Shown here: positions 1 through 64,000 of the stretch, one piece after another | How positions within the stretch are numbered: position 1 is the stretch's first letter | Layout: each line of letters opens with the position of its first letter | Translations under genes and position numbers: made by a program | From: Brassica napus | Lineage: Eukaryota; Streptophyta; Magnoliopsida; Brassicales; Brassicaceae | Assembly (NCBI RefSeq): GCF_020379485.1 | Contig: NC_063445.1 | Span: forward strand, 50,803,422 to 50,867,421 | Direction of reading: 5' to 3' | Length of the DNA stretch: 64,000 nucleotides | The notes under the pieces: model-generated | What the model saw: the letters and a program-made list of their open reading frames with translations, nothing else | Databases searched by the model: none | Told to the model about the DNA's origin: nothing

Positions 1-45
1 ATGTACATTGGTGTGATTAATTCAACACCCTAATTTTCACTTTTT

Positions 46-2813
46 TTTTTTTTGATGAAATTTTCAATTTATTGATCAACGTTGGAAAAGTGCTTACATG
101 ACTGTGTTTTCTTTAAAACTAATGTAATAAAAGGGTACGCTACGCTATCGCAGCTCTGTTGGCTTCCTATGCCATGTGAGCTTCAAACCAACGAACCATT
201 AGTTCCCGCAACTTTGGGTTCAGATGATATTTTGTAGACATGATGCGATTCCTCACCGCTTTGTCGATCACTCGAGCCAGCTGTGCCACCGGCTTTGCCG
301 TGATTTTGTGCTTCCTATCATTACGCTCCCGCCAGATGAAGTAAATAGAAACTTGCAGCACCAATCGAAGCAATATAAACGTTTGTCGGTCATGCGTTCC
401 AGAGAGCATCTGTAGAATAGTTGTCTCCCAATCCGGGTTCGGTTCCACTCCTATCAACTTCCCCACAACCTGCAGCCATAGAGTGAGCGTATACGGACAC
501 GCGAAGTAAAGATGATCGCGCGACTCCTCCGGTTCTCCACAGAATAGACACCCTTGAAGGCGGCCCCATTTACGGAGACGCTGACCAGTTGCGAGCCTGT
601 CCTTGAACGCTAGCCAGGTGATGAACGCAAATCTGGGAACGCCTTGCGCGAACAAAACCAGTTTAGTCCATAGGACCTTATCATGTTGCTGTCTTATCTG
701 CCGCCATGTTGCGCTAGAGCTGAAACTATCTCCATAGTCATCTGGCCCGAGTTTCCATAGAACTCCATCATTTACACCCGCGGAGAGTGTCACCTGAGAC
801 CTACGCACCTCTTGCACTAGCGTTTGGATTTGTCTGTCTCTGCATCTTCTAAATCTCCATTCTCTGTCAACGAGTACCTCATTTATTGTTGCATTCCTAG
901 GAATGCCCAGCTTTTGCGTGCCAATCTCTCCCGTAATCTCTATCAATCGACCCCTGTGATGCCATAGGTCTGTCCAAAACCTCACTGTCATACCACTTTT
1001 TATGTCCATACGGATGAAACTGCGTGCGTGATTTCTGAACCGTAACAGTTTCCTCCACACCCATGATCCAAGACCAGTATCCTTGACGTCCCATAGGGTC
1101 TCATCACGAAGTAGGTATTTATTTACCCAAGTGCCCCATAGAGATAGACCCTGAGACATTACCCGCCAGATTAGTTTCAAGATAAATACCTTATTCACAT
1201 CGTTTAAACGCCTAAGGCCAAGTCCTCCTTCCTCAAACGGTTTACAAATCTCCACCCACGCTATCTTAGCCATGGACGTGTTATTTGGTGAACCACTCCA
1301 AAGAAACGCCGAGCACATACTTTCTATTTCGTCAATGCAAGCCTGTGGCAAGCAGAATGCCGCTGACCAGAAATTTGTGATGCTGGCAATGACAGACTTG
1401 ATGAGCTGAAGTCTACCCGCATACGAAAGAGCTCTGCTTGTCCACGAATGGAGACGCGCACGTATTTTGGTTAGGAGAGGTTCATAGTCCTGCTTTGTCA
1501 TTATCTTTGTAGTGAGAGGGAGTCCAAGGTATCGGATTGGCAAAGCCGAAACTGAGAGCCCCACAGCCAATGCCTCATGTTCCAGAGCATGTTTCCCCCG
1601 TCCCGCTGCAAATGCCGTCGATTTAGCAGCATTGATTTCCAGGCCAGACATACCTGCGAATTTATCAAAGACTGATAGTGTACCTCGAAGCGATGCTGTA
1701 GACCCGTTGGTGAAAACCACTATGTCATCAGCGAAACTCAGGTGTGATAGCCTGATCTCTTTGCAGTACGGGTGGTATCCAATTTGTCCCTCTGCTGCTG
1801 CTTTATTGAGGAGCTTCGAGAGAACATTACTTACTATGACGTATAGATACGGTGACAGGGAGCATCCCTGCCTTAAACCCCTGCTGCTCGTAAAAAAACC
1901 CTCTAACTCACCATTCACCGATACCGAAAACGCCGCCGTGTCTATGCATCTCATAATCCATGTGACAAAAAGATCCGGATAGTTCATTGCTCGCAATGTC
2001 TCCTCAATGAATGACCAGCGGACTGTATCAAAGGATTTGGCTATATCCATCTTGATAGCTGATCGCGGTGAAACCGAGTCGTTGTGGTAGTCTTTCACCA
2101 GTTCTGTCGCTAGGAGGACGTTCTCCAGTAGCAACCGTCCCTCCACAAAAGCACACTGGTTAAGCTCAATAGCCTCCGGAAGTGTAACCTTTAGCCTACG
2201 AGCTATGATCTTGGACACAGCTTTATAAATGACATTGCAACACGCAATAGGCCGGAAATCTGTCATTTTTATCGCGTCCTTTGTCTTAGGAACCAAGGAG
2301 AGGATCGTAGCGTTTATACCATGAGGCATGAACCCGTAGATGAAGAAAGACTGAACAGCGGTGATGAAGTCTTTTCCAACCACTGCCCAAGCTGCTTTGT
2401 AGAATTCCATCGGATAGCCATCTGGTCCCGGAGCTTTGTTTGTTGGCATAGAGAAGAGAGCTTCCCGTATTTCCGCCGGTTGCACCGGAGCCTGCATCTT
2501 TATTGCGTCCTCATTAGTGCATCGGTGTTCAATCAACTGACTGAGCTCCTCATGCGTAGTTCTCATCTCCACCTGATGGGATCCATTTAAGAAAGTCTTG
2601 AAATGGTCCACTGCTTCACGCTTTATTTCAGAGGGTGTTGTTAGGATTTCACCGTCATTAGTTACAATTCTTCTGATCGTATTGCCGATGTTCCGGCTCT
2701 GAGTTACCTTGTGGAAAAATCTTGAGTTCCTGTCTCCAAGCCCCAACCATTGTACTCTAGATTTTTGATAATAGAATTGCTCCTCTAATTTCCTCTTGAG
2801 TTCCTGTCTCCTC
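46..2813 (-). mobile_element. 5'-truncated LINE (non-LTR retrotransposon)
   Basis: On the minus strand the element ends in a poly(A) tail, seen as the T run at 41-53. A probable target-site duplication is TAATTTTCACTTTTT at 31-45 and TAATTTCCACTTTTT at 2814-2828, with one mismatch. The coding frame stays open up to the truncation point near 2805-2813, so the endonuclease domain and 5' UTR are missing. Such dead-on-arrival copies arise when target-primed reverse transcription stops early. It lies inside the Harbinger-like element. Confidence 0.8.
167..2805 (-). CDS. LINE ORF2 fragment: reverse transcriptase with C-terminal zf-RVT domain
   Basis: This is an uninterrupted frame of about 879 codons with its stop at 167; the first internal Met is at 2746. 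The frame continues upstream of that Met with typical LINE residues, so the true start has been lost. Residues are numbered from that Met. The RT domain covers roughly 90-400. It includes a DFRPIACCN block near 164 and the catalytic LSFADD motif near 335-340. The C-terminal part, about 690-780, has the cysteine/histidine pattern CLFCGEPEESRDHLYFAC of the plant zf-RVT domain. In family knowledge the product reverse-transcribes its own mRNA at a nicked target. There is no endonuclease domain, so this copy cannot retrotranspose alone. The absence of stops over more than 2.6 kb suggests a fairly young insertion. Confidence 0.9.
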
Positions 2814-2828
2814 TAATTTCCACTTTTT

Positions 2829-3298
2829 ACACTCCACATCATCTTATCTCTCTTCCACATAATAATTCAACACCCACTCATTTTTATACTCTACAATAGT
2901 TTTGTTTAATAAAATTCAACACTCTATCTTATTTTTTATATTGTTAAAAGTTTTCAATTAGTTTAATTAAAACCATAAAAATAAAATTTTTTAATTTTTA
3001 TTTTAATTACGTTTTTACAAATAACAAAATAGAAAATATTAATAGTCACTAATTGTTTTTTAAATCATCTTATTAAAAACTTTTACAGAAACTTAAAAAT
3101 GCATTACAACGCAATAATAAACACACAAAACAACTAATAAACCACACATAACTTGATTAATACAATAGACATAACTTATACAAACAATAAAACTTTCAGA
3201 TCACACAGAGATATCAAATCTCTTTAATCATGGATTACTCGTGAATTTGATTACAATAAAACTTTCAGATCACACAGAGATATAAAAAAATGATTTCT
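2829..3298. other. AT-rich non-coding part of the Harbinger-like element
   Basis: No gene is seen. The stretch is AT-rich and contains a short direct repeat (an AATAAAACTTTCAGATCACA block near 3185 and again near 3256). It probably represents the decayed interior downstream of the Myb-like gene. Confidence 0.4.
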
Positions 3299-3836
3299 GC
3301 ATGAAACTCCATCCCGGGGAGGATCAAATGAGCAATGTTGATTACACTACTCAGCGATTTTTCCCCAGTACGATTCACTTTTTTGATTTATACCAACAAT
3401 GTTGTCTGTTCCATATTTTATCCAGCCACTCAACAATACCAAATTTTGATCAGTGCTCCATTTAGGGCTCTTTCGGCGAGTACGAGCTGAATCTTCTGCA
3501 TGTGGAGTGGCTTCGTTAACACCTCATGTACCTCCAAAAGACATTTGTGTAGAGAATTCAGGGAATTCACTTGCTCCAACATTCACAACATTCTCATTAT
3601 GCATCATAGTTGAAGGATGAGGGGGTGTTTGAGTTGGAAATGGCATCATCGATCCATATTGTGGACGATAGTTTAAAACCGATGGTGGCATGAAAAAATT
3701 TCCTGGAAAACCATAGTTCGGTATATTTTGGGGTTGGTTGAAATAGTGATTTTGAAATTGATAGTTATTGGGATTTGGATAATTAAAAGGATAATTAGTA
3801 GAATTTTGAGTATGACAAGGATTATTGTTAGTATCC
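3299..3836 (-). pseudogene. PIF/Harbinger Myb/SANT-like accessory protein (ORF1 type), decayed
   Basis: The Met at 3836 begins an Asn/Pro/Tyr/Phe-rich N-terminus (MDTNNNPCHTQNSTNYPF), typical of the plant proteins often mis-annotated as glutathione S-transferase T3-like. After a TGA at 3524-3526 the same frame continues into the SANT-like part. There I read KSPKWSTDQNLVLLSGWIKY and then a SYWGKIAE block, followed by a TAG where Tyr is usual. In PIF/Harbinger elements this protein partners the transposase and contacts DNA. Two in-frame stops make it a pseudogene. The next exon, normally coding the C-terminal helices, is not evident. Confidence 0.7.
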
Positions 3837-4236
3837 ATTCTGGTAAAAAGGATAATTAAGAATATAATCAAGAGATTAAAGGTAGAATGATAGAAAATTA
3901 TAGTAGAAATAGAAGTTTTTTTTTTTGATATCCAAATCAAATGAACCAAGTCTCTATTTATAGAGTAGAAAAAATTACGAATTTTGATATATAAAAAATA
4001 AATTTATAAATTAATTTAGTTATAAATAATTGTTGTTAAATAATTGAGATAAGAAAATAAATCCAGAATCTACACAAACCAATAAGAAAATGACACAGAT
4101 GCAAAAGTGGGCTCCATTTTGTGTTTATTCAACGGTTGAATTTTTTCAACCGGTTGAATCCACATCGACATTCAACAGCTTCATTATTTGGTCTCTTCTT
4201 TATTCAACGGTTGAATAAAGTGATTCAACACCTTCA

Positions 4237-5144
4237 ATGTATATAGCCTAAGGTGTACATTTGAATCCTTGCACATAAATCTAAACTAAAAGATTATATG
4301 GTGGCAATGTATTATTTTACAAGTTAATTGATGTACATATGAATAATTGTACATGTAGATAATAAAAAATTCGTGTACATAAAAACCAAAAATCGTGTAC
4401 ATGGTACAATGTATACATCCAATGGTTTTTAAATTTACAGTTTCATCTTTTTATGCATTTTGTATAAATTAAAGAATAGAAAACACGATCTTTGATGAAC
4501 AAAATTATGTGCACAACAATGATTGTACACATATAACAGATACAATACAAGAAAAAACAATATCAAACCCTTTCATTCATGTAAACCATGCATCCCCGTC
4601 TTTACCTACAAAGATAATTTTTACAGTATGTACATGTGAGTTATTGTTCAAATTGACTGGTATACTTGTGAATCGTTGTACATGTGGATAATGATATTTT
4701 GTGTACGTAATATCATGTGCATATTACTAAATACATATATCATTACAACAACATACACAATAAATGATTCATACCTCATTAATATATTATAGATTTTAAT
4801 TGGTATTTAGCATTTCATTTTAATCATTTTAAGATGCATATATATATATATATCTTGCATTTGTATGTTTATTTGCAAATAATAGAGGCTAAAGTGCACA
4901 TTTAGAAATTTGAGACCAAATCAAAATGATTTATTTGTAAATAAAAAAATCTAGGGTAGAAACGAAATAAAACAAAACATCAAGGACCAATGTTGCAAAA
5001 AGCAGAATATTCGCTGGTCTAGATTGCACAACTGAAAGTCTTGGGGCAAATTTGTGAAGAAACTTGAATATATAGGAAGTTTGAGACAAATTGGAGAACA
5101 CACAAGAGTTTGAGGACAAATGTGCAAATAGTCAAAAATTGACC
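4237..5144. mobile_element. GTGTACAT-rich non-coding element, right part (probable MULE derivative)
   Basis: The stretch is packed with GTACAT/GTGTAC motifs and has no credible gene. Its right end, read on the minus strand from 5144, begins GGTCAATTTTTGACTATTTG. This resembles the left end of the similar element at 7465 (GGCCAGTTTTAGCTTTATTG). Both then continue with GCACAT and a GTCC-containing segment. The left end lies beyond or near the window start: positions 1-9 read ATGTACATT, which suits the element having been split by the Harbinger insertion. Assignment to MULEs rests on end structure only. Confidence 0.4.
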
Positions 5145-5690
5145 ATTGTTGCTCTTATCAAGCTTTCTCTACCAATTGCGACTGAAGCAACGACGACTCC
5201 GGCCCCGAGCATGACGACCACAACAAGAAGGGGACGACCTGACCTTGAAACGAATTGCGGCAACGCTCTGTCGGAATGGACCTCGCGGTTTGCATCAGCT
5301 TGATGTGGAGGAGACGACAGATGAGACAGCTTTCTGGGTTTAGTCGTCATCGTCATCCAATTTCTTCATCACAGTCAAGAATAAAATCAATTTTTTTATA
5401 ATTTTTTTGTAGGAATTGATTTTACTTTATCGTGCACAGCTTAGATAAAGCAGAAGACACGAAACAACATAAAAAAAAAGTTGACTGCTTTTGATGGATT
5501 CCTGTGTCTCCTATTTTTTTGAATTGTAAAACAAAAAAAAAATACAAAATAACTAGACACTTTATTGGTTAGAACTAGTTGAGGGGAAGGAAGTAAAATA
5601 CTTAACAAAACTATCTTGGTAGCAGTAACTGTTTTAATGTGTAATGAAAAATCAAAAACTGTTTCTGAGTGTAAATCACTCAAAAGTGTA
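5145..5690. other. Spacer with no recognised gene
   Basis: A 74-codon open frame at 5132-5356 (minus) has a hydrophobic stretch (LLVVVVMLGAGVVVASVAIG), but I recognise no family. It overlaps the presumed element end, so it may be a captured fragment or chance. The region from about 5590 to 5690 resembles short MITE-like sequences at 25,760-25,880 and 48,035-48,130. Confidence 0.3.
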
Positions 5691-5779
5691 TTGGGAATGA
5701 GATAAAGTGTCTGAAGAGCAAAAAAGTGTTTTAGAGTGTAATTTAGAAGTGTAAGAGTGTCTTATTATGTAAATCTTTC
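5691..5779 (+). repeat. Short dispersed repeat, copy 1
   Basis: This about 89-bp segment beginning ATTGGGAATGAGATAAAGTG recurs at 6882-6969, at roughly 90% identity by eye. The second copy forms the loop of the large foldback. Both end in TCTTATTATGTAAATCTTTC. Confidence 0.75.
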
Positions 5780-6385
5780 GCATAAATATTGGTGTTGATA
5801 CTATGCTAATGGAAAGCAAAAGTACATCTGTATTGGTTGGAGGGGAATCATTATCATTGAAGTTTCTCACGTGATGGGCTTATTCTATTGATCCACTAGT
5901 ATGTGGGCCCATTATATATGGCCCACTAAGAGATGAAGAATGGGAAACAGAGAAATGGCAGGAAAGAAAAGTTCATCCCAATTCCCAACAGCTTTCTTGT
6001 CTCTCGACTTTTTTGCTCTTTTTCTTAAATTTTTTTTAAAAAATTAATCCTCCACTTTTTTTTCGTTTTTGGTGGAGTTGCATTATGTCAGTAAAAAAAA
6101 ATTAAAAATGACAAGCTAAAGTACAAAAAGTAAGAAGGAAGAAATGCCTGCTAAATTTTGAGTTTGTAATCTATGTAATCAAAAGGAATGAAAAGGATAT
6201 TATTAAGGAGAAAAGAAATAATTAATGCGGGGGAAAATCGTATCTCGAGAAAACAAAGCGTAGAGAGAAAATGTTAATTAGAAGCAATGATGGTAATGGC
6301 GATTGAGATATTGGGAATTGTATATAAACATAGAGACGAAAGATAGGGTCTCTCTCTCTCCCTCTCCCTCTCCCTCTCCCTCTCG
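5780..6385. other. Spacer with TGGGCC-type motifs and a CT microsatellite
   Basis: GTGGGCCCATT and TGGCCCACT occur near 5903-5928. They resemble the site II/GCCCA elements of plant promoters, and a CT/CCCTCT run follows at 6349-6384. I see no confirmed gene start downstream, so a promoter role is only a suggestion. Confidence 0.3.
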
Positions 6386-7467
6386 AGCCATTATTGCTCA
6401 ACGAGCTTCTGAAATGAAGGCGGCGAGATGGAGGAGATGAAAGCGGCGAGACGGAGGGGACAACGAGAGACTGACGGGAAGGAAGCGACAAAGGCGGCGA
6501 CGAGAAGGATGCAAAGACGAGATGGAGACAAAGGTGGTACTTTTACAGCAAAAGAAAAGTTCGCGGTGAATAAGAAAGAGAGAAACGTCGCAGCAGTGGT
6601 ACTGTTGCGGCGGAAGAATGGCTAGCAGACAAGGACGATGATGTTGTAACCATGGATCTTTGTCTCTTCAAGTTTGAGATTCACAAAAAAGGTAATTTGT
6701 CGTAGTTTTCTGTAACCATGGAAAAAAGAAAGAGAAAAAGATAAAAACAGAAAAAGAGAAAAAAGATTTGTACAATTAAAAATTAATTAATTTTCTTTTT
6801 GTTTAGTTAAGTTTTAAGTTAGATTTCAACCGTAAAAGAGAGAATCGTTGGGTTTCATTGGTTTGAATTAGGGAAACGTGTATTGGGAAGGAGATAAAGT
6901 GTGTGAAGAGCACAAAGTGTCTTAGAGTGTAATTTATAAGTGTAAAAGTGTCTTATTATGTAAATCTTTCTACACTTTTCCCTAACTCAAACCAATGAAA
7001 CCCAACGATTCTCTCTTTTACGGCTGAAATCTAAATAAAACTTAACTAAACAAAAAAAAATTAATTAATTTTTAATAGTACAAATCTTTTTTCTCTTTCT
7101 CTCTCTGTTGTTATCTTTTTCTCTCTTTTTTTCCATGGTTACATAAAAGTACGACAAATTACGTTTTTTGTGAATCTCAAACTTGAAGAGATAAAGATCC
7201 ATGGTTACAACATCATCGTCCTTGTCTGCTAGCCTTTCTTCCACCGCAACAGTACCACTGCTGCGACGTTTATGTCTTTCTTATTCACCGCGAGCCCTTC
7301 TTTTGCCGTAAAAGCACCACCTCTGTCTCCATCTCGTCTTTGCATCCTTCTTGTCGCCGCCTTTGTCGCATCCTTCCCGTCAGTCTCTCGTTGTCGCCTC
7401 CGTCTCGGCGCTTTCATCTCCTTCATCTCGCCGCCTTCGTTTCAGAAGCTCGATGATCAACAATGGC
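6386..7467. repeat. Large foldback: about 500-bp inverted repeat with short loop
   Basis: The left arm (about 6386-6881) and the reverse complement of the right arm (about 6970-7467) match along their whole length. Matched landmarks are GAGCTTCTGAAATGAAGGCG (6410) with its partner near 7445, CCATGG blocks near 6650/6718 and 7132/7199, and the block AGAGAATCGTTGGGTTTCAT (6840) with its partner near 7010. An Arg/Lys/Ala-rich open frame of 65 codons is kept on both arms (6428-6625 plus, 7229-7426 minus), but I recognise no protein family. The loop is a copy of the repeat at 5691. A transcript through here would form a long hairpin. Confidence 0.85.
6882..6969 (+). repeat. Short dispersed repeat, copy 2 (loop of the foldback)
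   Basis: This is the second copy of the about 89-bp segment at 5691-5779, in direct orientation. It sits between the arms of the large inverted repeat. Confidence 0.75.
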
Positions 7468-8960
7468 CAGTTTTAGCTTTATTGCACATCTGGTCCCTAG
7501 ACATTTGAATACATTCATTTTGACCCCATAGGTTTCTGATTTGCAAATATACCATTTCAAATTGATTTCACACTTTTTAATTGTGCAGAGTATAATTTCC
7601 ATAATTATAAAACTGGTCCACAAACTTTCTCGATATTTTCAATTCGGCTCTTAACTTTGCAAATTGCTACGTTAAAAGACCAAAATCCACAACAAAATAT
7701 TTACAAGTTTGTATTCAAGGTGTACACCTATACAAACCCAAATGCAAATTTATGGTTCATATTAGGGTGTACATCTGTACAAACCCAAATGTAAATATAA
7801 GGTTCATATTAGAGTGTACATTTGTACAAACCCAAATGTAAATTTAAAATTCATATTAGGATGTACATGGTAGAACATAAAAAATATTGAAAGAAAAGAA
7901 AATATAAAAGCATTGATTTTCTTAAAAACAAAATGTGATAATAGTGGAATTTTCTGAAACAAAATTCGTACTAGACATTGCTTTAGGTGATGTAACGATT
8001 TTTAACTCTTATTTATCTTTTGTAATCACTACTATTCTTTAAGTTAATTTCGCGTACACATGTACACCTCATCTGGTGTACACTACCATATCGTATAACC
8101 TTTCCTATATGTACGCAAAACAAAACATATTTCAAAAAACATAAACTAATGTGTATGTATATAACTTGATACATTCGTAGCTTGATACAAATATATATAT
8201 ATATATATTCAAATATGGATAGCTTGATACGTTGTACACGATAAACATGCAACGTAGTACATATGTACACATATTTTTGTGTACACCACCACATAGTACA
8301 CCTCTATTGTTATCACTTTCTATTATATGTACACAAATCAAAATCAGTTCTCAATACGAAAAGTATCACTTACAAACAAAACTATCATCCCTACTCACAT
8401 GTGTTATATGTGCACATCTTCCATTTATTTTTGTAAACATGTATATTATCATGGTTGACTGTACATGGTTAATACACCGACTATACGCCAGATGCCATGC
8501 ATTAAAACATGGATTAAAATATGAGCTTAGAGAAGATTGATTGATTGTGTACATTGTATAATGTACATATAGATTAACAAGGAATCAACTTTGTTTTTGA
8601 ATATCATGTTTATCCACATGTACAAGGAATCGTACGTAGGGAAACCTATGTTCACCATCAACTTTGTTTTTGAATATCTCATTAATATCATACACAAAAA
8701 AATCAGGATTTTCCATCAACTTTGATTAATATATATTTTTAGATCAACGACTTTTCATTTTAGCTAATTTTAACCATTTACATTGCATTTCAGTGTTAAT
8801 TTTGTATCTGCATACTAATTTGAATAAAGCAGAGGCTAACTTTGCTCATCTGGAAATTTGTGTTAAACTGGAAAGTAACTGTGCAAAACTGAAAGTTTTA
8901 AGGCCAAATTGTAAATATTCTAAACTAAAGGATCAATCATGCAAATATCAGAAACTTGAT
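7465..8960. mobile_element. Second GTGTACAT-rich non-coding element
   Basis: The left end starts GGCCAGTTTTAGCTTTATTG directly beside the foldback and resembles the inverted right end of the element at 4237-5144. The interior is rich in GTGTACAT/GTACAT motifs. The right part (8790-8960) contains degenerate inverted matches to the left part, for example TTTCTGATTTGCAAAT against ATTTGCATGATTGATC read on the minus strand. Open frames in it are low-complexity Tyr/Ile/Val runs and look non-coding. The right terminus is missing or decayed. Confidence 0.4.
7719..7866 (+). repeat. 47-bp tandem repeat, about 3.2 copies
   Basis: The motif GTGTACA(C/T)..TGTACAAACCCAAATG recurs with starts at 7720, 7767 and 7814 and a fourth partial copy (ATGTACATGG) at 7861, an exact 47-bp period. 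It lies within the GTGTACAT-rich element. Confidence 0.85.
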
Positions 8961-9299
8961 TTGGGAATGGATCCCTTTCCATATATCAGATTGCCCTCGG
9001 TGTGGTTCGCTGACTGTTGCAGAGGAGCAGTAGATCAGGGAGCCGATTGAGCCGAGTTAAATAGGAGACCCGCGGTGGTGAATCGTTATTAGATGGTGGA
9101 TCGCTTTGGAATGAGCCGGTGAAGACGAGGGGTTTCAGATGCTCATGGAGGAAGGCACCACGGAGGTTTATGTGAGTCGCCGACTTGAAAACGCGGAGGA
9201 AGACGAACCGTAATTATGTGCCTCAGATCGTACAACCCACGTCCTGCTCCTTATCGCCATGGACCAGACTGGTTCGGATGAACCTGGACAGTAGGCAAA
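8961..9299. other. Spacer, no recognised gene
   Basis: The segment is more GC-rich than its surroundings, with no open frame I recognise. It may be a gene fragment or the flank of the LTR element that follows. Confidence 0.3.
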
Positions 9300-9315
9300 G
9301 GGTCATCTTGACCAG

Positions 9316-9394
9316 ATCGCATGGGAAACAGAGTCTTTGACTATCTTTAATACCAGATCGCATGGGAAATCGAGTCTTTGACTATCTTTAATAT
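9316..9394 (+). repeat. About 39-bp tandem duplication in the 5' LTR
   Basis: AGATCGCATGGGAAACAGAG and AGATCGCATGGGAAATCGAG begin two adjacent copies, each continuing to TCTTTGACTATCTTTAATA. Confidence 0.8.
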
Positions 9395-9766
9395 TTTCAG
9401 TCAATCTTTATATTTCCTAGGCATGTTTTTCCTCAATATCTTTATGTCTTTCTTTGACTCATTCTAGTATAAATATGTAACACATCTCATGGAATAAAAT
9501 AATCGATTTTCTTTCAAGTTTATGAGTTCATCTCTTTGTTCTTCGCTTAGAACAGTCTTAGTTTCTTGTCGAGTGATTCTCCAAGTAAACAAATCTTCCC
9601 TTGTTGGTCTTGACGTAACATTCCAAACCACAATCGAAGCCGGTAGTATCGAGAGGTCTTTCCGCAACCTTTTGTGTCGCCTTTCAATCCACCAAGTTCT
9701 CTAATCTTTGGCGAGTTCATATCCAAAGTCCCGTTGAGTGATCTTGTCCGAATCTAGGACATATCA

Positions 9767-10345
9767 ATGTGGTATCAGAGCCACTCTGAGGTTCAGAGTT
9801 CTTCACATCCAACCATTCTTAGCTCTTCGGCTTTTAGGAGATCAACTGTGTCTTTTGGACTACTGATCAACCATGAAGAGAAGGCAGCGTGCAAAGCACA
9901 AGAAGAAAAGTTGCGAGAATGGAGGTACAACAAACGCACAGCCGAGATGAGAGCACAATATGAGCGTGACCAAGAGAAGGAAGCCAAGAAGTCACGATCG
10001 GAGAGAGACAAATGGAAGAAACCACTGAGCAAAGAAGAGACTCCATCAACCAGATCTGAAGAGAAGAGGAATAAAGACTTGGAAAAATGGCTGGAGAGTT
10101 TCAAGGCTAAGATCCATCAGAGGATCACAAACCCACGTCCATCTCCAGTTTTAGAAGAAGATCAGGATGCCAAAGATACCGAACCATAGCTATCGACTGT
10201 TTATCTCCGAGCAGAATCTATGGAAGATCAGCTGTATCAAGAGGAAGATCTCAGTCCAGTCTTTGATGAGGAGGAAGATCTCGGTCCAATCTTTGATGAG
10301 GAGGAAGATCTCGGTCCAATCTTTGATGAGGATGAAGAACCATAG
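9767..10345 (+). pseudogene. LTR-element internal coding region: charged coiled-coil protein plus LGPIFDE repeats
   Basis: The frame open at 9767-10189 gives 140 residues, mostly Lys/Glu/Arg/Gln and likely coiled-coil (for example AACKAQEEKLREWRYNKRT). After its stop the next segment encodes, in a shifted frame (about 10,240-10,345), three 30-bp repeats of EEEDLGPIFD. The same LGPIFDE/LGPTFDE motif opens the gag-like protein of the element at 57,903-59,024. No catalytic retroviral domain is present. I take this as a broken gag-like region of a non-autonomous family and cannot assign a biochemical role. Confidence 0.5.
9770..9782 (+). other. Primer-binding site (tRNA-iMet type)
   Basis: TGGTATCAGAGCC is the usual complement to the 3' end of plant initiator tRNA-Met. 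It lies directly after the 5' LTR and fixes the element's orientation as plus. Confidence 0.8.
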
Positions 10346-10375
10346 GCTGTAAGTGTTATCCTGGTTGTCCAAAAA

Positions 10376-10945
10376 GTGGCTGAAGATGTGGTTGATCATG
10401 GACCAGAAGCTGATCATGGAAAAGATCTCACAACCGCTTATGCTTCAGGTGATATTCTCGGTTCTTTATCAAGTGTCAAACTGGTTCAGCTATTTGTTTG
10501 CAAGGAGTACGACCCAGTGGAGCTACTGAGGCCTGAAGAAGGTCTACAACACTTCATCTTTGAGCCTGGAATAGGAGTGTGTGCGCACAAGAACACAAGA
10601 AACACCTTGGCTGAGGAAAACCATGTCGGTTCATTCATCCTAGAAGGTCCGGATTTGAGGACAAATTCTTTTAAAGGAGGAGGGGATGATGCGACCCAGA
10701 TCAGCAGCTATGTCTCAACGAGAAGCTTAAGGTATGAACCAGCTAAGCAACTGATCATAGCTTGGCTTAATGGACATTTTATGGGCCTTATCGGTTTGAT
10801 CCATGAAGTTCTAGACCGAGAGAAGCTAATGGGCTTGGTGCAGAATGTGGAGGCTTTATGCTCAATAAGAAACCAATGTTTGGATTTGTCCAAGAATGGC
10901 CCAACAAGAAAATACAAGCCATGGTCGAATAATATATCAATCTAA
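10376..10945 (+). CDS. LTR-element internal open frame (DLRTNSF type)
   Basis: There are 189 codons, starting MAEDVVDHGPEADHGKDL. The motif EGPDLRTNSFKGGGDD near residues 90-106 matches KIDLRSNPFKEGGNDVP in the related element near 57,770 (minus). This block sits just before the 3' LTR in both elements. The C-terminal part has QNVEALCSI-like residues parallel to LNVQESLGLDG in the other copy, suggesting that the frame runs into the LTR in both. No known enzyme domain is seen. Confidence 0.5.
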   Translation: MAEDVVDHGPEADHGKDLTTAYASGDILGSLSSVKLVQLFVCKEYDPVELLRPEEGLQHFIFEPGIGVCAHKNTRNTLAEENHVGSFILEGPDLRTNSFKGGGDDATQISSYVSTRSLRYEPAKQLIIAWLNGHFMGLIGLIHEVLDREKLMGLVQNVEALCSIRNQCLDLSKNGPTRKYKPWSNNISI

Positions 10946-11418
10946 CGGCAATTCAAAGACCGTCGACCATGCAAAAGGACACGACCAGCCAAGAGTTTTG
11001 CAACCACAAATTCCCAAATTCGGTCAATAGTCTTCGTGTTTGGTCTTTGGTCAAGTCCACCATATTTATGCTATTTATATTTCCTAGAATAAGTTTAGAC
11101 ATTTTGTCTAACCCACAGTCTATTATATAAAGGCTTGCTTTGTATTGTTTCAAATCATTCAACATTTTTAATCAAAAACCTTTCTTTTTATTCTTGTTGA
11201 ATCCTTTGTTCTTAACCGGACATCGTAGCTTCTAAGTCGTCAGAGTGAGTCATATCTTCGGGCTTAGGAGTTTGGTAGTATCAAGAGACTTTCCGCACCT
11301 CTTGTGTCACCATTCGATCCACGTTCCTTGATCGTTTGTGCTTTTTAGTTCATTCGGTGCAAGGCTTATCCAATCTACCAACCTTATAGAGTGATCCTTC
11401 TAATTTAGGGCGTATCAC

Positions 11419-11875
11419 GTAAGGGTGAGGAGAGTGACGACCTAGCACTGACGGGGATGACTAGAGCTTCTCTCCGACTAGAGCGTGTCTCCGACGAAAA
11501 CTTCTCTCTGACGAGAGTTTGGCGCCTTCCTCTTCATCGCATGAAACAACGAGAATGAAGAACTAAGTCGGAGATGGAGGGAGATCGCGGTTCACCGGAG
11601 GCTCAGCGACTGGGCTCTAGTGGTTCAAGCCACACAGCGGAGGAGAAGAAGCTTGAAGAAAAAAAAACAAAAGATGTACGGCGGAGATGGCATGAAGATC
11701 GTGATTTACAGGAGACTCAGCAGCGGAGCTCTAGCGTTCATGCTACATTGCCAAGGAGGAGCTTCGAGATTGACTGTTCCGGTGGTGTTCGAAGTCAAAG
11801 ATGTACGGTGGATATGTGCTTTAGAATAAAAGTTAAACAAGACCAAAAAGTCAAACAATAATAGCCTCATGATAT
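11419..11875. other. GC-richer spacer between LTR element and MULE
   Basis: It contains overlapping open frames at 11574-11861 and 11620-11829 with repeated GGAG/CGGAG blocks. No family is recognised. It could be a captured gene fragment or decayed host exon. Confidence 0.3.
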
Positions 11876-11884
11876 TTGAAACAA
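11876..11884 (+). repeat. 9-bp target-site duplication, left copy
   Basis: TTGAAACAA occurs directly before the left MULE end (GGGAAAATTA...) and again at 25,704-25,712 directly after the right end. It is a perfect match, and 9 bp is the hallmark length for Mutator-family insertion. Confidence 0.9.
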
Positions 11885-12020
11885 GGGAAAATTAGAAGAT
11901 TGGGCAACTTTTAAGTTTGAATTAGAAATTTGGGCAAGCTCATGTTTTAATTAGGTTGTTGGGCAACCTAGTAGGAGAGAGAAGAAAAAGTGGACAGTTT
12001 TAACCTTTTTGCCCAACAAT
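11885..12020 (+). repeat. Left terminal inverted repeat and subterminal motifs of the MULE
   Basis: This stretch pairs with the reverse complement of about 25,600-25,703. Motifs GATTGGGCAAC, ATTTGGGCAAG and TTGTTGGGCAAC occur within 80 bp, and TTGCCCAAC follows in inverse orientation near 12,010. Such clustered motifs are plausible transposase-binding sites. Confidence 0.65.
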
Positions 12021-12478
12021 CTTGAGCTGAAATTCGTGGGACCAGACTGTCTTTTGCCCAGAAAAACTTGCCTCATGAATACCGACACACGCGCGCCGGA
12101 TGTGCGTGTAAGAGACGAATTGAATATTATATTATTTTAATTTCAGAAGGAAACATGGTATTGGGCTTCGTTTTTGGGCGATTTGACCCCAAAACTTGAA
12201 GGCCTTATATGTGATGATTTCTCGCGGGAAACAACGGCTCCAAGGTGGACGAATGGCCATTAATGACTGGTGACTTTGGAAAACATGTGTTTCACTTTAA
12301 TTTATTAATTAAAAACAGGGCAACTATTAATTATTTAATACAAAAACGTACGAACCCTATCTCTTTGTCTGTCTCCTTGTTGAGGAGTAAAAAAGGCTAC
12401 CGAACAAGGGAACTCAAGACAGCTAATTTTACACACAGAGGCATGAGCTGCATCCGATATGGTGAGGGAGGAAAGGGT

Positions 12479-15400
12479 ATGGCGGATGGTGGGTGTTATG
12501 TATCTAGCATCGAAGGTAAATCATATATAAGCCGTACACCATTGCATTTATGACATTATAGTTATTGCTGAAATCATTTATTAAAGATTTGAGGGTGTTC
12601 GGAATTCAGGTGTTTTTTTGTGCGAAACTATATTTATTGCTTCTGATTAGCACATTGAATTTTTAAATAAAATTATGTTTTATTTTTCGTAGGTGTTCAC
12701 GATTCATACATCGTTGTAATCTCTGGACGGTGGATTATGTACGACACTGGTGACTGGGATTTTAAACTTGATAGCGACCGTATGGGGAGGGCTGTCTATG
12801 CGAAGTTGATAACTTCTGTTGAAGACTTGAAGCGGGCCATTATTGAGTCATACGGTCTAGTTGGAATGTCTGTTGCCGTTGAGATGTCATATTGGCTTGG
12901 TGAACACGGATCTTGTGCTGTTGGTGAAAGAGAAGCTCCTGTTCAAATTTCCAACGAAAAGGATTTCGACTTGTTTACTTCGGCACGTAAGGTGGACAAG
13001 TACATCAACGTATTTTTCACATTCAAAGAGGAAATAGATGGGAAAATCCATTTTCTGAGGCCAATGGGGAATCTTTTGAAGTCCAAAGAAGTTGCCAGCA
13101 GCAACGAAATGCAAGTTGGGAGTACGTCTGCTGATGTGCACACCCGGAATGAAGTTAATGACGGTGAGACTGATTTGACCGAAGATGAAATAATTCTGAT
13201 GGGAGTTGCGGAAATTGAAGCAGTTTATGCCTCAAATGGTTTTGGGATGCGTGAAGTGGATGGAACTGCATGTGAAGTTCAGACTAAAGTGGAGACGACT
13301 GAAGATGCTGCGTTAGGGGAAGGTGAAGATGACGACGATGAGGATTATGATTACAATTTATGGCATGATTTTGTTGGACGAAATTGCGAATGGGACGATG
13401 ATAAGGATGAGGATGGAGGGTAGGTGGTGGTGGTCGAACGAACGTAACATATGGAGGTGTACGTGGTGAGGTGGTGACTAAAACGAGGAGTGGACGAACT
13501 AATCCTTCTTCAAACAAAGGCAGTGGTTCATCTACAAACAAACAGCGTACCGCAAACCCACCATCAACTTTTGAAGATTACGTAGATGAGGGTAGAGATT
13601 ACATAGGCTCATCTAGGATTTCGATGGAGAATATTGAAGAAGCAAGTAACAATTTAGGTGTCAAGTCAAGTGATCAAGTGGCCGACACTGAGAATCATTC
13701 AGATCCAAATCAAGAAGAGGACCCAAGTTTGGACAACATCTCTCAAATGTTGGTTCTCCAGACTCCTCCAAAGCCGTTCAACATGCATACTCGGGAAGTT
13801 GACGACAGTGATGATTTCGTTGGGCAGGTCCCTCAATGTGTTTCGTCTAGACCGACACATGATACATCTGATAGAGAAGACGAGGATGACGACTTTGTCG
13901 AACCGGTACCTATGTGTGTTTTGGTTGGTCAGACACATGAAACTCCGGTTGGAGAAGACGAGGATGACGACTTTGTCGAACCGGTACCTCAGTGTGTTTC
14001 GGGTGGTCAGACACATGAAACCCTGGTTGGAGAAAACGAGGATGATGACTTTATCGAACCGGTACCTCAGTCTCGAAGCCGTGAGGAAGACGGAAGAAGA
14101 CGTCGTGAAAAAGATAAGGCTGATGATGAATCACTCATGAAATCCGTTAGAGCCGTTGAGCTATATGGATTTGAGGATGTAGAAGCTTCGTCTAACAACG
14201 AAGCAGTTAACGATTATACCGTCGATGATATTGACTTCACTCTAGCAGATACTGATATGTACACTGGGAAGCTATTCAGTAGCAAGCAAGAATTCAAGAT
14301 CAGTTTGCACATTTATGCCTTAAAGCAGGTGTTCAGGTTCAAGTTCCACAAACATGCGTTTAACTACGTCGCAGCGAAATGCATTGATAAAAACTGCAAA
14401 TTTTATGTTATGGCTAAGCAATTGGGGGAATCTTCGACATATCAGGTGAGGAAGGCGCAACTGAAGCATGTCTGCACATCTGATGCTAAAGCGCAATATA
14501 AGAAACATGCGACGTCGAAAGTAATAGCTGCACTAATGAGATCGAAGTATGAAAGGCTCCAAGCTGGACCGCGCGCATCTGAATTACCCGAGATGCTCCG
14601 GAGTGAGTTCTTGTTTACGGCCACATATTGGAAATGTTGGAAAGCAAAAGAGTTAGCAACTGTGGCTGCACAAGGAACAGAAGAGAGCTCTTACAAGCTC
14701 CTGCCGAAATATTTTTATGTTGTAAAGTATGCAAATCCTGGGTCCATTACTAATATCAAAACTGAAAAAGATGATAAGGGTCAGACAAGGTTTAAGTACG
14801 CGTTCATGGCGCTGAAAGCTTGCATTGACGGGTGGAAGCATCTACGGAAGGTTATTGTGGTGGATGGTACTCATATGTTTGGGAAGTACAAAGGGTGTTT
14901 ACTAACTGCAAGTGGGCAAGATGCCAATTTTCAGGTATTCCCTATAGCGTTTGCTGTTGTAGACAATGAAACAAACGAGTCTTGGAGTTGGTTTTTTGAG
15001 AAGCTGACAGAGATCGTAGAAGATGGCTCCGATTTATCTATTGTGTCTGATAGAGCAAATCAAATATGTGTTGCTAAAGATAAGTGGTATCCTCTTTCAC
15101 ACCATGGGTGCTGCCTCGTACACCTACAGAGAAACGTCGACGCAAAATTCAAGAAAAGGAATCAGAAGCAAATGGTTGGCAGGGCAGCCGAGGTATTCAA
15201 GGTATCCCACTTTAAGAGACTTTACGCGGAGATCAAACTTACAGATAAGCGCTGTTGGGATTATCTTGAGAAGATCGATCCTAGGCATTGGACAAGGTCA
15301 CACTTTGAGGGCGAGCGGTACAATCTAATGAGCTCGAATATAGCTGAGTCTCTCAACAAAGCACTAGTTCCTGCGCGCGATTCCCCGATAATGGCGCTAT

Positions 15401-16053
15401 TTGAGTTCATCAGACGCATGATTAGTCGTTGGTTTGTGAGTAGACAGCGAAAGATATCGAAAATGAGTGGTGAGATCCCCCCGGCTGTTGACGAGTTGAT
15501 GGAGAACAATCTAGAAGACGCAAGAGCGTACGCTGTGATGCCTCTGTCTGCTTTTGAATTTGAGGTAACTCTAAAAACAACCGGCTTCGGGAGTTCTGTT
15601 AATTTGGAAACCAGGTCTTGCACATGTCTTGAATTCCAGAAAGTTGGAATACCATGTCGACATGCCATTGCTGCGGCTATGTTTCGGGACTTGCAGCACT
15701 CAGAGTTCGTTGCAGACGCCTATCTAAAAAAGACATGGAATGAAACAACAAAGGGTGTTACACTCCCGGTTCCAGATCCGCAAGATCTTTTCATACCTTC
15801 GGAGGTTAGTGACCTTATCATGTTACCACCAAAGATGAAGAGACCACCAGGACGTCCACCGACCAAGCGTAAACGTTCTGCAGGAGAAATACCGGTACGA
15901 CCTAATCTCATCTGACTGTAGTCATGGATATTTTCTGAATAAAGGCTGTTATGTTTTTTTCAGGAGGGGCCGAAGAAGAAGAAACTAAACACATGTAGTC
16001 GATGTCATATCTCAGGTCACAACAAAAATTCTTGTAAAGAACCGCTACAATGA
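12479..16053 (+). CDS. MULE transposase (mudrA-like), three exons, one frameshift
   Basis: Exon 1 (12479-12515) and exon 2 (from 12693) join in phase and give a PB1-like N-terminus ending in an acidic stretch. An upstream in-frame ATG lies at 12443. The stop at 13421-13423 falls in a GGT-rich linker. In the next frame the gene goes on without a break (GGGGRTNVTYGGVRGEVV) to 15894, so I read one gene with a single-base frameshift. Numbering codons from 13471, the catalytic residues are D465 (VVDGTHM), D527 (SDRAN) and E626 (NIAESLN). The SWIM finger (CTCLEF...PCRHA) is near 717. A GT-AG intron at 15895-15963 leads to exon 3 (15964-16053), which adds a CX2CX4HX4C zinc knuckle (CSRCHISGHNKNSC). 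The product would bind the element ends and catalyse cut-and-paste transposition. Acidic EDDDFVEPVP repeats occur at 13880-14070. Confidence 0.9.
13415..13432 (+). other. Probable frameshift in the transposase Gly linker
   Basis: Upstream frame: ...DEDEDGG then TAG (13421-13423). Downstream frame, open from at least 13423: GGGGRTNVTY. No plausible intron fits, since the available AG lies only about 30 bp away. An indel in the G/GGT run is the simplest reading. Confidence 0.7.
13860..14075 (+). repeat. Three tandem about 81-bp repeats within the transposase gene
   Basis: GACGAGGATGACGACTTTGT followed by CGAACCGGTACCT recurs near 13879, 13960 and 14037 (the last slightly diverged). The repeats encode the acidic module EDEDDDFVEPVP plus a CV/GQTHET segment. 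Confidence 0.85.
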
Positions 16054-16478
16054 TGGGTTATGGATGGAGGAGATTTTATGTATTGTTGACATGGAGGAGA
16101 TTTTATGTATTGTTGACAAGGGAGTTATTGTTTAGGTGTTTCCTAATAACACATCTATAATGCTATTTTGCGAACTGATGAGATATGGATTACGCAGTGC
16201 TTCTTCTTGAATTTATTAGATATGTATGGTTTTATTGTCATTCCTAAATATGGTGTTCATGTTTATGATTTGATGTAACTTGTTTATAACTTGAGGTGTA
16301 CGATATCTGTGTAGCCAATCTAGCCGTTAGAAAGACATTTAAATACAATGTAGCCGTTGTATTGTGGTCCAATAATAATATAGCCGTTACAATCTCAATC
16401 TATTTAAGTATGACTGCTTGTGTCGTCTATATTTCAGATTTTTAACGATTCTCTCTTTGCTTTATTTTTATACTAAAG
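16054..16478 (+). promoter_or_regulatory. Promoter region of the first GRF gene
   Basis: The spacer includes a 20-odd-bp direct repeat just after the transposase stop (ATGGAGGAGATTTTATGTAT at about 16060 and 16089). TAGCCGTTAC followed by TATTTAAGTA, a TATA-like box, lies near 16381-16410. The same TAGCCGTTACAATCT...CTATTTAAGTA arrangement recurs exactly 900 bp downstream in front of the second GRF gene. Confidence 0.5.
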
Positions 16479-17060
16479 ATGAGACTTGATTATAGCTATA
16501 GCCAGCCTTCCGAATCAGAGGACTATGGTGGGAATGACTCCAGCCACACAGAAGACCGTGAGGTTGAAGATCTTATTCGTCGGGACCAAGCTGAGCTAAA
16601 TTACAATTATGCTGCGACGGTTCAGTACCCTCCGCAACCCGAGGTCGAATTTGGATTCCCGCAGACATGCTACTGTGGTGGTCGGCCTAAGCTAGCAACA
16701 TCTCGCACTGTAAATGATCCAGGTAGAAGATACTACACGTGTGATTATGTTAATGATGGAGACTGTCATGTTCATAAATGGTGGGATGAGGCGGTTATGG
16801 AGGAGATGAGAGCCAGGGATACGCACACACTTCAATTGTCTGAAAAGGTAGATTATCTTACCTTTTGGAATGACTATGACCCACAACTTAACAAGTTTAA
16901 GGATCTCCAGAATGAGACTGAGCAGAAGCTGGTTAGGCTAGAGAAGATAGTGTCTGAGTTAGCTGAAAACAGAACAAGGTTAACCAATGGCTTCGAATAC
17001 TTTGTTGGTGGAATGGTTATTATATTAGTTTTACTTGGGTTGGTGATCATATTCAAGTAA
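16479..17060 (+). CDS. GRF-type zinc-finger protein with C-terminal membrane segment (At4g04775-like)
   Basis: This is a single-exon frame of 193 codons. An acidic N-terminus is followed by a GRF zinc finger at about residues 67-108: the CYCGG start, then DPGRRYYTCDY, then CHVHKWWDE. A likely coiled coil covers about 125-165 (Leu/Glu/Lys-rich) and a C-terminal hydrophobic helix of about 20 residues (YFVGGMVIILVLLGLVIIF) ends in one Lys. Crucifer genomes contain many proteins of this plan, annotated as At4g04775-like with unknown function. GRF fingers in other proteins bind single-stranded nucleic acid, but whether this holds here is not shown. The gene lies inside the MULE with its own TATA-like box, so it is probably an element-carried accessory or captured gene. 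The tail suggests membrane anchoring. Confidence 0.75.
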   Translation: MRLDYSYSQPSESEDYGGNDSSHTEDREVEDLIRRDQAELNYNYAATVQYPPQPEVEFGFPQTCYCGGRPKLATSRTVNDPGRRYYTCDYVNDGDCHVHKWWDEAVMEEMRARDTHTLQLSEKVDYLTFWNDYDPQLNKFKDLQNETEQKLVRLEKIVSELAENRTRLTNGFEYFVGGMVIILVLLGLVIIFK

Positions 17061-17278
17061 CTCTTTATTTTGTAATGTAATAAATCGGATGAGTAATGAA
17101 CTCTTGATGTGGTTTTTTGTAATGTGTCATTTTTTTATGATTCTACTAAAATTCTATGAACCAATAAACACGTTTGAAAAAACAAATGGTGAATATATCC
17201 CTCTCAATATTATATTCTACTATTTAAGTAGAAATGCTTTTGAAGCAACTTACCGTTAGAAATGCTTTTGAAGTAAAA

Positions 17279-17385
17279 TATAGCCGTTACAATCTTGCAC
17301 TATTTAAGTAAAATTCAGAACACCCAACAATCTCTCTTCACAACACTCAACAATCTCTCTTTACCACACTCACCAGTACCACAAT
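17279..17385 (+). promoter_or_regulatory. Promoter of the second GRF gene, duplicate of the first
   Basis: TAGCCGTTACAATCT then CTATTTAAGTA at 17281-17310 copies the arrangement at 16381-16410. A CAACAATCTCTCTTCACAAC-type doublet follows as 5' leader. Confidence 0.55.
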
Positions 17386-17807
17386 ATGACGGATCCTTAC
17401 TATAAAGAGATGAAGCATCACAAAAGGGAGTATGACTGGGTGAGCAATTGTGTCTATGCCAATTACAAAATTCCAACGAAGTGTATCGCGGTGGAGATAT
17501 CACCGTGGAAGCTGATGACAGAGGAAGAAACTATTACGTATGCAAAGATTTTAAGGTAATATTGGAGTTCACAATACTTAAATTTGCCTCCATTGTTAAC
17601 GGAAATGGTATTGTTTTTAGCTAACAAATCTAATATATTTTCTTGTACATCCGTCATGACTGCCTTACCGCCCTCGAGGAAGAGCTGGATTGCTTGAGAA
17701 GTCAGTATGCTGAGGAGGTGTCGTTCCGCCGTGAGCTGCAATTTGAACTTGCGCAAATGCGTGAGGAGATCAAAGAGCTTAAGCAATTAATTATGGTGGA
17801 TCGCTGA
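17386..17807 (+). pseudogene. Second GRF zinc-finger gene, frameshifted
   Basis: The ATG at 17386 opens MTDPYYKEMKHHKREYDWVS. Near 17480 the frame must shift by one base to give GGDITVEADD and then RGRNYYVCKDFK, the middle of a GRF finger. A donor GTAATATT follows at 17559. The downstream exon, about 17,650-17,807, encodes RHDCLTALEEELDCLRSQ followed by a Glu/Leu-rich coiled coil ending in IMVDR and a TGA at 17805-17807. No clean acceptor AG keeps the frame. Common plan and promoter indicate duplication from, or with, the gene at 16479, followed by decay. It lacks the C-terminal membrane helix. Confidence 0.6.
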
Positions 17808-18541
17808 TGTTAGCATTTTTCGAATCTATTATGTAATTTTCGTACTCTTCTATCAAATTTGTACTCTTTATGTTAAGGTTAAGGGATTCTAAGGTTAATT
17901 TGTACTCTGTTATGTAATTTTATATTAAGGTTAATTTGTACTCTTCTATCAAATTTTAACTGTTTATCTCATAATGGGCTTATCCATATCCAATTAAGAA
18001 GCAAACCCATTTGAATTAATGTAGTTTCATAATGTGTACAAAAGTCATCATTATACACCCTCGGTGAAGGTGTACGAAGTCATCATTATACCCCCTCGGT
18101 TACGTAAGCTTCATAACGTAGTTTGAAATTAGGGCTACCTTCTGACACGGAAAAGACATCTTCTTTATACATATTTGTACTAATTAATGTATGAACTTAA
18201 GGTATTCTCATCTCTCTCTTCGTTGGTGTACGAACACGCGTACACTAATGGTTTTAACACGAAAATAAATTTAAGTGAACTCTGTCTACGACAAGAAAGT
18301 TTCCTACTTCATTTCATATGGTCTAATCAGTCGGAGATTTAATTCTACCGAGGAGTCGCAACGATTTAATTCGCATGGTTTAAACCGAGGAGTAGTAATG
18401 GAACGCCGCGTCTGTTACCAAAAAATTAATTAATTATTTTCGTAATATATATACTACTCTGTTGTCATTTAATATCTTTTTCATCTTTCTAAACACATTC
18501 TCTGCAAACCTCTTTCTCTGCAAAACTCTTTCATTCCAAAA
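17808..18541. other. Spacer between GRF genes and gag-like gene
   Basis: No gene. It contains short direct repeats (AATTTGTACTCT three times between 17,855 and 17,945; a GTCATCATTATAC doublet near 18,042 and 18,080). A TATA-like AATATATATACTAC near 18,443 precedes a CT-rich leader of the next gene. Confidence 0.4.
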
Positions 18542-19063
18542 ATGGTGTCTGATATCAGCCAGGGCAAAATGACCGTCGCAAAATACAAACGATTCTTTTA
18601 CAGTTTGCCTATAGTCGGCGAACGCACCGAGCAGCAGTTGATCCTGTTGGCCAAGGCCGGTTTGAAGGAAGAGATCCGCGACGGTCTGGAAACTGAGGAG
18701 TTCGCCACACTCGAGGCCCTGTTCGAGGATGCGGAGGAAGTCGAGGAGGGGTTAAAGGAAACACCTCCATCCAGCCCTGGCAAACGCCGCTGCACAAGCC
18801 CCGATCACCGCAGTAGCAAACGTGCTCGCAAGGCGGAGAAAAAAGGTGACCAGGAGGATGAGGGTTATGGATACCCCGGCAAAGGAGAGACAGGGTTAAA
18901 GGACGATGAAGAAGGTGACAACTGGGAGTGGATGCAGATGGACACGGACGTGGATGACGACGCTTCCGACTGGACCGACGACACATTGGGTTCTGGGCAG
19001 TTCAGGATGGACAACTACCCAGACAGCTCCGGCACCGACTCCAGCACCTCCGACTCCGACTAG
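18542..19063 (+). CDS. Acidic protein with a gag-like N-terminal module
   Basis: An intronless frame of 173 codons is preceded by a TATA-like box and a CT-rich leader. Residues about 5-70 (QGKMTVAKYKRFFYSLP, then EEIRDGLETEEFATLEALFE and DAEEVEE) follow the layout of the Ty3/Gypsy capsid (Retrotrans_gag) helices: a TVAxYxxxF block, a GL.EEI segment and a final A..VE helix. A basic patch (KRARKAEKK) comes next, then a long Asp/Glu/Ser tail with no zinc knuckle. The G+C content is clearly higher than in neighbouring DNA. The likeness is by eye and based on motif order. If right, a retrotransposon gag fragment has become part of a DNA transposon. Function unknown. Confidence 0.55.
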   Translation: MVSDISQGKMTVAKYKRFFYSLPIVGERTEQQLILLAKAGLKEEIRDGLETEEFATLEALFEDAEEVEEGLKETPPSSPGKRRCTSPDHRSSKRARKAEKKGDQEDEGYGYPGKGETGLKDDEEGDNWEWMQMDTDVDDDASDWTDDTLGSGQFRMDNYPDSSGTDSSTSDSD

Positions 19064-19330
19064 GAACCTCCTCCTCTTTTAATATTATTGTTTTTTGTAA
19101 TTATGTTGAACTCTTTTTTTTTTAACTCTTTATTATATTTTATAATAAAATTTATGATTTCTGTTAATTATTGCTGTCTTTTTGTGCATGTTTAATATTG
19201 GTAAATTTAGGAATTGCTAATTATACGAATACTGACGGTCTACGAATACTAACGGTATTCGAATACTGACGGTATACGAATACTGACGGTATACAAATAC
19301 TGACGGTATACGAATACTGACGGTATACGA

Positions 19331-19476
19331 ATGGGCTTAATGACCATGGGTTAACCAAGACCAACCCCAAATGGTCTGACCATATTAGGCCCAATTGACA
19401 TCTCTATTCATAATTCCATTAATATTTATCTTTACTCACTTTTCATTGATTAAACGGTATACGAATACTGAAGGTA
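19331..19476 (+). repeat. About 146-bp direct repeat, copy 1
   Basis: It begins ATGGGCTTAATGACCATGGG and ends in the minisatellite unit. It is nearly identical to 19,725-19,870, with starts 394 bp apart. Confidence 0.9.
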
Positions 19477-19724
19477 TACGAGAGAAAATGGTATACAAAT
19501 ACTGAGGGTAAACGAATACTGATGGTATACGAATACTAACGGTATTCGAATACTGACGGTATACGAATACTGACGGTATACGAATACTGACGTTGTACGA
19601 ATACTGACGGTATTCGAATACTTAAGGTCTACGAATACTGACGGTATTCGAATACTTAAGGTCTACGAATAATTCCATTAATTACTCACTTTTATTACTC
19701 AACATTCATAACTAGGGATGTCAA

Positions 19725-19870
19725 ATGGGCTTAATGACCATGGGTTAACCAAGACCAACCCCAAATGGTCTGACCATATTAGGCCCAATTGACATCTCTA
19801 TTCATAATTCCATTAATATTTATCTTTACTCACTTTTCATTGATTAAACGGTATACGAATACTGAAGGTA
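19725..19870 (+). repeat. About 146-bp direct repeat, copy 2
   Basis: Second copy of the block at 19,331. Such near-identity implies recent duplication together with minisatellite units. Confidence 0.9.
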
Positions 19871-20045
19871 TACAAATACTGAAGGTATATGAGAGAAAAC
19901 ATATAACATTGACGAATACTTTAGGTCTACGAGAGAAAACAGATAACATTGACGAATACTTAAGGTATACGAATACTTAAGGTCTACGAATACTTAAGCT
20001 ATACGATAGAAAACAGATAACATCGAGGATAACATAAATAAAGTC

Positions 20046-20714
20046 CTAGAGGATGTGAGAAATGTTGCAGCATATCCAAAATAGCCTGCAGTTTTTACAA
20101 GAACCTTCAAAATCGACTGTGTAATCATGGCCATAAAGGCAGCTTGGTGACTTGATTACCTCATCATCCGGAAATTTGAAAGATGCACCATATCTGTTCA
20201 TGTATGGCGCTCCAAATGATATCAATCGCCACTCTAGATCAGCTCCCAGTCCAACTATCGCATCCGAGCGAAGGTCATAGTGATTAGCTTCGAACTGCTG
20301 AAACAGTTTACTGGCTTCCTTGTCATTGCCAATACACACGTTGAAAATGCCGACTGCTAAAGTTGATAAATCATGATTTGGGACATTTGGTTGCAATATT
20401 CTAATACATTTCTCAGGACCTACGATCAGTGCTGCATAGAGCCCTTCATAGTAGATAGCGTTTGTGTTGCCAGCTGTTACGCACTTGATGAAAAACTCCC
20501 GAAACTGACCACCAGTGCAGATTTGACATGTTGCAAAGGTGACCATTGGCTGAACATTACACTTCCTTAAGACGGAGGGTTCGTGGACAAGTGCATAACC
20601 GCGTTTCCCAGCCCGCAAAATACCACCAAGATAGTAGAATGAATCCGCTCCCACCATCTCTATTATTTTACACAAAATTTCTTCTGGAAGATTGGGGATG
20701 TTTAGAGATGCCAT
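20046..20714 (-). CDS. F-box protein (At2g35280-like), intronless, carried inside the MULE
   Basis: There are 222 codons, with the start at 20714 (MASLNIPNLPEEILCKIIEM). Residues about 6-45 form an F-box, a module that binds SKP1 in SCF ubiquitin ligases. The middle carries the FFIKCVTAGNTNAIYYEGL pattern, which I associate with the At2g35280/At1g67340-type F-box proteins (a SEL1-like repeat: a cysteine-containing helix, AGN, AxYxxG). The C-terminus is Cys-rich (CLYGHDY...CKNCRLFWICC). The frame is intact. It lies on the minus strand between the minisatellite and the Ulp1 gene, within the element's target-site duplication, so it moved with the transposon, most likely as a captured host gene. 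Substrate unknown. Confidence 0.8.
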   Translation of the reverse strand: MASLNIPNLPEEILCKIIEMVGADSFYYLGGILRAGKRGYALVHEPSVLRKCNVQPMVTFATCQICTGGQFREFFIKCVTAGNTNAIYYEGLYAALIVGPEKCIRILQPNVPNHDLSTLAVGIFNVCIGNDKEASKLFQQFEANHYDLRSDAIVGLGADLEWRLISFGAPYMNRYGASFKFPDDEVIKSPSCLYGHDYTVDFEGSCKNCRLFWICCNISHIL

Positions 20715-21201
20715 ACTATTGAGTTCTGTTGGAGATGTTTATCAGAAGCATTGAATATGTATATATAGAATAAAGAAATAAACAAAGGAGTCTTATGAGT
20801 TACTAGGAAAGTTATTGTCCCCTCCCACATTTTGTACCTAACACACTCAGAGAAATAGTTATTGCAATCAATTTTTAAATTTTACACTAATACTTATTAA
20901 ATGAAACAGTAAAAACACCAACAACTTCTGAAATTGTTTTCCTTTGAAACAAATAACTAACACATATGGTGAGATCTTGCATGGATATTATACTCTAATA
21001 ACCCTAAACCCTAAACATGCAACCCTAAACCCTAAACACTAAACCCTAAACCCTAAACCCTAAATATATAAGAAATACGATATAAAACCTTCAAAGATAA
21101 ACTGATCTGTTTGAATTATAGTGTCTGGATGAATGAAAAGATACAATAACCGTTAACAATTCGGTTTAACAAACGAAATGAAGCAGGCAGTATACACGTC
21201 T
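20715..21201. other. Spacer with interstitial telomeric repeat
   Basis: No gene. It includes the F-box gene leader and, at 20,999-21,065, CCCTAAA repeats. The 3' end of the Ulp1 gene begins at 21,202. Confidence 0.5.
20999..21065 (+). repeat. Interstitial telomeric repeat (CCCTAAA)n
   Basis: About eight units of CCCTAAA with two interruptions (ACATGCA, ACACTAA). This is the Arabidopsis-type plant telomere repeat, seen here inside a transposon. Short arrays (telo-boxes) can act as promoter elements. Confidence 0.9.
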
Positions 21202-24200
21202 TCAACCATCGTTTTGAACTTTTGCGTTTCCAATAAATTCTTCATAGGTATCCATCGCGTATTTCTGACGGAATATGTCCACCTTTTTGTCATCGATCTG
21301 CCCCATATCCTCATAGGAGTATCCCGCTGCATGCATTTCCAGAAATTTGACCGCGCATGGTCCACAGTCGCCAGACCTTTCGTTGAAGTAAATATTGTCT
21401 GGACGCACCCATGAAAATGCTTGGTCTTCTTCAGGATGACTACTATCGGAAGGAGGCGAAAACGCAGCTAAGACATGAGGCAATGCGCGTAGAAGATAAG
21501 CCATGTGCTTGTTCACCTCATTATCGGACTCATTAAGGGGAATGTTGCAGTCCAAAATCTCCACTTGTCTGCATGTCAAGTTGATCACAAGACCAACCCA
21601 ATGATCTTTTCCCCACATCATTGGGGCGTACACCCTGTCCACATCAACCAACAACACCTTCTTGTCATTCCGACGCGGCGTTTTTCCGGTGAAACTGAAA
21701 CTGACAAGCCCTCCCCAGTTGAATCCCAATTTATCTGAGGCCTTCTCGAACTCTGCGAACTTTGATATGATGCCCGCAATACTGAAGTAGTCTACAAATC
21801 TGCACCTCCGACTCAGATAATTGCGTCCATGTCGCCTTACTAGCATACTAATTAGCACAGAAATGTGCTGAAAAATATGTACAAACCATTAGAAAAATAT
21901 GTACAAACCACTTGAATAAAACGGATTAAGTTCTGATGAATTGAATACCTCGGTACTGACCCAATTTGTTGGCCGCGCCAACGACAGGAAGAACTTATTT
22001 GAGACATGGATCCCAATAACAATTTCGAATTCCCTGAAATTTGAAAACAAACCAAAAGTCAATATTAAACATTTGACAGTCCAAGAAATTTATACAGTAT
22101 ATCCAAACAACTTACTGTGCCGGTTTCTCGCGGAGAATTGACTGAAACTCTTGAAACTGCGCTTTCTCCAAGTCTGCTAAGGGCGTATATTTGGGTTTCT
22201 TGCAGCTTTGGAAAAGCTTCTTCAATCTCTTGTCTGGGGTGTACACTCCTCCAATCTTTGTTGAACGTCTCGGAATACGCTTCGTCTGGAGGTCATCTTT
22301 TTTGGTTGAGCTTATTGGAATACATTTCCCTTCTAGCTCTGCTTTTTTTAATGACCTAGTCAGATATCGACTCAGCTTCGAATTCCCAACGTCTGGTGTG
22401 CGAGATTCAGTCATCGGATCATCCTCTGGCGGTGTCTTGTAATCTTCAGAATTTGTCGGTGACGCTTTACCACCTTGTTCCTCCGGCGGAAGGACGTAAG
22501 ATTCAGGATGAGACCAAACGGTAAGCATCCTACAAGTGTTCTCCTGTGGATCTTTATAGACATTGTCACTCCGTGTCCCCTTTTCAACCTCTTCTGCTAA
22601 CAAATTTAGCCCTGATATTGGAGACTCATCTCCCCCCTCGCCCTGACAACGTTCAGATATAGCTCATTCAAATACTTCGATTCAGATGTAGTTTAACATT
22701 AAAATACCTAATCAACATAATCTGTACACCTGGCAAAATTATCTGAACACTTGACTAACTAATATGAATACCTCTGATCTCTCACCTGAAAACTATCAAA
22801 CAGATCAGTATACCTGACTACTTAAGCTGAACACCTCTTAAATTAACCTGAATACCAGACCAAACAAATGAGTATTCCTGTAAACCTCATAAATTAACAT
22901 GAATACCTGAACTATTAACCAGAATACCAGACCAAACAAATCAGTATTCCTGTACACCTCAAAAATTAACCTGAATACCTTAACTAAATAACCTGAATAC
23001 CTGACCAAACAAATCAGTATTCCTGTACACCTCACTAACTAAAACGAACAACTGATAATCTACGCTGAATACCTGGCCAAACCAAGCTGAACAGCAAAAC
23101 ATAATATATCTAGAGCCTATAAATTCATTGTTATAATCTATTTACCTCCAACGGTTCCGGGAGAGTCGGTTTTGCTGGCTTTGATACAATTTCTGGTCCA
23201 ATCGGCGTTGAAACATCGACTTCTGGAATGTTTGCCGACTTCGAGAAAGAGGGGCCTTCGCCCGCCATTGAATCTACCTACACGTTGAATTTTCCTCAAA
23301 AAAGTTAGACCGGGATTCAGGCATTGTTTATCATTAAAAATTGTAGGAGCAGTTTGATTACCTTTTCCCAGAAGCGAGCATTTGGCGTACGGCCATCACA
23401 ATGATTATCATGCATTCTCATCGTCTCATCGTCGCTAAACCCATCGCCGTTGTTCTTCTTGTGTTTCTTACTATCAGACCAAAATATTTCAGCTTCATCA
23501 TTACCATCACCACTGAACGGACGTCGCTTCTTTGGACCTTCCATGCCGGTAGGGTCAGCGTGACTGTTGTCTCTGTTTGTTTTACCGGCTGCTGTGTTTT
23601 GCGGAACCGTGAACGAGCCTCCCCTATCATGATGCAACCAGTCAAAAATCTCGTTCCGCAATTTACCCAACTGGGTTTTCAGTTCAACTCGTATCCACTC
23701 TTTCAGCTCTTGCTCCTTATCTGATAAGTTTCCTGGTTCAGCCTGTTTACATATCCCACGACGAGGTCGAATAGGACGCTGAGGCGCCTGAGTCGAACTT
23801 CCAGGTTCATCACATGCTTTCCCAAACCGCCTAGACGGCTTTTGACACTTCTTTTTGACACCAACACCTTCAGCCTTTTCGGCTGGCTTCAGAGGTGGAA
23901 GGGATGAATCACCTCCTCTAAAGTCTGTTGCTTTGAACTCGTGCCCTTCCCGCATTCGACGAACTAAGTTATCTATTTGGGGATCGATTACTTCTTTCTT
24001 CCACTTTGGATCCCCACCTTCATCTGGGATTGAATACGTAACAATAACCTCAAACAAAGAACACAAACATTCATAAGTACACAAAGTTTGAGCGTCTTAA
24101 CTTCTGTTTTGCAAATAAGATAGACAACAACATTGTACCTCAGTTTGGGTTTCCACCAGAAGTATGTCTTCAAAATTCAGAAGTGCATTTGTTGAGTCGC

Positions 24201-25366
24201 ATCCTTCTGGTTCTTGCAAGAAAGAAGTGGTTTTATTAGGTTCGGGAATTTTCTCAAGCAATGAGGGGATAGCTTTAAAAGCAAAAAGTTGCAGCGCCAG
24301 AGGGAACCCATAACACGCTGTTGACTGCTGTTTCAAACGAAGGCGCATGACCGAAAGGGATTTATCCATTTTAGAAGGATCAGAAGGTTGAGGTGGTGTC
24401 AATCTAGACAGAGTGCTGACAAATGCCTCTCTCCCCCATGGATATTGAAGAAATGATCTGGTGTCTTTCAGCATCTCGACGTAAGCAGGCGTCACACGAA
24501 GAAGTTTGTGACCACAAACCAGGAGCCCATCTACAAGCGCAATGAGAGCTAGTGGCAACCGCTTCCACTCAGGAAGACTAGGCTGTTCAAGCATACGAAG
24601 AACATCTGGTACAGTCACGTCTTCATCTTCAGTTTCAAACAACTCTTTCCACATACGTCCAGGTGTGGCATCGATAGATTCTGACCCGTTTCCAACTTTT
24701 TCCCTTTCAGGCTCGCATTTCAGCCCCGTGATGTCTCCGAACTCACGCAGAGAAAAGCGTAGTGGCTTGTCTGCAAACAAGAACCAGAGCTCATATAGGC
24801 GCATCGTAACCAGCTGACGGCTGAGGAGAGAATGTACAAGTTTCGCAGAGTTTGAGCAGCGCGATACAGGTAAGTGGAACAGAGCTCCAAACTGACTTCC
24901 TAGCAGACAATTCATTTCAGGGGGCCTCTTAGCAACTTCACTAACGATCCAATGATACTCGCCTTTGAATAGATGTTCAGTCGAGGTTTGCCAGGATAGC
25001 AATTACGTGCGAACAGTCTTTCCGGGAAAGTCGGCGTGGTGACAATAAATTCCGGCTCGGTGGATGCAGCTTCGTCTTGTTCAGTGGATGCAGCTTCTTC
25101 TTGGTCGGTGGATGCAGGTTCCTCTAGTTCGGACTCCGTGCTAGATACTGAAATACAATGACCAAATCCAGACATTTACCCAACGCTTTATTTTTAAAAA
25201 CTTTTTCCAAAGAATTTCACAGCGAAGCTTAGCGAAAGGAGATACCTGCATAACGAGACGCAGTTTTGCCTAGTCGGGGAATTTTCTTGGGATTTGCTTC
25301 TCTATCACTGGCGCATTGACTACGAGTCACCCTCCTCGAGGGCGTTACGCTGGAGGGGGATACCAT
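21202..25366 (-). CDS. DUF1985 plus Ulp1-like protease, seven exons, one frameshift
   Basis: Exons by phase-consistent GT-AG sites: 25366-25246, 25147-24139, 24048-23362, 23277-23151, 22642-22116, 22033-21949, 21867-21202. Exon 1 is short and begins MVSPSSVTPSRRVTRS. Exon 2 holds an acidic repeat (EEAASTEQDEAASTEPE), then the DUF1985 domain (RLFARNCYPGKPRLNIYSK, FHLPVSRCSNSAKLVHSLL, FSLREFGDITGLKC). Exons 3-6 code for basic/acidic low-complexity linkers. Exon 7 has the C48 protease fold: KDHWVGLVI (His), EILDC (Asp), SGDCGPCAVKFLE (Cys). Asn stands six residues before the Cys, where classical Ulp1 has Gln. Exon 2 needs one extra base in the G5 run at 24920-24924 to stay in frame. Family knowledge: C48 enzymes process or remove SUMO-like modifiers; MULE-borne copies are called Kaonashi-type, and their role is unclear. 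Confidence 0.88.
22800..23050 (-). repeat. 72-73-bp tandem repeat in intron 4 of the DUF1985/Ulp1 gene
   Basis: ACCAAACAAATCAGTATTCC followed by TGTACACCTC recurs with GTATTCC at 22872, 22944 and 23017. Between them are further GAATACC/GAATACCTGA motifs. The CAGTATTC core is shared with the 17-bp minisatellite of the same element. Confidence 0.85.
24920..24924 (-). other. Apparent 1-base deletion in a G run of exon 2
   Basis: The frame from exon 1 reads ...LVKLLRGPLK then TGA. The neighbouring frame continues ...PPEMNCLLGSQFGALFHLP, the expected continuation of DUF1985. One added base in the GGGGG run (CCCCC on the coding strand) restores continuity. Confidence 0.7.
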
Positions 25367-25703
25367 GCCGATCTGGGTACAGTCGAGAGTGGTTCTTATG
25401 TGGGATTCTTCTTATGTTTGGTTCTCAATTGCAGCTGTTTAGATGTGGTTCTGGTATATTTTAATATAAGGGATGTTTTGGTTTTTCTAATTTCCTTCTT
25501 TTTAATTCTTTTATTAGGTCTTTTTTTATTTTTAAATAAAAAATCAAGAGATGGCACGGTCGTAATATCAAGAACCACGCGCGCCCTCTGTCGACATTTC
25601 ACAAGTCTGGAAAATGCGATTCGTCCAATTTGCTAATTTAAACTTGAGATCGCCCAACTCCCTAATATCAAATTTGCAATTTGTCCAATTTGCCAATTTT
25701 TCC

Positions 25704-25712
25704 TTGAAACAA
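25704..25712 (+). repeat. 9-bp target-site duplication, right copy
   Basis: TTGAAACAA, identical to 11,876-11,884, directly follows the right MULE end. Confidence 0.9.
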
Positions 25713-26925
25713 AAGCAAATAAAAAAGAAAGAAGCTAGAGTATTGTTATAGTTACGATTAGTTGGAGAAAAATAAAGAAAACTATCCTAGGAACAATAAG
25801 TGTTTTATCTTGTAATAAAAAGTCATAAAGTGACATTAAATGTAAGAAACTCTATTTATGCAAAATGCGTAATTAATGTCGACGATAATCATATCCTTCT
25901 GACCTTTTACAAAAACCTAACGATTGCATGAGTGAGAGTAAACTCGACCTATAAAGGTCGGGAACCTTCTTCCATCATTCTTCTTTACTCTCGTCAGCTT
26001 CTCCATTTTTTTCAGCACCTGAACAAACATTCCTTTTCAAAATTTCTAGTCATAATAAGGAAAGAAAAGAAGGAAGACCTCAGGGAAAAGTGCTGAGCCG
26101 AATGGATCATCTCCTTTACCTGCCATTTCCACAGGAACATGGATCAATATGGACATCCCGTGTCTCAGAAGTGCACTGTTCAATTGCTCACACGATCAAA
26201 CGAGAACAGACGTGAGAGGATATCTTATATCTAAGCATGGTGTGTAGAGAGAAAGTACTGAAACTTATATAAAACATACAGATTTGTAAAGCTCTTACAA
26301 GCCGAACCAAAGATAAAAAAAGCTACTTAAGTCTCTAGTTGCTTTGTTGTTGGTATTGTTCGTGGAGAAGAAGAAACAACGACAATGAAAATGCCGCAAC
26401 GGATTTAACATCCCTTCCGTTGGAACGCTGGACCCTTTTCGGGGATAGTTGGAAATGTGGCTGTCCAAATACCAGATTTATCAAAAAAAAAAAAAAAAAA
26501 CAATGAAAATGGACGTGAAAGGAGAAAAATTGGCTATGTGCATACATACACTATGCTTTAGCTTCGGTTAATAGACGATTCTTAACTTTTTTTATATTTT
26601 AACTAAGATATTTTAACTAAAAAAAAATTAAAAATCGTCTCTTAACCGAAAAATATATAAAAAAAAAATGTCAAGTTATGAGTTAATCATGCTCGTTTTT
26701 ATATTTTTATGTTTATTGTTGCCAATTTACCCTAAATGGGTATTAAAGAGAAAAATTAAAGGGATTAAAAATGAAAAGGAGGATAAATTCTTCAGATTTA
26801 CAATGGAAAAAAAAAAAAACAAGAGTTGAGCAACTAAAGAATAATTGCATATACTGACTACTGACTGTATTCACTTATGGCGATCTCTGATTCTCTACAA
26901 CCGGCGTTTTGGTCAAAACGCAGCT
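25713..26925. other. Intergenic spacer, no recognised gene
   Basis: A MITE-like segment at about 25,760-25,880 resembles 5,590-5,690. An A run lies at 26,484-26,501. The stretch 26,070-26,220 is less AT-rich with a short open frame (MDHLLYLPFPQEHGSIW) that I do not recognise. Confidence 0.35.
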
Positions 26926-29636
26926 TCACCGTTCGATCAGCTCTCCTATTCCTGCAAAAGATAATTAATAACCTATAGAGGTCTCAATAAATCCACAGCA
27001 AAGTACTCTACACTTATGAATTATGCAGTTCAAACAATGTAAATTTTTAAAATAAAATAATTTCATATAAACGAATAAATGGCGTTTGAAACAATCGTTT
27101 TACCTCTAATTTGACTGGTCTGAGCAACTCCCCTGGACTCGAGTGGCCGAGATAGGCTCAATGGTGTTAACGGTGGGGATGCTATTCTATCTTCGTTACC
27201 TTCAACAGCTCGTTGAGCAACGGTTATATGGTTTCTTGAAGGTATAGAGTAGCTTCGAGGAACGACCAATGGAGGAACCGGAAGTGGCGAGGCCACAGTG
27301 TTTGAAGTGGACGGAGGAGCAAAGGTGACAGTGCTGTGTCTTTCTTGATTCCATCCTGTAAGAGGCGCCGAGTGACCAACGAGACTAGGGGATTTGGCTC
27401 GTCTTGGAGGTGGTGCAAAGTGGCCTGGTGGTCTCGGAAGCTCGTGAAGTTCGTTAGGCCTGGGAGAAGCAGGAGGTGGTGAAGCGGTAGGGGAGACTGA
27501 TGAATGAAGGTGAGGTAGGGGTAATGGAGGAGGAGTTGGTAGAGGACGAAACACGCCTGAGGAAACGTCGGTGGTGGTGGCGGGTTTTGATGAAGAAGGT
27601 TTGATCGGTCCAGAAAATGCATGTCTTACGTGCTGCTGATGATGCTGATGCGCGTCCGTTGTGGAAGGGCGAGGGAGACGGGCGTAGAGGCTGTTGTTTT
27701 CTGCGTCTTTTATGCTTTTTATGGGTTCTAAAGGAGACGAATGCCATATGTTTCCGGCGCTTTGGTTTGCTGGCTTCGGGTTTAAAGCTTGTTTTGAGTA
27801 CCTTGAATCGCTTGGTGTCGGTAACACGTAAGCATTGGAAGATGGATTCGTCTGTCTCAGCCTTTCTGATAAATCAGGTTTCTTCTCCGGGAACAACGGA
27901 GCTGAATGGCTAGTCATTCTGTGATCACGGGTTGAGAGAGAAGCAGCTTCTACCCTCTGCTCATTTGCTCTGTTAGCAAAACCGAGTTCTCCTTCTCTAT
28001 TAATGTCTTGGCCATCACCATCATCATCGTCATCCTCACTAGCTTCCACTTCATTTTCATGAACAGAGAGATCACAGTCGATGTGTTGTTTCTCTGAAGC
28101 AACTCTTACATGACGCTCTACTGCCTCGAGCGATTTCATTCCAGTGTAAAACAGACGCATCTAAGAAAATCATAAGAGAACACCACATTTCCATAAGAAA
28201 TGAATCATTATAAATAGTAATGAATCATTATAAACAGAGATGAATCATTATAAATAGTAACTGAGTTTAATCATTTACCTGAGCAGTGTGGTGACGGACT
28301 GCTTGTGTCAGGAGACTACGAGCTTGACCTTCCTTGAGAGATTTCAATCGAAAAATGCACATCGTTGCTTCGTCATGAAACTCATTGTAAGCAGGTCTCG
28401 AGTCATGAGGAATATGTCTCTCTCCTTTACTGCCTTTAGACCTTCCTTTATCTTTCACAAGCGACATCTCAAACACGTTTCTGAGATGTTTACAAGTTAA
28501 GTAGTATAAGACAAAGAGTTTATCAAACCAAAACTTCATTATTGAAATAAGCATACCTCTTCTCATCGCATTGTTGCTTCATATCCTGCTCAATTGTAAA
28601 GAGAAGAAAGAGTTAAAAAAAGAAGAAGAAGAGAGTATGTTCAGTAACATGAGTAGCAAAAAATGGCATACCTCAACAGTTCTGAGGTCCTTAAGAAGCG
28701 CTTCTGATGGGGACGTAATGGTCTTGAATATATGACTACGCTGAAAAGTAAAAACAGTGACAAAGTAAGTTTTCTCTATTTCTGCACCGTTCGTGTTTGC
28801 ACCAAACAGCTGTACTTACATAAGTGTCAAGAAGTTTTTGAATCTCAAACTGAACTTTACCGCACATAAACAAGATTCTACCTACATAAGAAAACAATGT
28901 TACACAATACAGCTTATTATATACAAATAAGGAACGTAAAAATTTTAGAAAGCTTACTGCTTTCTTCGTCGTTATGAGGCGCGATTTGCTCCAAACAAGA
29001 ACCCATCTCTCCCAACGACTCAGAGAACTCTGAAAAGTAGTAACCATAAGAGTGTAAGAGATCATTCCCATGTTAATCAGAAACATATGAATTGTTGGTT
29101 CTTTCTTTACCATAAGCACTATTTGCGGTGGCAGCAGCTGCAGCGAGTAGCCTATCATAGCATTCTCTCATGTCTTGCATATCCTGAGACAATGACATAA
29201 CCAATCAGCTAAATAGTGTTTATTCAATTGTACATAAAACTACCAATCAGCTAAATACATTTTTTTTTTTTTTTGGTAAAAAATCAGCTAAATAATTTTG
29301 TCTTCATGTTATTGATGATATTAGGGTTTGTAAACCCCCAAATCTAGTCTAATTGATTGGATTCGCTACCTATATTCGAGAGCTTCTAGATCTGCTTACC
29401 AGAATCTAACATCAGAAACTCGATCGAATTTTCCAAAATTAACTACCTACACAGCATAAAACCCTACTAAAATCTCCACCGTAGATTTCGTCAATCACGA
29501 AACTAAATCGGTGAGAGATTACCTTCCCGGCTCGATCGAGTTCTTCAATCTGCGCTGTAGCGACGAGCTCTCCTTTCTCCTTCGCGTCGACCTTGTGCGA
29601 TGTTAACCTCCTCAACATCCCCATCGAAGCTTTCAT
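26926..29636 (-). CDS. BAR-domain / hydroxyproline-rich protein, At2g33490/At5g41100 family, nine exons
   Basis: Exons: 29636-29523, 29183-29113, 29029-28958, 28881-28820, 28740-28672, 28585-28557, 28480-28279, 28160-27104, 26951-26926. The start MKASMGMLRRLTSHKVDAKE is typical of the family. Exons 1-7 encode the helical BAR-like part: DMQDMRECYDRLLAAAAAT, ESLGEMGSCLEQIAPHND, DLRTVEDMKQQCDEKR, YNEFHDEATMCIFRLKSLKE. BAR domains bind curved membranes as dimers. Exon 8 ends the helix bundle and codes for an acidic stretch (EDDDDDGDG) and a long Pro/Ser-rich tail with LPTPPPLPLPH-type SH3-ligand-like runs. The last exon adds only GIGELIER. A. thaliana relatives are named only as hydroxyproline-rich proteins; a membrane-trafficking role is inferred from the fold. 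No lesion seen. Confidence 0.88.
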
Positions 29637-30649
29637 CGTATCCACCCACAGTGAACTCTAGACGAAACCTTGATTACGAAATTTCTTCAGTTTAATCGAA
29701 GAGAGAAAAAAAAAACAGATCGAAACAGAGAAGAAGAGAGACGGAGACGAAACCCAGATAACAGCAAAAGGAAGGATCCAACGGCGGATATCTGTTGTTA
29801 TGTGGTTATATGAGAGATACGAAACGACACGTGGCGAGATCGTAACGGATAAAAGAGGGAGTGGGGAGAAAGAGTCAAAAGTCAAAGATTGATGACAGGG
29901 AAAGAAAGCGATTATCATTATTTGGGTTTGACTGCCAGTGGATGGGTCAAACATCTATTGTCTTTTTTTGACAAGTAATTATTGGTAGTATTTGTTTCTT
30001 TTGGAATCGGACTAGTATTTAATTGGGATTATTAAATATCCCGAGTTAATTAAACTCTGAGAAAAGCTGTTGGCGAGAACAACAAAAAAAAATCATCTCA
30101 ATTTAGCAAAGTATTGAACAGCCAAATTAAATTCATAGACTGAACACAACAAAAATTGAAGAACAGTGTGCTACTTTGCTCATTAGTCATCACTAGTTTT
30201 AAGGTTTTGACGTGCGTGAATGGTAATTTGATGTTTATTTTTAAAATTAAACATGGTTATATAATTCGGCTTGTTACAAACAAACAAACAAAATACAATG
30301 TGAATGATTTAGTTAAGAGTCTTAAGACTAATCTAACCGAATGACTGATAATCTAGTTGGGTAACTGATCGAGTATTGACCCAGTTGAGTGGAGTGGTTA
30401 GGGCTTGAGATAGATAGAAAGAGACTGTTCTGAGTTACGTGCTGCCAATCCATATTTGTATGGATGGCCTCAGACATGTAAATAAAAGAAGTAATAGTGC
30501 AACTGGTCACAATATAAAAAAAAATGAAATTTATATCGTTTAGAAAAAAAAAAGACTTATATCGTTTATTAAAAAGATGAATGCGAAACAAAATGTGAAA
30601 GGCTATGAAGAGAAGAGGACTGACGAGACTGGAGCAAATGTGTAATGGA
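29637..30649. other. 5' flank of the BAR gene and spacer
   Basis: It contains the likely 5' UTR (29,637 to about 29,760) and an ACACGTGGC box (G-box/ABRE-like) near 29,828 on the plus strand, upstream of the gene. Further upstream the DNA is AT-rich without a gene. Confidence 0.4.
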
Positions 30650-31110
30650 TTTCTATTTTCCTTACGAGTGCCAAGGGAGCTAAAGTCTCATGGGATTCAG
30701 TTTGCACTTCTAAGGAGTATGGAGGACTTGATCATGACTCAGTCCCTGGTACAAAATGCTTGGACTTAGACTTATCTTGTTACTCTTCACGACATCTGGT
30801 TTTTTGTGGGTTTCATGGGTGAGACTCCATCAGGACTTAAGAATTTTTGGACTACTCATACTCATGGAAGTTGGATTTGAAAATTTCTTTGTAAACTTAG
30901 GTCAATGGCAAGACCATTTGTTTTTTTTGTGAGATTTGTTGTGGCATGCTGCCAGCTTTTGGTAAGATAATTAGAATTTCCTTGGTCCTCTAATTGATCC
31001 TCTAATTGAGCTAACCGGAGATGATGGTTCTAGAGTATCAAGTTTGGATCACTAGATTTAGTCAAAGTCGGCTTTAACAGTGTTACGGATCTTAGAGAAG
31101 TTTTTTTACT
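30650..31110 (+). pseudogene. LINE relic (C-terminal RT region), heavily decayed
   Basis: Reading in changing frames, the translation gives AKGAKVSWDSVCTSKEYGGL, then LLFTTSGSLWVSW, FWTTHTHGSWIWKFLCKLR and SLVL..ELTGDDGSRVSSL. These are the usual blocks downstream of the RT core in plant LINEs (KVSW..C.PKEEGGLG; SWIW). Many stops and frameshifts. It lies just outside the left end of the next MULE. Confidence 0.6.
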
Positions 31111-31116
31111 TTTTAA

Positions 31117-31125
31117 AATTTATAT
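31117..31125 (+). repeat. 9-bp direct repeat flanking second MULE, left
   Basis: AATTTATAT precedes the element end GGACAATTCTCGTAAATAGA and recurs at 36,953-36,961 after the right end. Confidence 0.65.
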
Positions 31126-32010
31126 GGACAATTCTCGTAAATAGACTATTTTTAAGTATTGTCTCAAAAATAGACTCTGAAATAAAAGATCACTTAAATA
31201 GCCTTCATTAAATGTTCAAAAGACTTTAATACCCTCAGTTAATAATATACCAAACAAATAAAAAAGAAACGGAAAAAAGACTCGTCTTCTCTCGCTCGCC
31301 AACGTTCTCTCGCTCGACGGTTACGACGTCCGCCATCGATACGCCGGAGACAAATCACGCTGAACCACCACGTCACAGTCTTTACAATCTATAACTTAAT
31401 CAGAATTACAAAGAAGGAATCTCACTAAGCTTCATTTACAGAATTTGGCTTACTGTAGAAGATGAGTTCATGACCTTGCTTTTTGGTAAGCCATTTTGAA
31501 TCTTTGATGTTCCTAGTTATTTTTGACCGATGATTTATTTCTCTCAGATTCAAATTTTTTTTAGTCTGATTGCGTGATATGATATTGTTTCAAACATGTG
31601 TGTGTCGATGTATTAGTTATCTTGTTCCTCTAAAAGTTGTATTTTTTTCTTGTTAAGAATACACATGAAAATTATAGCTTTTTCTTGTTCTCGTTATTCA
31701 CAAGTGTAATGTGCCTCATTAAACTGTTTGGTACTGTTTGTAGCTGAAGAGAAACACCATTACCCGAGAAGTTGTTATGGTAAAGAGAAAGCTATGTTGC
31801 GTTTGTTGTCCAGCGAGGGAAAGGGGCTTGGAAGTTGTTGGAGCTCAAATCAAAGGTTGCTTAGTTTTGGGAACACAAGGTTTTGAAGTAATGTTTGGTA
31901 CCTTCGATTCTGTTGTTTGATAGACACAGTTGAGTTACATCAGATGCTATTTTCGAGAACCAGATGTGTGGTATTTTTAGTTGTTTGGTTTACGCATGTT
32001 TGCTTGTGCT

Positions 32011-32320
32011 TGTGAAACTGTGTAGTGTTTTTTTAAATTTCAGGAAGGATTTGGGTAGTTTCAGGAAAGCTTTCCCGAAAATCCGATGTTAACAAATTTG
32101 AAAAACTTTTTGCTTGGTATCTTGTTCTGCTTACGCATGTTGATATCTTTGGTAGACTCGTGAATGTTCTTATGACATTGTTAGTCTCTTGTTGTTTTGC
32201 TTGTGAAACTGTGTAGTGTTTTTAAAATTTCAGGAATGATTTGTGTAGTTTCAGGAAAGCTTTCCCGAAAATCCGATGGTAACAAATTTGAATACTTTTT
32301 TTGCTTGATTACACATGACA
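32011..32320 (+). repeat. 191-bp tandem duplication at the start of the repeat array
   Basis: TGTGAAACTGTGTAGTGTTT at 32011 recurs at 32202. Both continue with a CAGGA(A)..GATTTG..GTAGTTTCAGG block and TTTCCCGAAAATCCGATG. Confidence 0.85.
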
Positions 32321-34350
32321 GTAACAAGATGGAAGATTCATTACCTCTCAAACTAGCACTGCCTGGGCTGAAGTACCCTACTGGTTCAGAGCCAGAAGAA
32401 AGATTGTCAATAAACCAACATTCAAACAATAAAATGAAAATATTAGTACTTATATCATTATGAACATGTTTTTCCAAGATGCTACAAAGCCTTTGACTGT
32501 GATCATTTCGCCAAACAATAAAAAGGTAAACACAAGTAATTTTTGGAAGCTTTTGTATGTGTTCATGATCCCCTTCCTGATTTGTTTTTGCAGATGAGAA
32601 CATAGGCAACAAATGAGACACATGCCTCTCCAATAGCTCAACCGAGTACTGAGACTCCATTTTTTACTCTAAATCAGATGCAGCAGATACATGCTCAAAA
32701 TCTTGGAGTTTTCAAGTATTTTTTGGAAGCTTTTGTACGTGTTCATGACCCCCTTCCTGATTTTTTTGCAGATGGGAACAGACGCAACAAATGAGACACC
32801 TGCCTCTCCAATAGCTCAACCGAGTACTGAGACTCTAGTTTTTACTCCAAATCAGACGCATCAGGTACATGCTCAAAATCTTGGAGTTTTCAAGTAATTG
32901 TTGGAAACTTTTGTACGTATTCATGATCTCCTTCCTGATTTTTGCATAATGAGGCAGAGCCATCATATGAAACGCCATCCAAGCCGAATCAAGCAGAAGA
33001 AAATCTTGATGATGAGGTCCAATCTATTCTTAAATTATAGTTGAATGTATTTTGGAAGAAGAACTATTGGTATCTATATCATTATGAATATGTTTTTCCA
33101 AGATACTACAAAGCCTTTGACTGAGATCATATCAGCAAACAATGAAAAGGTAAACACAAGTCTGTTTAATATATAAATGTAGAAACTCTTTCTTAACTAT
33201 AACTTAAAAAAAAAATTATTTCCTTTTGTAGGAAAAAACACAAGCTTTGGATAACACTTGCCCCTACAATGTCTACACCAATTCTTGATAAAAATCAGAA
33301 TGCTGATGTATGAAAATATCTTTAGTAAAAATGGCTTGTTATTTATTTACATAAATCTCTTATAGTTTTCTTTTGTTTAATAGGCTCAGACATAGACTAG
33401 AACTCAAGTTCTTCCACCTAATGTGACACAACAAGTATGCTTGTTTTTACTTTTGGAATTTTCAATTTATTTAAGTAGCTTTTGTATATATACAAGATCG
33501 CCTTCCTGATTGTTGCAGAAGTATGTTTCATTTTATTTAATTGTAGAAACTTCTCATAATTACCTCTTTTATTTATTATTATTACAGGATGATAAACAGG
33601 GTGTGTATAACACACATTCCCCTCCAATCTCTTCACTAATTTCACTAATTCTCGATCAAAATCAGAATTCTTTGGTAAGAAAAAATATTTAAAATATTTT
33701 TATAATATTTTTCTATTTAACTAACTCTTACAATTTCCTTTTTTCATATAGGCTGAGACACAGACTGAGACCCATTTTTTTCCATAAGATAGAGAGAGCC
33801 ATCGGATGAGACGCCTTCTCAGCCGAATCAAGCAGAAGAAAATCTTAACGATGAGGTAAGATTTATTCTTAAATTATAGTTGAATGTATTTTGGAAGAAA
33901 AACTATTGTTATTTATATCATTATAAACATGTTTTTCCAGGATACTACAGAGCCTACAGCATTATGAACATGTTTTTGTAGGATGCTACAGATCCTTTGA
34001 TTGTGATCATTTCGCCAAACAATAAAAAGGTAAACACATGTAATTTTGAAAGATTTTGTACTTGTTCATGATCCCCTTCATGATATTTTTTGTAGATGAG
34101 AACATAGGCAACGAATGAGACACATGCCTCTCCAATGGCTCAACCGAGTACTGAGACTCCAGTTTTGCTCCAAATCAGACGCAACAAGTACATGCTCAAA
34201 CTTGGTGTTTTCAAATAATTTTTGGAAGCTTTTGTACGTGTTCATGATCTCATTCGTGTTTTCTTTTTTTTGCAGATGGAAACAGAGGCAACGAATGAGA
34301 CACCAGCATCTCCAATAGCTCAACCGAGTACTGAGACTCCATTATTTTAC
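32231..34350 (+). pseudogene. Multi-exon repeat array encoding Ser/Thr/Pro-rich modules
   Basis: A possible N-terminal exon (about 32,236-32,400) reads ICVVSGKLSRKSDGNKFEYF and then LPLKLALPGLKYPTGSEPEE. Three sorts of exon-like block then recur, each bounded by AG and GT. Type (a) encodes DATKPLTVIISPNNKK (32,478; 33,102; 33,981). Type (b) encodes ATNETPASPIAQPSTET, then FTPNQ (32,594; 32,771; 34,096; 34,276). Type (c) encodes EPSYETPSKPNQAEENLDDE (32,957; 33,790). Intron sequence between them is also repeated (TTGGAAGCTTTTGTACGTGT). Some blocks contain stops, so the locus looks broken. I do not recognise the family; the repeated part resembles a disordered linker. Confidence 0.5.
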
Positions 34351-35361
34351 TCCAAATCAGATGCAACAGTTTTTAAACTCCAATAGCTCAACCGAGTACC
34401 TGTCTTTGCAGATGCTTGTCTGTGGTTCGCATTCTGTTGTATCACATGTATGCTCATGCACATATTTCTTAACCACAAAAAAAAATCTGAACAAGACAAC
34501 TTAGTGGCACGCATTCTCCACGAGCAATTGTCACCAACACACCGCAATACAACTCTTGACTTGTTAGACTAGACAGTCTTGTACTCAAACTTCCACTCTA
34601 AAAGCCCATTTCTTCATCCTAAACATTAACTCTCCCTTGCTCTTAAAATAGCTATTCACCTTAATAGCGTCATCTTCTCTCGTGGTTGGTGAAAGTCCAA
34701 TATGGACATGACTAAAATCCAGAATAGGATTAAGAGGAACTGCAGAGATGCCTTGGCAAGGAAGAGTCGCAAAATTTAAGTTGTTTAGGAAGGCTATCAT
34801 GAATAGTATAAGAAAGAAGAAAATCATACAAACACAGAACGAGATTTGAAACAATGTACCTATTGTTCTCTCTGCACAGTAGAACCAAAATTTGGAATAA
34901 AATTCAAAGGAACTGGAGAAGCACATGTATCTCTAGTTTGCTTGTTAGAGCTAGCTGAATCATGAAGAACTTGCAGGATTCAAGGTTTTTCGGAAGGTTT
35001 AGTACATAATTAGGAAAGCTATCTAGAATAGTGCTTTGTTGATATTTGTTGATATAAAGCAACAAACCTTTATACACAACCGACAGATTCTTTTAAATAT
35101 TCTAATCTTGCCGATGAAACTTCTTAGTTGGCGAGTGTTTCCAATGGAAATTGGAGAAACATCTTCAATTGTGCTTTTCAACTCCGAAGAAATCCCATAG
35201 CTCAAGGTTATGTCTTCCACTTGAATAAAAAAATCTTCAGAAACCATCTTCAGCAAATCCTCATATTGAAGATCTTCTTCTAAATTAATAAACGATGTAG
35301 TCATGTTCTTATCCACAACAAACTCCCACAAGAGCATTTTACATTTTCTGGATGACTTCAC
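34340..35361 (-). pseudogene. mudrA N-terminal fragments of the second MULE
   Basis: Segment 1 (35,361-35,060): LLWEFVVDKNMTTSFINLEE, then DLLKMVSEDFF, DITLSYGI and PISIGNTRQLRSFIGK. This is the PB1-like N-terminal layout of mudrA proteins. Segment 2 (about 34,745-34,585): FSHVHIGLSPTTREDDAIKV, then NSYFKSKGELMFRMKKWAF, the block before the zinc-binding region. Segment 3 (34,547-34,347): RCVGDNCSWRMRATKLS and, in a shifted frame, NHRQASAK, matching the C..C..H zinc region. The catalytic DDE part is missing. Frameshifts separate the pieces. Confidence 0.7.
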
Positions 35362-36640
35362 AAAACCAAAAAAAAAATGTTATAGATGTTGGAAAGTATT
35401 TGTAAATTTTTGGATGGGCTTCCAGAAATATATATTAGTGTATTTCTATCTAGCAAAGTCTAAACGATGTATAAAACTACATCAGTTAGTGTAGAAACAT
35501 CAATGAAGTTTTGAGAGTATCAGAAGTTTCAGCTGTCTTGAAGCATTTTCAGGAATTTTATTAAGAAAATCTTAATGTGATACTATTATAAGGCATATAT
35601 GTTATCTAAGATATCCATCAAAATATTCTAAAGACAAATTCTTGATCTCACATGTGTTCCATAGAGTAATAATGATCACAAAGGAAAATGATTACTTTCT
35701 TGGAGCTGATGAGGGCCGGTCTCTCGTCTTTGTATATATTCTGCTGATACACTTCGTCTCTAAAAAGAACCAATCTCTCGTCACAACAGAATCACAATAT
35801 CTCTCTTAAGTTAGCTTCATTAAGACACTGACTAGTCTAGTTTCTGGGGTTAATGATCACCATTGCCCTTACATGTCATTAACCCTGTGTCTTAACCAAT
35901 AAAGAAGCTTCTGCATCAACAATTCTACTCACTGTTATTCCTTGAGAGTGAGTCTGAGCAACAAAAAGCTTCTTCCTTTTTTTGGGTTTTCCTTTGCTTA
36001 AGTGTTGTAGTTGGTGAAGTCGGAGTATCTAGCTTCTTCGTTTTTTTCATATTTTGACTTCATGTTCTTCTTCTTCTTCTTCGGTTTAATCTATGGTAGT
36101 TTCCTCTGCAGCTTGTTTCCGGTAGGACCAAAAGTTGATCGGAACTCCCCCTTACCAGAATTGAGATGGAACCGGAATTGACCCGATTCTCACCTGAAAG
36201 AATATACTTCGATATCCACAAACCCAACAATGAATCTATTAAATTTGCTAATTTCAAAACAGGTTTAGAGAGTGTAGTATTGAAAAATCTGTACTTTAAC
36301 AATACCACTTTAAGGATCCTTCTAGCAGACCAAACCAATTTGCATACATGTGTTCACGAGAAAAGCAGTGATATAAACAATGAGAGAAAGTGATGAAAAT
36401 CACAGAGAATAGATTAGGAACTGTAAAGATAACAACACCATTTTGACTTTAGAAAACCCTGAAAAAGAAGAAGCTTTCTGATCAAGAGAGAACCTCTGAT
36501 TGCATACCGACATTTTTTCACGTCTCCTTTGAGGGACTCGTAGTCTACTAGTTTGAGAGACATTTTCAGAATTGACTTTTCACGCAAATAGCAAACACGC
36601 TTAACTCGATTACGGACTGGAGGCGGAGATGATTAAAGTG
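35362..36640. other. Interior of second MULE, no recognised gene
   Basis: A 75-codon frame at 36166-36393 (plus; MEPELTRFSPERIYFDIHKP) faintly recalls the start of an MSP/VAP domain, but it is too short to call. A CTT/TTC microsatellite lies near 36,065-36,080. Confidence 0.3.
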
Positions 36641-36790
36641 GTGATGAAGGCGATGGAGATGAGCGGCGCCAGAGATGATGACGAACGAGATGATCGACGC
36701 TGGAGATAATAACAGCCGAGATGATCGACGCCGGAGATAATGACGGCCGAGATGATCGACGCCGGAGATGAGGTCAAGTTGTCGTCGTCG
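36640..36790 (+). repeat. GC-rich short tandem repeats near right MULE end
   Basis: GAGATGATCGACGCYGGAGA recurs three times (about 36,687, 36,718 and 36,749), about 31 bp apart, within GATGA-rich DNA. Confidence 0.8.
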
Positions 36791-36952
36791 ATTTCGTGAT
36801 TTTCAATTTTCAGAGAAAAAAATGTAATTAGAGAAAGAAAGTGGTAAAATGGTATATGCTCATATTAAATGAAACATTTTTTTTTGATTTTGGGTCTAAA
36901 AGTCTAGAATGGAAAGAAAAAATTGGTATAGGGTTATCTAAGACCATTTCTC

Positions 36953-36961
36953 AATTTATAT
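36953..36961 (+). repeat. 9-bp direct repeat flanking second MULE, right
   Basis: AATTTATAT, identical to 31,117-31,125. It is AT-rich, so coincidence is possible, but it lies exactly at both element ends. Confidence 0.65.
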
Positions 36962-37940
36962 TCATTTACTGTTTATAATATTTTTTAAAATTTAATAAAT
37001 AATATTTTGTGATGAAAATAAAACTATAACATATAAAATATTTTTGGACTTTTTTTAATTTTATTTATTATATTTTTTGTGTATAAGAATATGGATTTAT
37101 AAAAAATATTGAACTCTTTACTATTAATATACAGGGACCCGGACTTGGACCCATGACGATTGTACCGTTTGTCCCCACTAATTAGCCAGTCCTGGATTTA
37201 GTAAAACACTAATTTAAATGTAAGAGATGGTTAAATAACCAATTGGATTCAAAACTGAAACTATATAATATCGAACTGAAGAATGTTAGAATTTGCACCT
37301 TAGAAATCCTATAATTGTTTTTAAGGCTCATGCATGGCCGTCAATTCTTCATCTTCCATACTGCATCTGGATTCAACGATCACCAGGAATTGAGTCATTC
37401 TCTATCAAAGAGCTAGCGTTTGGTGTGTTGTGATGCGTTTTGCGTTTGTAAATGCTATAGGATCTGAATGACTTTTGATGATTATTATTAACAAAAGTGA
37501 TTACATGATTATACTACGCTACGCGCGGGATATGATTTACGTGCAATGTACATACTTATATTATTGTATATTTTTATTGCGTAAGTTTTATATTACGATT
37601 TGCAAAAGAAATACATTGAAATGAAGTGGATTTGAAAACATCTCGCACAAACAAATTCATAGGGGATATTGTATTTGTTGTTGTGTGTGATTTTGTTAAA
37701 GTGATGTTGTTTTGTCGTAATATTTTTAAGTGGATTTTGTTGGTGCTGTTAGTGTGGTACATAGGAGTAGGTGACTTTTATATATTTTTGTGTTTCTTTT
37801 ATCAATGTGTTGTTGCGTGTATTTAGTATTTGTTAGTGATGAAACAAACCTTCACTGTAGTCAATAAGTAAACTTGAATTTTTGAGATCTTTACATTTAG
37901 TCATTACTAACTTTAGAATTAACGGTTTTGCTTAGGAATG
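36962..37940. other. AT-rich spacer, no recognised gene
   Basis: No credible open frame; short hydrophobic frames are low-complexity. Confidence 0.4.
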
Positions 37941-38860
37941 GATTGTTAGATTTCGATTCAGTCCGGGAACTTTTTAGTTTTTTGACTCTATAAATATATG
38001 AATTGTTCGGTTATTTATTAAAATTTGGTTCGTTTCTGGTTCACTTTGTGTAAAAATGTTAGAAACCGAATAACATCCGGTAAAATTTTGGTTTCAATTC
38101 AGTTCTTGTTCGTTCTGTTTTTTCGATAATTTGGAAATCAGATAAAATCAGTGTTTAGTTATTTGGGATTTAATAACGGTTAATTCATGTAAATCTAATT
38201 ATTTTGGATATAAATTATTTGGACAATTCGGCACTTTCGGGTAATTCATATAATATTTTTAAAAAATGGATAGAATTATTCGGTAATTATTTTTTCCAGG
38301 TAAGTCAGTTTATAAGTAATGTTTTAAAAATTATTTGGTAATTTTAAAAATAAGTATAATTAGTACTTTTAAGTATATAAACAATACTTTGAATATTTGG
38401 ATACATATTCAGTTTTCGGTTTGGTCTGTTTTTTTTTCATTTTTTTTGCTTCAGGAAATATGTGAACCATTTGGTTATTTTTAAAATATGTTTCGGTTTT
38501 AGTTCGGTTTACGAAATTTCAGGAATGGACTAATATCCACTAAAATATTGGTTCCAATTCAGTTATGGTGTTTGGTATAATTTCAGATTTTTCAGGTATT
38601 AAATAAGTTTTAGTTGTTTTAAATTAAATATCAGGTAATTCGGGTAAATTTAAATATTTTGGATATAAATTATTTAGACAATTCAGTTCTTTCAGGTAAT
38701 TTTAAAAAACATTTGGGAAAAACAATATTCTGGTAATTCATTTTTTTTAGGTAGTTCAGTTTATAAGTAGTGTTTTAAATATATTTGGTAATTATAATTC
38801 TAAAATTATTTGAGGATTTTCTCTGATTCTGGTTCAGTTTTTTTTTCCAGAGATATATAA
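37940..38860 (+). repeat. About 455-bp diverged tandem duplication, AT-rich
   Basis: ATTTTGGATATAAATTATTT at 38201 recurs at 38656. Flanking blocks (TTGGTTTCAATTCAGTT at about 38,086 against TTGGTTCCAATTCAGTT near 38,550; CAGTTTATAAGTAATGTTTT against CAGTTTATAAGTAGTGTTTT) keep the same order. The TTCGGTTTGGTTC-type composition is typical of crucifer intergenic repeats. Confidence 0.7.
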
Positions 38861-41800
38861 AACTGTTTGGTTATTTATGAACATCAATTCATTTTTGACA
38901 TAATTAAAATAAACTAATATTAAATTCAGATAATTATTTTCTATTTATTTTATGGAAATTAATGTGTAAAATTTTTATCGGATAAATTGGAGTGTAATGT
39001 ATATTTTATCTAGACATGTGAAATTTCTGAATTTCATATGCATATGCCTAGTATAATGTACATTTTTAATAATATAGATGCAGGTTCACTTTGACATAAT
39101 TTAAATAAGCTAATACTATAATTATTGTTCTATTTATTTTGTGGATTCATGTGCAAGCATTTTACATTGTGTAACTTTGTATAATCTTTTCAAAAATATA
39201 ATGATAATAATGGAATGTTTATATTTGCCTTTACAGCTTTACCACCAATTCTTTGTATTCATCTACTATATTTTTCGATTTTTTCCAGAACTTCAACCAT
39301 ATTTTTTGAATTCTCGAATTTATACTTAAGCAATGCTTCTGTCAGTGTCACTCATCCACCAATTTTGCTTATTGAATATCTATTACCTTGTTTGAATCTT
39401 TGGATTCTTGGATCATAGATTTTGATCGCCTGATTCCAACTCAAGTTAGGCTTTCTTTGCTCGAGCCCAGCAACCTTTTTTCTTCATCATGATGTTTGAT
39501 CCTTTGTCTCTGCTCCAAACATTTAATCTCAGATTTTGATTGTTTGAGTTGCAACCCAATCTGTGATTTATGTCTCTGCAACTTAGTCACTTGAAAAAAT
39601 TGGTTTATAAACATAACTTTATTTTATTTTGCTTATGTATCAGTTATTGATTGTGCTACTCCATCATTTATGCTACTTTCCCTAAAGTTAAGCTTGGTAA
39701 CCACAAAAAAATATATGTGATATTTCTTTCTTTTTTTTGTCGGAGTTTGATCAAACGTTAAAAATAATAATATTGTAAATGGATTTTTTCCTTTTGTTCT
39801 TATAGTTTTTAATATATTTTAATGTTTTTATATATATATATTTGGATTATATTTTTTCATTAAATTATTATTTGTTGACTAAAGTTTCACAAAACTCTAG
39901 TTATATGACATATATTCACTTATTTTTTTATCTTACTTATGATATTTTGTTATTTTACTTTTTCAACTGATATTTGTAAAATTACTGTTCTGATTATTTA
40001 TTAATTTTTATTGTGGTTTTCATCATAGTTTTTGTTTATGTTTCTTATTCTGAGCTTAGTGTGAACAAATTTAGATTCACTTTTTTCCCCTTGGCTTAGG
40101 TTTGATGAAATATCAGAAAACTAATATTGTAAATGAATTTTCCTCTTATAGATCTTATTGATTTCTCTATTTTTTCTGATGTATTTTTAAATTATATTTA
40201 TGTAAGTTTTATCTAATGTTATCTGTTGACTAAACTTTTCACTAATCTCAAATTATATTATGTGTTTCCTCTAAAATTATTTTTTTATATTTCTATATCT
40301 TGTTATGTTTATGTATTTGTTCATATAACCAGCTTGAGTTATAAATGACGTTTTCTTGCATTGAATGACATTAGATGCGTTCATTTGGGTACAACGAAGC
40401 TGGATAAAAAGCTTCTGACAGTGGAATCACCTATCAGCTCCGAAAGCGCAGTTTTGTATGTGCTAGTATCTAATTTATTCGATTTGTGTTAAGATTTGTA
40501 TAATATTATTCATGTCATTCATTCTTGTAGTAATCTTTTTACGCATCTTTCTTTGGGTGAAAAACATATCTTTCTCTGACCAATTTTTTTTTCCTTTTAC
40601 CAATCATCGTATTTCATCTTTGATTATTCTGCAGAGCTTCTGCTATGTACATATATCATTAAAGCACGCTCAAATTTTCATATATTGCACATAATAATAG
40701 CAATCTTTTGAATAAAATTTATCATTAAATCTTTTTATAACCTTCAAAGTTCTTTGTTTTATTCTTCTACGCTTAAAAACTTCTTCTCTAATTCATGAGT
40801 CTAAGATTGTTCATCACATAGATATTGCATTTTGTAATACTAAGCAACAAATAAACAGACACTAAGCATGAAAGTTTGTTTATGCCTTCTCCTTCATTCT
40901 AACCATATTTCCTAGCTCCTCAATGTACTGACAGATTATATGTTACTTCATCAGCCTCTTATGTATCCAAGTTAAGATACTTCTCTACGACATCTCATTG
41001 AGGACCCCTTGTTGGTGCTCCCATAGGCTTGTTCTGTAGTGCAAAATCCTTTCATAATCATAGACACTGGAGACACCAGTAACCAGTTGTTGCATCTCAA
41101 AAACCAGATATGGATAAACCATTGATGTTGCTGATGTGGATGGTGATATTGAACTCATTACCCATCTGAGGTTGTAATAAAACATTTGGAGGGACTATTG
41201 TTTCAGTCACTACATACGTCTGCAATTGTGATTTCAGAGTAGGGTGCTTACTATTATTATTGGTATCTCTACTCTCGCCATGTTTCTCAAAAGCTCATTA
41301 GCTCTTTTTGGTGAGGTGTCAAAGCAACGTCGACATTCCTTGATGAGAAACTGCTTCATATGTTCTTCTCATGAGTCATGACTGTTAATTCAGAATAAAT
41401 AACACAAATAAAACAAAATTTTCAACTAAGCATTACACACACATACTCACTGCAGAAAACTTGATTAAGAATTAGTTTGTCATTGCCCAGAACATAAAAC
41501 TCATCAAGACTGGCTAAGCCGCCAGAAATTAACAAATTTTCAAACAACACAAAACTTGATAATGTACGAAAGGCCTATATAATAACTTGGATAATCATAC
41601 TCATCGGGACCTCCATGTCGGTGTGAGAAATCGGATCAGTACGACGGCCACATCTGTGGCTAACTTTCTGTGGCTAACTTTTGTTTTAGAAACAAGGAAA
41701 GAAAAACTCAAATCTCTTAAATGCTAGAACAAAACATCCTAAAATCAAAGTTAATTAACATTAAACGTTTGTTAATTACCAGAGCATCGTTGTTTTGTTT

Positions 41801-42373
41801 TAAATTAAAATTAACATATATTATCATTTTTCCGACTCTAAATTCCTATAAAAAAAATTCCTATAAAAGTCTGATTCAGATATTATATAACACAGCCAAT
41901 TGAATCAAATGATTCAGATAATTAAAAACAGAGCAGTACATGTTCGTATAAACCGGGATTAGAAACAAGAATCAAACCGGTCAATAATTACTGCTACGTA
42001 GCCGTTTACTTGTATTTTTTAAAACGACAAAAACAGATTAAGTTAAAACAGAGCCATGAATGAGAGAGAGGGAAGAAGAAGCAGAGCAATCGGCGCATTA
42101 AACAAATGCCATTAACTGTTTTCTTCTTTCATCTTCTTCTTCTACATTTATTGCTCCTCTTTCACTCTCTGACTCTCTCCCTCTTTCTCTTTCTTTTTTT
42201 TTGTTCTACGTGCAATACAATCCAGAGCATTGAATTGATGTCAAGCCGTTAAATTTTCAAAAAAAAAAAGTCTAAGGAACACGACGAACATACACAAACC
42301 CATAACTCGATTTATCACCTTTCACTAATCTATGATCAAGTCCTTAACATGGGTTTATCTAAAGATACGACCT
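38861..42373. other. Long AT-rich spacer, no confirmed gene
   Basis: At 40,985-41,185 (minus) a 66-codon frame and, upstream, MKQFLIKECRRCFDTSPKRA (about 41,240-41,360, minus) have gene-like composition but no family I recognise. This could be a relic. The region 42,070-42,220 is CT-rich. I see no trace of the GDPD and NAC genes that I recall lying between the corresponding A. thaliana chromosome 5 genes. Confidence 0.35.
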
Positions 42374-43677
42374 TTAGTCATGGGTTCGATCTGATTTTGA
42401 TTCCAACTCAAGTTCGATCAGAGACTTCTTCTCTTGCCCTTTGATTCCCAGCGACCTTGGAGCAGAGCAAGAACTAAGGGATGTGTTGGATTCATTGAAC
42501 GGAGATGGTGGTTTAGGTGGAGGAGCTGAACAAACTGGAATCACTGATCTCATATGAACAGCTGGAGCAAGTTTCTGATGATTTAACCCAAAACCTCCGG
42601 CGAACCTCTCCGGGAAGGGTAGAAGTTTACTGTAACAGTTTCTTCTCTCCATTGATGACGATGATAATGATAAAGGAAACGACTTTATTATCATCTCTGG
42701 CTTTGCATCATCTGGGCTCCTCTGTTTTAGCCCTGCATGTTCTTGAGACTTCTCTAGCAAGGATTTGACTTTGGATTGTTGTTGGAGATTTGTTGTTGAA
42801 GGCCAGAGTCTCGGTGGTAGTGTTTGTTGATGTTTCAGTGATGTTGAAGATTCATTGGTGTATGGATTAATCATTCTGAGCTTCTCACACAACATGTCTC
42901 TTGTGTCTTGTCGGATTGCTCTTCTTCTCGACTGGTTCTGTTCTCTTCTTCTAACCTCTTTGGGTCTAAATCTTGAGAGGACTCTTGCAACTACCTCTCT
43001 TTCTTTCTCTTCACCTCTTTCAGAGTCCAAGCTTGTTGGCACTGTGTAACACAAAAGTGTGAAATGATAGACACTAACAAATGGATTTAAAAAGTTTTAA
43101 TTTTGGAGGTAATATTAGCTCACTTTTTCTCAAGGAGAACCAAGCTGCAATAGCAGCGTTCTTCTCAGCTTGCTTCTTAGTCTTTGCTGATTCTCCATTA
43201 AATCTCATTCCAGCAAGCTCCACAGTGCAAGAGAACGTCGGAACATGACCAGGTCCTGATCTCACACTTGTGTAAACCGGTAGATCAAGACCAGCTCTAT
43301 GCGCCGTCTCTTGAAGCAGATTCTTGTAGATCCCAGTCTTATCCTTAGAACAAAAGGGTACAAAAACATCATGAGACTTTTGACAAAAAAAAAACATAAA
43401 GAAAGATGGTGAATTGAGAGGAAAGACTTGCAAGAACTCTAGCGGTTAGAGACTTTGAAGGACCCTTTGAAGAGAGAGCACTGAGAGCAACTTCAGCAGC
43501 TGAATGCTCAGCTTGTCTGAGAGTGGAACAATGAGTGGGGCTTTCAAATATTTCACCGTTGAAGTTTACAGTAGCTTTGAATCTTGGAGCATGATCTGGT
43601 CCTTCTCTTGTGCAGGTATATGATGGGAGGCTGAAACAGCTTCTCTGTGCTAGCTCTTGCAACTGATTCTTATACAT
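42374..43677 (-). CDS. DRB5: Double-stranded-RNA-binding protein, DRB5-like, three exons
   Basis: Exons: 43677-43432, 43343-43124, 43041-42374. Start chosen at MYKNQLQELAQRSCFSLPSY, where plant DRB proteins begin; an in-frame upstream ATG (43731) would add 18 residues. Two dsRBDs: residues about 1-70 (REGPDHAPRFKATVNFNGE; STLRQAEHSAAEVAL) and about 86-155 (IYKNLLQETAHRAGLDLPVY; KTKKQAEKNAAIAAW). The tail is basic then Ser/Pro-rich, with VARVLSRFRPKEVRRRE and a late QEKKSL. As I recall, these fit DRB5 (At5g41070) better than DRB3. Intron 1 appears to use a GC donor (CTT|GCAAGT). DRB3/DRB5-class proteins bind dsRNA in the cytoplasm, and DRB3 is linked to antiviral methylation and inhibition. 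No lesion seen. Confidence 0.87.
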
Positions 43678-43737
43678 ATCTTTTGCTGCCTGTGTGAGAG
43701 GTTGAGAAGAAGAGGAAAGAGTAGTAGACAACTCTAA

Positions 43738-44071
43738 ATCAAACCCACCTGCTTAAATTGGTATTTAAGATTTGGTGTCTCTTTATAAATGGAGTAATGA
43801 ACCAAAGAGTTTGTCTCTATTATGTAATGGACCAACTTGTTAAATTGACATTGTAAGTTTTTTTTTTGGTGTAACGAGTGTTTGAATGAGAAAAAAGCTT
43901 TTATGGTCTCTGGTGTTTAAAGTGAATTTTAAAAATGAAAAGAATCGTTTCAGAGTTTTTTTAGAGTTCTATCACATGGTGGTTAGTAAGGCTCGTAATA
44001 AAGAGGAGCAGAGGCTACTTAATGATAATAGTGACATTTCAGTTGAACTATGGTCCACGACTCCATGTTAT

Positions 44072-44102
<31 letters not shown>

Positions 44103-44799
44103 GTACATTATGTAACACTGAGGAAAATCTTATTGACTCTCTGGAAAGATCTTGTATTTATGATCTGGTGTTTGTGTTAAAAGCTTAGATTTTTCATTTT
44201 CAAGGTCTTTTTTAAACTGCACAGTGATTTCCATATATTTGTAAGATGATTTCTAAAATGCTATCTTCGGATAATTCAAGGCTTTAATTATTGATTTGGA
44301 CATTTTCTTGACTATCTTTGACTCACCAGAGACCTCAAAACACTCTTCTTCTGTAACCTTATCTTATAATTAGGATGAGCATTACTGCATTAGGGTTCTT
44401 ACGCATTAACTCCAGGATTCTAAACGGTTCTGTCTTCTGGTGCACATGTCTTGATAATTCAGTTGCAGCTTCTTATTGATAAGATAACAGAGAAACTGGT
44501 TTTGTTCGTTTTACTGTAAAACATGTCTCAGGTTAAATGATGAACACAACTAAACAAAGATCAGTCTGAACAATAAAGAAGCTCACTCATACACACAAGT
44601 AATACAACACACCAATTCAACCTTTTTGCTTACCACAACAAACCCAACAACACAAAAACACTTTTCACATCAAGAACATTGCTTAGTTCTTTTGCCTCAA
44701 CAAACCACAAGCCTGCATAAAACTGATTTTAAGCTGAATAATCCAACAAATGTTCAGCTTTGTTCTGTCTTCCTTCCGTGCCTAAATCTTGTATCTGAA
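43738..44799. other. Spacer between DRB and S-acyltransferase genes
   Basis: It contains an AT microsatellite (TATATATATA run at about 44,070-44,104) and no recognised gene. The last part is probably the 3' UTR of the S-acyltransferase gene. Confidence 0.4.
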
Positions 44800-47036
44800 C
44801 TATGTAGGCCTGTTCTCAGTCATTAAACCACTTCGGCTGCTGCTTCCTCCACCGTTCTGGTTGTGTTCTCCTCCCACTCTCGCTGCTAAGGCCATAACTT
44901 CTGGCGACATATCCCAGCTTCCACTTTTCCTTCCCCAGCTTGAGCGCCTTGGGTGCATACTCGGCCTACCACTCTGTTCATCAACAGTCGTCCTAACGTC
45001 TGGTGAAAGCTCTCCTAACTCACCGTCCTTAACATGTAGCCTTTCGTTGTTACCATCTTTGCCATCACCACCATGTTCTGACATTGCTGAACCCATGTCA
45101 GCCCAAACAGCCTTCCTTCCCATTTCAATGTCATCACTGGCTTTACCCATGTTTGGACTCATGAAACCCCCGCCTGCTACAGATCTTGGAGGCAATGGAG
45201 GTTCACGATGAACCATGGCTCTGAAGTCGTTCTTTGAAGGAGGGATTGCAGAGCAAAATGTTTCTTTGAAGTTGTTAACCACTCCCTTGTTGTGTGGGTT
45301 GCTTCTCCGATCGTATCTGTATCTGAAATTCTCATATGTAGTCTGCAAGAACAAAGGGCTTTCAAAGGTTACAACGACTCCAAGGAGGATGAGGATTGGA
45401 TTGGTAGCAATGTTACCTGGTTTGTGCTGATGAGATATAGATGGAAAGCTGTCAAGCCACCAACGAACCACATCGATATGAATGTGTAGATTATCAATAC
45501 AATAGAGGCAGGAGTTTTGAGCATTGCCTTCAAAATGGTTATATGCTCTGACTCAGTGATCTTCCTTATATAGACCCAGCAGAAGGCAAACACATATATA
45601 CAGAGAAGGGTCGTGGAGAAGACAAACATGAAGAAGAATCTGTAGTTCCTCTGCAACAACCACCAGAACATGAGATAGTTTTTATGAGAATAGTCTTTAA
45701 GTTTGGATTTTTGACTTACTCGTCCAATACATTGGCCAACCCAAGGGCAGTGATGGTCGAACTTTTCAACGCAGTTGTTGCAAATAGAGCAGTGGGAACA
45801 GCGAGGAGGCCTATAGAGCATGCAAGTGTCACAGTACTTGACCTTAAACGTAACCCCATCAACCTCTACTTCCTTAATGCGAGGGAGTCTCAGCTGAGGA
45901 GTCTGGCCAGCTCCTGCATCCACGTTGCTGCTGTCAAGGGGTTCAGGCTCTGGAGGATGAGCGTTTCGAGGGATGATTCCTGGATCTCTTCCGGATGTAA
46001 GCAGCAGAAGAATCAAATCCTGAAGGAAAAAGATGTGCATGCTTTTATCATTACAACATCTGCAATGCAAAAAGAGGAAAAGTTGTACTTACATAAATGG
46101 TGAAGACGACGGCGACAGATACTATGGATACTCCCCAGTTATCAGAGAAGTCGTCCATTAGCTTCCTGGCTACAAAGATGCAGAAGATTGTGACGGGGAC
46201 AGCGATGAGACATATCGTCAGGGCCAGTGATCTCACGTCTGGTCCGAATACAAATCTTCCCTGAAGAAAGAATTTCTGCAAAAAAACGGAGAAAACAAAA
46301 ATGTGAAGTTTCATAAAAAAACTGGAGGAAGAATCAAACTACCAGTGACTGACGACTTGAGTTTTATCACACAGGACCCATGTACTACCACTAGAGGTAG
46401 TGTTTACTATCTATAACAAGAGAAGAAGCCAGGGATTAACGAGTTTATGGTATGATTCTAATATCGAAAATGAAATAGGTGTGTCAAAGTATTCAGTGAA
46501 GCAAAAAAAGAGAAAGTGATTTCCAGTAAAACTGCTATAAATAGACATCAGTTATACAATCAACCTACCTATGTAACACATTGAAGCTAACACTAATCAA
46601 ATTAAACTAAAATGCCCCATAAATAAGGGTAATTACATTAAAAAAAAAAAAAAAAGCTTTAAACTTTTTAGTGTTAGTTCTAAAACCATTCAATAGGGTC
46701 ATCACTTCAGTTCTAAACCTTACGCCACCATTGAAAACGACATCAAAACCTAGGATCCTCGAAAAAACACTTCTTTGCTTAAAAAAAGTAACAACACGAA
46801 TAATAAACAAAGTTCCAATTTTGAATTAGGAGGGGACAAGCTAATCCGAGTCCTAGTAACAAACAAAGCAACTAAGCGAGTGATTAAGCTAGTAAGCTCA
46901 ATAACAAAATAGAGATATGAGGAAAATAAATAAAAACAAAAAGGGGTCTCACATTGCTGCCTTTCCAAGTTTGGTAAACCCGTAAATCAGAGTTGGATCC
47001 CGATTCGGATCGCGGAGGCGGAGGCACTACATACAT
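44800..47036 (-). CDS. DHHC protein S-acyltransferase (PAT05/PAT06-like), five exons
   Basis: Exons: 47036-46953, 46275-46093, 46019-45720, 45650-45417, 45342-44800. The start [20 protein letters not shown] is followed by VYQTWKGSN and [13 protein letters not shown], as in plant PATs. Four membrane helices are visible: two in exon 2 ([32 protein letters not shown]) continuing into exon 3, and two in exon 4. The Cys-rich domain in exon 3 has the catalytic DHHC ([17 protein letters not shown]). [12 protein letters not shown] (TTxE-type) motif opens exon 5. The long cytosolic tail is Ser/Arg-rich. The enzyme transfers palmitate to Cys of membrane proteins at plasma or endomembranes. Which A. thaliana gene is orthologous (At3g26935 or At5g41060) I cannot settle. 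No lesion seen. Confidence 0.9.
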
Positions 47037-48060
47037 CTCTCTCCTCAATCCTCAACCCCTCAATCCTCAATTTCTATTTTTTTCTAAAGTAAAAAAAAAA
47101 CAAAAGGGAAGGTAGACTCCGGCGAAGAAAGCCGACAAGGTCACGAGTAAGCCAGCGATAAAAGAAGGTCTCTCTCTCTTTTATTATTTTTTTTAGAGTT
47201 CTCCTCCAAGTAAGTCTAATGGTGGGTTCCCTCCCCCGCACTTTTTTTTTTACTTCTCCTTTTTTCCGTTTTATATATATAAAGAAACAATAATTTTTTA
47301 CACACTTTCTCACATTCAAATTATACGACACTTATCACTTGAAACACACTTTCTTTTGTTATATTAAACAAAAATAATTATCATAATAAACTATATATAA
47401 AATTCTCTATCTTTTAAGATCCATGTTCATATATATATTGTATATATTAATGTGTAAACAAAATGTGGACGTGGACACGAAAGCGTGGATAACAGAATTA
47501 TAAATTAGTTGTGGATATGAATATCTTAACATAATTATAAACTAGTTGTGGACATGTACAATATTCATTCTATTCTATCCATCATCTCGGGATCTAAATT
47601 CAATTCTAATCAAAATTACATCCATCCACATCATAACAAAGCGCAAATTTCTTAGATCAGAAATCTCTGACATACAAGACCTATTACTCTCCGACAAAAG
47701 GTAAACGTTCTTTGATTGAAGTTTAACTGCAGATAATTTATCAATTGAGCCGAAGAAGCCAAGTGTTTGTATTGGAGATAACAGAGTCCGTGTCCACGTT
47801 TTATGGTATTATTTTAGTAACATGAGTCTATGTCCACGTATTGTTGTCCACTTATCTACTATAAACACATTAACATCACATTTCCATACATTACTCATCA
47901 CCCGTCCACAAATCATCCGTCCACAAATCACCTAACCACACACCATTCGTCCACAAATCACTCATCCACAACTGTCCTTTTTATTAAGGGCAAAATTGTC
48001 CACAATCTGTTGCTGGCCCACAACAAAGTGTGTTACATGTAAGAAGTGTCTCTATACGTA
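47037..48060. other. Spacer with GTCCAC/GTGGAC-rich stretch
   Basis: After the probable 5' UTR the stretch 47,440-47,980 is rich in GTCCAC and its complement (GTGGAC). It includes a short array CGTCCACAAATCA repeated with spacers at 47,903-47,965. No gene. It resembles other motif-rich non-coding transposon interiors in this window. Confidence 0.4.
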
Positions 48061-50291
48061 ATAGAAAATCAAAAAGTATCTGTTAGTGTAATCAATTCTA
48101 TAGACTAGAAATTATGAGTGTCGTTTTATTATATCTTTCTACGGAGAATAAGTAGAGAAAAAGTCAGCAAAACTTTTTCACAAAACTTTTGTTCGATTTG
48201 AAAAATAGATATATTACTATTTATGAAAGTTAAAAATTAAAAGAATGTTTTTACTTTGAAAATCTCGAGAGACAAAAAAGTGGAAAACAAAAAATGATGA
48301 CAGCCAACCTATGCATATACGTATGGGTTATGATGGACTCACCTTCTTGCTTCTGCACAAACATTAATATTTGTTTTCACCCTTGAAATCTGAATTATAC
48401 CCCCACCCAAGTGGGCCTAAACAATGTGTCCATTATAAAATTTAACCTTATTAATATTCCTTATATATTAATTAAAAAATATTATAACTTTTTTTCTACC
48501 GATGTGTTATCACAATAATGATTTTTAATATCTTTAAAAAAATATGTTGGTCCATCTAATTATATAATAAGTTTTTTATTAAACTAACCATAAATTCATT
48601 ATTAATGTTTTTATTATTTCCTTAAATAAAAGTTACAGAATTGTCTAATGTGGCTAAAGTATATATGACAATTAATAATTTTAATAATAAATATTTGATA
48701 AAAATTAGTATAACTTCTATCATATTTGTTTAATTTTAAACTATTAAAATAAATTAAACAACCATATTAACTATATAATAAAAATTGAATTTTTTGTATA
48801 CATTATATTTTGAATTTTTAAAAACGACTTTAAATTACAAAAACTGTTAAAAGTCTCACATTAAAATTTTGTGATCCATAGTTAAATTTTTTTTTATGAC
48901 AAGATACAAATGCTTACAAAATCATATAAGTAAAAAGTTTAATTTAATTAATTATTAATATTAAAAGATATATATATATATATATATCATTTTAAATTAA
49001 ACTATATACCATATAAAATACATAAATATTTAAATTTCGAAATTTACTTTGAACAATTTTTTTTGATAAAAGCTTTGAACAAACATTCACAACTTAATTT
49101 AAAAAAAATTATAAATTACTAAAACTATTAATCCCGCAATGAAAATTTTACTATCAGTAATTTAAAATTTTTGATACAAAAGATACAAATGATCAAAAAA
49201 CCATATGAATAGAAAACATCATTTAATAGATATTAATATTAAAAATATACTATATATGTTAATATCATTTAAAGTTAATTATATACCCTATCAAATAAAA
49301 AAATATTGTTTGGATTAACCAAATATATTTGTATGTTCGCACCGATTTAATTGTATATGCAATAGTTACAGATTTTTTAATTATTTAATATATATTTATT
49401 ATTTTATAATATTTAAAACATATAATACATAAAATAATTTTTATATATAATGTTTCTTAACCTAGTTTTAAAAATAAAACACAAGTACAGATTCGTACAG
49501 TTTGACGAAATATAAATAGGAGTGTCAAAAATACAAATGTAAAAGTAATTTCTGAGAGAGGAGGAGTAGTAATCAAAGTGGAATTCAAAGATCAGAGACT
49601 ATCGATTAGATTCATTTCCATAAACCCGTTGAAGTACATGTAGGGTTTACGTGATTTTGTCTAGTTAGTCGATATCTTTCCTCCTTAAGTTTCATTTTAT
49701 AGTTTATACACCATTTAGGGCATTGGACTTTGATGCCATTTGTCATTTGTAAACTAATATATAGCTCATCGTTTTGGGCTATTAAGAGTATCGTTGATAA
49801 AAAAAAGAAACAAGTATGCAATTTTTTAGACTCATTGGTTCAAAGTTCAAATATAGCGGTTGTATTGTAAGTGCATATATCCATGAATATTTAGATGTGG
49901 GTGTTTGGTTTTTTTTTTTAACATTGTGAAGCGATTACACCACAGATTTTCTTTTAAAAAAAATCTTTTTATTTAACTATCCACAACTGTAAATACTAGA
50001 AGAAAACAAATCAGTTTTTCATTTTTCTAAATTTGAAACGTCACGAAATAATGGACAAGAAGTGTTTCTTGTTATTGCCAAACACCAACAATTATAATCA
50101 TCAACATATATAACCGATCAAGCCGGCCGATATTACCCATTTTTAAATAATCAAAGAACCAAAGTGTTAAGAAGCATGGAGTTTTGCATATCGGTAAACC
50201 AAGAAAAAATAACATTTGTACCAACCAAAATTCGGTTTAGGTATATAGCAGTTGACAAACAAAAAAGTTAAGCAAAGAAAGTATACATAAT
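48061..50291. other. AT-rich spacer with diverged tandem repeat
   Basis: Blocks at about 48,830-49,020 and 49,105-49,310 are diverged copies in direct orientation: AAATTACAAAAACTGTTAA against AAATTACTAAAACTATTAA; AAGATACAAATG..TCA.AAA; TTAATATTAAAA followed by an AT run. A TA microsatellite lies near 48,970. No gene recognised. Confidence 0.5.
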
Positions 50292-52238
50292 TTAAAAACG
50301 AGTCCGTTTTGGTACCGCTTTGCTCTTTCTCTGTTCATCTCTGAAATCCTTAGCCCATCTCTTAGCATCAGCAACATCTCTTCGTCTCTCCAAACCTCCA
50401 TCTTCTTCATTAACAGGTGACCCTTCAACTTTCTTCCTCGCTATGTACTCAACCAAGACCTCCAAGGCCTCCACTATTTCTCTGATTGTTGGCCTAGCTT
50501 TTGCCTGATCTCTCAGACACATATACGCCAGCTGAACGGCTCTTCTCACAGCTTCTTCCAAGTACGGATCACCTTGTATTGCTAACCTCGGATCTGCAAT
50601 CCTTCTTATGTTTAGGCTCCTGAAATATGGCAGTGCCTGTAAATCACCAACAAAGAGTCATCATAAGATCATTTGGTTGCGTATGAAAGAAGCAACATCG
50701 ATAAAACGTTCTTGATCAAAACCGGCACCGGTCCCAAAATTTTAAGGACCATAGACAATAACTTTAATAAAAACTATTTTTTAAACAAATTATAGGCTAG
50801 CTATTTATATATATATATATTATATTGACTTTTTAAAAATTTCGGAATTCCAAACTAATGTTCCACATGGCTATTCCCGGTCAATATATACGTAAAATCA
50901 TATTTAGAGCGTTACCCATCTAACAAGCAAACGTTCTGCACCCATGGTTGAGTCCCCAATAGGTTTGCGTCCAGTGATAAGCTCCAACAACACAACTCCA
51001 AAGCTATAAATATCAGACTTCAGCGTCAGTTTCCCAGTAGCCGCGTACTCGGGTGCACAGTACCCTAGCGTTCCCATAACTCTAGTAGTGACATGAGACA
51101 TGCCTTCATTCGGACCAATCTTTGCAAGCCCAAAGTCAGAGAGCTTTGGTTCAAACCCATGGTCTAGCAGTATGTTTGCAGTTTTCATATCTCTATAGAT
51201 CACAATAGGTTGTGATTCGTTGTGAAGATACGCTAACCCTTTAGCTGCTCCTAAAGCTATCTTCATCCTAGTGCTCAAATCTAAAACCTCTTGAACAGAT
51301 CTGATATCTGAAAAACAAAGAAAACTGTATTATAAATTTGATAGTTTAATAAGTTTCTTGAGAATGGAGTATAGTTTTTTTTTTTTTTTTTTTACTGTGG
51401 ATGTTATCTTCTACAGATCCAAGAGGCATATATTCATAGACGAGGCTTCTTTGATCGCCTTCACAGCAATAACCATACAGTTTCACGAGGTTTTTGTTGC
51501 GCAAAATCGAAAGCATTAGGACTTCCACAATAAACTCTCTGTTTCCTTGTATACTACTCCGACCAAGCATCTTAACAGCCACATCCTTTAACTGTAGACC
51601 AACAACATAGCCACACACACAAAAAAGATTATCCGCTCGTTAGAGACATCATATAGTTTTTTCACAACGACAACAACAAGAGCAGTTCAAGAGATTGTTT
51701 GTGATTTGATTGATCAAAGACTACAGTTACCTGTCCGTCAATCTCTAACTTTCCTTTGTATACATCGCCGAATCCACCTTGTCCGATCCTAACATCCAGG
51801 CTGAAGTTGTTTGTTGCGGTGGCGAGTTGTAGGTATGAGAAATTTTTGATTTCCTGCGGTGGCGGTAGCAGTGCTTCAGGATCTGATGAAGACGTTGCTG
51901 GATTGGCTACACACACGATGAGAGTATGTATCACATGTTACACTAGGAACAAGTGGATTAAAGACACTTCGATAAAACCAAATAAACAATGTTTTGACCT
52001 AGAAACACACAAACCCTTGTTTGAGATTTATAATATCATTCATACATTGTGACATAAGACTGTAACTAGGAGTGTAAATAACAAAGAATGAAGAAAGGAA
52101 CATAGGAAGTGAGATGTAACCAGAAGACGATGATGGTTGGTCACGTATGGATTCCTGAACAGAAACGGGTTCCATCTTCAGTTTCTGAACCACTTTATTA
52201 CGTTTTGGTCTCAGTCCGAAACACAAGCAAAAAGCCAT
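50292..52238 (-). CDS. Receptor-like cytoplasmic kinase, subfamily VII, CDG1-like, five exons
   Basis: Exons: 52238-52121, 51906-51731, 51591-51396, 51307-50916, 50636-50292. The N-terminus [15 protein letters not shown] has a Cys pair suited to S-acylation, as in CDG1. Kinase motifs: glycine loop [12 protein letters not shown] (exon 2), AVKML lysine (exon 3), [11 protein letters not shown] catalytic loop, DFGLAK, then [15 protein letters not shown] activation segment (exon 4), and subdomain XI in exon 5. The C-terminal tail is basic/charged. [23 protein letters not shown] residues are close to CDG1, a positive regulator of brassinosteroid signalling at the plasma membrane, acting on BSU1. 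All catalytic residues are present. The order relative to the DHHC, DRB and BAR genes matches that at A. thaliana At3g26940-26910. The precise ortholog is unsure. Confidence 0.87.
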
Positions 52239-52686
52239 GTTTGCCCTAAAATTGATATTTCCGATTCTTTTCCGTTTAGTGGTGTCACTAAAGTCACAGC
52301 TACACACAGACGGACATGAACAGATGATTAGGATTCAAGGAACAAGAGGAGAAATCTAAGAGAAACGTTGTTGAGCTATGAAGAGAGATTTGTTGGATAA
52401 GGTAGAAGATATAATGGATTAGAAGGGAGTGTTATTGAAAACTTGAGGCTTAGCGAAGAGGATTAGAGATAACGAGATTGAAGTTTTGAATGGGTTTTTC
52501 TTTGCAAATGATAGACACGCAATCAACAAGAGAGCATGGTTGCACCAAAATGGTATACGTTTACACCAATGGCTTCCTTCCTATACATAAAAGGTATATG
52601 ATTTTTGTTTTGAGGAAATAAATCGTATATTAGATACCTTTCTGTGTGTAATAATATCCTACTGTATAAATTCTTGTTACTAAGTT

Positions 52687-52726
<40 letters not shown>

Positions 52727-54639
52727 CAATTTATTTAGAGTGATTCATTGTGATATCTATTGGATTAGCTAAGATTATGTTGCTATTTATTTTTCATGTC
52801 ACTATTATATATTATATATGTGTCATTATATAATTATCGTATTTTATACGTACCATCATATAAGTAATCATATAATTAATAGAATTTTATACGTACCATC
52901 TTATAAATAATCACATATTTTATATTTTTAAACTTAATATGAAATATAAAACCCATAATTTAAGTTGGTGTTTGAAATTGGGTTTTGTGTTGTATTTTTC
53001 TTACATATATTGAAAATATTTTTTTTTATAACGGTTATTAGAAAATATTTTAGTAAAAATTAATTTTTGAATATATGTATGTTTTTGAATATATCAATTT
53101 TTTATATAAATCAATTTTAAATTATTATTTTGATTTTAAATATGTATATAAATTTTAAACTTTGTTTTATGATTATTTTAGACAAAAGAGGTTTTTAGGT
53201 AATTAGATTGAGTCATTTTCGTATATTTTAAAGCTGGTCCAGATAGATAGTTTCTCGTAATATAATGGACTTCCAATTTTTCTTGATAACATAAGACCAT
53301 TAATTCTTTTTTTTTTTAATATACTGTTATTCATGTTTCCAAACAGTATTATACTCATTTTAATACTGTTATCCATGTTTTCAAACAATTATTAAATGCT
53401 CCTTTTAATAACATAGATGTTAATCTCGCGCTTTTTAACTAACTGTGTGTTGTACGCTAAATAACGACGCTTTTCGTATTATTCGTGTGTTATACGCAAA
53501 AATAAGTTAAATAACATTTAGAACCGGTCTTAATCTAAAGCCCAACAAACAAAAATTTTAATTGAAAACGAAAATTTTAAAGAACATTAATTATAAAACT
53601 ATTTTGTAATATATTGGGCTTAAATTCTGTTATGAAGCTTTGTGATTTTTTTTGTATATATGCTTATGAATGGATATAGCTACCTTGAACACAAAATTAG
53701 ATTGTACTAACTTTAAAACATAAATAGCTTCTAACCTGTCCTTCAAAGGGCGGATCTATTTTTTATTTTAATTTTTTTAGCAAAGAAATAAATACGTGAA
53801 AGATATATTTTTTTCTATTAAATTTGTATAAAGCTATATGTTTTTATTAGTTAAAACAAAATTTAAAAAGTTAATAGAATAGATAGTTTGCCAAATGAGG
53901 AGATGCTAAAAAAAAATGTGATTTTGTTTTTTTTTTTGTTTATGCTAAATAGTAGGTTATAAGACTTTATTCATTTCTGTTTTTCGGTCAAAGCACATAT
54001 ATATTTTTGTGGATCATTTCTACAAATGATGTTATTGCGGTTATTATAGACATTTGAAACCAAACTATTAAAACTGATAGTATAAAAAATTTGAACATTA
54101 ATTTTACAAAGCAAACTTTTAATATGTAATTGAAATGTCAAGAAAAAAAGATTATTATTGTCGAACCGGTAAATCGGATAATCCATATATAATCTGGTTT
54201 AACTTTAATAAAAAAAATCCTATAAAATCTGGTAAAAAATTAAAACCCATCATTAACATGTGTCCAACACCAGTTGACCCTGTTGAAACTCAAAAAATTA
54301 TAATTATATATTTTTTTAAAAACAATTGATTAAACTTCTCATATACTTTTTAATATTACTTAAAATTAAATAAACTATTTAATTTGTGATTCTATAGACT
54401 TTAATTAAATTTTTACTTTATCATTGAAAAAATGGAAATAGAGAAATCTAAAATTTATTGATATGAAAATATTAATTTTTTGTTATTAATAATATATTAT
54501 AAGTTTGTATTTTTTATTTTATGTATACAATTTAATTTTAAAATAATTTTTAGTTAGTTATGATCTTAATTTTTTTTGTTAAATTTCTAATGTAGTATTA
54601 TACATTAGTCAAAATTAAATATTTTTTTAAAAAAATAAT
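52239..54639. other. 5' flank of kinase gene and AT-rich spacer
   Basis: A (CAT/ATC)n microsatellite of about 12 units lies at 52,689-52,727. Otherwise very AT-rich with no recognised gene. Near 53,310-53,400 a short repeat (TACTGTTATYCATGTTTYCA) occurs twice. Confidence 0.45.
52689..52727 (+). repeat. (TCA)n trinucleotide microsatellite
   Basis: About twelve perfect units of TCA upstream of the kinase gene; likely length-polymorphic. Confidence 0.95.
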
Positions 54640-56296
54640 ACTTTTAAGGCGATCTGGAAGAGAAAGAAGATCTGCCATTTTAAACGATTATGTGGTTTAC
54701 ACTACTGAAAATGAATGTGACTTAAGCATGGATGATGATCCGATCTCATTCAAAATGGCCATGGAAAGTGACAATTCTGAAGAGTGGTTTGATGCCTCAA
54801 AAGAAGAAATGAAATGTATGGATGATAATCATGTATGGGACTTAGTAGAGTTGCCCGATGGTTTCAAAACCATTGGTTGTAAATGGGTCTATAAGACTAA
54901 ACGTGACTCGAAAGGTAAACCTGAAAGACGCAAGTCTCGCCTTGTTGCTAAAGGTTTCACCCAGAAAGATGGCATTGACTATAAAGAGACCTTCTCTCCG
55001 GTTTCAAAGAAGGATTCTCTTAGAATTGTTTTGGCTTTGGTGGCTCATTATGATCTTGAGCTTCACCAGATGGATGTGAAAACCGCCTTTCTGAATGGAG
55101 ATCTTGAGGAGGAAGTATATATGGACCAACATGAAGGTTTCGTGGTCGCAGGAAAAGAAAATTTGGTGTGTAAGATGAGCAAGTCAATAAATGGACTAAA
55201 ACAAGCTTCTCGACAATGGTATAAAAAGTTTAATGATACCATCACGTCGTATGGTTTTGTAGAGATCATCATTGATTGATGTATCTACATTAAGATCGGT
55301 GGGAGTAAGTTTGTGATTTTAGTCCTATATGTTGATGATATTTTGCTTGCTGCAAATGACATGGGTATGTTACATGATGTGAAGAAGTATCTCTCTAAGA
55401 ACTTTGAAATGAAAGATGTGGGTGAGGCATCTTATGTGATCGGGATATAAATATTTCGAGATAGATCACAAGGACTGTTAAGTTTGTCTCAGAAAGGATA
55501 TATCAATAAGATCTTAAAGAGATATAAAATGGAGAAATGCTCTGAATAGCTCCAATTCAGTAAAATGCAATGTCCTAAGAATGAATTGGAGCGTAAAGAA
55601 ATGGAAAGAATTCCCTATGCATCGGTGGTTGGGAGTTTGAACTATGTTCAAACATGTAGTCGACCCGCTATCAACTTTCCTGTTGGAATGTAGGGTCGAT
55701 ATCAAAGTAATCCCGGAATGGACCACTGGAAACCTGCAAAGAAGGTTCTCAGGTACTTGCAAGGCACCAAAGAGAGCATGCTTACATATAGGAGATCTGA
55801 TCAGCTGGAAGTCATTGATATTCAGATTCAGACTATGCCGGATGCGTTGATAGCAGAAAATCGATGTTTGGCTACTTGTTCCTATTAGTTGGGGGAGAAA
55901 TATCATGGAAGAGTGGAAAGCAGTCTGTCATTGCTACTTCCACCATGGAGGCTGAATTTAGGCATGCTTTGAGGCCACAATTCATGCATTATGGCTGCGG
56001 AACTTTATCTCAGGGCTTTGGATTGTCGACACTATATAGCCAAGCCGCTGAGAATTTACTGCGATAATTCTGCAGCTGTCTTCTTTTCAAAGAACGACAA
56101 GTACTCGAAGGGTGCTAAACACATGGAGTTAAAGTACTTGTCTGTTAAAGAAGAAGTTCAGAAACGGAGAGTGTCATTCAAGCACATAAGGACGGACATG
56201 ATGATAGTGGATCCGTTAACTAAAGGTTTACCCCCCAAGGCGTTCAATGGCCATGTAGAACGTATGGGTATTATAGATAAGGCTTTGCTATTTTAG
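54640..56296 (+). pseudogene. Copia-type pol fragment: reverse transcriptase and RNase H, with stops
   Basis: The start matches the RT entry region (ISFKMAMESDNSEEWFDASK). It is followed by VWDLVELPDGFKTIGCKWVY, RLVAKGFTQKDGIDYKETFS, the LHQMDVKTAFLNGDLEEEVY block, and after a TGA at 55277-55279 the catalytic LVLYVDDILLAA (near 55,325). The RNase H/Copia C-terminal segment includes QSVIATSTMEAEF, CDNSAAVFFSKN and SVKEEVQKRRVSFKHIRTD. Stops near 55,277, 55,448 and 55,546 and frameshifts near 55,690-55,860 and 55,960-55,990 disable it. Gag, protease and integrase are absent, and no LTR could be paired. Confidence 0.9.
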
Positions 56297-56640
56297 TTAT
56301 GGGATGCTCATTATGTATTTGACACTGAGAATTCACATAAAGTTATGTTTCTGATTTATTTATTATGTTATCATTAAAGTATGTGTATACACTTATGGTT
56401 TGTAGATGACATATGGTTGGTTTGAGAAATAAAAGTTCTTCTCATATAAGGATTGATATATAATTAGAACTGATTTGTGATACATGGAAGGGACTATGTC
56501 GTTTAATGGCATACAACCGCCATGATTCGATCAATCCAAATTTTAGTAAAGATCAAGTGAACTTGATATAAAAGTGCACATTAAAGTTATTAAACCCTTA
56601 AGTCGATACAAAGTCAAGTGGGAAAATAGTGATGTTCGTT
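56297..56640. other. Spacer after the Copia fragment
   Basis: Possibly the 3' non-coding part of the Copia element; no paired LTR was found. No gene. Confidence 0.3.
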
Positions 56641-56646
56641 TGGTTC

Positions 56647-56748
56647 CCGCAGGTTCCTGCGGCTGCGGCTGAGGCTGCGGCTACGGCTGAGTTTGCGGCT
56701 GCGGCTGAGGCTGCGGCTGCGGCTGAGTTTGCGGCTGCGGCTGCGTCT
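56647..56748 (+). repeat. GCGGCT hexanucleotide-type repeat
   Basis: CTGCGGCTGCGGCTGAGGCT-like units with TGAG and TTTG variants cover about 100 bp. In one frame this would give Ala/Glu repeats, but nothing shows that it is coding. The preceding GTGATGTTCGTTTGGTTCCC looks like a transposon end, so the repeat may be the subterminal part of a hAT-type MITE. Confidence 0.8.
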
Positions 56749-56758
56749 GTATCGTTTG

Positions 56759-57492
56759 TGATACGCCCTAAATTAGGGAAGGATCACTCAATCGGACTAA
56801 AGGGATATGAACTCGCCAAAAGGGAGAACTGATGGATTGAACGGTGACACAATGGGTTGCGGATGGCCCAATGATACTACCAGACTTTAGTGGTGCTTTA
56901 TATGACTCACAAGTCCACCAAAAGAAGGATTTCTATACGTTGCCTGATATGACGCACATGTCCAACGAAATAGAGATTTGTTTACTCGGAGATAACCTCA
57001 ACAAGAAACGAAAAGTGTTCTACAAAGAACAAAGAGATAAACTAAAATAAAAGAGAAAATTGAATTCTTTATTTCGTGGCTCATAGGCCCTATTTATAGG
57101 ATTACAAGTTGTAGAAATCCAAAGAAGAATGTGCTAAAAACAAGACAATGAAAATATAAACAAAGACTTGACTAAATAAAGTCTTTCACTGAAACTTAGA
57201 CTGCCTCTTGATATAACCACAACCATGACTTTGAAAAGTGAAGAATATGCTCCTGATATGGGCCAAGACATGTCTCTTTAAGGCCTGGTCGAAATCCATC
57301 TTTTTTCCTTAGCTAATTTTTATCGGTTTCTCCAATTGGCCCAAACAAGTCTGTTTTTGATTTTTTTTTTTGTAAACCATCAAGCCCAAGACTTTCTTGG
57401 ACATTTAGAACATGAATAATCACCTTTAGCATGATTGAATTGGTCGTTGGTTCATCAGAAAGAAGGTTAGCCATTTCCAGTTTCTCAGGTGG
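56759..57492 (-). repeat. 3' LTR
   Basis: It starts TGATACGCCCTAAATTAGGG on the plus strand and ends near CCATTTCCAGTTTCTCA. It pairs with 59,952-60,687. Confidence 0.8.
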
Positions 57493-57912
57493 TCTGAATT
57501 CGCGAGAATTGAAGATCACCTGATTTGTAAATGGCATAACGGTCACATATGAACTCCGTTTGATCTGATTCTTCTTTGAGGAGCTCCATAATTGAGTTGA
57601 GAACATTATACATGTGATTTCATGCGTAGAAGCCTCGTGGTTTGGAAGATTTGAGTCAAGCAATAAACATATATCTTTACTGCTTCTCATGATCAAGCCA
57701 TGTATGTCTGTTTTGCCCGGTGCGCTACCCAAGGGAACATCATTCCCTCCCTCTTTAAAAGGATTTGACCTCAAATCTATTTTACCTGTATCAAAAGGAA
57801 ATGAATCAGGTAAAAAGAATCTAAAGAACATGTAAAATATAGTGAAGGAAAATTTTGGAAAGAAACCTCCTTGGAGTTTTAAAGTTGTTTTCCTAAGTAC
57901 TTTCATCTCCAA
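57313..57912 (-). CDS. C-terminal part of the LTR-element protein (DLRSNPFKEGG type), running into the 3' LTR
   Basis: A frame of 199 codons contains KIDLRSNPFKEGGNDVP near residues 43-60, like DLRTNSFKGGGDD in the 9.3-kb element. After about codon 140 it enters the 3' LTR, whose copy at 60,390-60,668 keeps the same reading frame (MANLLSDEPTTNSIM...). Function unknown; no enzyme motif. Confidence 0.5.
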   Translation of the reverse strand: MEMKVLRKTTLKLQGGFFPKFSFTIFYMFFRFFLPDSFPFDTGKIDLRSNPFKEGGNDVPLGSAPGKTDIHGLIMRSSKDICLLLDSNLPNHEASTHEITCIMFSTQLWSSSKKNQIKRSSYVTVMPFTNQVIFNSREFRPPEKLEMANLLSDEPTTNSIMLKVIIHVLNVQESLGLDGLQKKKSKTDLFGPIGETDKN

Positions 57913-59024
57913 ATCTCTAACTTATAAGCACGATCTCTGCTTCTGTTTCTGACACCTCTTGGAGACTGATCCTGTTTATCATGGACACTCAAAACAAACA
58001 TTAAAATACTAGGATCATATGTGCAAGACAAGTACTTGTTTAGATCAGAAACCAAAGTTTCTTTCCCTAGAACATGTAGCACACGTTTCAGATCATCATG
58101 AAGCCTATCAAAGTAAGTGTTGTACACCAGAATGGTGTGAGGGCACGTGATAGCACAATTACTAAAGAACAAATTCAAAACATGCGCAAGTTTCTCAGAT
58201 TTAGAACACAAGAGATCATTTTCAAACCGAGAATTACTTATCCAAGGATCAGCACTTTTATCAAAGAAGGTGTTGTAAATCAGAATGCTTTCAAGGCATG
58301 AAATATCATAGGACATTTTCAAAACGTGCCTAACATGATCAAAATTAGAATACAAAAGTTCAAGATCATATTTCAAAACAGAATCACAACAAAAATCAGT
58401 TTTACCTCTAAGTGATTTTTGTTCCAGCAAAGTCTTAACTATAAATTCGTCCAAGGCACAAGTGGATGCAAACAAGTTACCATTGATCAGTGCATATCTA
58501 TAACAACTCAGATTAAAGCTATTTTCTTTGAAGACAAATGAATCAAATGAATTTCTAGCACAAAAATCAGGCTGTTGCAAATCAAGCTCAAGAGACTCTT
58601 CAAAATGATCAAAACCTTTGCTATGTTTCAAGAACTGATTTAAACTCAAAACAAATCCAGAATTGATGCCATTGTCATGTTGAAAAATTTTTTGATCAAA
58701 AAGTTCATCAGGTTCAAACACTTTAAAAGAATTAAACATGTTTTCAAAAACAGAATCTGAAACACGAATATCTTTAACCTTGTCAAAACTAAAACATTTC
58801 ACATTTTGAGAACTGATCTTAACACACGTTTCAGAGAGAAAATTAACCAAATCAATTTTCTCACAGTGCTCTTGAATGTATGTGGTCAAAGGCGTTGGAG
58901 TTGTGCCTGGATCAAAGCAAAGATGATTCTCCATGTTGATGGATGTCATGCTTGGTGTTTTCTCATCAAAGGTAGGACCAAGTTCGTCTTTCTCATCAAA
59001 GATGGGACCTAGGCCATCGTCCAA
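57903..59024 (-). CDS. Gag-like internal protein of the non-autonomous LTR element
   Basis: There are 373 codons, beginning MDDGLGPIFDEKDELGPTFD. The body carries imperfect repeats of a module with ESILIYNTFFDKS..., SEKLAHVLNLFFSNC and TILVYNTYFDRLHDDLKRVL. The upstream DNA to 59,455 continues in related frames (for example FCDNLVEGVVKAIKD) but with stops, so the real protein was longer. No zinc knuckle, protease or polymerase motif is visible. The repeated LGPIFDE motif ties it to the element at 9.3-11.4 kb. I regard it as the structural or spacer protein of a family that borrows enzymes from a relative. Confidence 0.55.
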   Translation of the reverse strand: MDDGLGPIFDEKDELGPTFDEKTPSMTSINMENHLCFDPGTTPTPLTTYIQEHCEKIDLVNFLSETCVKISSQNVKCFSFDKVKDIRVSDSVFENMFNSFKVFEPDELFDQKIFQHDNGINSGFVLSLNQFLKHSKGFDHFEESLELDLQQPDFCARNSFDSFVFKENSFNLSCYRYALINGNLFASTCALDEFIVKTLLEQKSLRGKTDFCCDSVLKYDLELLYSNFDHVRHVLKMSYDISCLESILIYNTFFDKSADPWISNSRFENDLLCSKSEKLAHVLNLFFSNCAITCPHTILVYNTYFDRLHDDLKRVLHVLGKETLVSDLNKYLSCTYDPSILMFVLSVHDKQDQSPRGVRNRSRDRAYKLEIWR

Positions 59025-59780
59025 CGGTCTCCTAGTATCAAGAAGCGGTCCTTGATGTGGGTAGTCGAATGGTTTTTCGTCAAAATCCTGTCAAAATAGA
59101 ACAAGACTACTCGGATGCTCCTGTTGCAAAAAATGTTAGTTCTGCAATAGTCTGTTCTTTATCAAACATAAAATCAGGTTCTAGAAAAGGAAGATCACAA
59201 TTATCCTCACAAATCATCAAACTTTCAATAAGCTCTTCATCTTATTCATCAAAAATTGGTAAAGAATCCGAAAAATCTTTTAGATCTTCAAGGTTGTTTT
59301 CAGATTTACCTTTGGGTTTTTCATTGATGAATAAGGATGGCTTAGCTACATGTGCACGTGTGGTTGTGCTCTTCTTTTGGATCTTACTAACGTCCTTGAT
59401 GGCTTTCACCACACCCTCCACAAGGTTGTCACAAAACTCCTGGAGTTCAAACTAACTGAAAAGCGTTCTTTGGTCAGCTTCAAACATCTTAACCTGAAAA
59501 TTCTTAGCACAAAAGGTTAAGAGATAAAAAAAAATCCTCACACTCTCAAGTGTTTATCCTCATCCACACAAGTGTTTTTCTCGGATTTTGGTGGCCACAC
59601 AAGAGTTTCCTCTCAAAGTTCTAAGAGAACAAATCAAGTAACCCAATGGAATCTCCAAGCAACACGGGATGAACACAAGGTAGAAAGATAAGAGAACTGA
59701 TTTGTGAAATCCGTATTAACCACTCCAAGGCTGGATTTCTCCTCAGCCAGCATGATTTCTCTTCCACCACCTAGCCAACA

Positions 59781-59811
<31 letters not shown>

Positions 59812-59935
59812 GGTAGATCTTTTTTTTTATAGAAGAATGGCGATAGGTAAGGTAGTGGCCAGAATTTAAGATAGACAGAAGAAGAAGTGTTTAGAAAATG
59901 AAAGATGAGAAGATGGATAGATAGTACTGGTTGAG
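59025..59935 (-). other. 5' internal part of the LTR element, decayed
   Basis: It holds broken upstream gag-like coding (59,057-59,455, minus) and non-coding leader. A T run lies at 59,788-59,811, and an imperfect GTGTTTATCCTCATCCACAC-type doublet near 59,549-59,580. Confidence 0.4.
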
Positions 59936-59937
59936 TC

Positions 59938-59950
59938 GCTTTGATACCAC
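59938..59950 (-). other. Primer-binding site (tRNA-iMet type)
   Basis: On the minus strand TGGTATCAAAGC follows the 5' LTR end, one base different from the usual TGGTATCAGAGC. Confidence 0.8.
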
Positions 59951-59951
59951 T

Positions 59952-60687
59952 TTATACGCCCTAAATTAGGAAAGGATCACTCAATCGGACTAAAGGGATA
60001 TGAACTCGCCAAAAGGGAGAACTTATGGATTGAACGGTGACACAATGGGTTGCGGATGGCCCAATGATACTACCAGACTTCAGTTGGTGCTTGATATGAC
60101 TCACAAGTCCACCAAAAGAAGAATTTCTATACATTGCCTGATATGACGCACGGGTCCAACGAAATAGAGATTTGTTTACTCGGAGATAACCTCACCAAGA
60201 AACGAAAAGTGTTCTAAAAAGAACAAAGAGATAAACTCAAATAAAAGGGAAAAATGAATGCTTTATTTTGTGGCTCATAGGCCCTATTTAGAGGATTACA
60301 AGTTGTATAAATCCAAAGAAGAATGTGCTAAAAACAAGGCATTGAAAATATAAACAAAGACTTGACTAAATAAAGTCTTTGACTGAAACTTAGACTGCCT
60401 CTTGATATAGCCACGAACAGGACTTTGAAAAGTGAAGAATATGCTCCTGATATGGGCCAAGACATGTCTCTTTAAAGCCTGGTCGAAATCCATCTTTTTT
60501 CCTTAGCCAATTTTTATCGGTTTCTCCAATTGGCCCAAACAAGTCTGTTTTTGATTCTTTTTTTTGTAAACCATCAAGCCCAAGACTTTCTTGAACATTT
60601 AGAACATGAATAATCACCTTTGGCATGATTGAATTGGTCGTTGGTTCATCAGAAAGAAGGTTAGCCATTTCCAGCTTCTCGGGTGGT
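59952..60687 (-). repeat. 5' LTR
   Basis: It pairs with 56,759-57,492. Its first bases on the plus strand are TTATACGCCC, where the partner has TGATACGCCC, so the terminal CA of the LTR is mutated. Confidence 0.8.
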
Positions 60688-61560
60688 TTTGATATTTGGA
60701 GTTTTCAAGGCTCCTAAGACAAATGTTATAGTATAAATGATTGTCGAACCAATTCTAAGGGATTTCAAGCACTGAGAATGCAAGTACTTACTTAATCTAA
60801 GTGCAACCGATGATTTTAAAGGTTTTCTAAACTAATGATTATTACTAATGCAGTTTCAGAATAATAAAAACGGTAAATGAGTTGACTTTCTTAACTAAGG
60901 AAATGAGAACTCATGGGCATAGGAATTAGACCTTGGGTGATCAAGTTGCGAACTAAGGATGACAAACGTACAATCAAACTATCAATCTTAAGCTTAGACA
61001 CGATTCTAAACAAGCTCTATGTCTAGATGAATGTTCATTTACTAACACATTTCAAACAACAAATGTCTTCGGTTGAATAATATGGAAGCAATCTTTACTA
61101 ACAGGTCTAAGGGTATCTTAGCACTTCTAACAACAAATGTATTTGGCAAAATATGCTAAAAGCTTAGAAGAGTTGTTTCAGGCATTTCATCGAACACCTT
61201 TTGGGTGGGAAATGCCTAAAGATCAACTTTTGAGAAGCTAACTCAGAAGATGCATTACGATTACTCTACTAGGAAGGTTTTGGAATGATCTACTCTAAAA
61301 CATCATAGCTCTAACCTAATCACCCTTAATCTTCCTAACCCATGAATTCAAATGGTGATTACTCACTACTCTTCATGATTCCTCTTAAACCCATTTTGGA
61401 TTTCAGATTAATCATACAGAGGAATACAACAACGAATTGGAAAACACAGAATTACAATAACTAGATGAACAAAGATGATTCAAGAGATGAACTTTCCAAA
61501 GGTTTTTTCTTAGAACAAAGATAATATGTCTGGTGGTTGCCAAAAGTACTTAAAACATAG
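60688..61560. other. Unassigned retroelement-like non-coding region
   Basis: No open frame. The phrase ATTGTCGAACCAATTCTAAG and the following text resemble the non-coding stretch often found beside Athila-type Gypsy genes in plants, but I could not pair an LTR. Confidence 0.35.
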
Positions 61561-61629
61561 GTTTTCAGAAGTAAAAACGTGCATAATGAAATGACCAAAA
61601 GGCCCTTGAGTAGAAATGAATTCGAGCAA

Positions 61630-61930
61630 ACAGAAGGCGCACAGCGACCTCCAGTAGTCGCTCCAGGAGGTCGCTCCAGGCTTCGGGAGCGACCTGGAGG
61701 GGTCGCTGCGAGACGTCGCTCTGGGTCGCTCTTCGCGAGCGACCTCGCTGTGTCGCTCCGGTCACGTCGCTCCAGGTCGCTCTTCGCGAGCGACCTCGCT
61801 GTGGCACTCCGGTCACGTCACTCCGGGTGATGGAGACGCGAGCGACATCGGGGTGTCGCTCTGCCTAAGTCGCTCAGAAAGGGTGTCACAGCGGCTTCAC
61901 GGTGTCGCTCCGGTGAGGTTGCTCCCATGC
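61630..61930. repeat. GC-rich GAGCGAC/GTCGCTC repeats
   Basis: Many copies of GTCGCTC and GAGCGACC, including the near-identical blocks GTCGCTCTTCGCGAGCGACC (around 61,730 and 61,782). The motif set forms small hairpins because it is self-complementary. It lies at the end of the Gypsy gag-like frame. Confidence 0.85.
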
Positions 61931-62263
61931 ACTGCTCGTCCAATAGAGCTTTGTACTTCTCTAGCAGCTGCCTCTTGAATCTACTAGGGAATGGTAGTTT
62001 GGGTTCATGGGGAGGAGGAACAAAAGAATTCTCACTTGCTGGAGCAACAACTTCACCATCTTTCACTGTTTTCTTCTCTTCCCCAACCTTTCCTTTACCT
62101 TTCGCTTCCACAATCTTCTCCGATATTTCATCATTGATTTTCTCATCAACAATCACCACTTCATCATCTATGTTGATGGCAACCCCCTCACCTTGTTTCT
62201 TAGCATCCTTGGTGAGAGCTTTCTGAGGTAACTCCTTACCACTCCTGAGGGTGATAGCTTTCA
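61931..62263 (-). pseudogene. Gypsy (Athila-like) gag-protease linker fragment
   Basis: Minus-strand reading: MKAITLRSGKELPQKALTKD, a Lys/Glu/Val-rich linker, then FVPPPHEPKLPFPSRFKRQL and LLEKYKALLDEQ. This is the standard linker between gag and protease in Athila-type elements. It is joined upstream to a piece of RT (see 62,264-62,467) instead of gag, and downstream to GC-rich repeats instead of protease. Confidence 0.8.
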
Positions 62264-62467
62264 TCCTTGTCATTTTTAATCACAGTTATACCACCTTTTT
62301 TTGGCACAACATGCACATGAGATACCCATTTAGAATCTGAGATAGAGTAGATAACACCAGCATCTAAGAGTTTAAGAATCTCTTTCTTTACAACATCCTT
62401 CAGGTTAGGATTTAACCTTCTTTGATGCTCGATAGAAGTCATTGATTCATTCTCAAGATGTATCCTA
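62264..62467 (-). pseudogene. Gypsy RT N-terminal piece, misplaced
   Basis: Minus-strand reading: RIHLENESMTSIEHQRRLNP, LKDVVKKEILKLLDAGVIYS, then HVHVVPKKGGITVIKNDKDE. This normally lies directly upstream of the RT core that is found at 63,018-63,992. Here it follows the start of integrase and precedes the gag linker. Its last 77 bases are repeated at 63,925-64,000. Confidence 0.85.
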
Positions 62468-63017
62468 TGACACTGTGTAAGGATCCCCTCAATTTCCTCA
62501 TTAGCAACCACTCTCCTATAAAGTTGATCTTTGTAGAGAATGTAGAGGTAGGGCTCATCCCAGAAAGTATCTCTTCACATCCTTGTAAAACTTCTTCTTG
62601 GCATAACCCACAAGATTCAAAGGCTCTTTTCCTGTAGCTAGGTAATTCACCAAATCAGCATACCAAGGTTCTTTCTCTTCTGTTGCCTTGACTTCTTCAA
62701 GCTTCCTTCCAGTCTCACAAACTGCTATCACTGCTCCAATAGCCATGATCTGTTCCTCAGGGAGTCCTTCATCAATGGGAATGCCACACTCCACTCTCAG
62801 TCTGGACAAGTGATCAGCTACACCATTTTCAACTCCTGGCTTGTCCTTGATCTCTAAATCAAACTCTTGCAGCAAAAGAATCCATCTCAAGAGCCTGGGC
62901 TTTGCATCCTTCTTCGCCAAAAAGGTGTCTCAACGCAGCATGATCTGTGTAGACATTGAATTTAGATCCCACCAAGTAGCTCTTGAACTTCTCAAAGGCA
63001 AAAACAATGGCTAGCAT
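62468..63017 (-). pseudogene. Gypsy RNase H end and integrase start, frameshifted
   Basis: Reading on from the [35 protein letters not shown] (RNase H, 63,012-62,925), a frameshift, then [20 protein letters not shown] and [13 protein letters not shown]. After another frameshift near 62,556 comes [31 protein letters not shown] (start of integrase). It stops abruptly at the junction with the misplaced RT piece. Confidence 0.85.
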
Positions 63018-64000
63018 CTACTTCTCTGTTGTGGCATATCTCATCTGAGCATCATTCAGGGTTTGGCTCGCGTAGTAGATCACATGGGTCTTGCCATCTT
63101 TCTTCTGCCTCAAAACAGCTCCCACAACATAATCACTAACATCACACATGATCTCAAAGGGGAGATCCCAATTAGGTTGTTGGACAATTGGAGCACTGAT
63201 GAGTTCACCTTTCAGCTTCTTAAAGGCTTCTAGACACTCCACATCAAAGCTGAAGGTGGCTTCTTTGCACAGCAGCCTGGTCAATGGTCTAGTGATCATG
63301 GAGAAGTATTTTATAAATCTCATGTAAAACCCAGCATGACCAAGAAAACTTCGGATGTCTTTCACTGTCTTTGGTGGGGGCAAACCAACCATAACATCGA
63401 TTTTGGCCTTATCCACCTCAATCCTCTTCTTTGAAATCTTGTGCCCCAGCACAATCCCTTCTTTGACCATGAAGTGACACTTCTCCCAGTTCAGCACAAG
63501 GTTGGTGTCTTCACATCTCTGTAGGACCCTGCACAAATTTGACAAACAAGCAGAAAACAAAGATCCATAGACAGAGAAATCATCCATGAACACCTCCACA
63601 ACATCCTCAATCAGATCAAAAAAGATCGACATCATGCACCTTTGAAAGGTGGCTGGAGCATTACATAGACCAAATGGCATTCTTCGATATGCGAAGGTAC
63701 CATAAGGACATGTGAATGTTGTTTTCTCCTGATCATTGGGATGTATGGGGATCTGGAAGAATCCTGAATATCCATCAAGAAAACAATAGAATGGATGATT
63801 TACAAGTCTCTCAAGCATCTGATCAATAAATGGAAGTGGAAAATGATCCTTTCTAGATGCAGAGTTCAGTTTACGGTAATCAATACACATCCTATGCCCA
63901 GTGACTGTTCTTGTTGGTATCAATTCATCCTTGTCATTTTTAATCACAGTTATACCACCTTTTTTGGCACAACATGCACAAGAGATACCCATTTAGAATC
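63015..64000 (-). pseudogene. Gypsy (Athila-like) reverse transcriptase, runs off the window
   Basis: A continuous frame of 324 codons (63,992-63,018) is closed by TAG. It carries RT blocks GHRMCIDYRKLNSASRKDHF, YGTFAYRRMPFGLCNAPATF and the catalytic VFMDDFSVYG. RT-end residues (GLPPPKTVKDIRSFLGHAGF, RRFI-type FYMRFIKYFS) follow, then the start of RNase H (CDVSDYVVGAVLRQ, YYASQTLNDAQ). The frame lacks the usual upstream part, cut by the window end. Family: Ty3/Gypsy, Athila/Tat-type. Confidence 0.92.

What the first reader, a model, noticed from the sequence alone, without database searches (positions are those of the whole stretch)
19224..23050. Candidate VANC-like anti-silencing system: DUF1985 protein gene plus shared AGTATTC motif arrays in the same element
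The element has two separate non-coding tandem arrays: a 17-bp minisatellite (23 AATACT copies, CAGTATTCG on the minus strand) and a 72-73-bp repeat in an intron (ATCAGTATTCC). They share the core CAGTATTC though their units are otherwise different. From memory, Arabidopsis VANDAL21 encodes VANC, which removes silencing by binding YAGTATTAY motifs clustered in non-coding parts of its own element; I also recall that VANC-type proteins carry DUF1985, which this element encodes fused to an Ulp1 protease. Convergence of the motif on AGTATT in both arrays suggests a target-protein pair, here with a protease domain attached.
Basis: partly seen in the sequence, partly recalled or inferred. Interest (0 to 1): 0.9.

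Follow-up and report, generated by a model that had tools for sequence, protein, structure and literature searches.

The report
Ulp1-bearing VANC transposon in Brassica napus
An apparently recently active plant jumping gene carries its own likely anti-silencing DNA-binding protein together with arrays of a short DNA word that probably serve as that protein's landing sites; this is a new Brassica member of a system already known from Arabidopsis, with a landing-site word different from the one first proposed.

The parts
11885..25703 (.). Complete VANDAL/MULE-type element; TSD TTGAAACAA at 11876-11884 and 25704-25712
   Evidence: boundaries from 10 other copies; 9-bp TSD in 11 of 11 copies (10 exact, 1 with one mismatch), read by eye
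13414..15915 (+). MULE transposase (VANA counterpart): MULE, SWIM, DBD_Tnp_Mut; an upstream exon (about 12731-13420) and a short last exon (about 15964-16055) are inferred by eye
   Evidence: Pfam; exons inferred
16482..17060 (+). GRF zinc-ribbon protein with a C-terminal hydrophobic stretch (by eye)
   Evidence: PF06839 E 3e-6
18542..19063 (+). Acidic ORF of unknown function, 173 aa
   Evidence: no Pfam match
19222..20010 (-). 17-bp array: 17 GGTRTWC (plus strand), 20 AGTATTC (minus strand), 12 dyads GGTRTWC-GAATACT
20046..20711 (-). ORF of 221 aa, sub-threshold plant TPR-like match
   Evidence: PF23310 E 0.011, below cut-off
21202..25366 (-). VANC-Ulp1 gene, 7 exons inferred from splice signals and frame (25366-25246, 25147-24139, 24048-23362, 23277-23146, 22642-22116, 22033-21949, 21867-21202); this copy has a one-base deletion ahead of DUF1985
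   Evidence: with this exon model 3 of 11 copies read open to the last codon (one of them lacks the start codon)
24097..25002 (-). Reading frame holding DUF1985 (DNA-binding fold of VANC21)
21202..21888 (-). Reading frame holding Peptidase_C48 (Ulp1)
   Evidence: E 2e-40
22643..23145 (-). VANC intron with 12 GGTRTWC (15 with near variants) on the sense strand, about 21 bp apart; contains the 72-73-bp repeat
18069..18231 (+). Dispersed GGTGTACGA/GGTATTC sites upstream of the acidic ORF (18069, 18201, 18225)
21000..21064 (-). Telomere-like TTTAGGG repeat just beyond the VANC-Ulp1 stop

Best explanation
The feature is an Ulp1-bearing VANC system (KIU/VANDAL type) in a young Brassica napus Mutator-like transposon. 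Shown: one element carries transposase, a DUF1985-Ulp1 gene with the VANC21 DNA-binding fold, and GGTRTWC sites clustered in one orientation within each of two non-coding stretches (the 17-bp array between the genes and the VANC intron); two sister elements with 50-61% identical DUF1985 carry GGTGTAC, a more distant one does not. Inferred: the family's intact VANC protein binds these sites in trans on the copies of the family and clears silencing marks from the non-coding regions, so that transposase and VANC are expressed. AGTATTC is the inverted half of paired sites. The window's own VANC gene is frameshifted, so this copy would depend on intact sisters.
Against: No binding, methylation or expression data. 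Motif columns in the intron are not significantly more conserved than the rest (8 of 105 vs 40 of 360 variable, p 0.36). The 17-bp array is out of helical phase (mean cosine -0.45), and so are the intron sites of sister B96 (18-19 bp apart). GGTRTWC is also somewhat enriched in coding DNA (8 vs 2.83; 3 of 200 shuffles). Only three related elements were read. Genome-wide, of 33 GGTGTAC-triplet clusters in the listed part only 2 lie within 12 kb of a DUF1985 place listed (by eye), though both lists are truncated. Tandem repetition inflates word counts, and the GGTRTWC and dyad patterns were drawn up after looking at the arrays.
Confidence: 0.75

Rival explanations
1. Neutral minisatellites: the 17-bp and 72-bp arrays are products of slippage that happen to share a short word, with no binding function.
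For: Tandem arrays expand easily; intron motif columns are not significantly more conserved; after collapsing the intron repeat, the overlap with frequent array words is reached by 6, 43 and 74 of 2,000 shuffles for 6-, 7- and 8-mers.
Against: GGTRTWC is enriched outside both arrays (10 vs 1.24) and GGTGTAC leads the word lists of two sister elements, made without using it; the dyad recurs in both arrays and in none of the other sets counted; spacing follows the DNA helix in the intron.
Confidence: 0.15
2. The sites serve the transposase or a host transcription factor rather than VANC; for example a promoter array, or internal transposase sites.
For: The transposase gene is in the same element; the 17-bp array lies between genes.
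Against: Arrays are internal, not terminal; one lies inside an intron of the VANC gene, as in VANDAL21 (PMC5735166); the motif is shared by two nearer DUF1985 relatives and missing in a distant one, but transposase co-variation was not tested.
Confidence: 0.1
3. The binder is VANC but recognises AGTATTC itself, as the first reader proposed (a VANC21-like AGTATT core). This overlaps the best explanation except for the word.
For: 20 and 3 copies in the two arrays; the core resembles VANC21's YAGTATTAY.
Against: 0 in other non-coding DNA and 0 in three related elements.
Confidence: 0.12

Closest known systems
Ulp1-bearing VANC genes of non-TIR MULEs (KIU/Kaonashi; review PMC13317346, passages seen, names VANC genes with Ulp1 as KIU). 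That VANC1 of VANDAL1 belongs here is recalled from Sasaki et al. 2022, which is not held
   Same: MULE with a VANC gene that carries an Ulp1 domain; motifs in non-coding DNA of the same family
   Different: Brassica family with its own candidate motif; the VANC1 motif could not be compared here
VANDAL21 / VANC21 (Arabidopsis; PMC5735166 and PDB 9lnj, 9lnk)
   Same: DUF1985 DNA-binding fold; tandem-repeat target motifs in the VANC intron and other non-coding stretches, same orientation within an array
   Different: Target YAGTATTAY is absent here; the word Ulp1 does not occur in the main text of PMC5735166
VANDAL6 / VANC6 (targets AGTTGTCC, AGTTGTAC; PMC5735166)
   Same: AGGTGTAC differs from AGTTGTAC by one base (my comparison; chance not ruled out)
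   Different: VANC6 word AGTTGTMC is not enriched in this element

Membership tests
VANDAL-type MULE | MULE transposase gene in the element | tested here: met
VANDAL-type MULE | 9-bp target-site duplication | tested here: met
   11 of 11 copies by eye, one with a mismatch
VANDAL-type MULE | degenerate terminal inverted repeats | tested here: inconclusive
   ends GGGAAAATT... and ...AATTTTTCC agree over about 9 bases by eye; no formal test
VANC anti-silencing proteins | DUF1985 with the VANC21 DNA-binding fold | tested here: met
[quoted passage not shown]
   for GGTRTWC; that it is the target is not shown
VANC anti-silencing proteins | protein binds the motif | not testable with these tools
   needs EMSA, DAP-seq or ChIP-seq
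VANC anti-silencing proteins | expression removes DNA methylation of the family | not testable with these tools
   needs transgenic lines and bisulfite sequencing
KIU (Ulp1-VANC) | Ulp1/C48 domain in the same gene | tested here: met
   one open frame through both domains in 3 of 11 copies under this inferred exon model; no transcript was seen
KIU (Ulp1-VANC) | active protease | not tested
   His, Asp and Cys of the triad seem present by eye only
VANDAL21 family | YAGTATTAY enriched | tested here: not met
   0 in the element and in 10 copies
VANDAL6 family | AGTTGTMC enriched | tested here: not met
   1 in the element, in coding DNA (0.46 expected there)

The most novel reading that the evidence does not exclude
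Target specificity among these Brassica Ulp1-VANC families is set by geometry rather than by the core word: sister elements share GGTGTAC, while this family alone among those read pairs it head-to-head (GGTRTWC-n0-2-GAATACT, in a 17-bp array) and sets it at two-helical-turn steps in the VANC intron, so that a dimer or cooperative DUF1985 array reads pairing and spacing and discriminates its own copies from close relatives.
Probability: 0.25. Interest if true: 0.6.

Novelty: new member of a known kind. Interest (0 to 1): 0.45.

Why it matters
It extends transposon-encoded anti-silencing to a multi-copy, young family in a crop genome and gives a concrete, testable target word. Two sister elements with the same word and one without it offer a natural series for asking how a VANC protein and its target change together, now that a VANC21-DNA structure exists. 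A further VANC-motif pair would also be a possible tool for sequence-specific removal of methylation.

Tried and rejected
YAGTATTAY and AGTTGTMC as direct targets were rejected. Conservation of motif columns in the intron was tested on 14 introns and was not significant. Helical phase was tested in the 17-bp array and not found; in sister B96 the intron sites are 18-19 bp apart, also not in phase. A single-sequence AF2 model was useless (pLDDT 36.7), so the 75-sequence model was used. C48 alone gave no PDB sequence match at E 0.001. A 3-kb stretch between two GGTGTAC clusters (L036) held no long reading frame; its matches to the window and the copies, in the rows shown, are mostly telomere-like repeats. 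A second distant-family locus (L037, 5 kb) had 2 GGTRTWC and no AGTATTC; its DUF1985 exon lies outside that stretch and the C48 query did not match it. A first count under-counted GGTRTWC because one strand's pattern was written wrongly; one search replaces that part. In some searches the stretch 7600-8700 was left out of the flank; one search counts it apart, one search does not count it. The coding mask used contains exons inferred by eye. The DNA search with the intron did not complete; the genome-wide AGTATTC-triplet search never got an answer. Sasaki et al. 2022 (EMBO J) is not held; its statements on ten systems, domain gain and loss and helical periodicity are recalled only. Searches for VANC/VANDAL with Brassica or periodicity (listings only) showed no study of this family by title; this is not proof that none is in print.

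Full report
Where it is. The window lies in a 997-Mb plant genome. A protein record of Brassica napus (P0004) sits on a contig of 64,956,572 bases, the exact length of contig C485 of this genome, so the species is almost certainly B. napus (inference). The arrays belong to one element, 11885-25703, flanked by the 9-bp duplication TTGAAACAA. Ten other copies fetched from the same genome (8.8-13.9 kb) align at about 95-99% identity per aligned main block, and all have 9-bp duplications, one with a mismatch (by eye). Mean pairwise difference is mostly about 1% or less in the genes, 2.4-3.5% at the element's ends, and 6-7% with many gaps in the 17-bp array. A DUF1985 search lists 44 rows at 74% identity or more before the first row at 52%; some later rows are fragments of the same family (counts there are lower bounds).

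What it encodes. Plus strand: a MULE/SWIM transposase, a GRF zinc-ribbon protein and an acidic ORF. Minus strand: a gene with seven inferred exons that holds DUF1985 (E 8e-36) and Peptidase_C48/Ulp1 (E 2e-40). In the window this gene has a one-base deletion ahead of DUF1985 that the other 10 copies lack. With the same exon model 3 of 11 copies read open to the last codon, one of these without its start codon; the other 8 are interrupted in that model, partly perhaps by alignment gaps.

The motif. De novo counting puts GTATTC first among 6-mers in both arrays. Against dinucleotide shuffles: AGTATTC 20 in the array (0.34 expected), 3 in the intron (0.12), 0 in 3,928 bp of other non-coding DNA (0.71), 1 in coding (0.75). 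GGTRTWC 17 (0.64), 12 (0.19), 10 (1.24) and 8 (2.83) in the same four sets. In 49 kb of flank it occurs 9 times (14.2 expected); the flank leaves out 7600-8700, which has 7 (0.50). GGTRTWC runs on one strand within each array: plus in the 17-bp array, minus (VANC sense) in the intron. Paired in opposite directions, GGTRTWC-n0-3-GAATACT occurs 12 times in the array and 2 times in the intron, and 0 times in the element's other non-coding and coding DNA, the flank (without 7600-8700) and the three related loci. AGTATTC is therefore best read as half of this dyad. The pattern was drawn up after looking at the arrays.

Sister elements. B243 (50%) has GGTGTAC as its top 7-mer (17 vs 0.8). In B96 (61% over the best block) it is second to a simple ATATATA repeat (12 vs 0.7), and GGTGTACA is the top 8-mer. 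GGTRTWC counts are 22 (3.8 expected) and 17 (3.3). C159 (39%) has none (3.2 expected); its own leading words, of the GTGGACA kind, are weaker. None of the three has AGTATTC. The motif thus follows DUF1985 relatedness, but the sample is small.

Spacing. In the VANC intron the 12 strict sites lie 42, 30, 22, 21, 30, 21, 51, 21, 21, 42, 42 bp apart; 8 of the 9 other young copies with a recovered intron show the same series. With near variants, chosen by eye, there are 15 sites in the window and 18 in an older copy (S294); 10 of 14 and 12 of 17 spacings are 20-22 bp. The phase to 10.5 bp is stronger than in any of 20,000 random placements, though the 72-73-bp duplication means the sites are not independent. 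The 17-bp array shows no such phase, nor do the B96 intron sites.

Mechanism. By analogy to VANDAL21, where VANC21 binds clustered motifs in introns and between genes and induces loss of methylation (PMC5735166, parts 1-3 of 6), and where RdDM and VANC act on the same non-coding regions (PMC10398659, part 1 of 6 and passages), I infer that intact VANC-Ulp1 protein from sister copies binds GGTRTWC sites in trans and clears silencing marks, allowing transposase and VANC expression. Binding, demethylation and any role of Ulp1 are untested.

Known or new. Ulp1-carrying VANC genes (KIU) that act on KIU-carrying elements are described (PMC13317346, passages), so the protease fusion is not new. A VANC21 crystal structure was announced as unpublished work in a meeting report (PMC8756742, passage) and is now in the PDB. 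New here, as far as the calls show, are the Brassica family's candidate motif and dyad and the helical-step intron array. I rate it a new member of a known kind.

Limits. The genome-wide AGTATTC test did not complete. Of 33 GGTGTAC-triplet clusters in the visible part (184 matches in all against 30 for the reversed pattern), 2 lie within 12 kb of a DUF1985 place (clusters and distances counted by eye); the DUF1985 list scored 131 of 2,496 candidates, so this neither supports nor excludes a wider link.

Noticed in passing
window 7600-8700: Separate cluster of GGTGTAC (7 vs 0.15 expected) and 47-bp tandem repeats about 3.2 kb outside the element; possibly a relic or non-autonomous element using the same word.
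   Followed up: partly
genome C262:41098263-41102653, C262:45288649-45288801, C243:16621910-16623708, C243:17584382-17586207: GGTGTAC arrays, many with 12-14-bp periods, with no DUF1985 place nearby. L036, the stretch between the two clusters at C262:41.10M, has GTGTACA words mixed with degenerate TTTAGGG repeats and no long reading frame.
   Followed up: partly
window 21000-21064: Telomere-like AACCCTA repeat just beyond the VANC-Ulp1 stop; most of the matches of L036 to the window in the rows shown fall on it.
   Followed up: no
window 20046-20711 and loci L031, L032: Extra ORF with a weak plant TPR-like match lies between array and VANC; two older copies carry further coding-looking sequence next to the array (by eye).
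   Followed up: partly
window 13837-14071: 78-bp repeat inside the transposase reading frame; gaps there suggest that its copy number differs between element copies.
   Followed up: no
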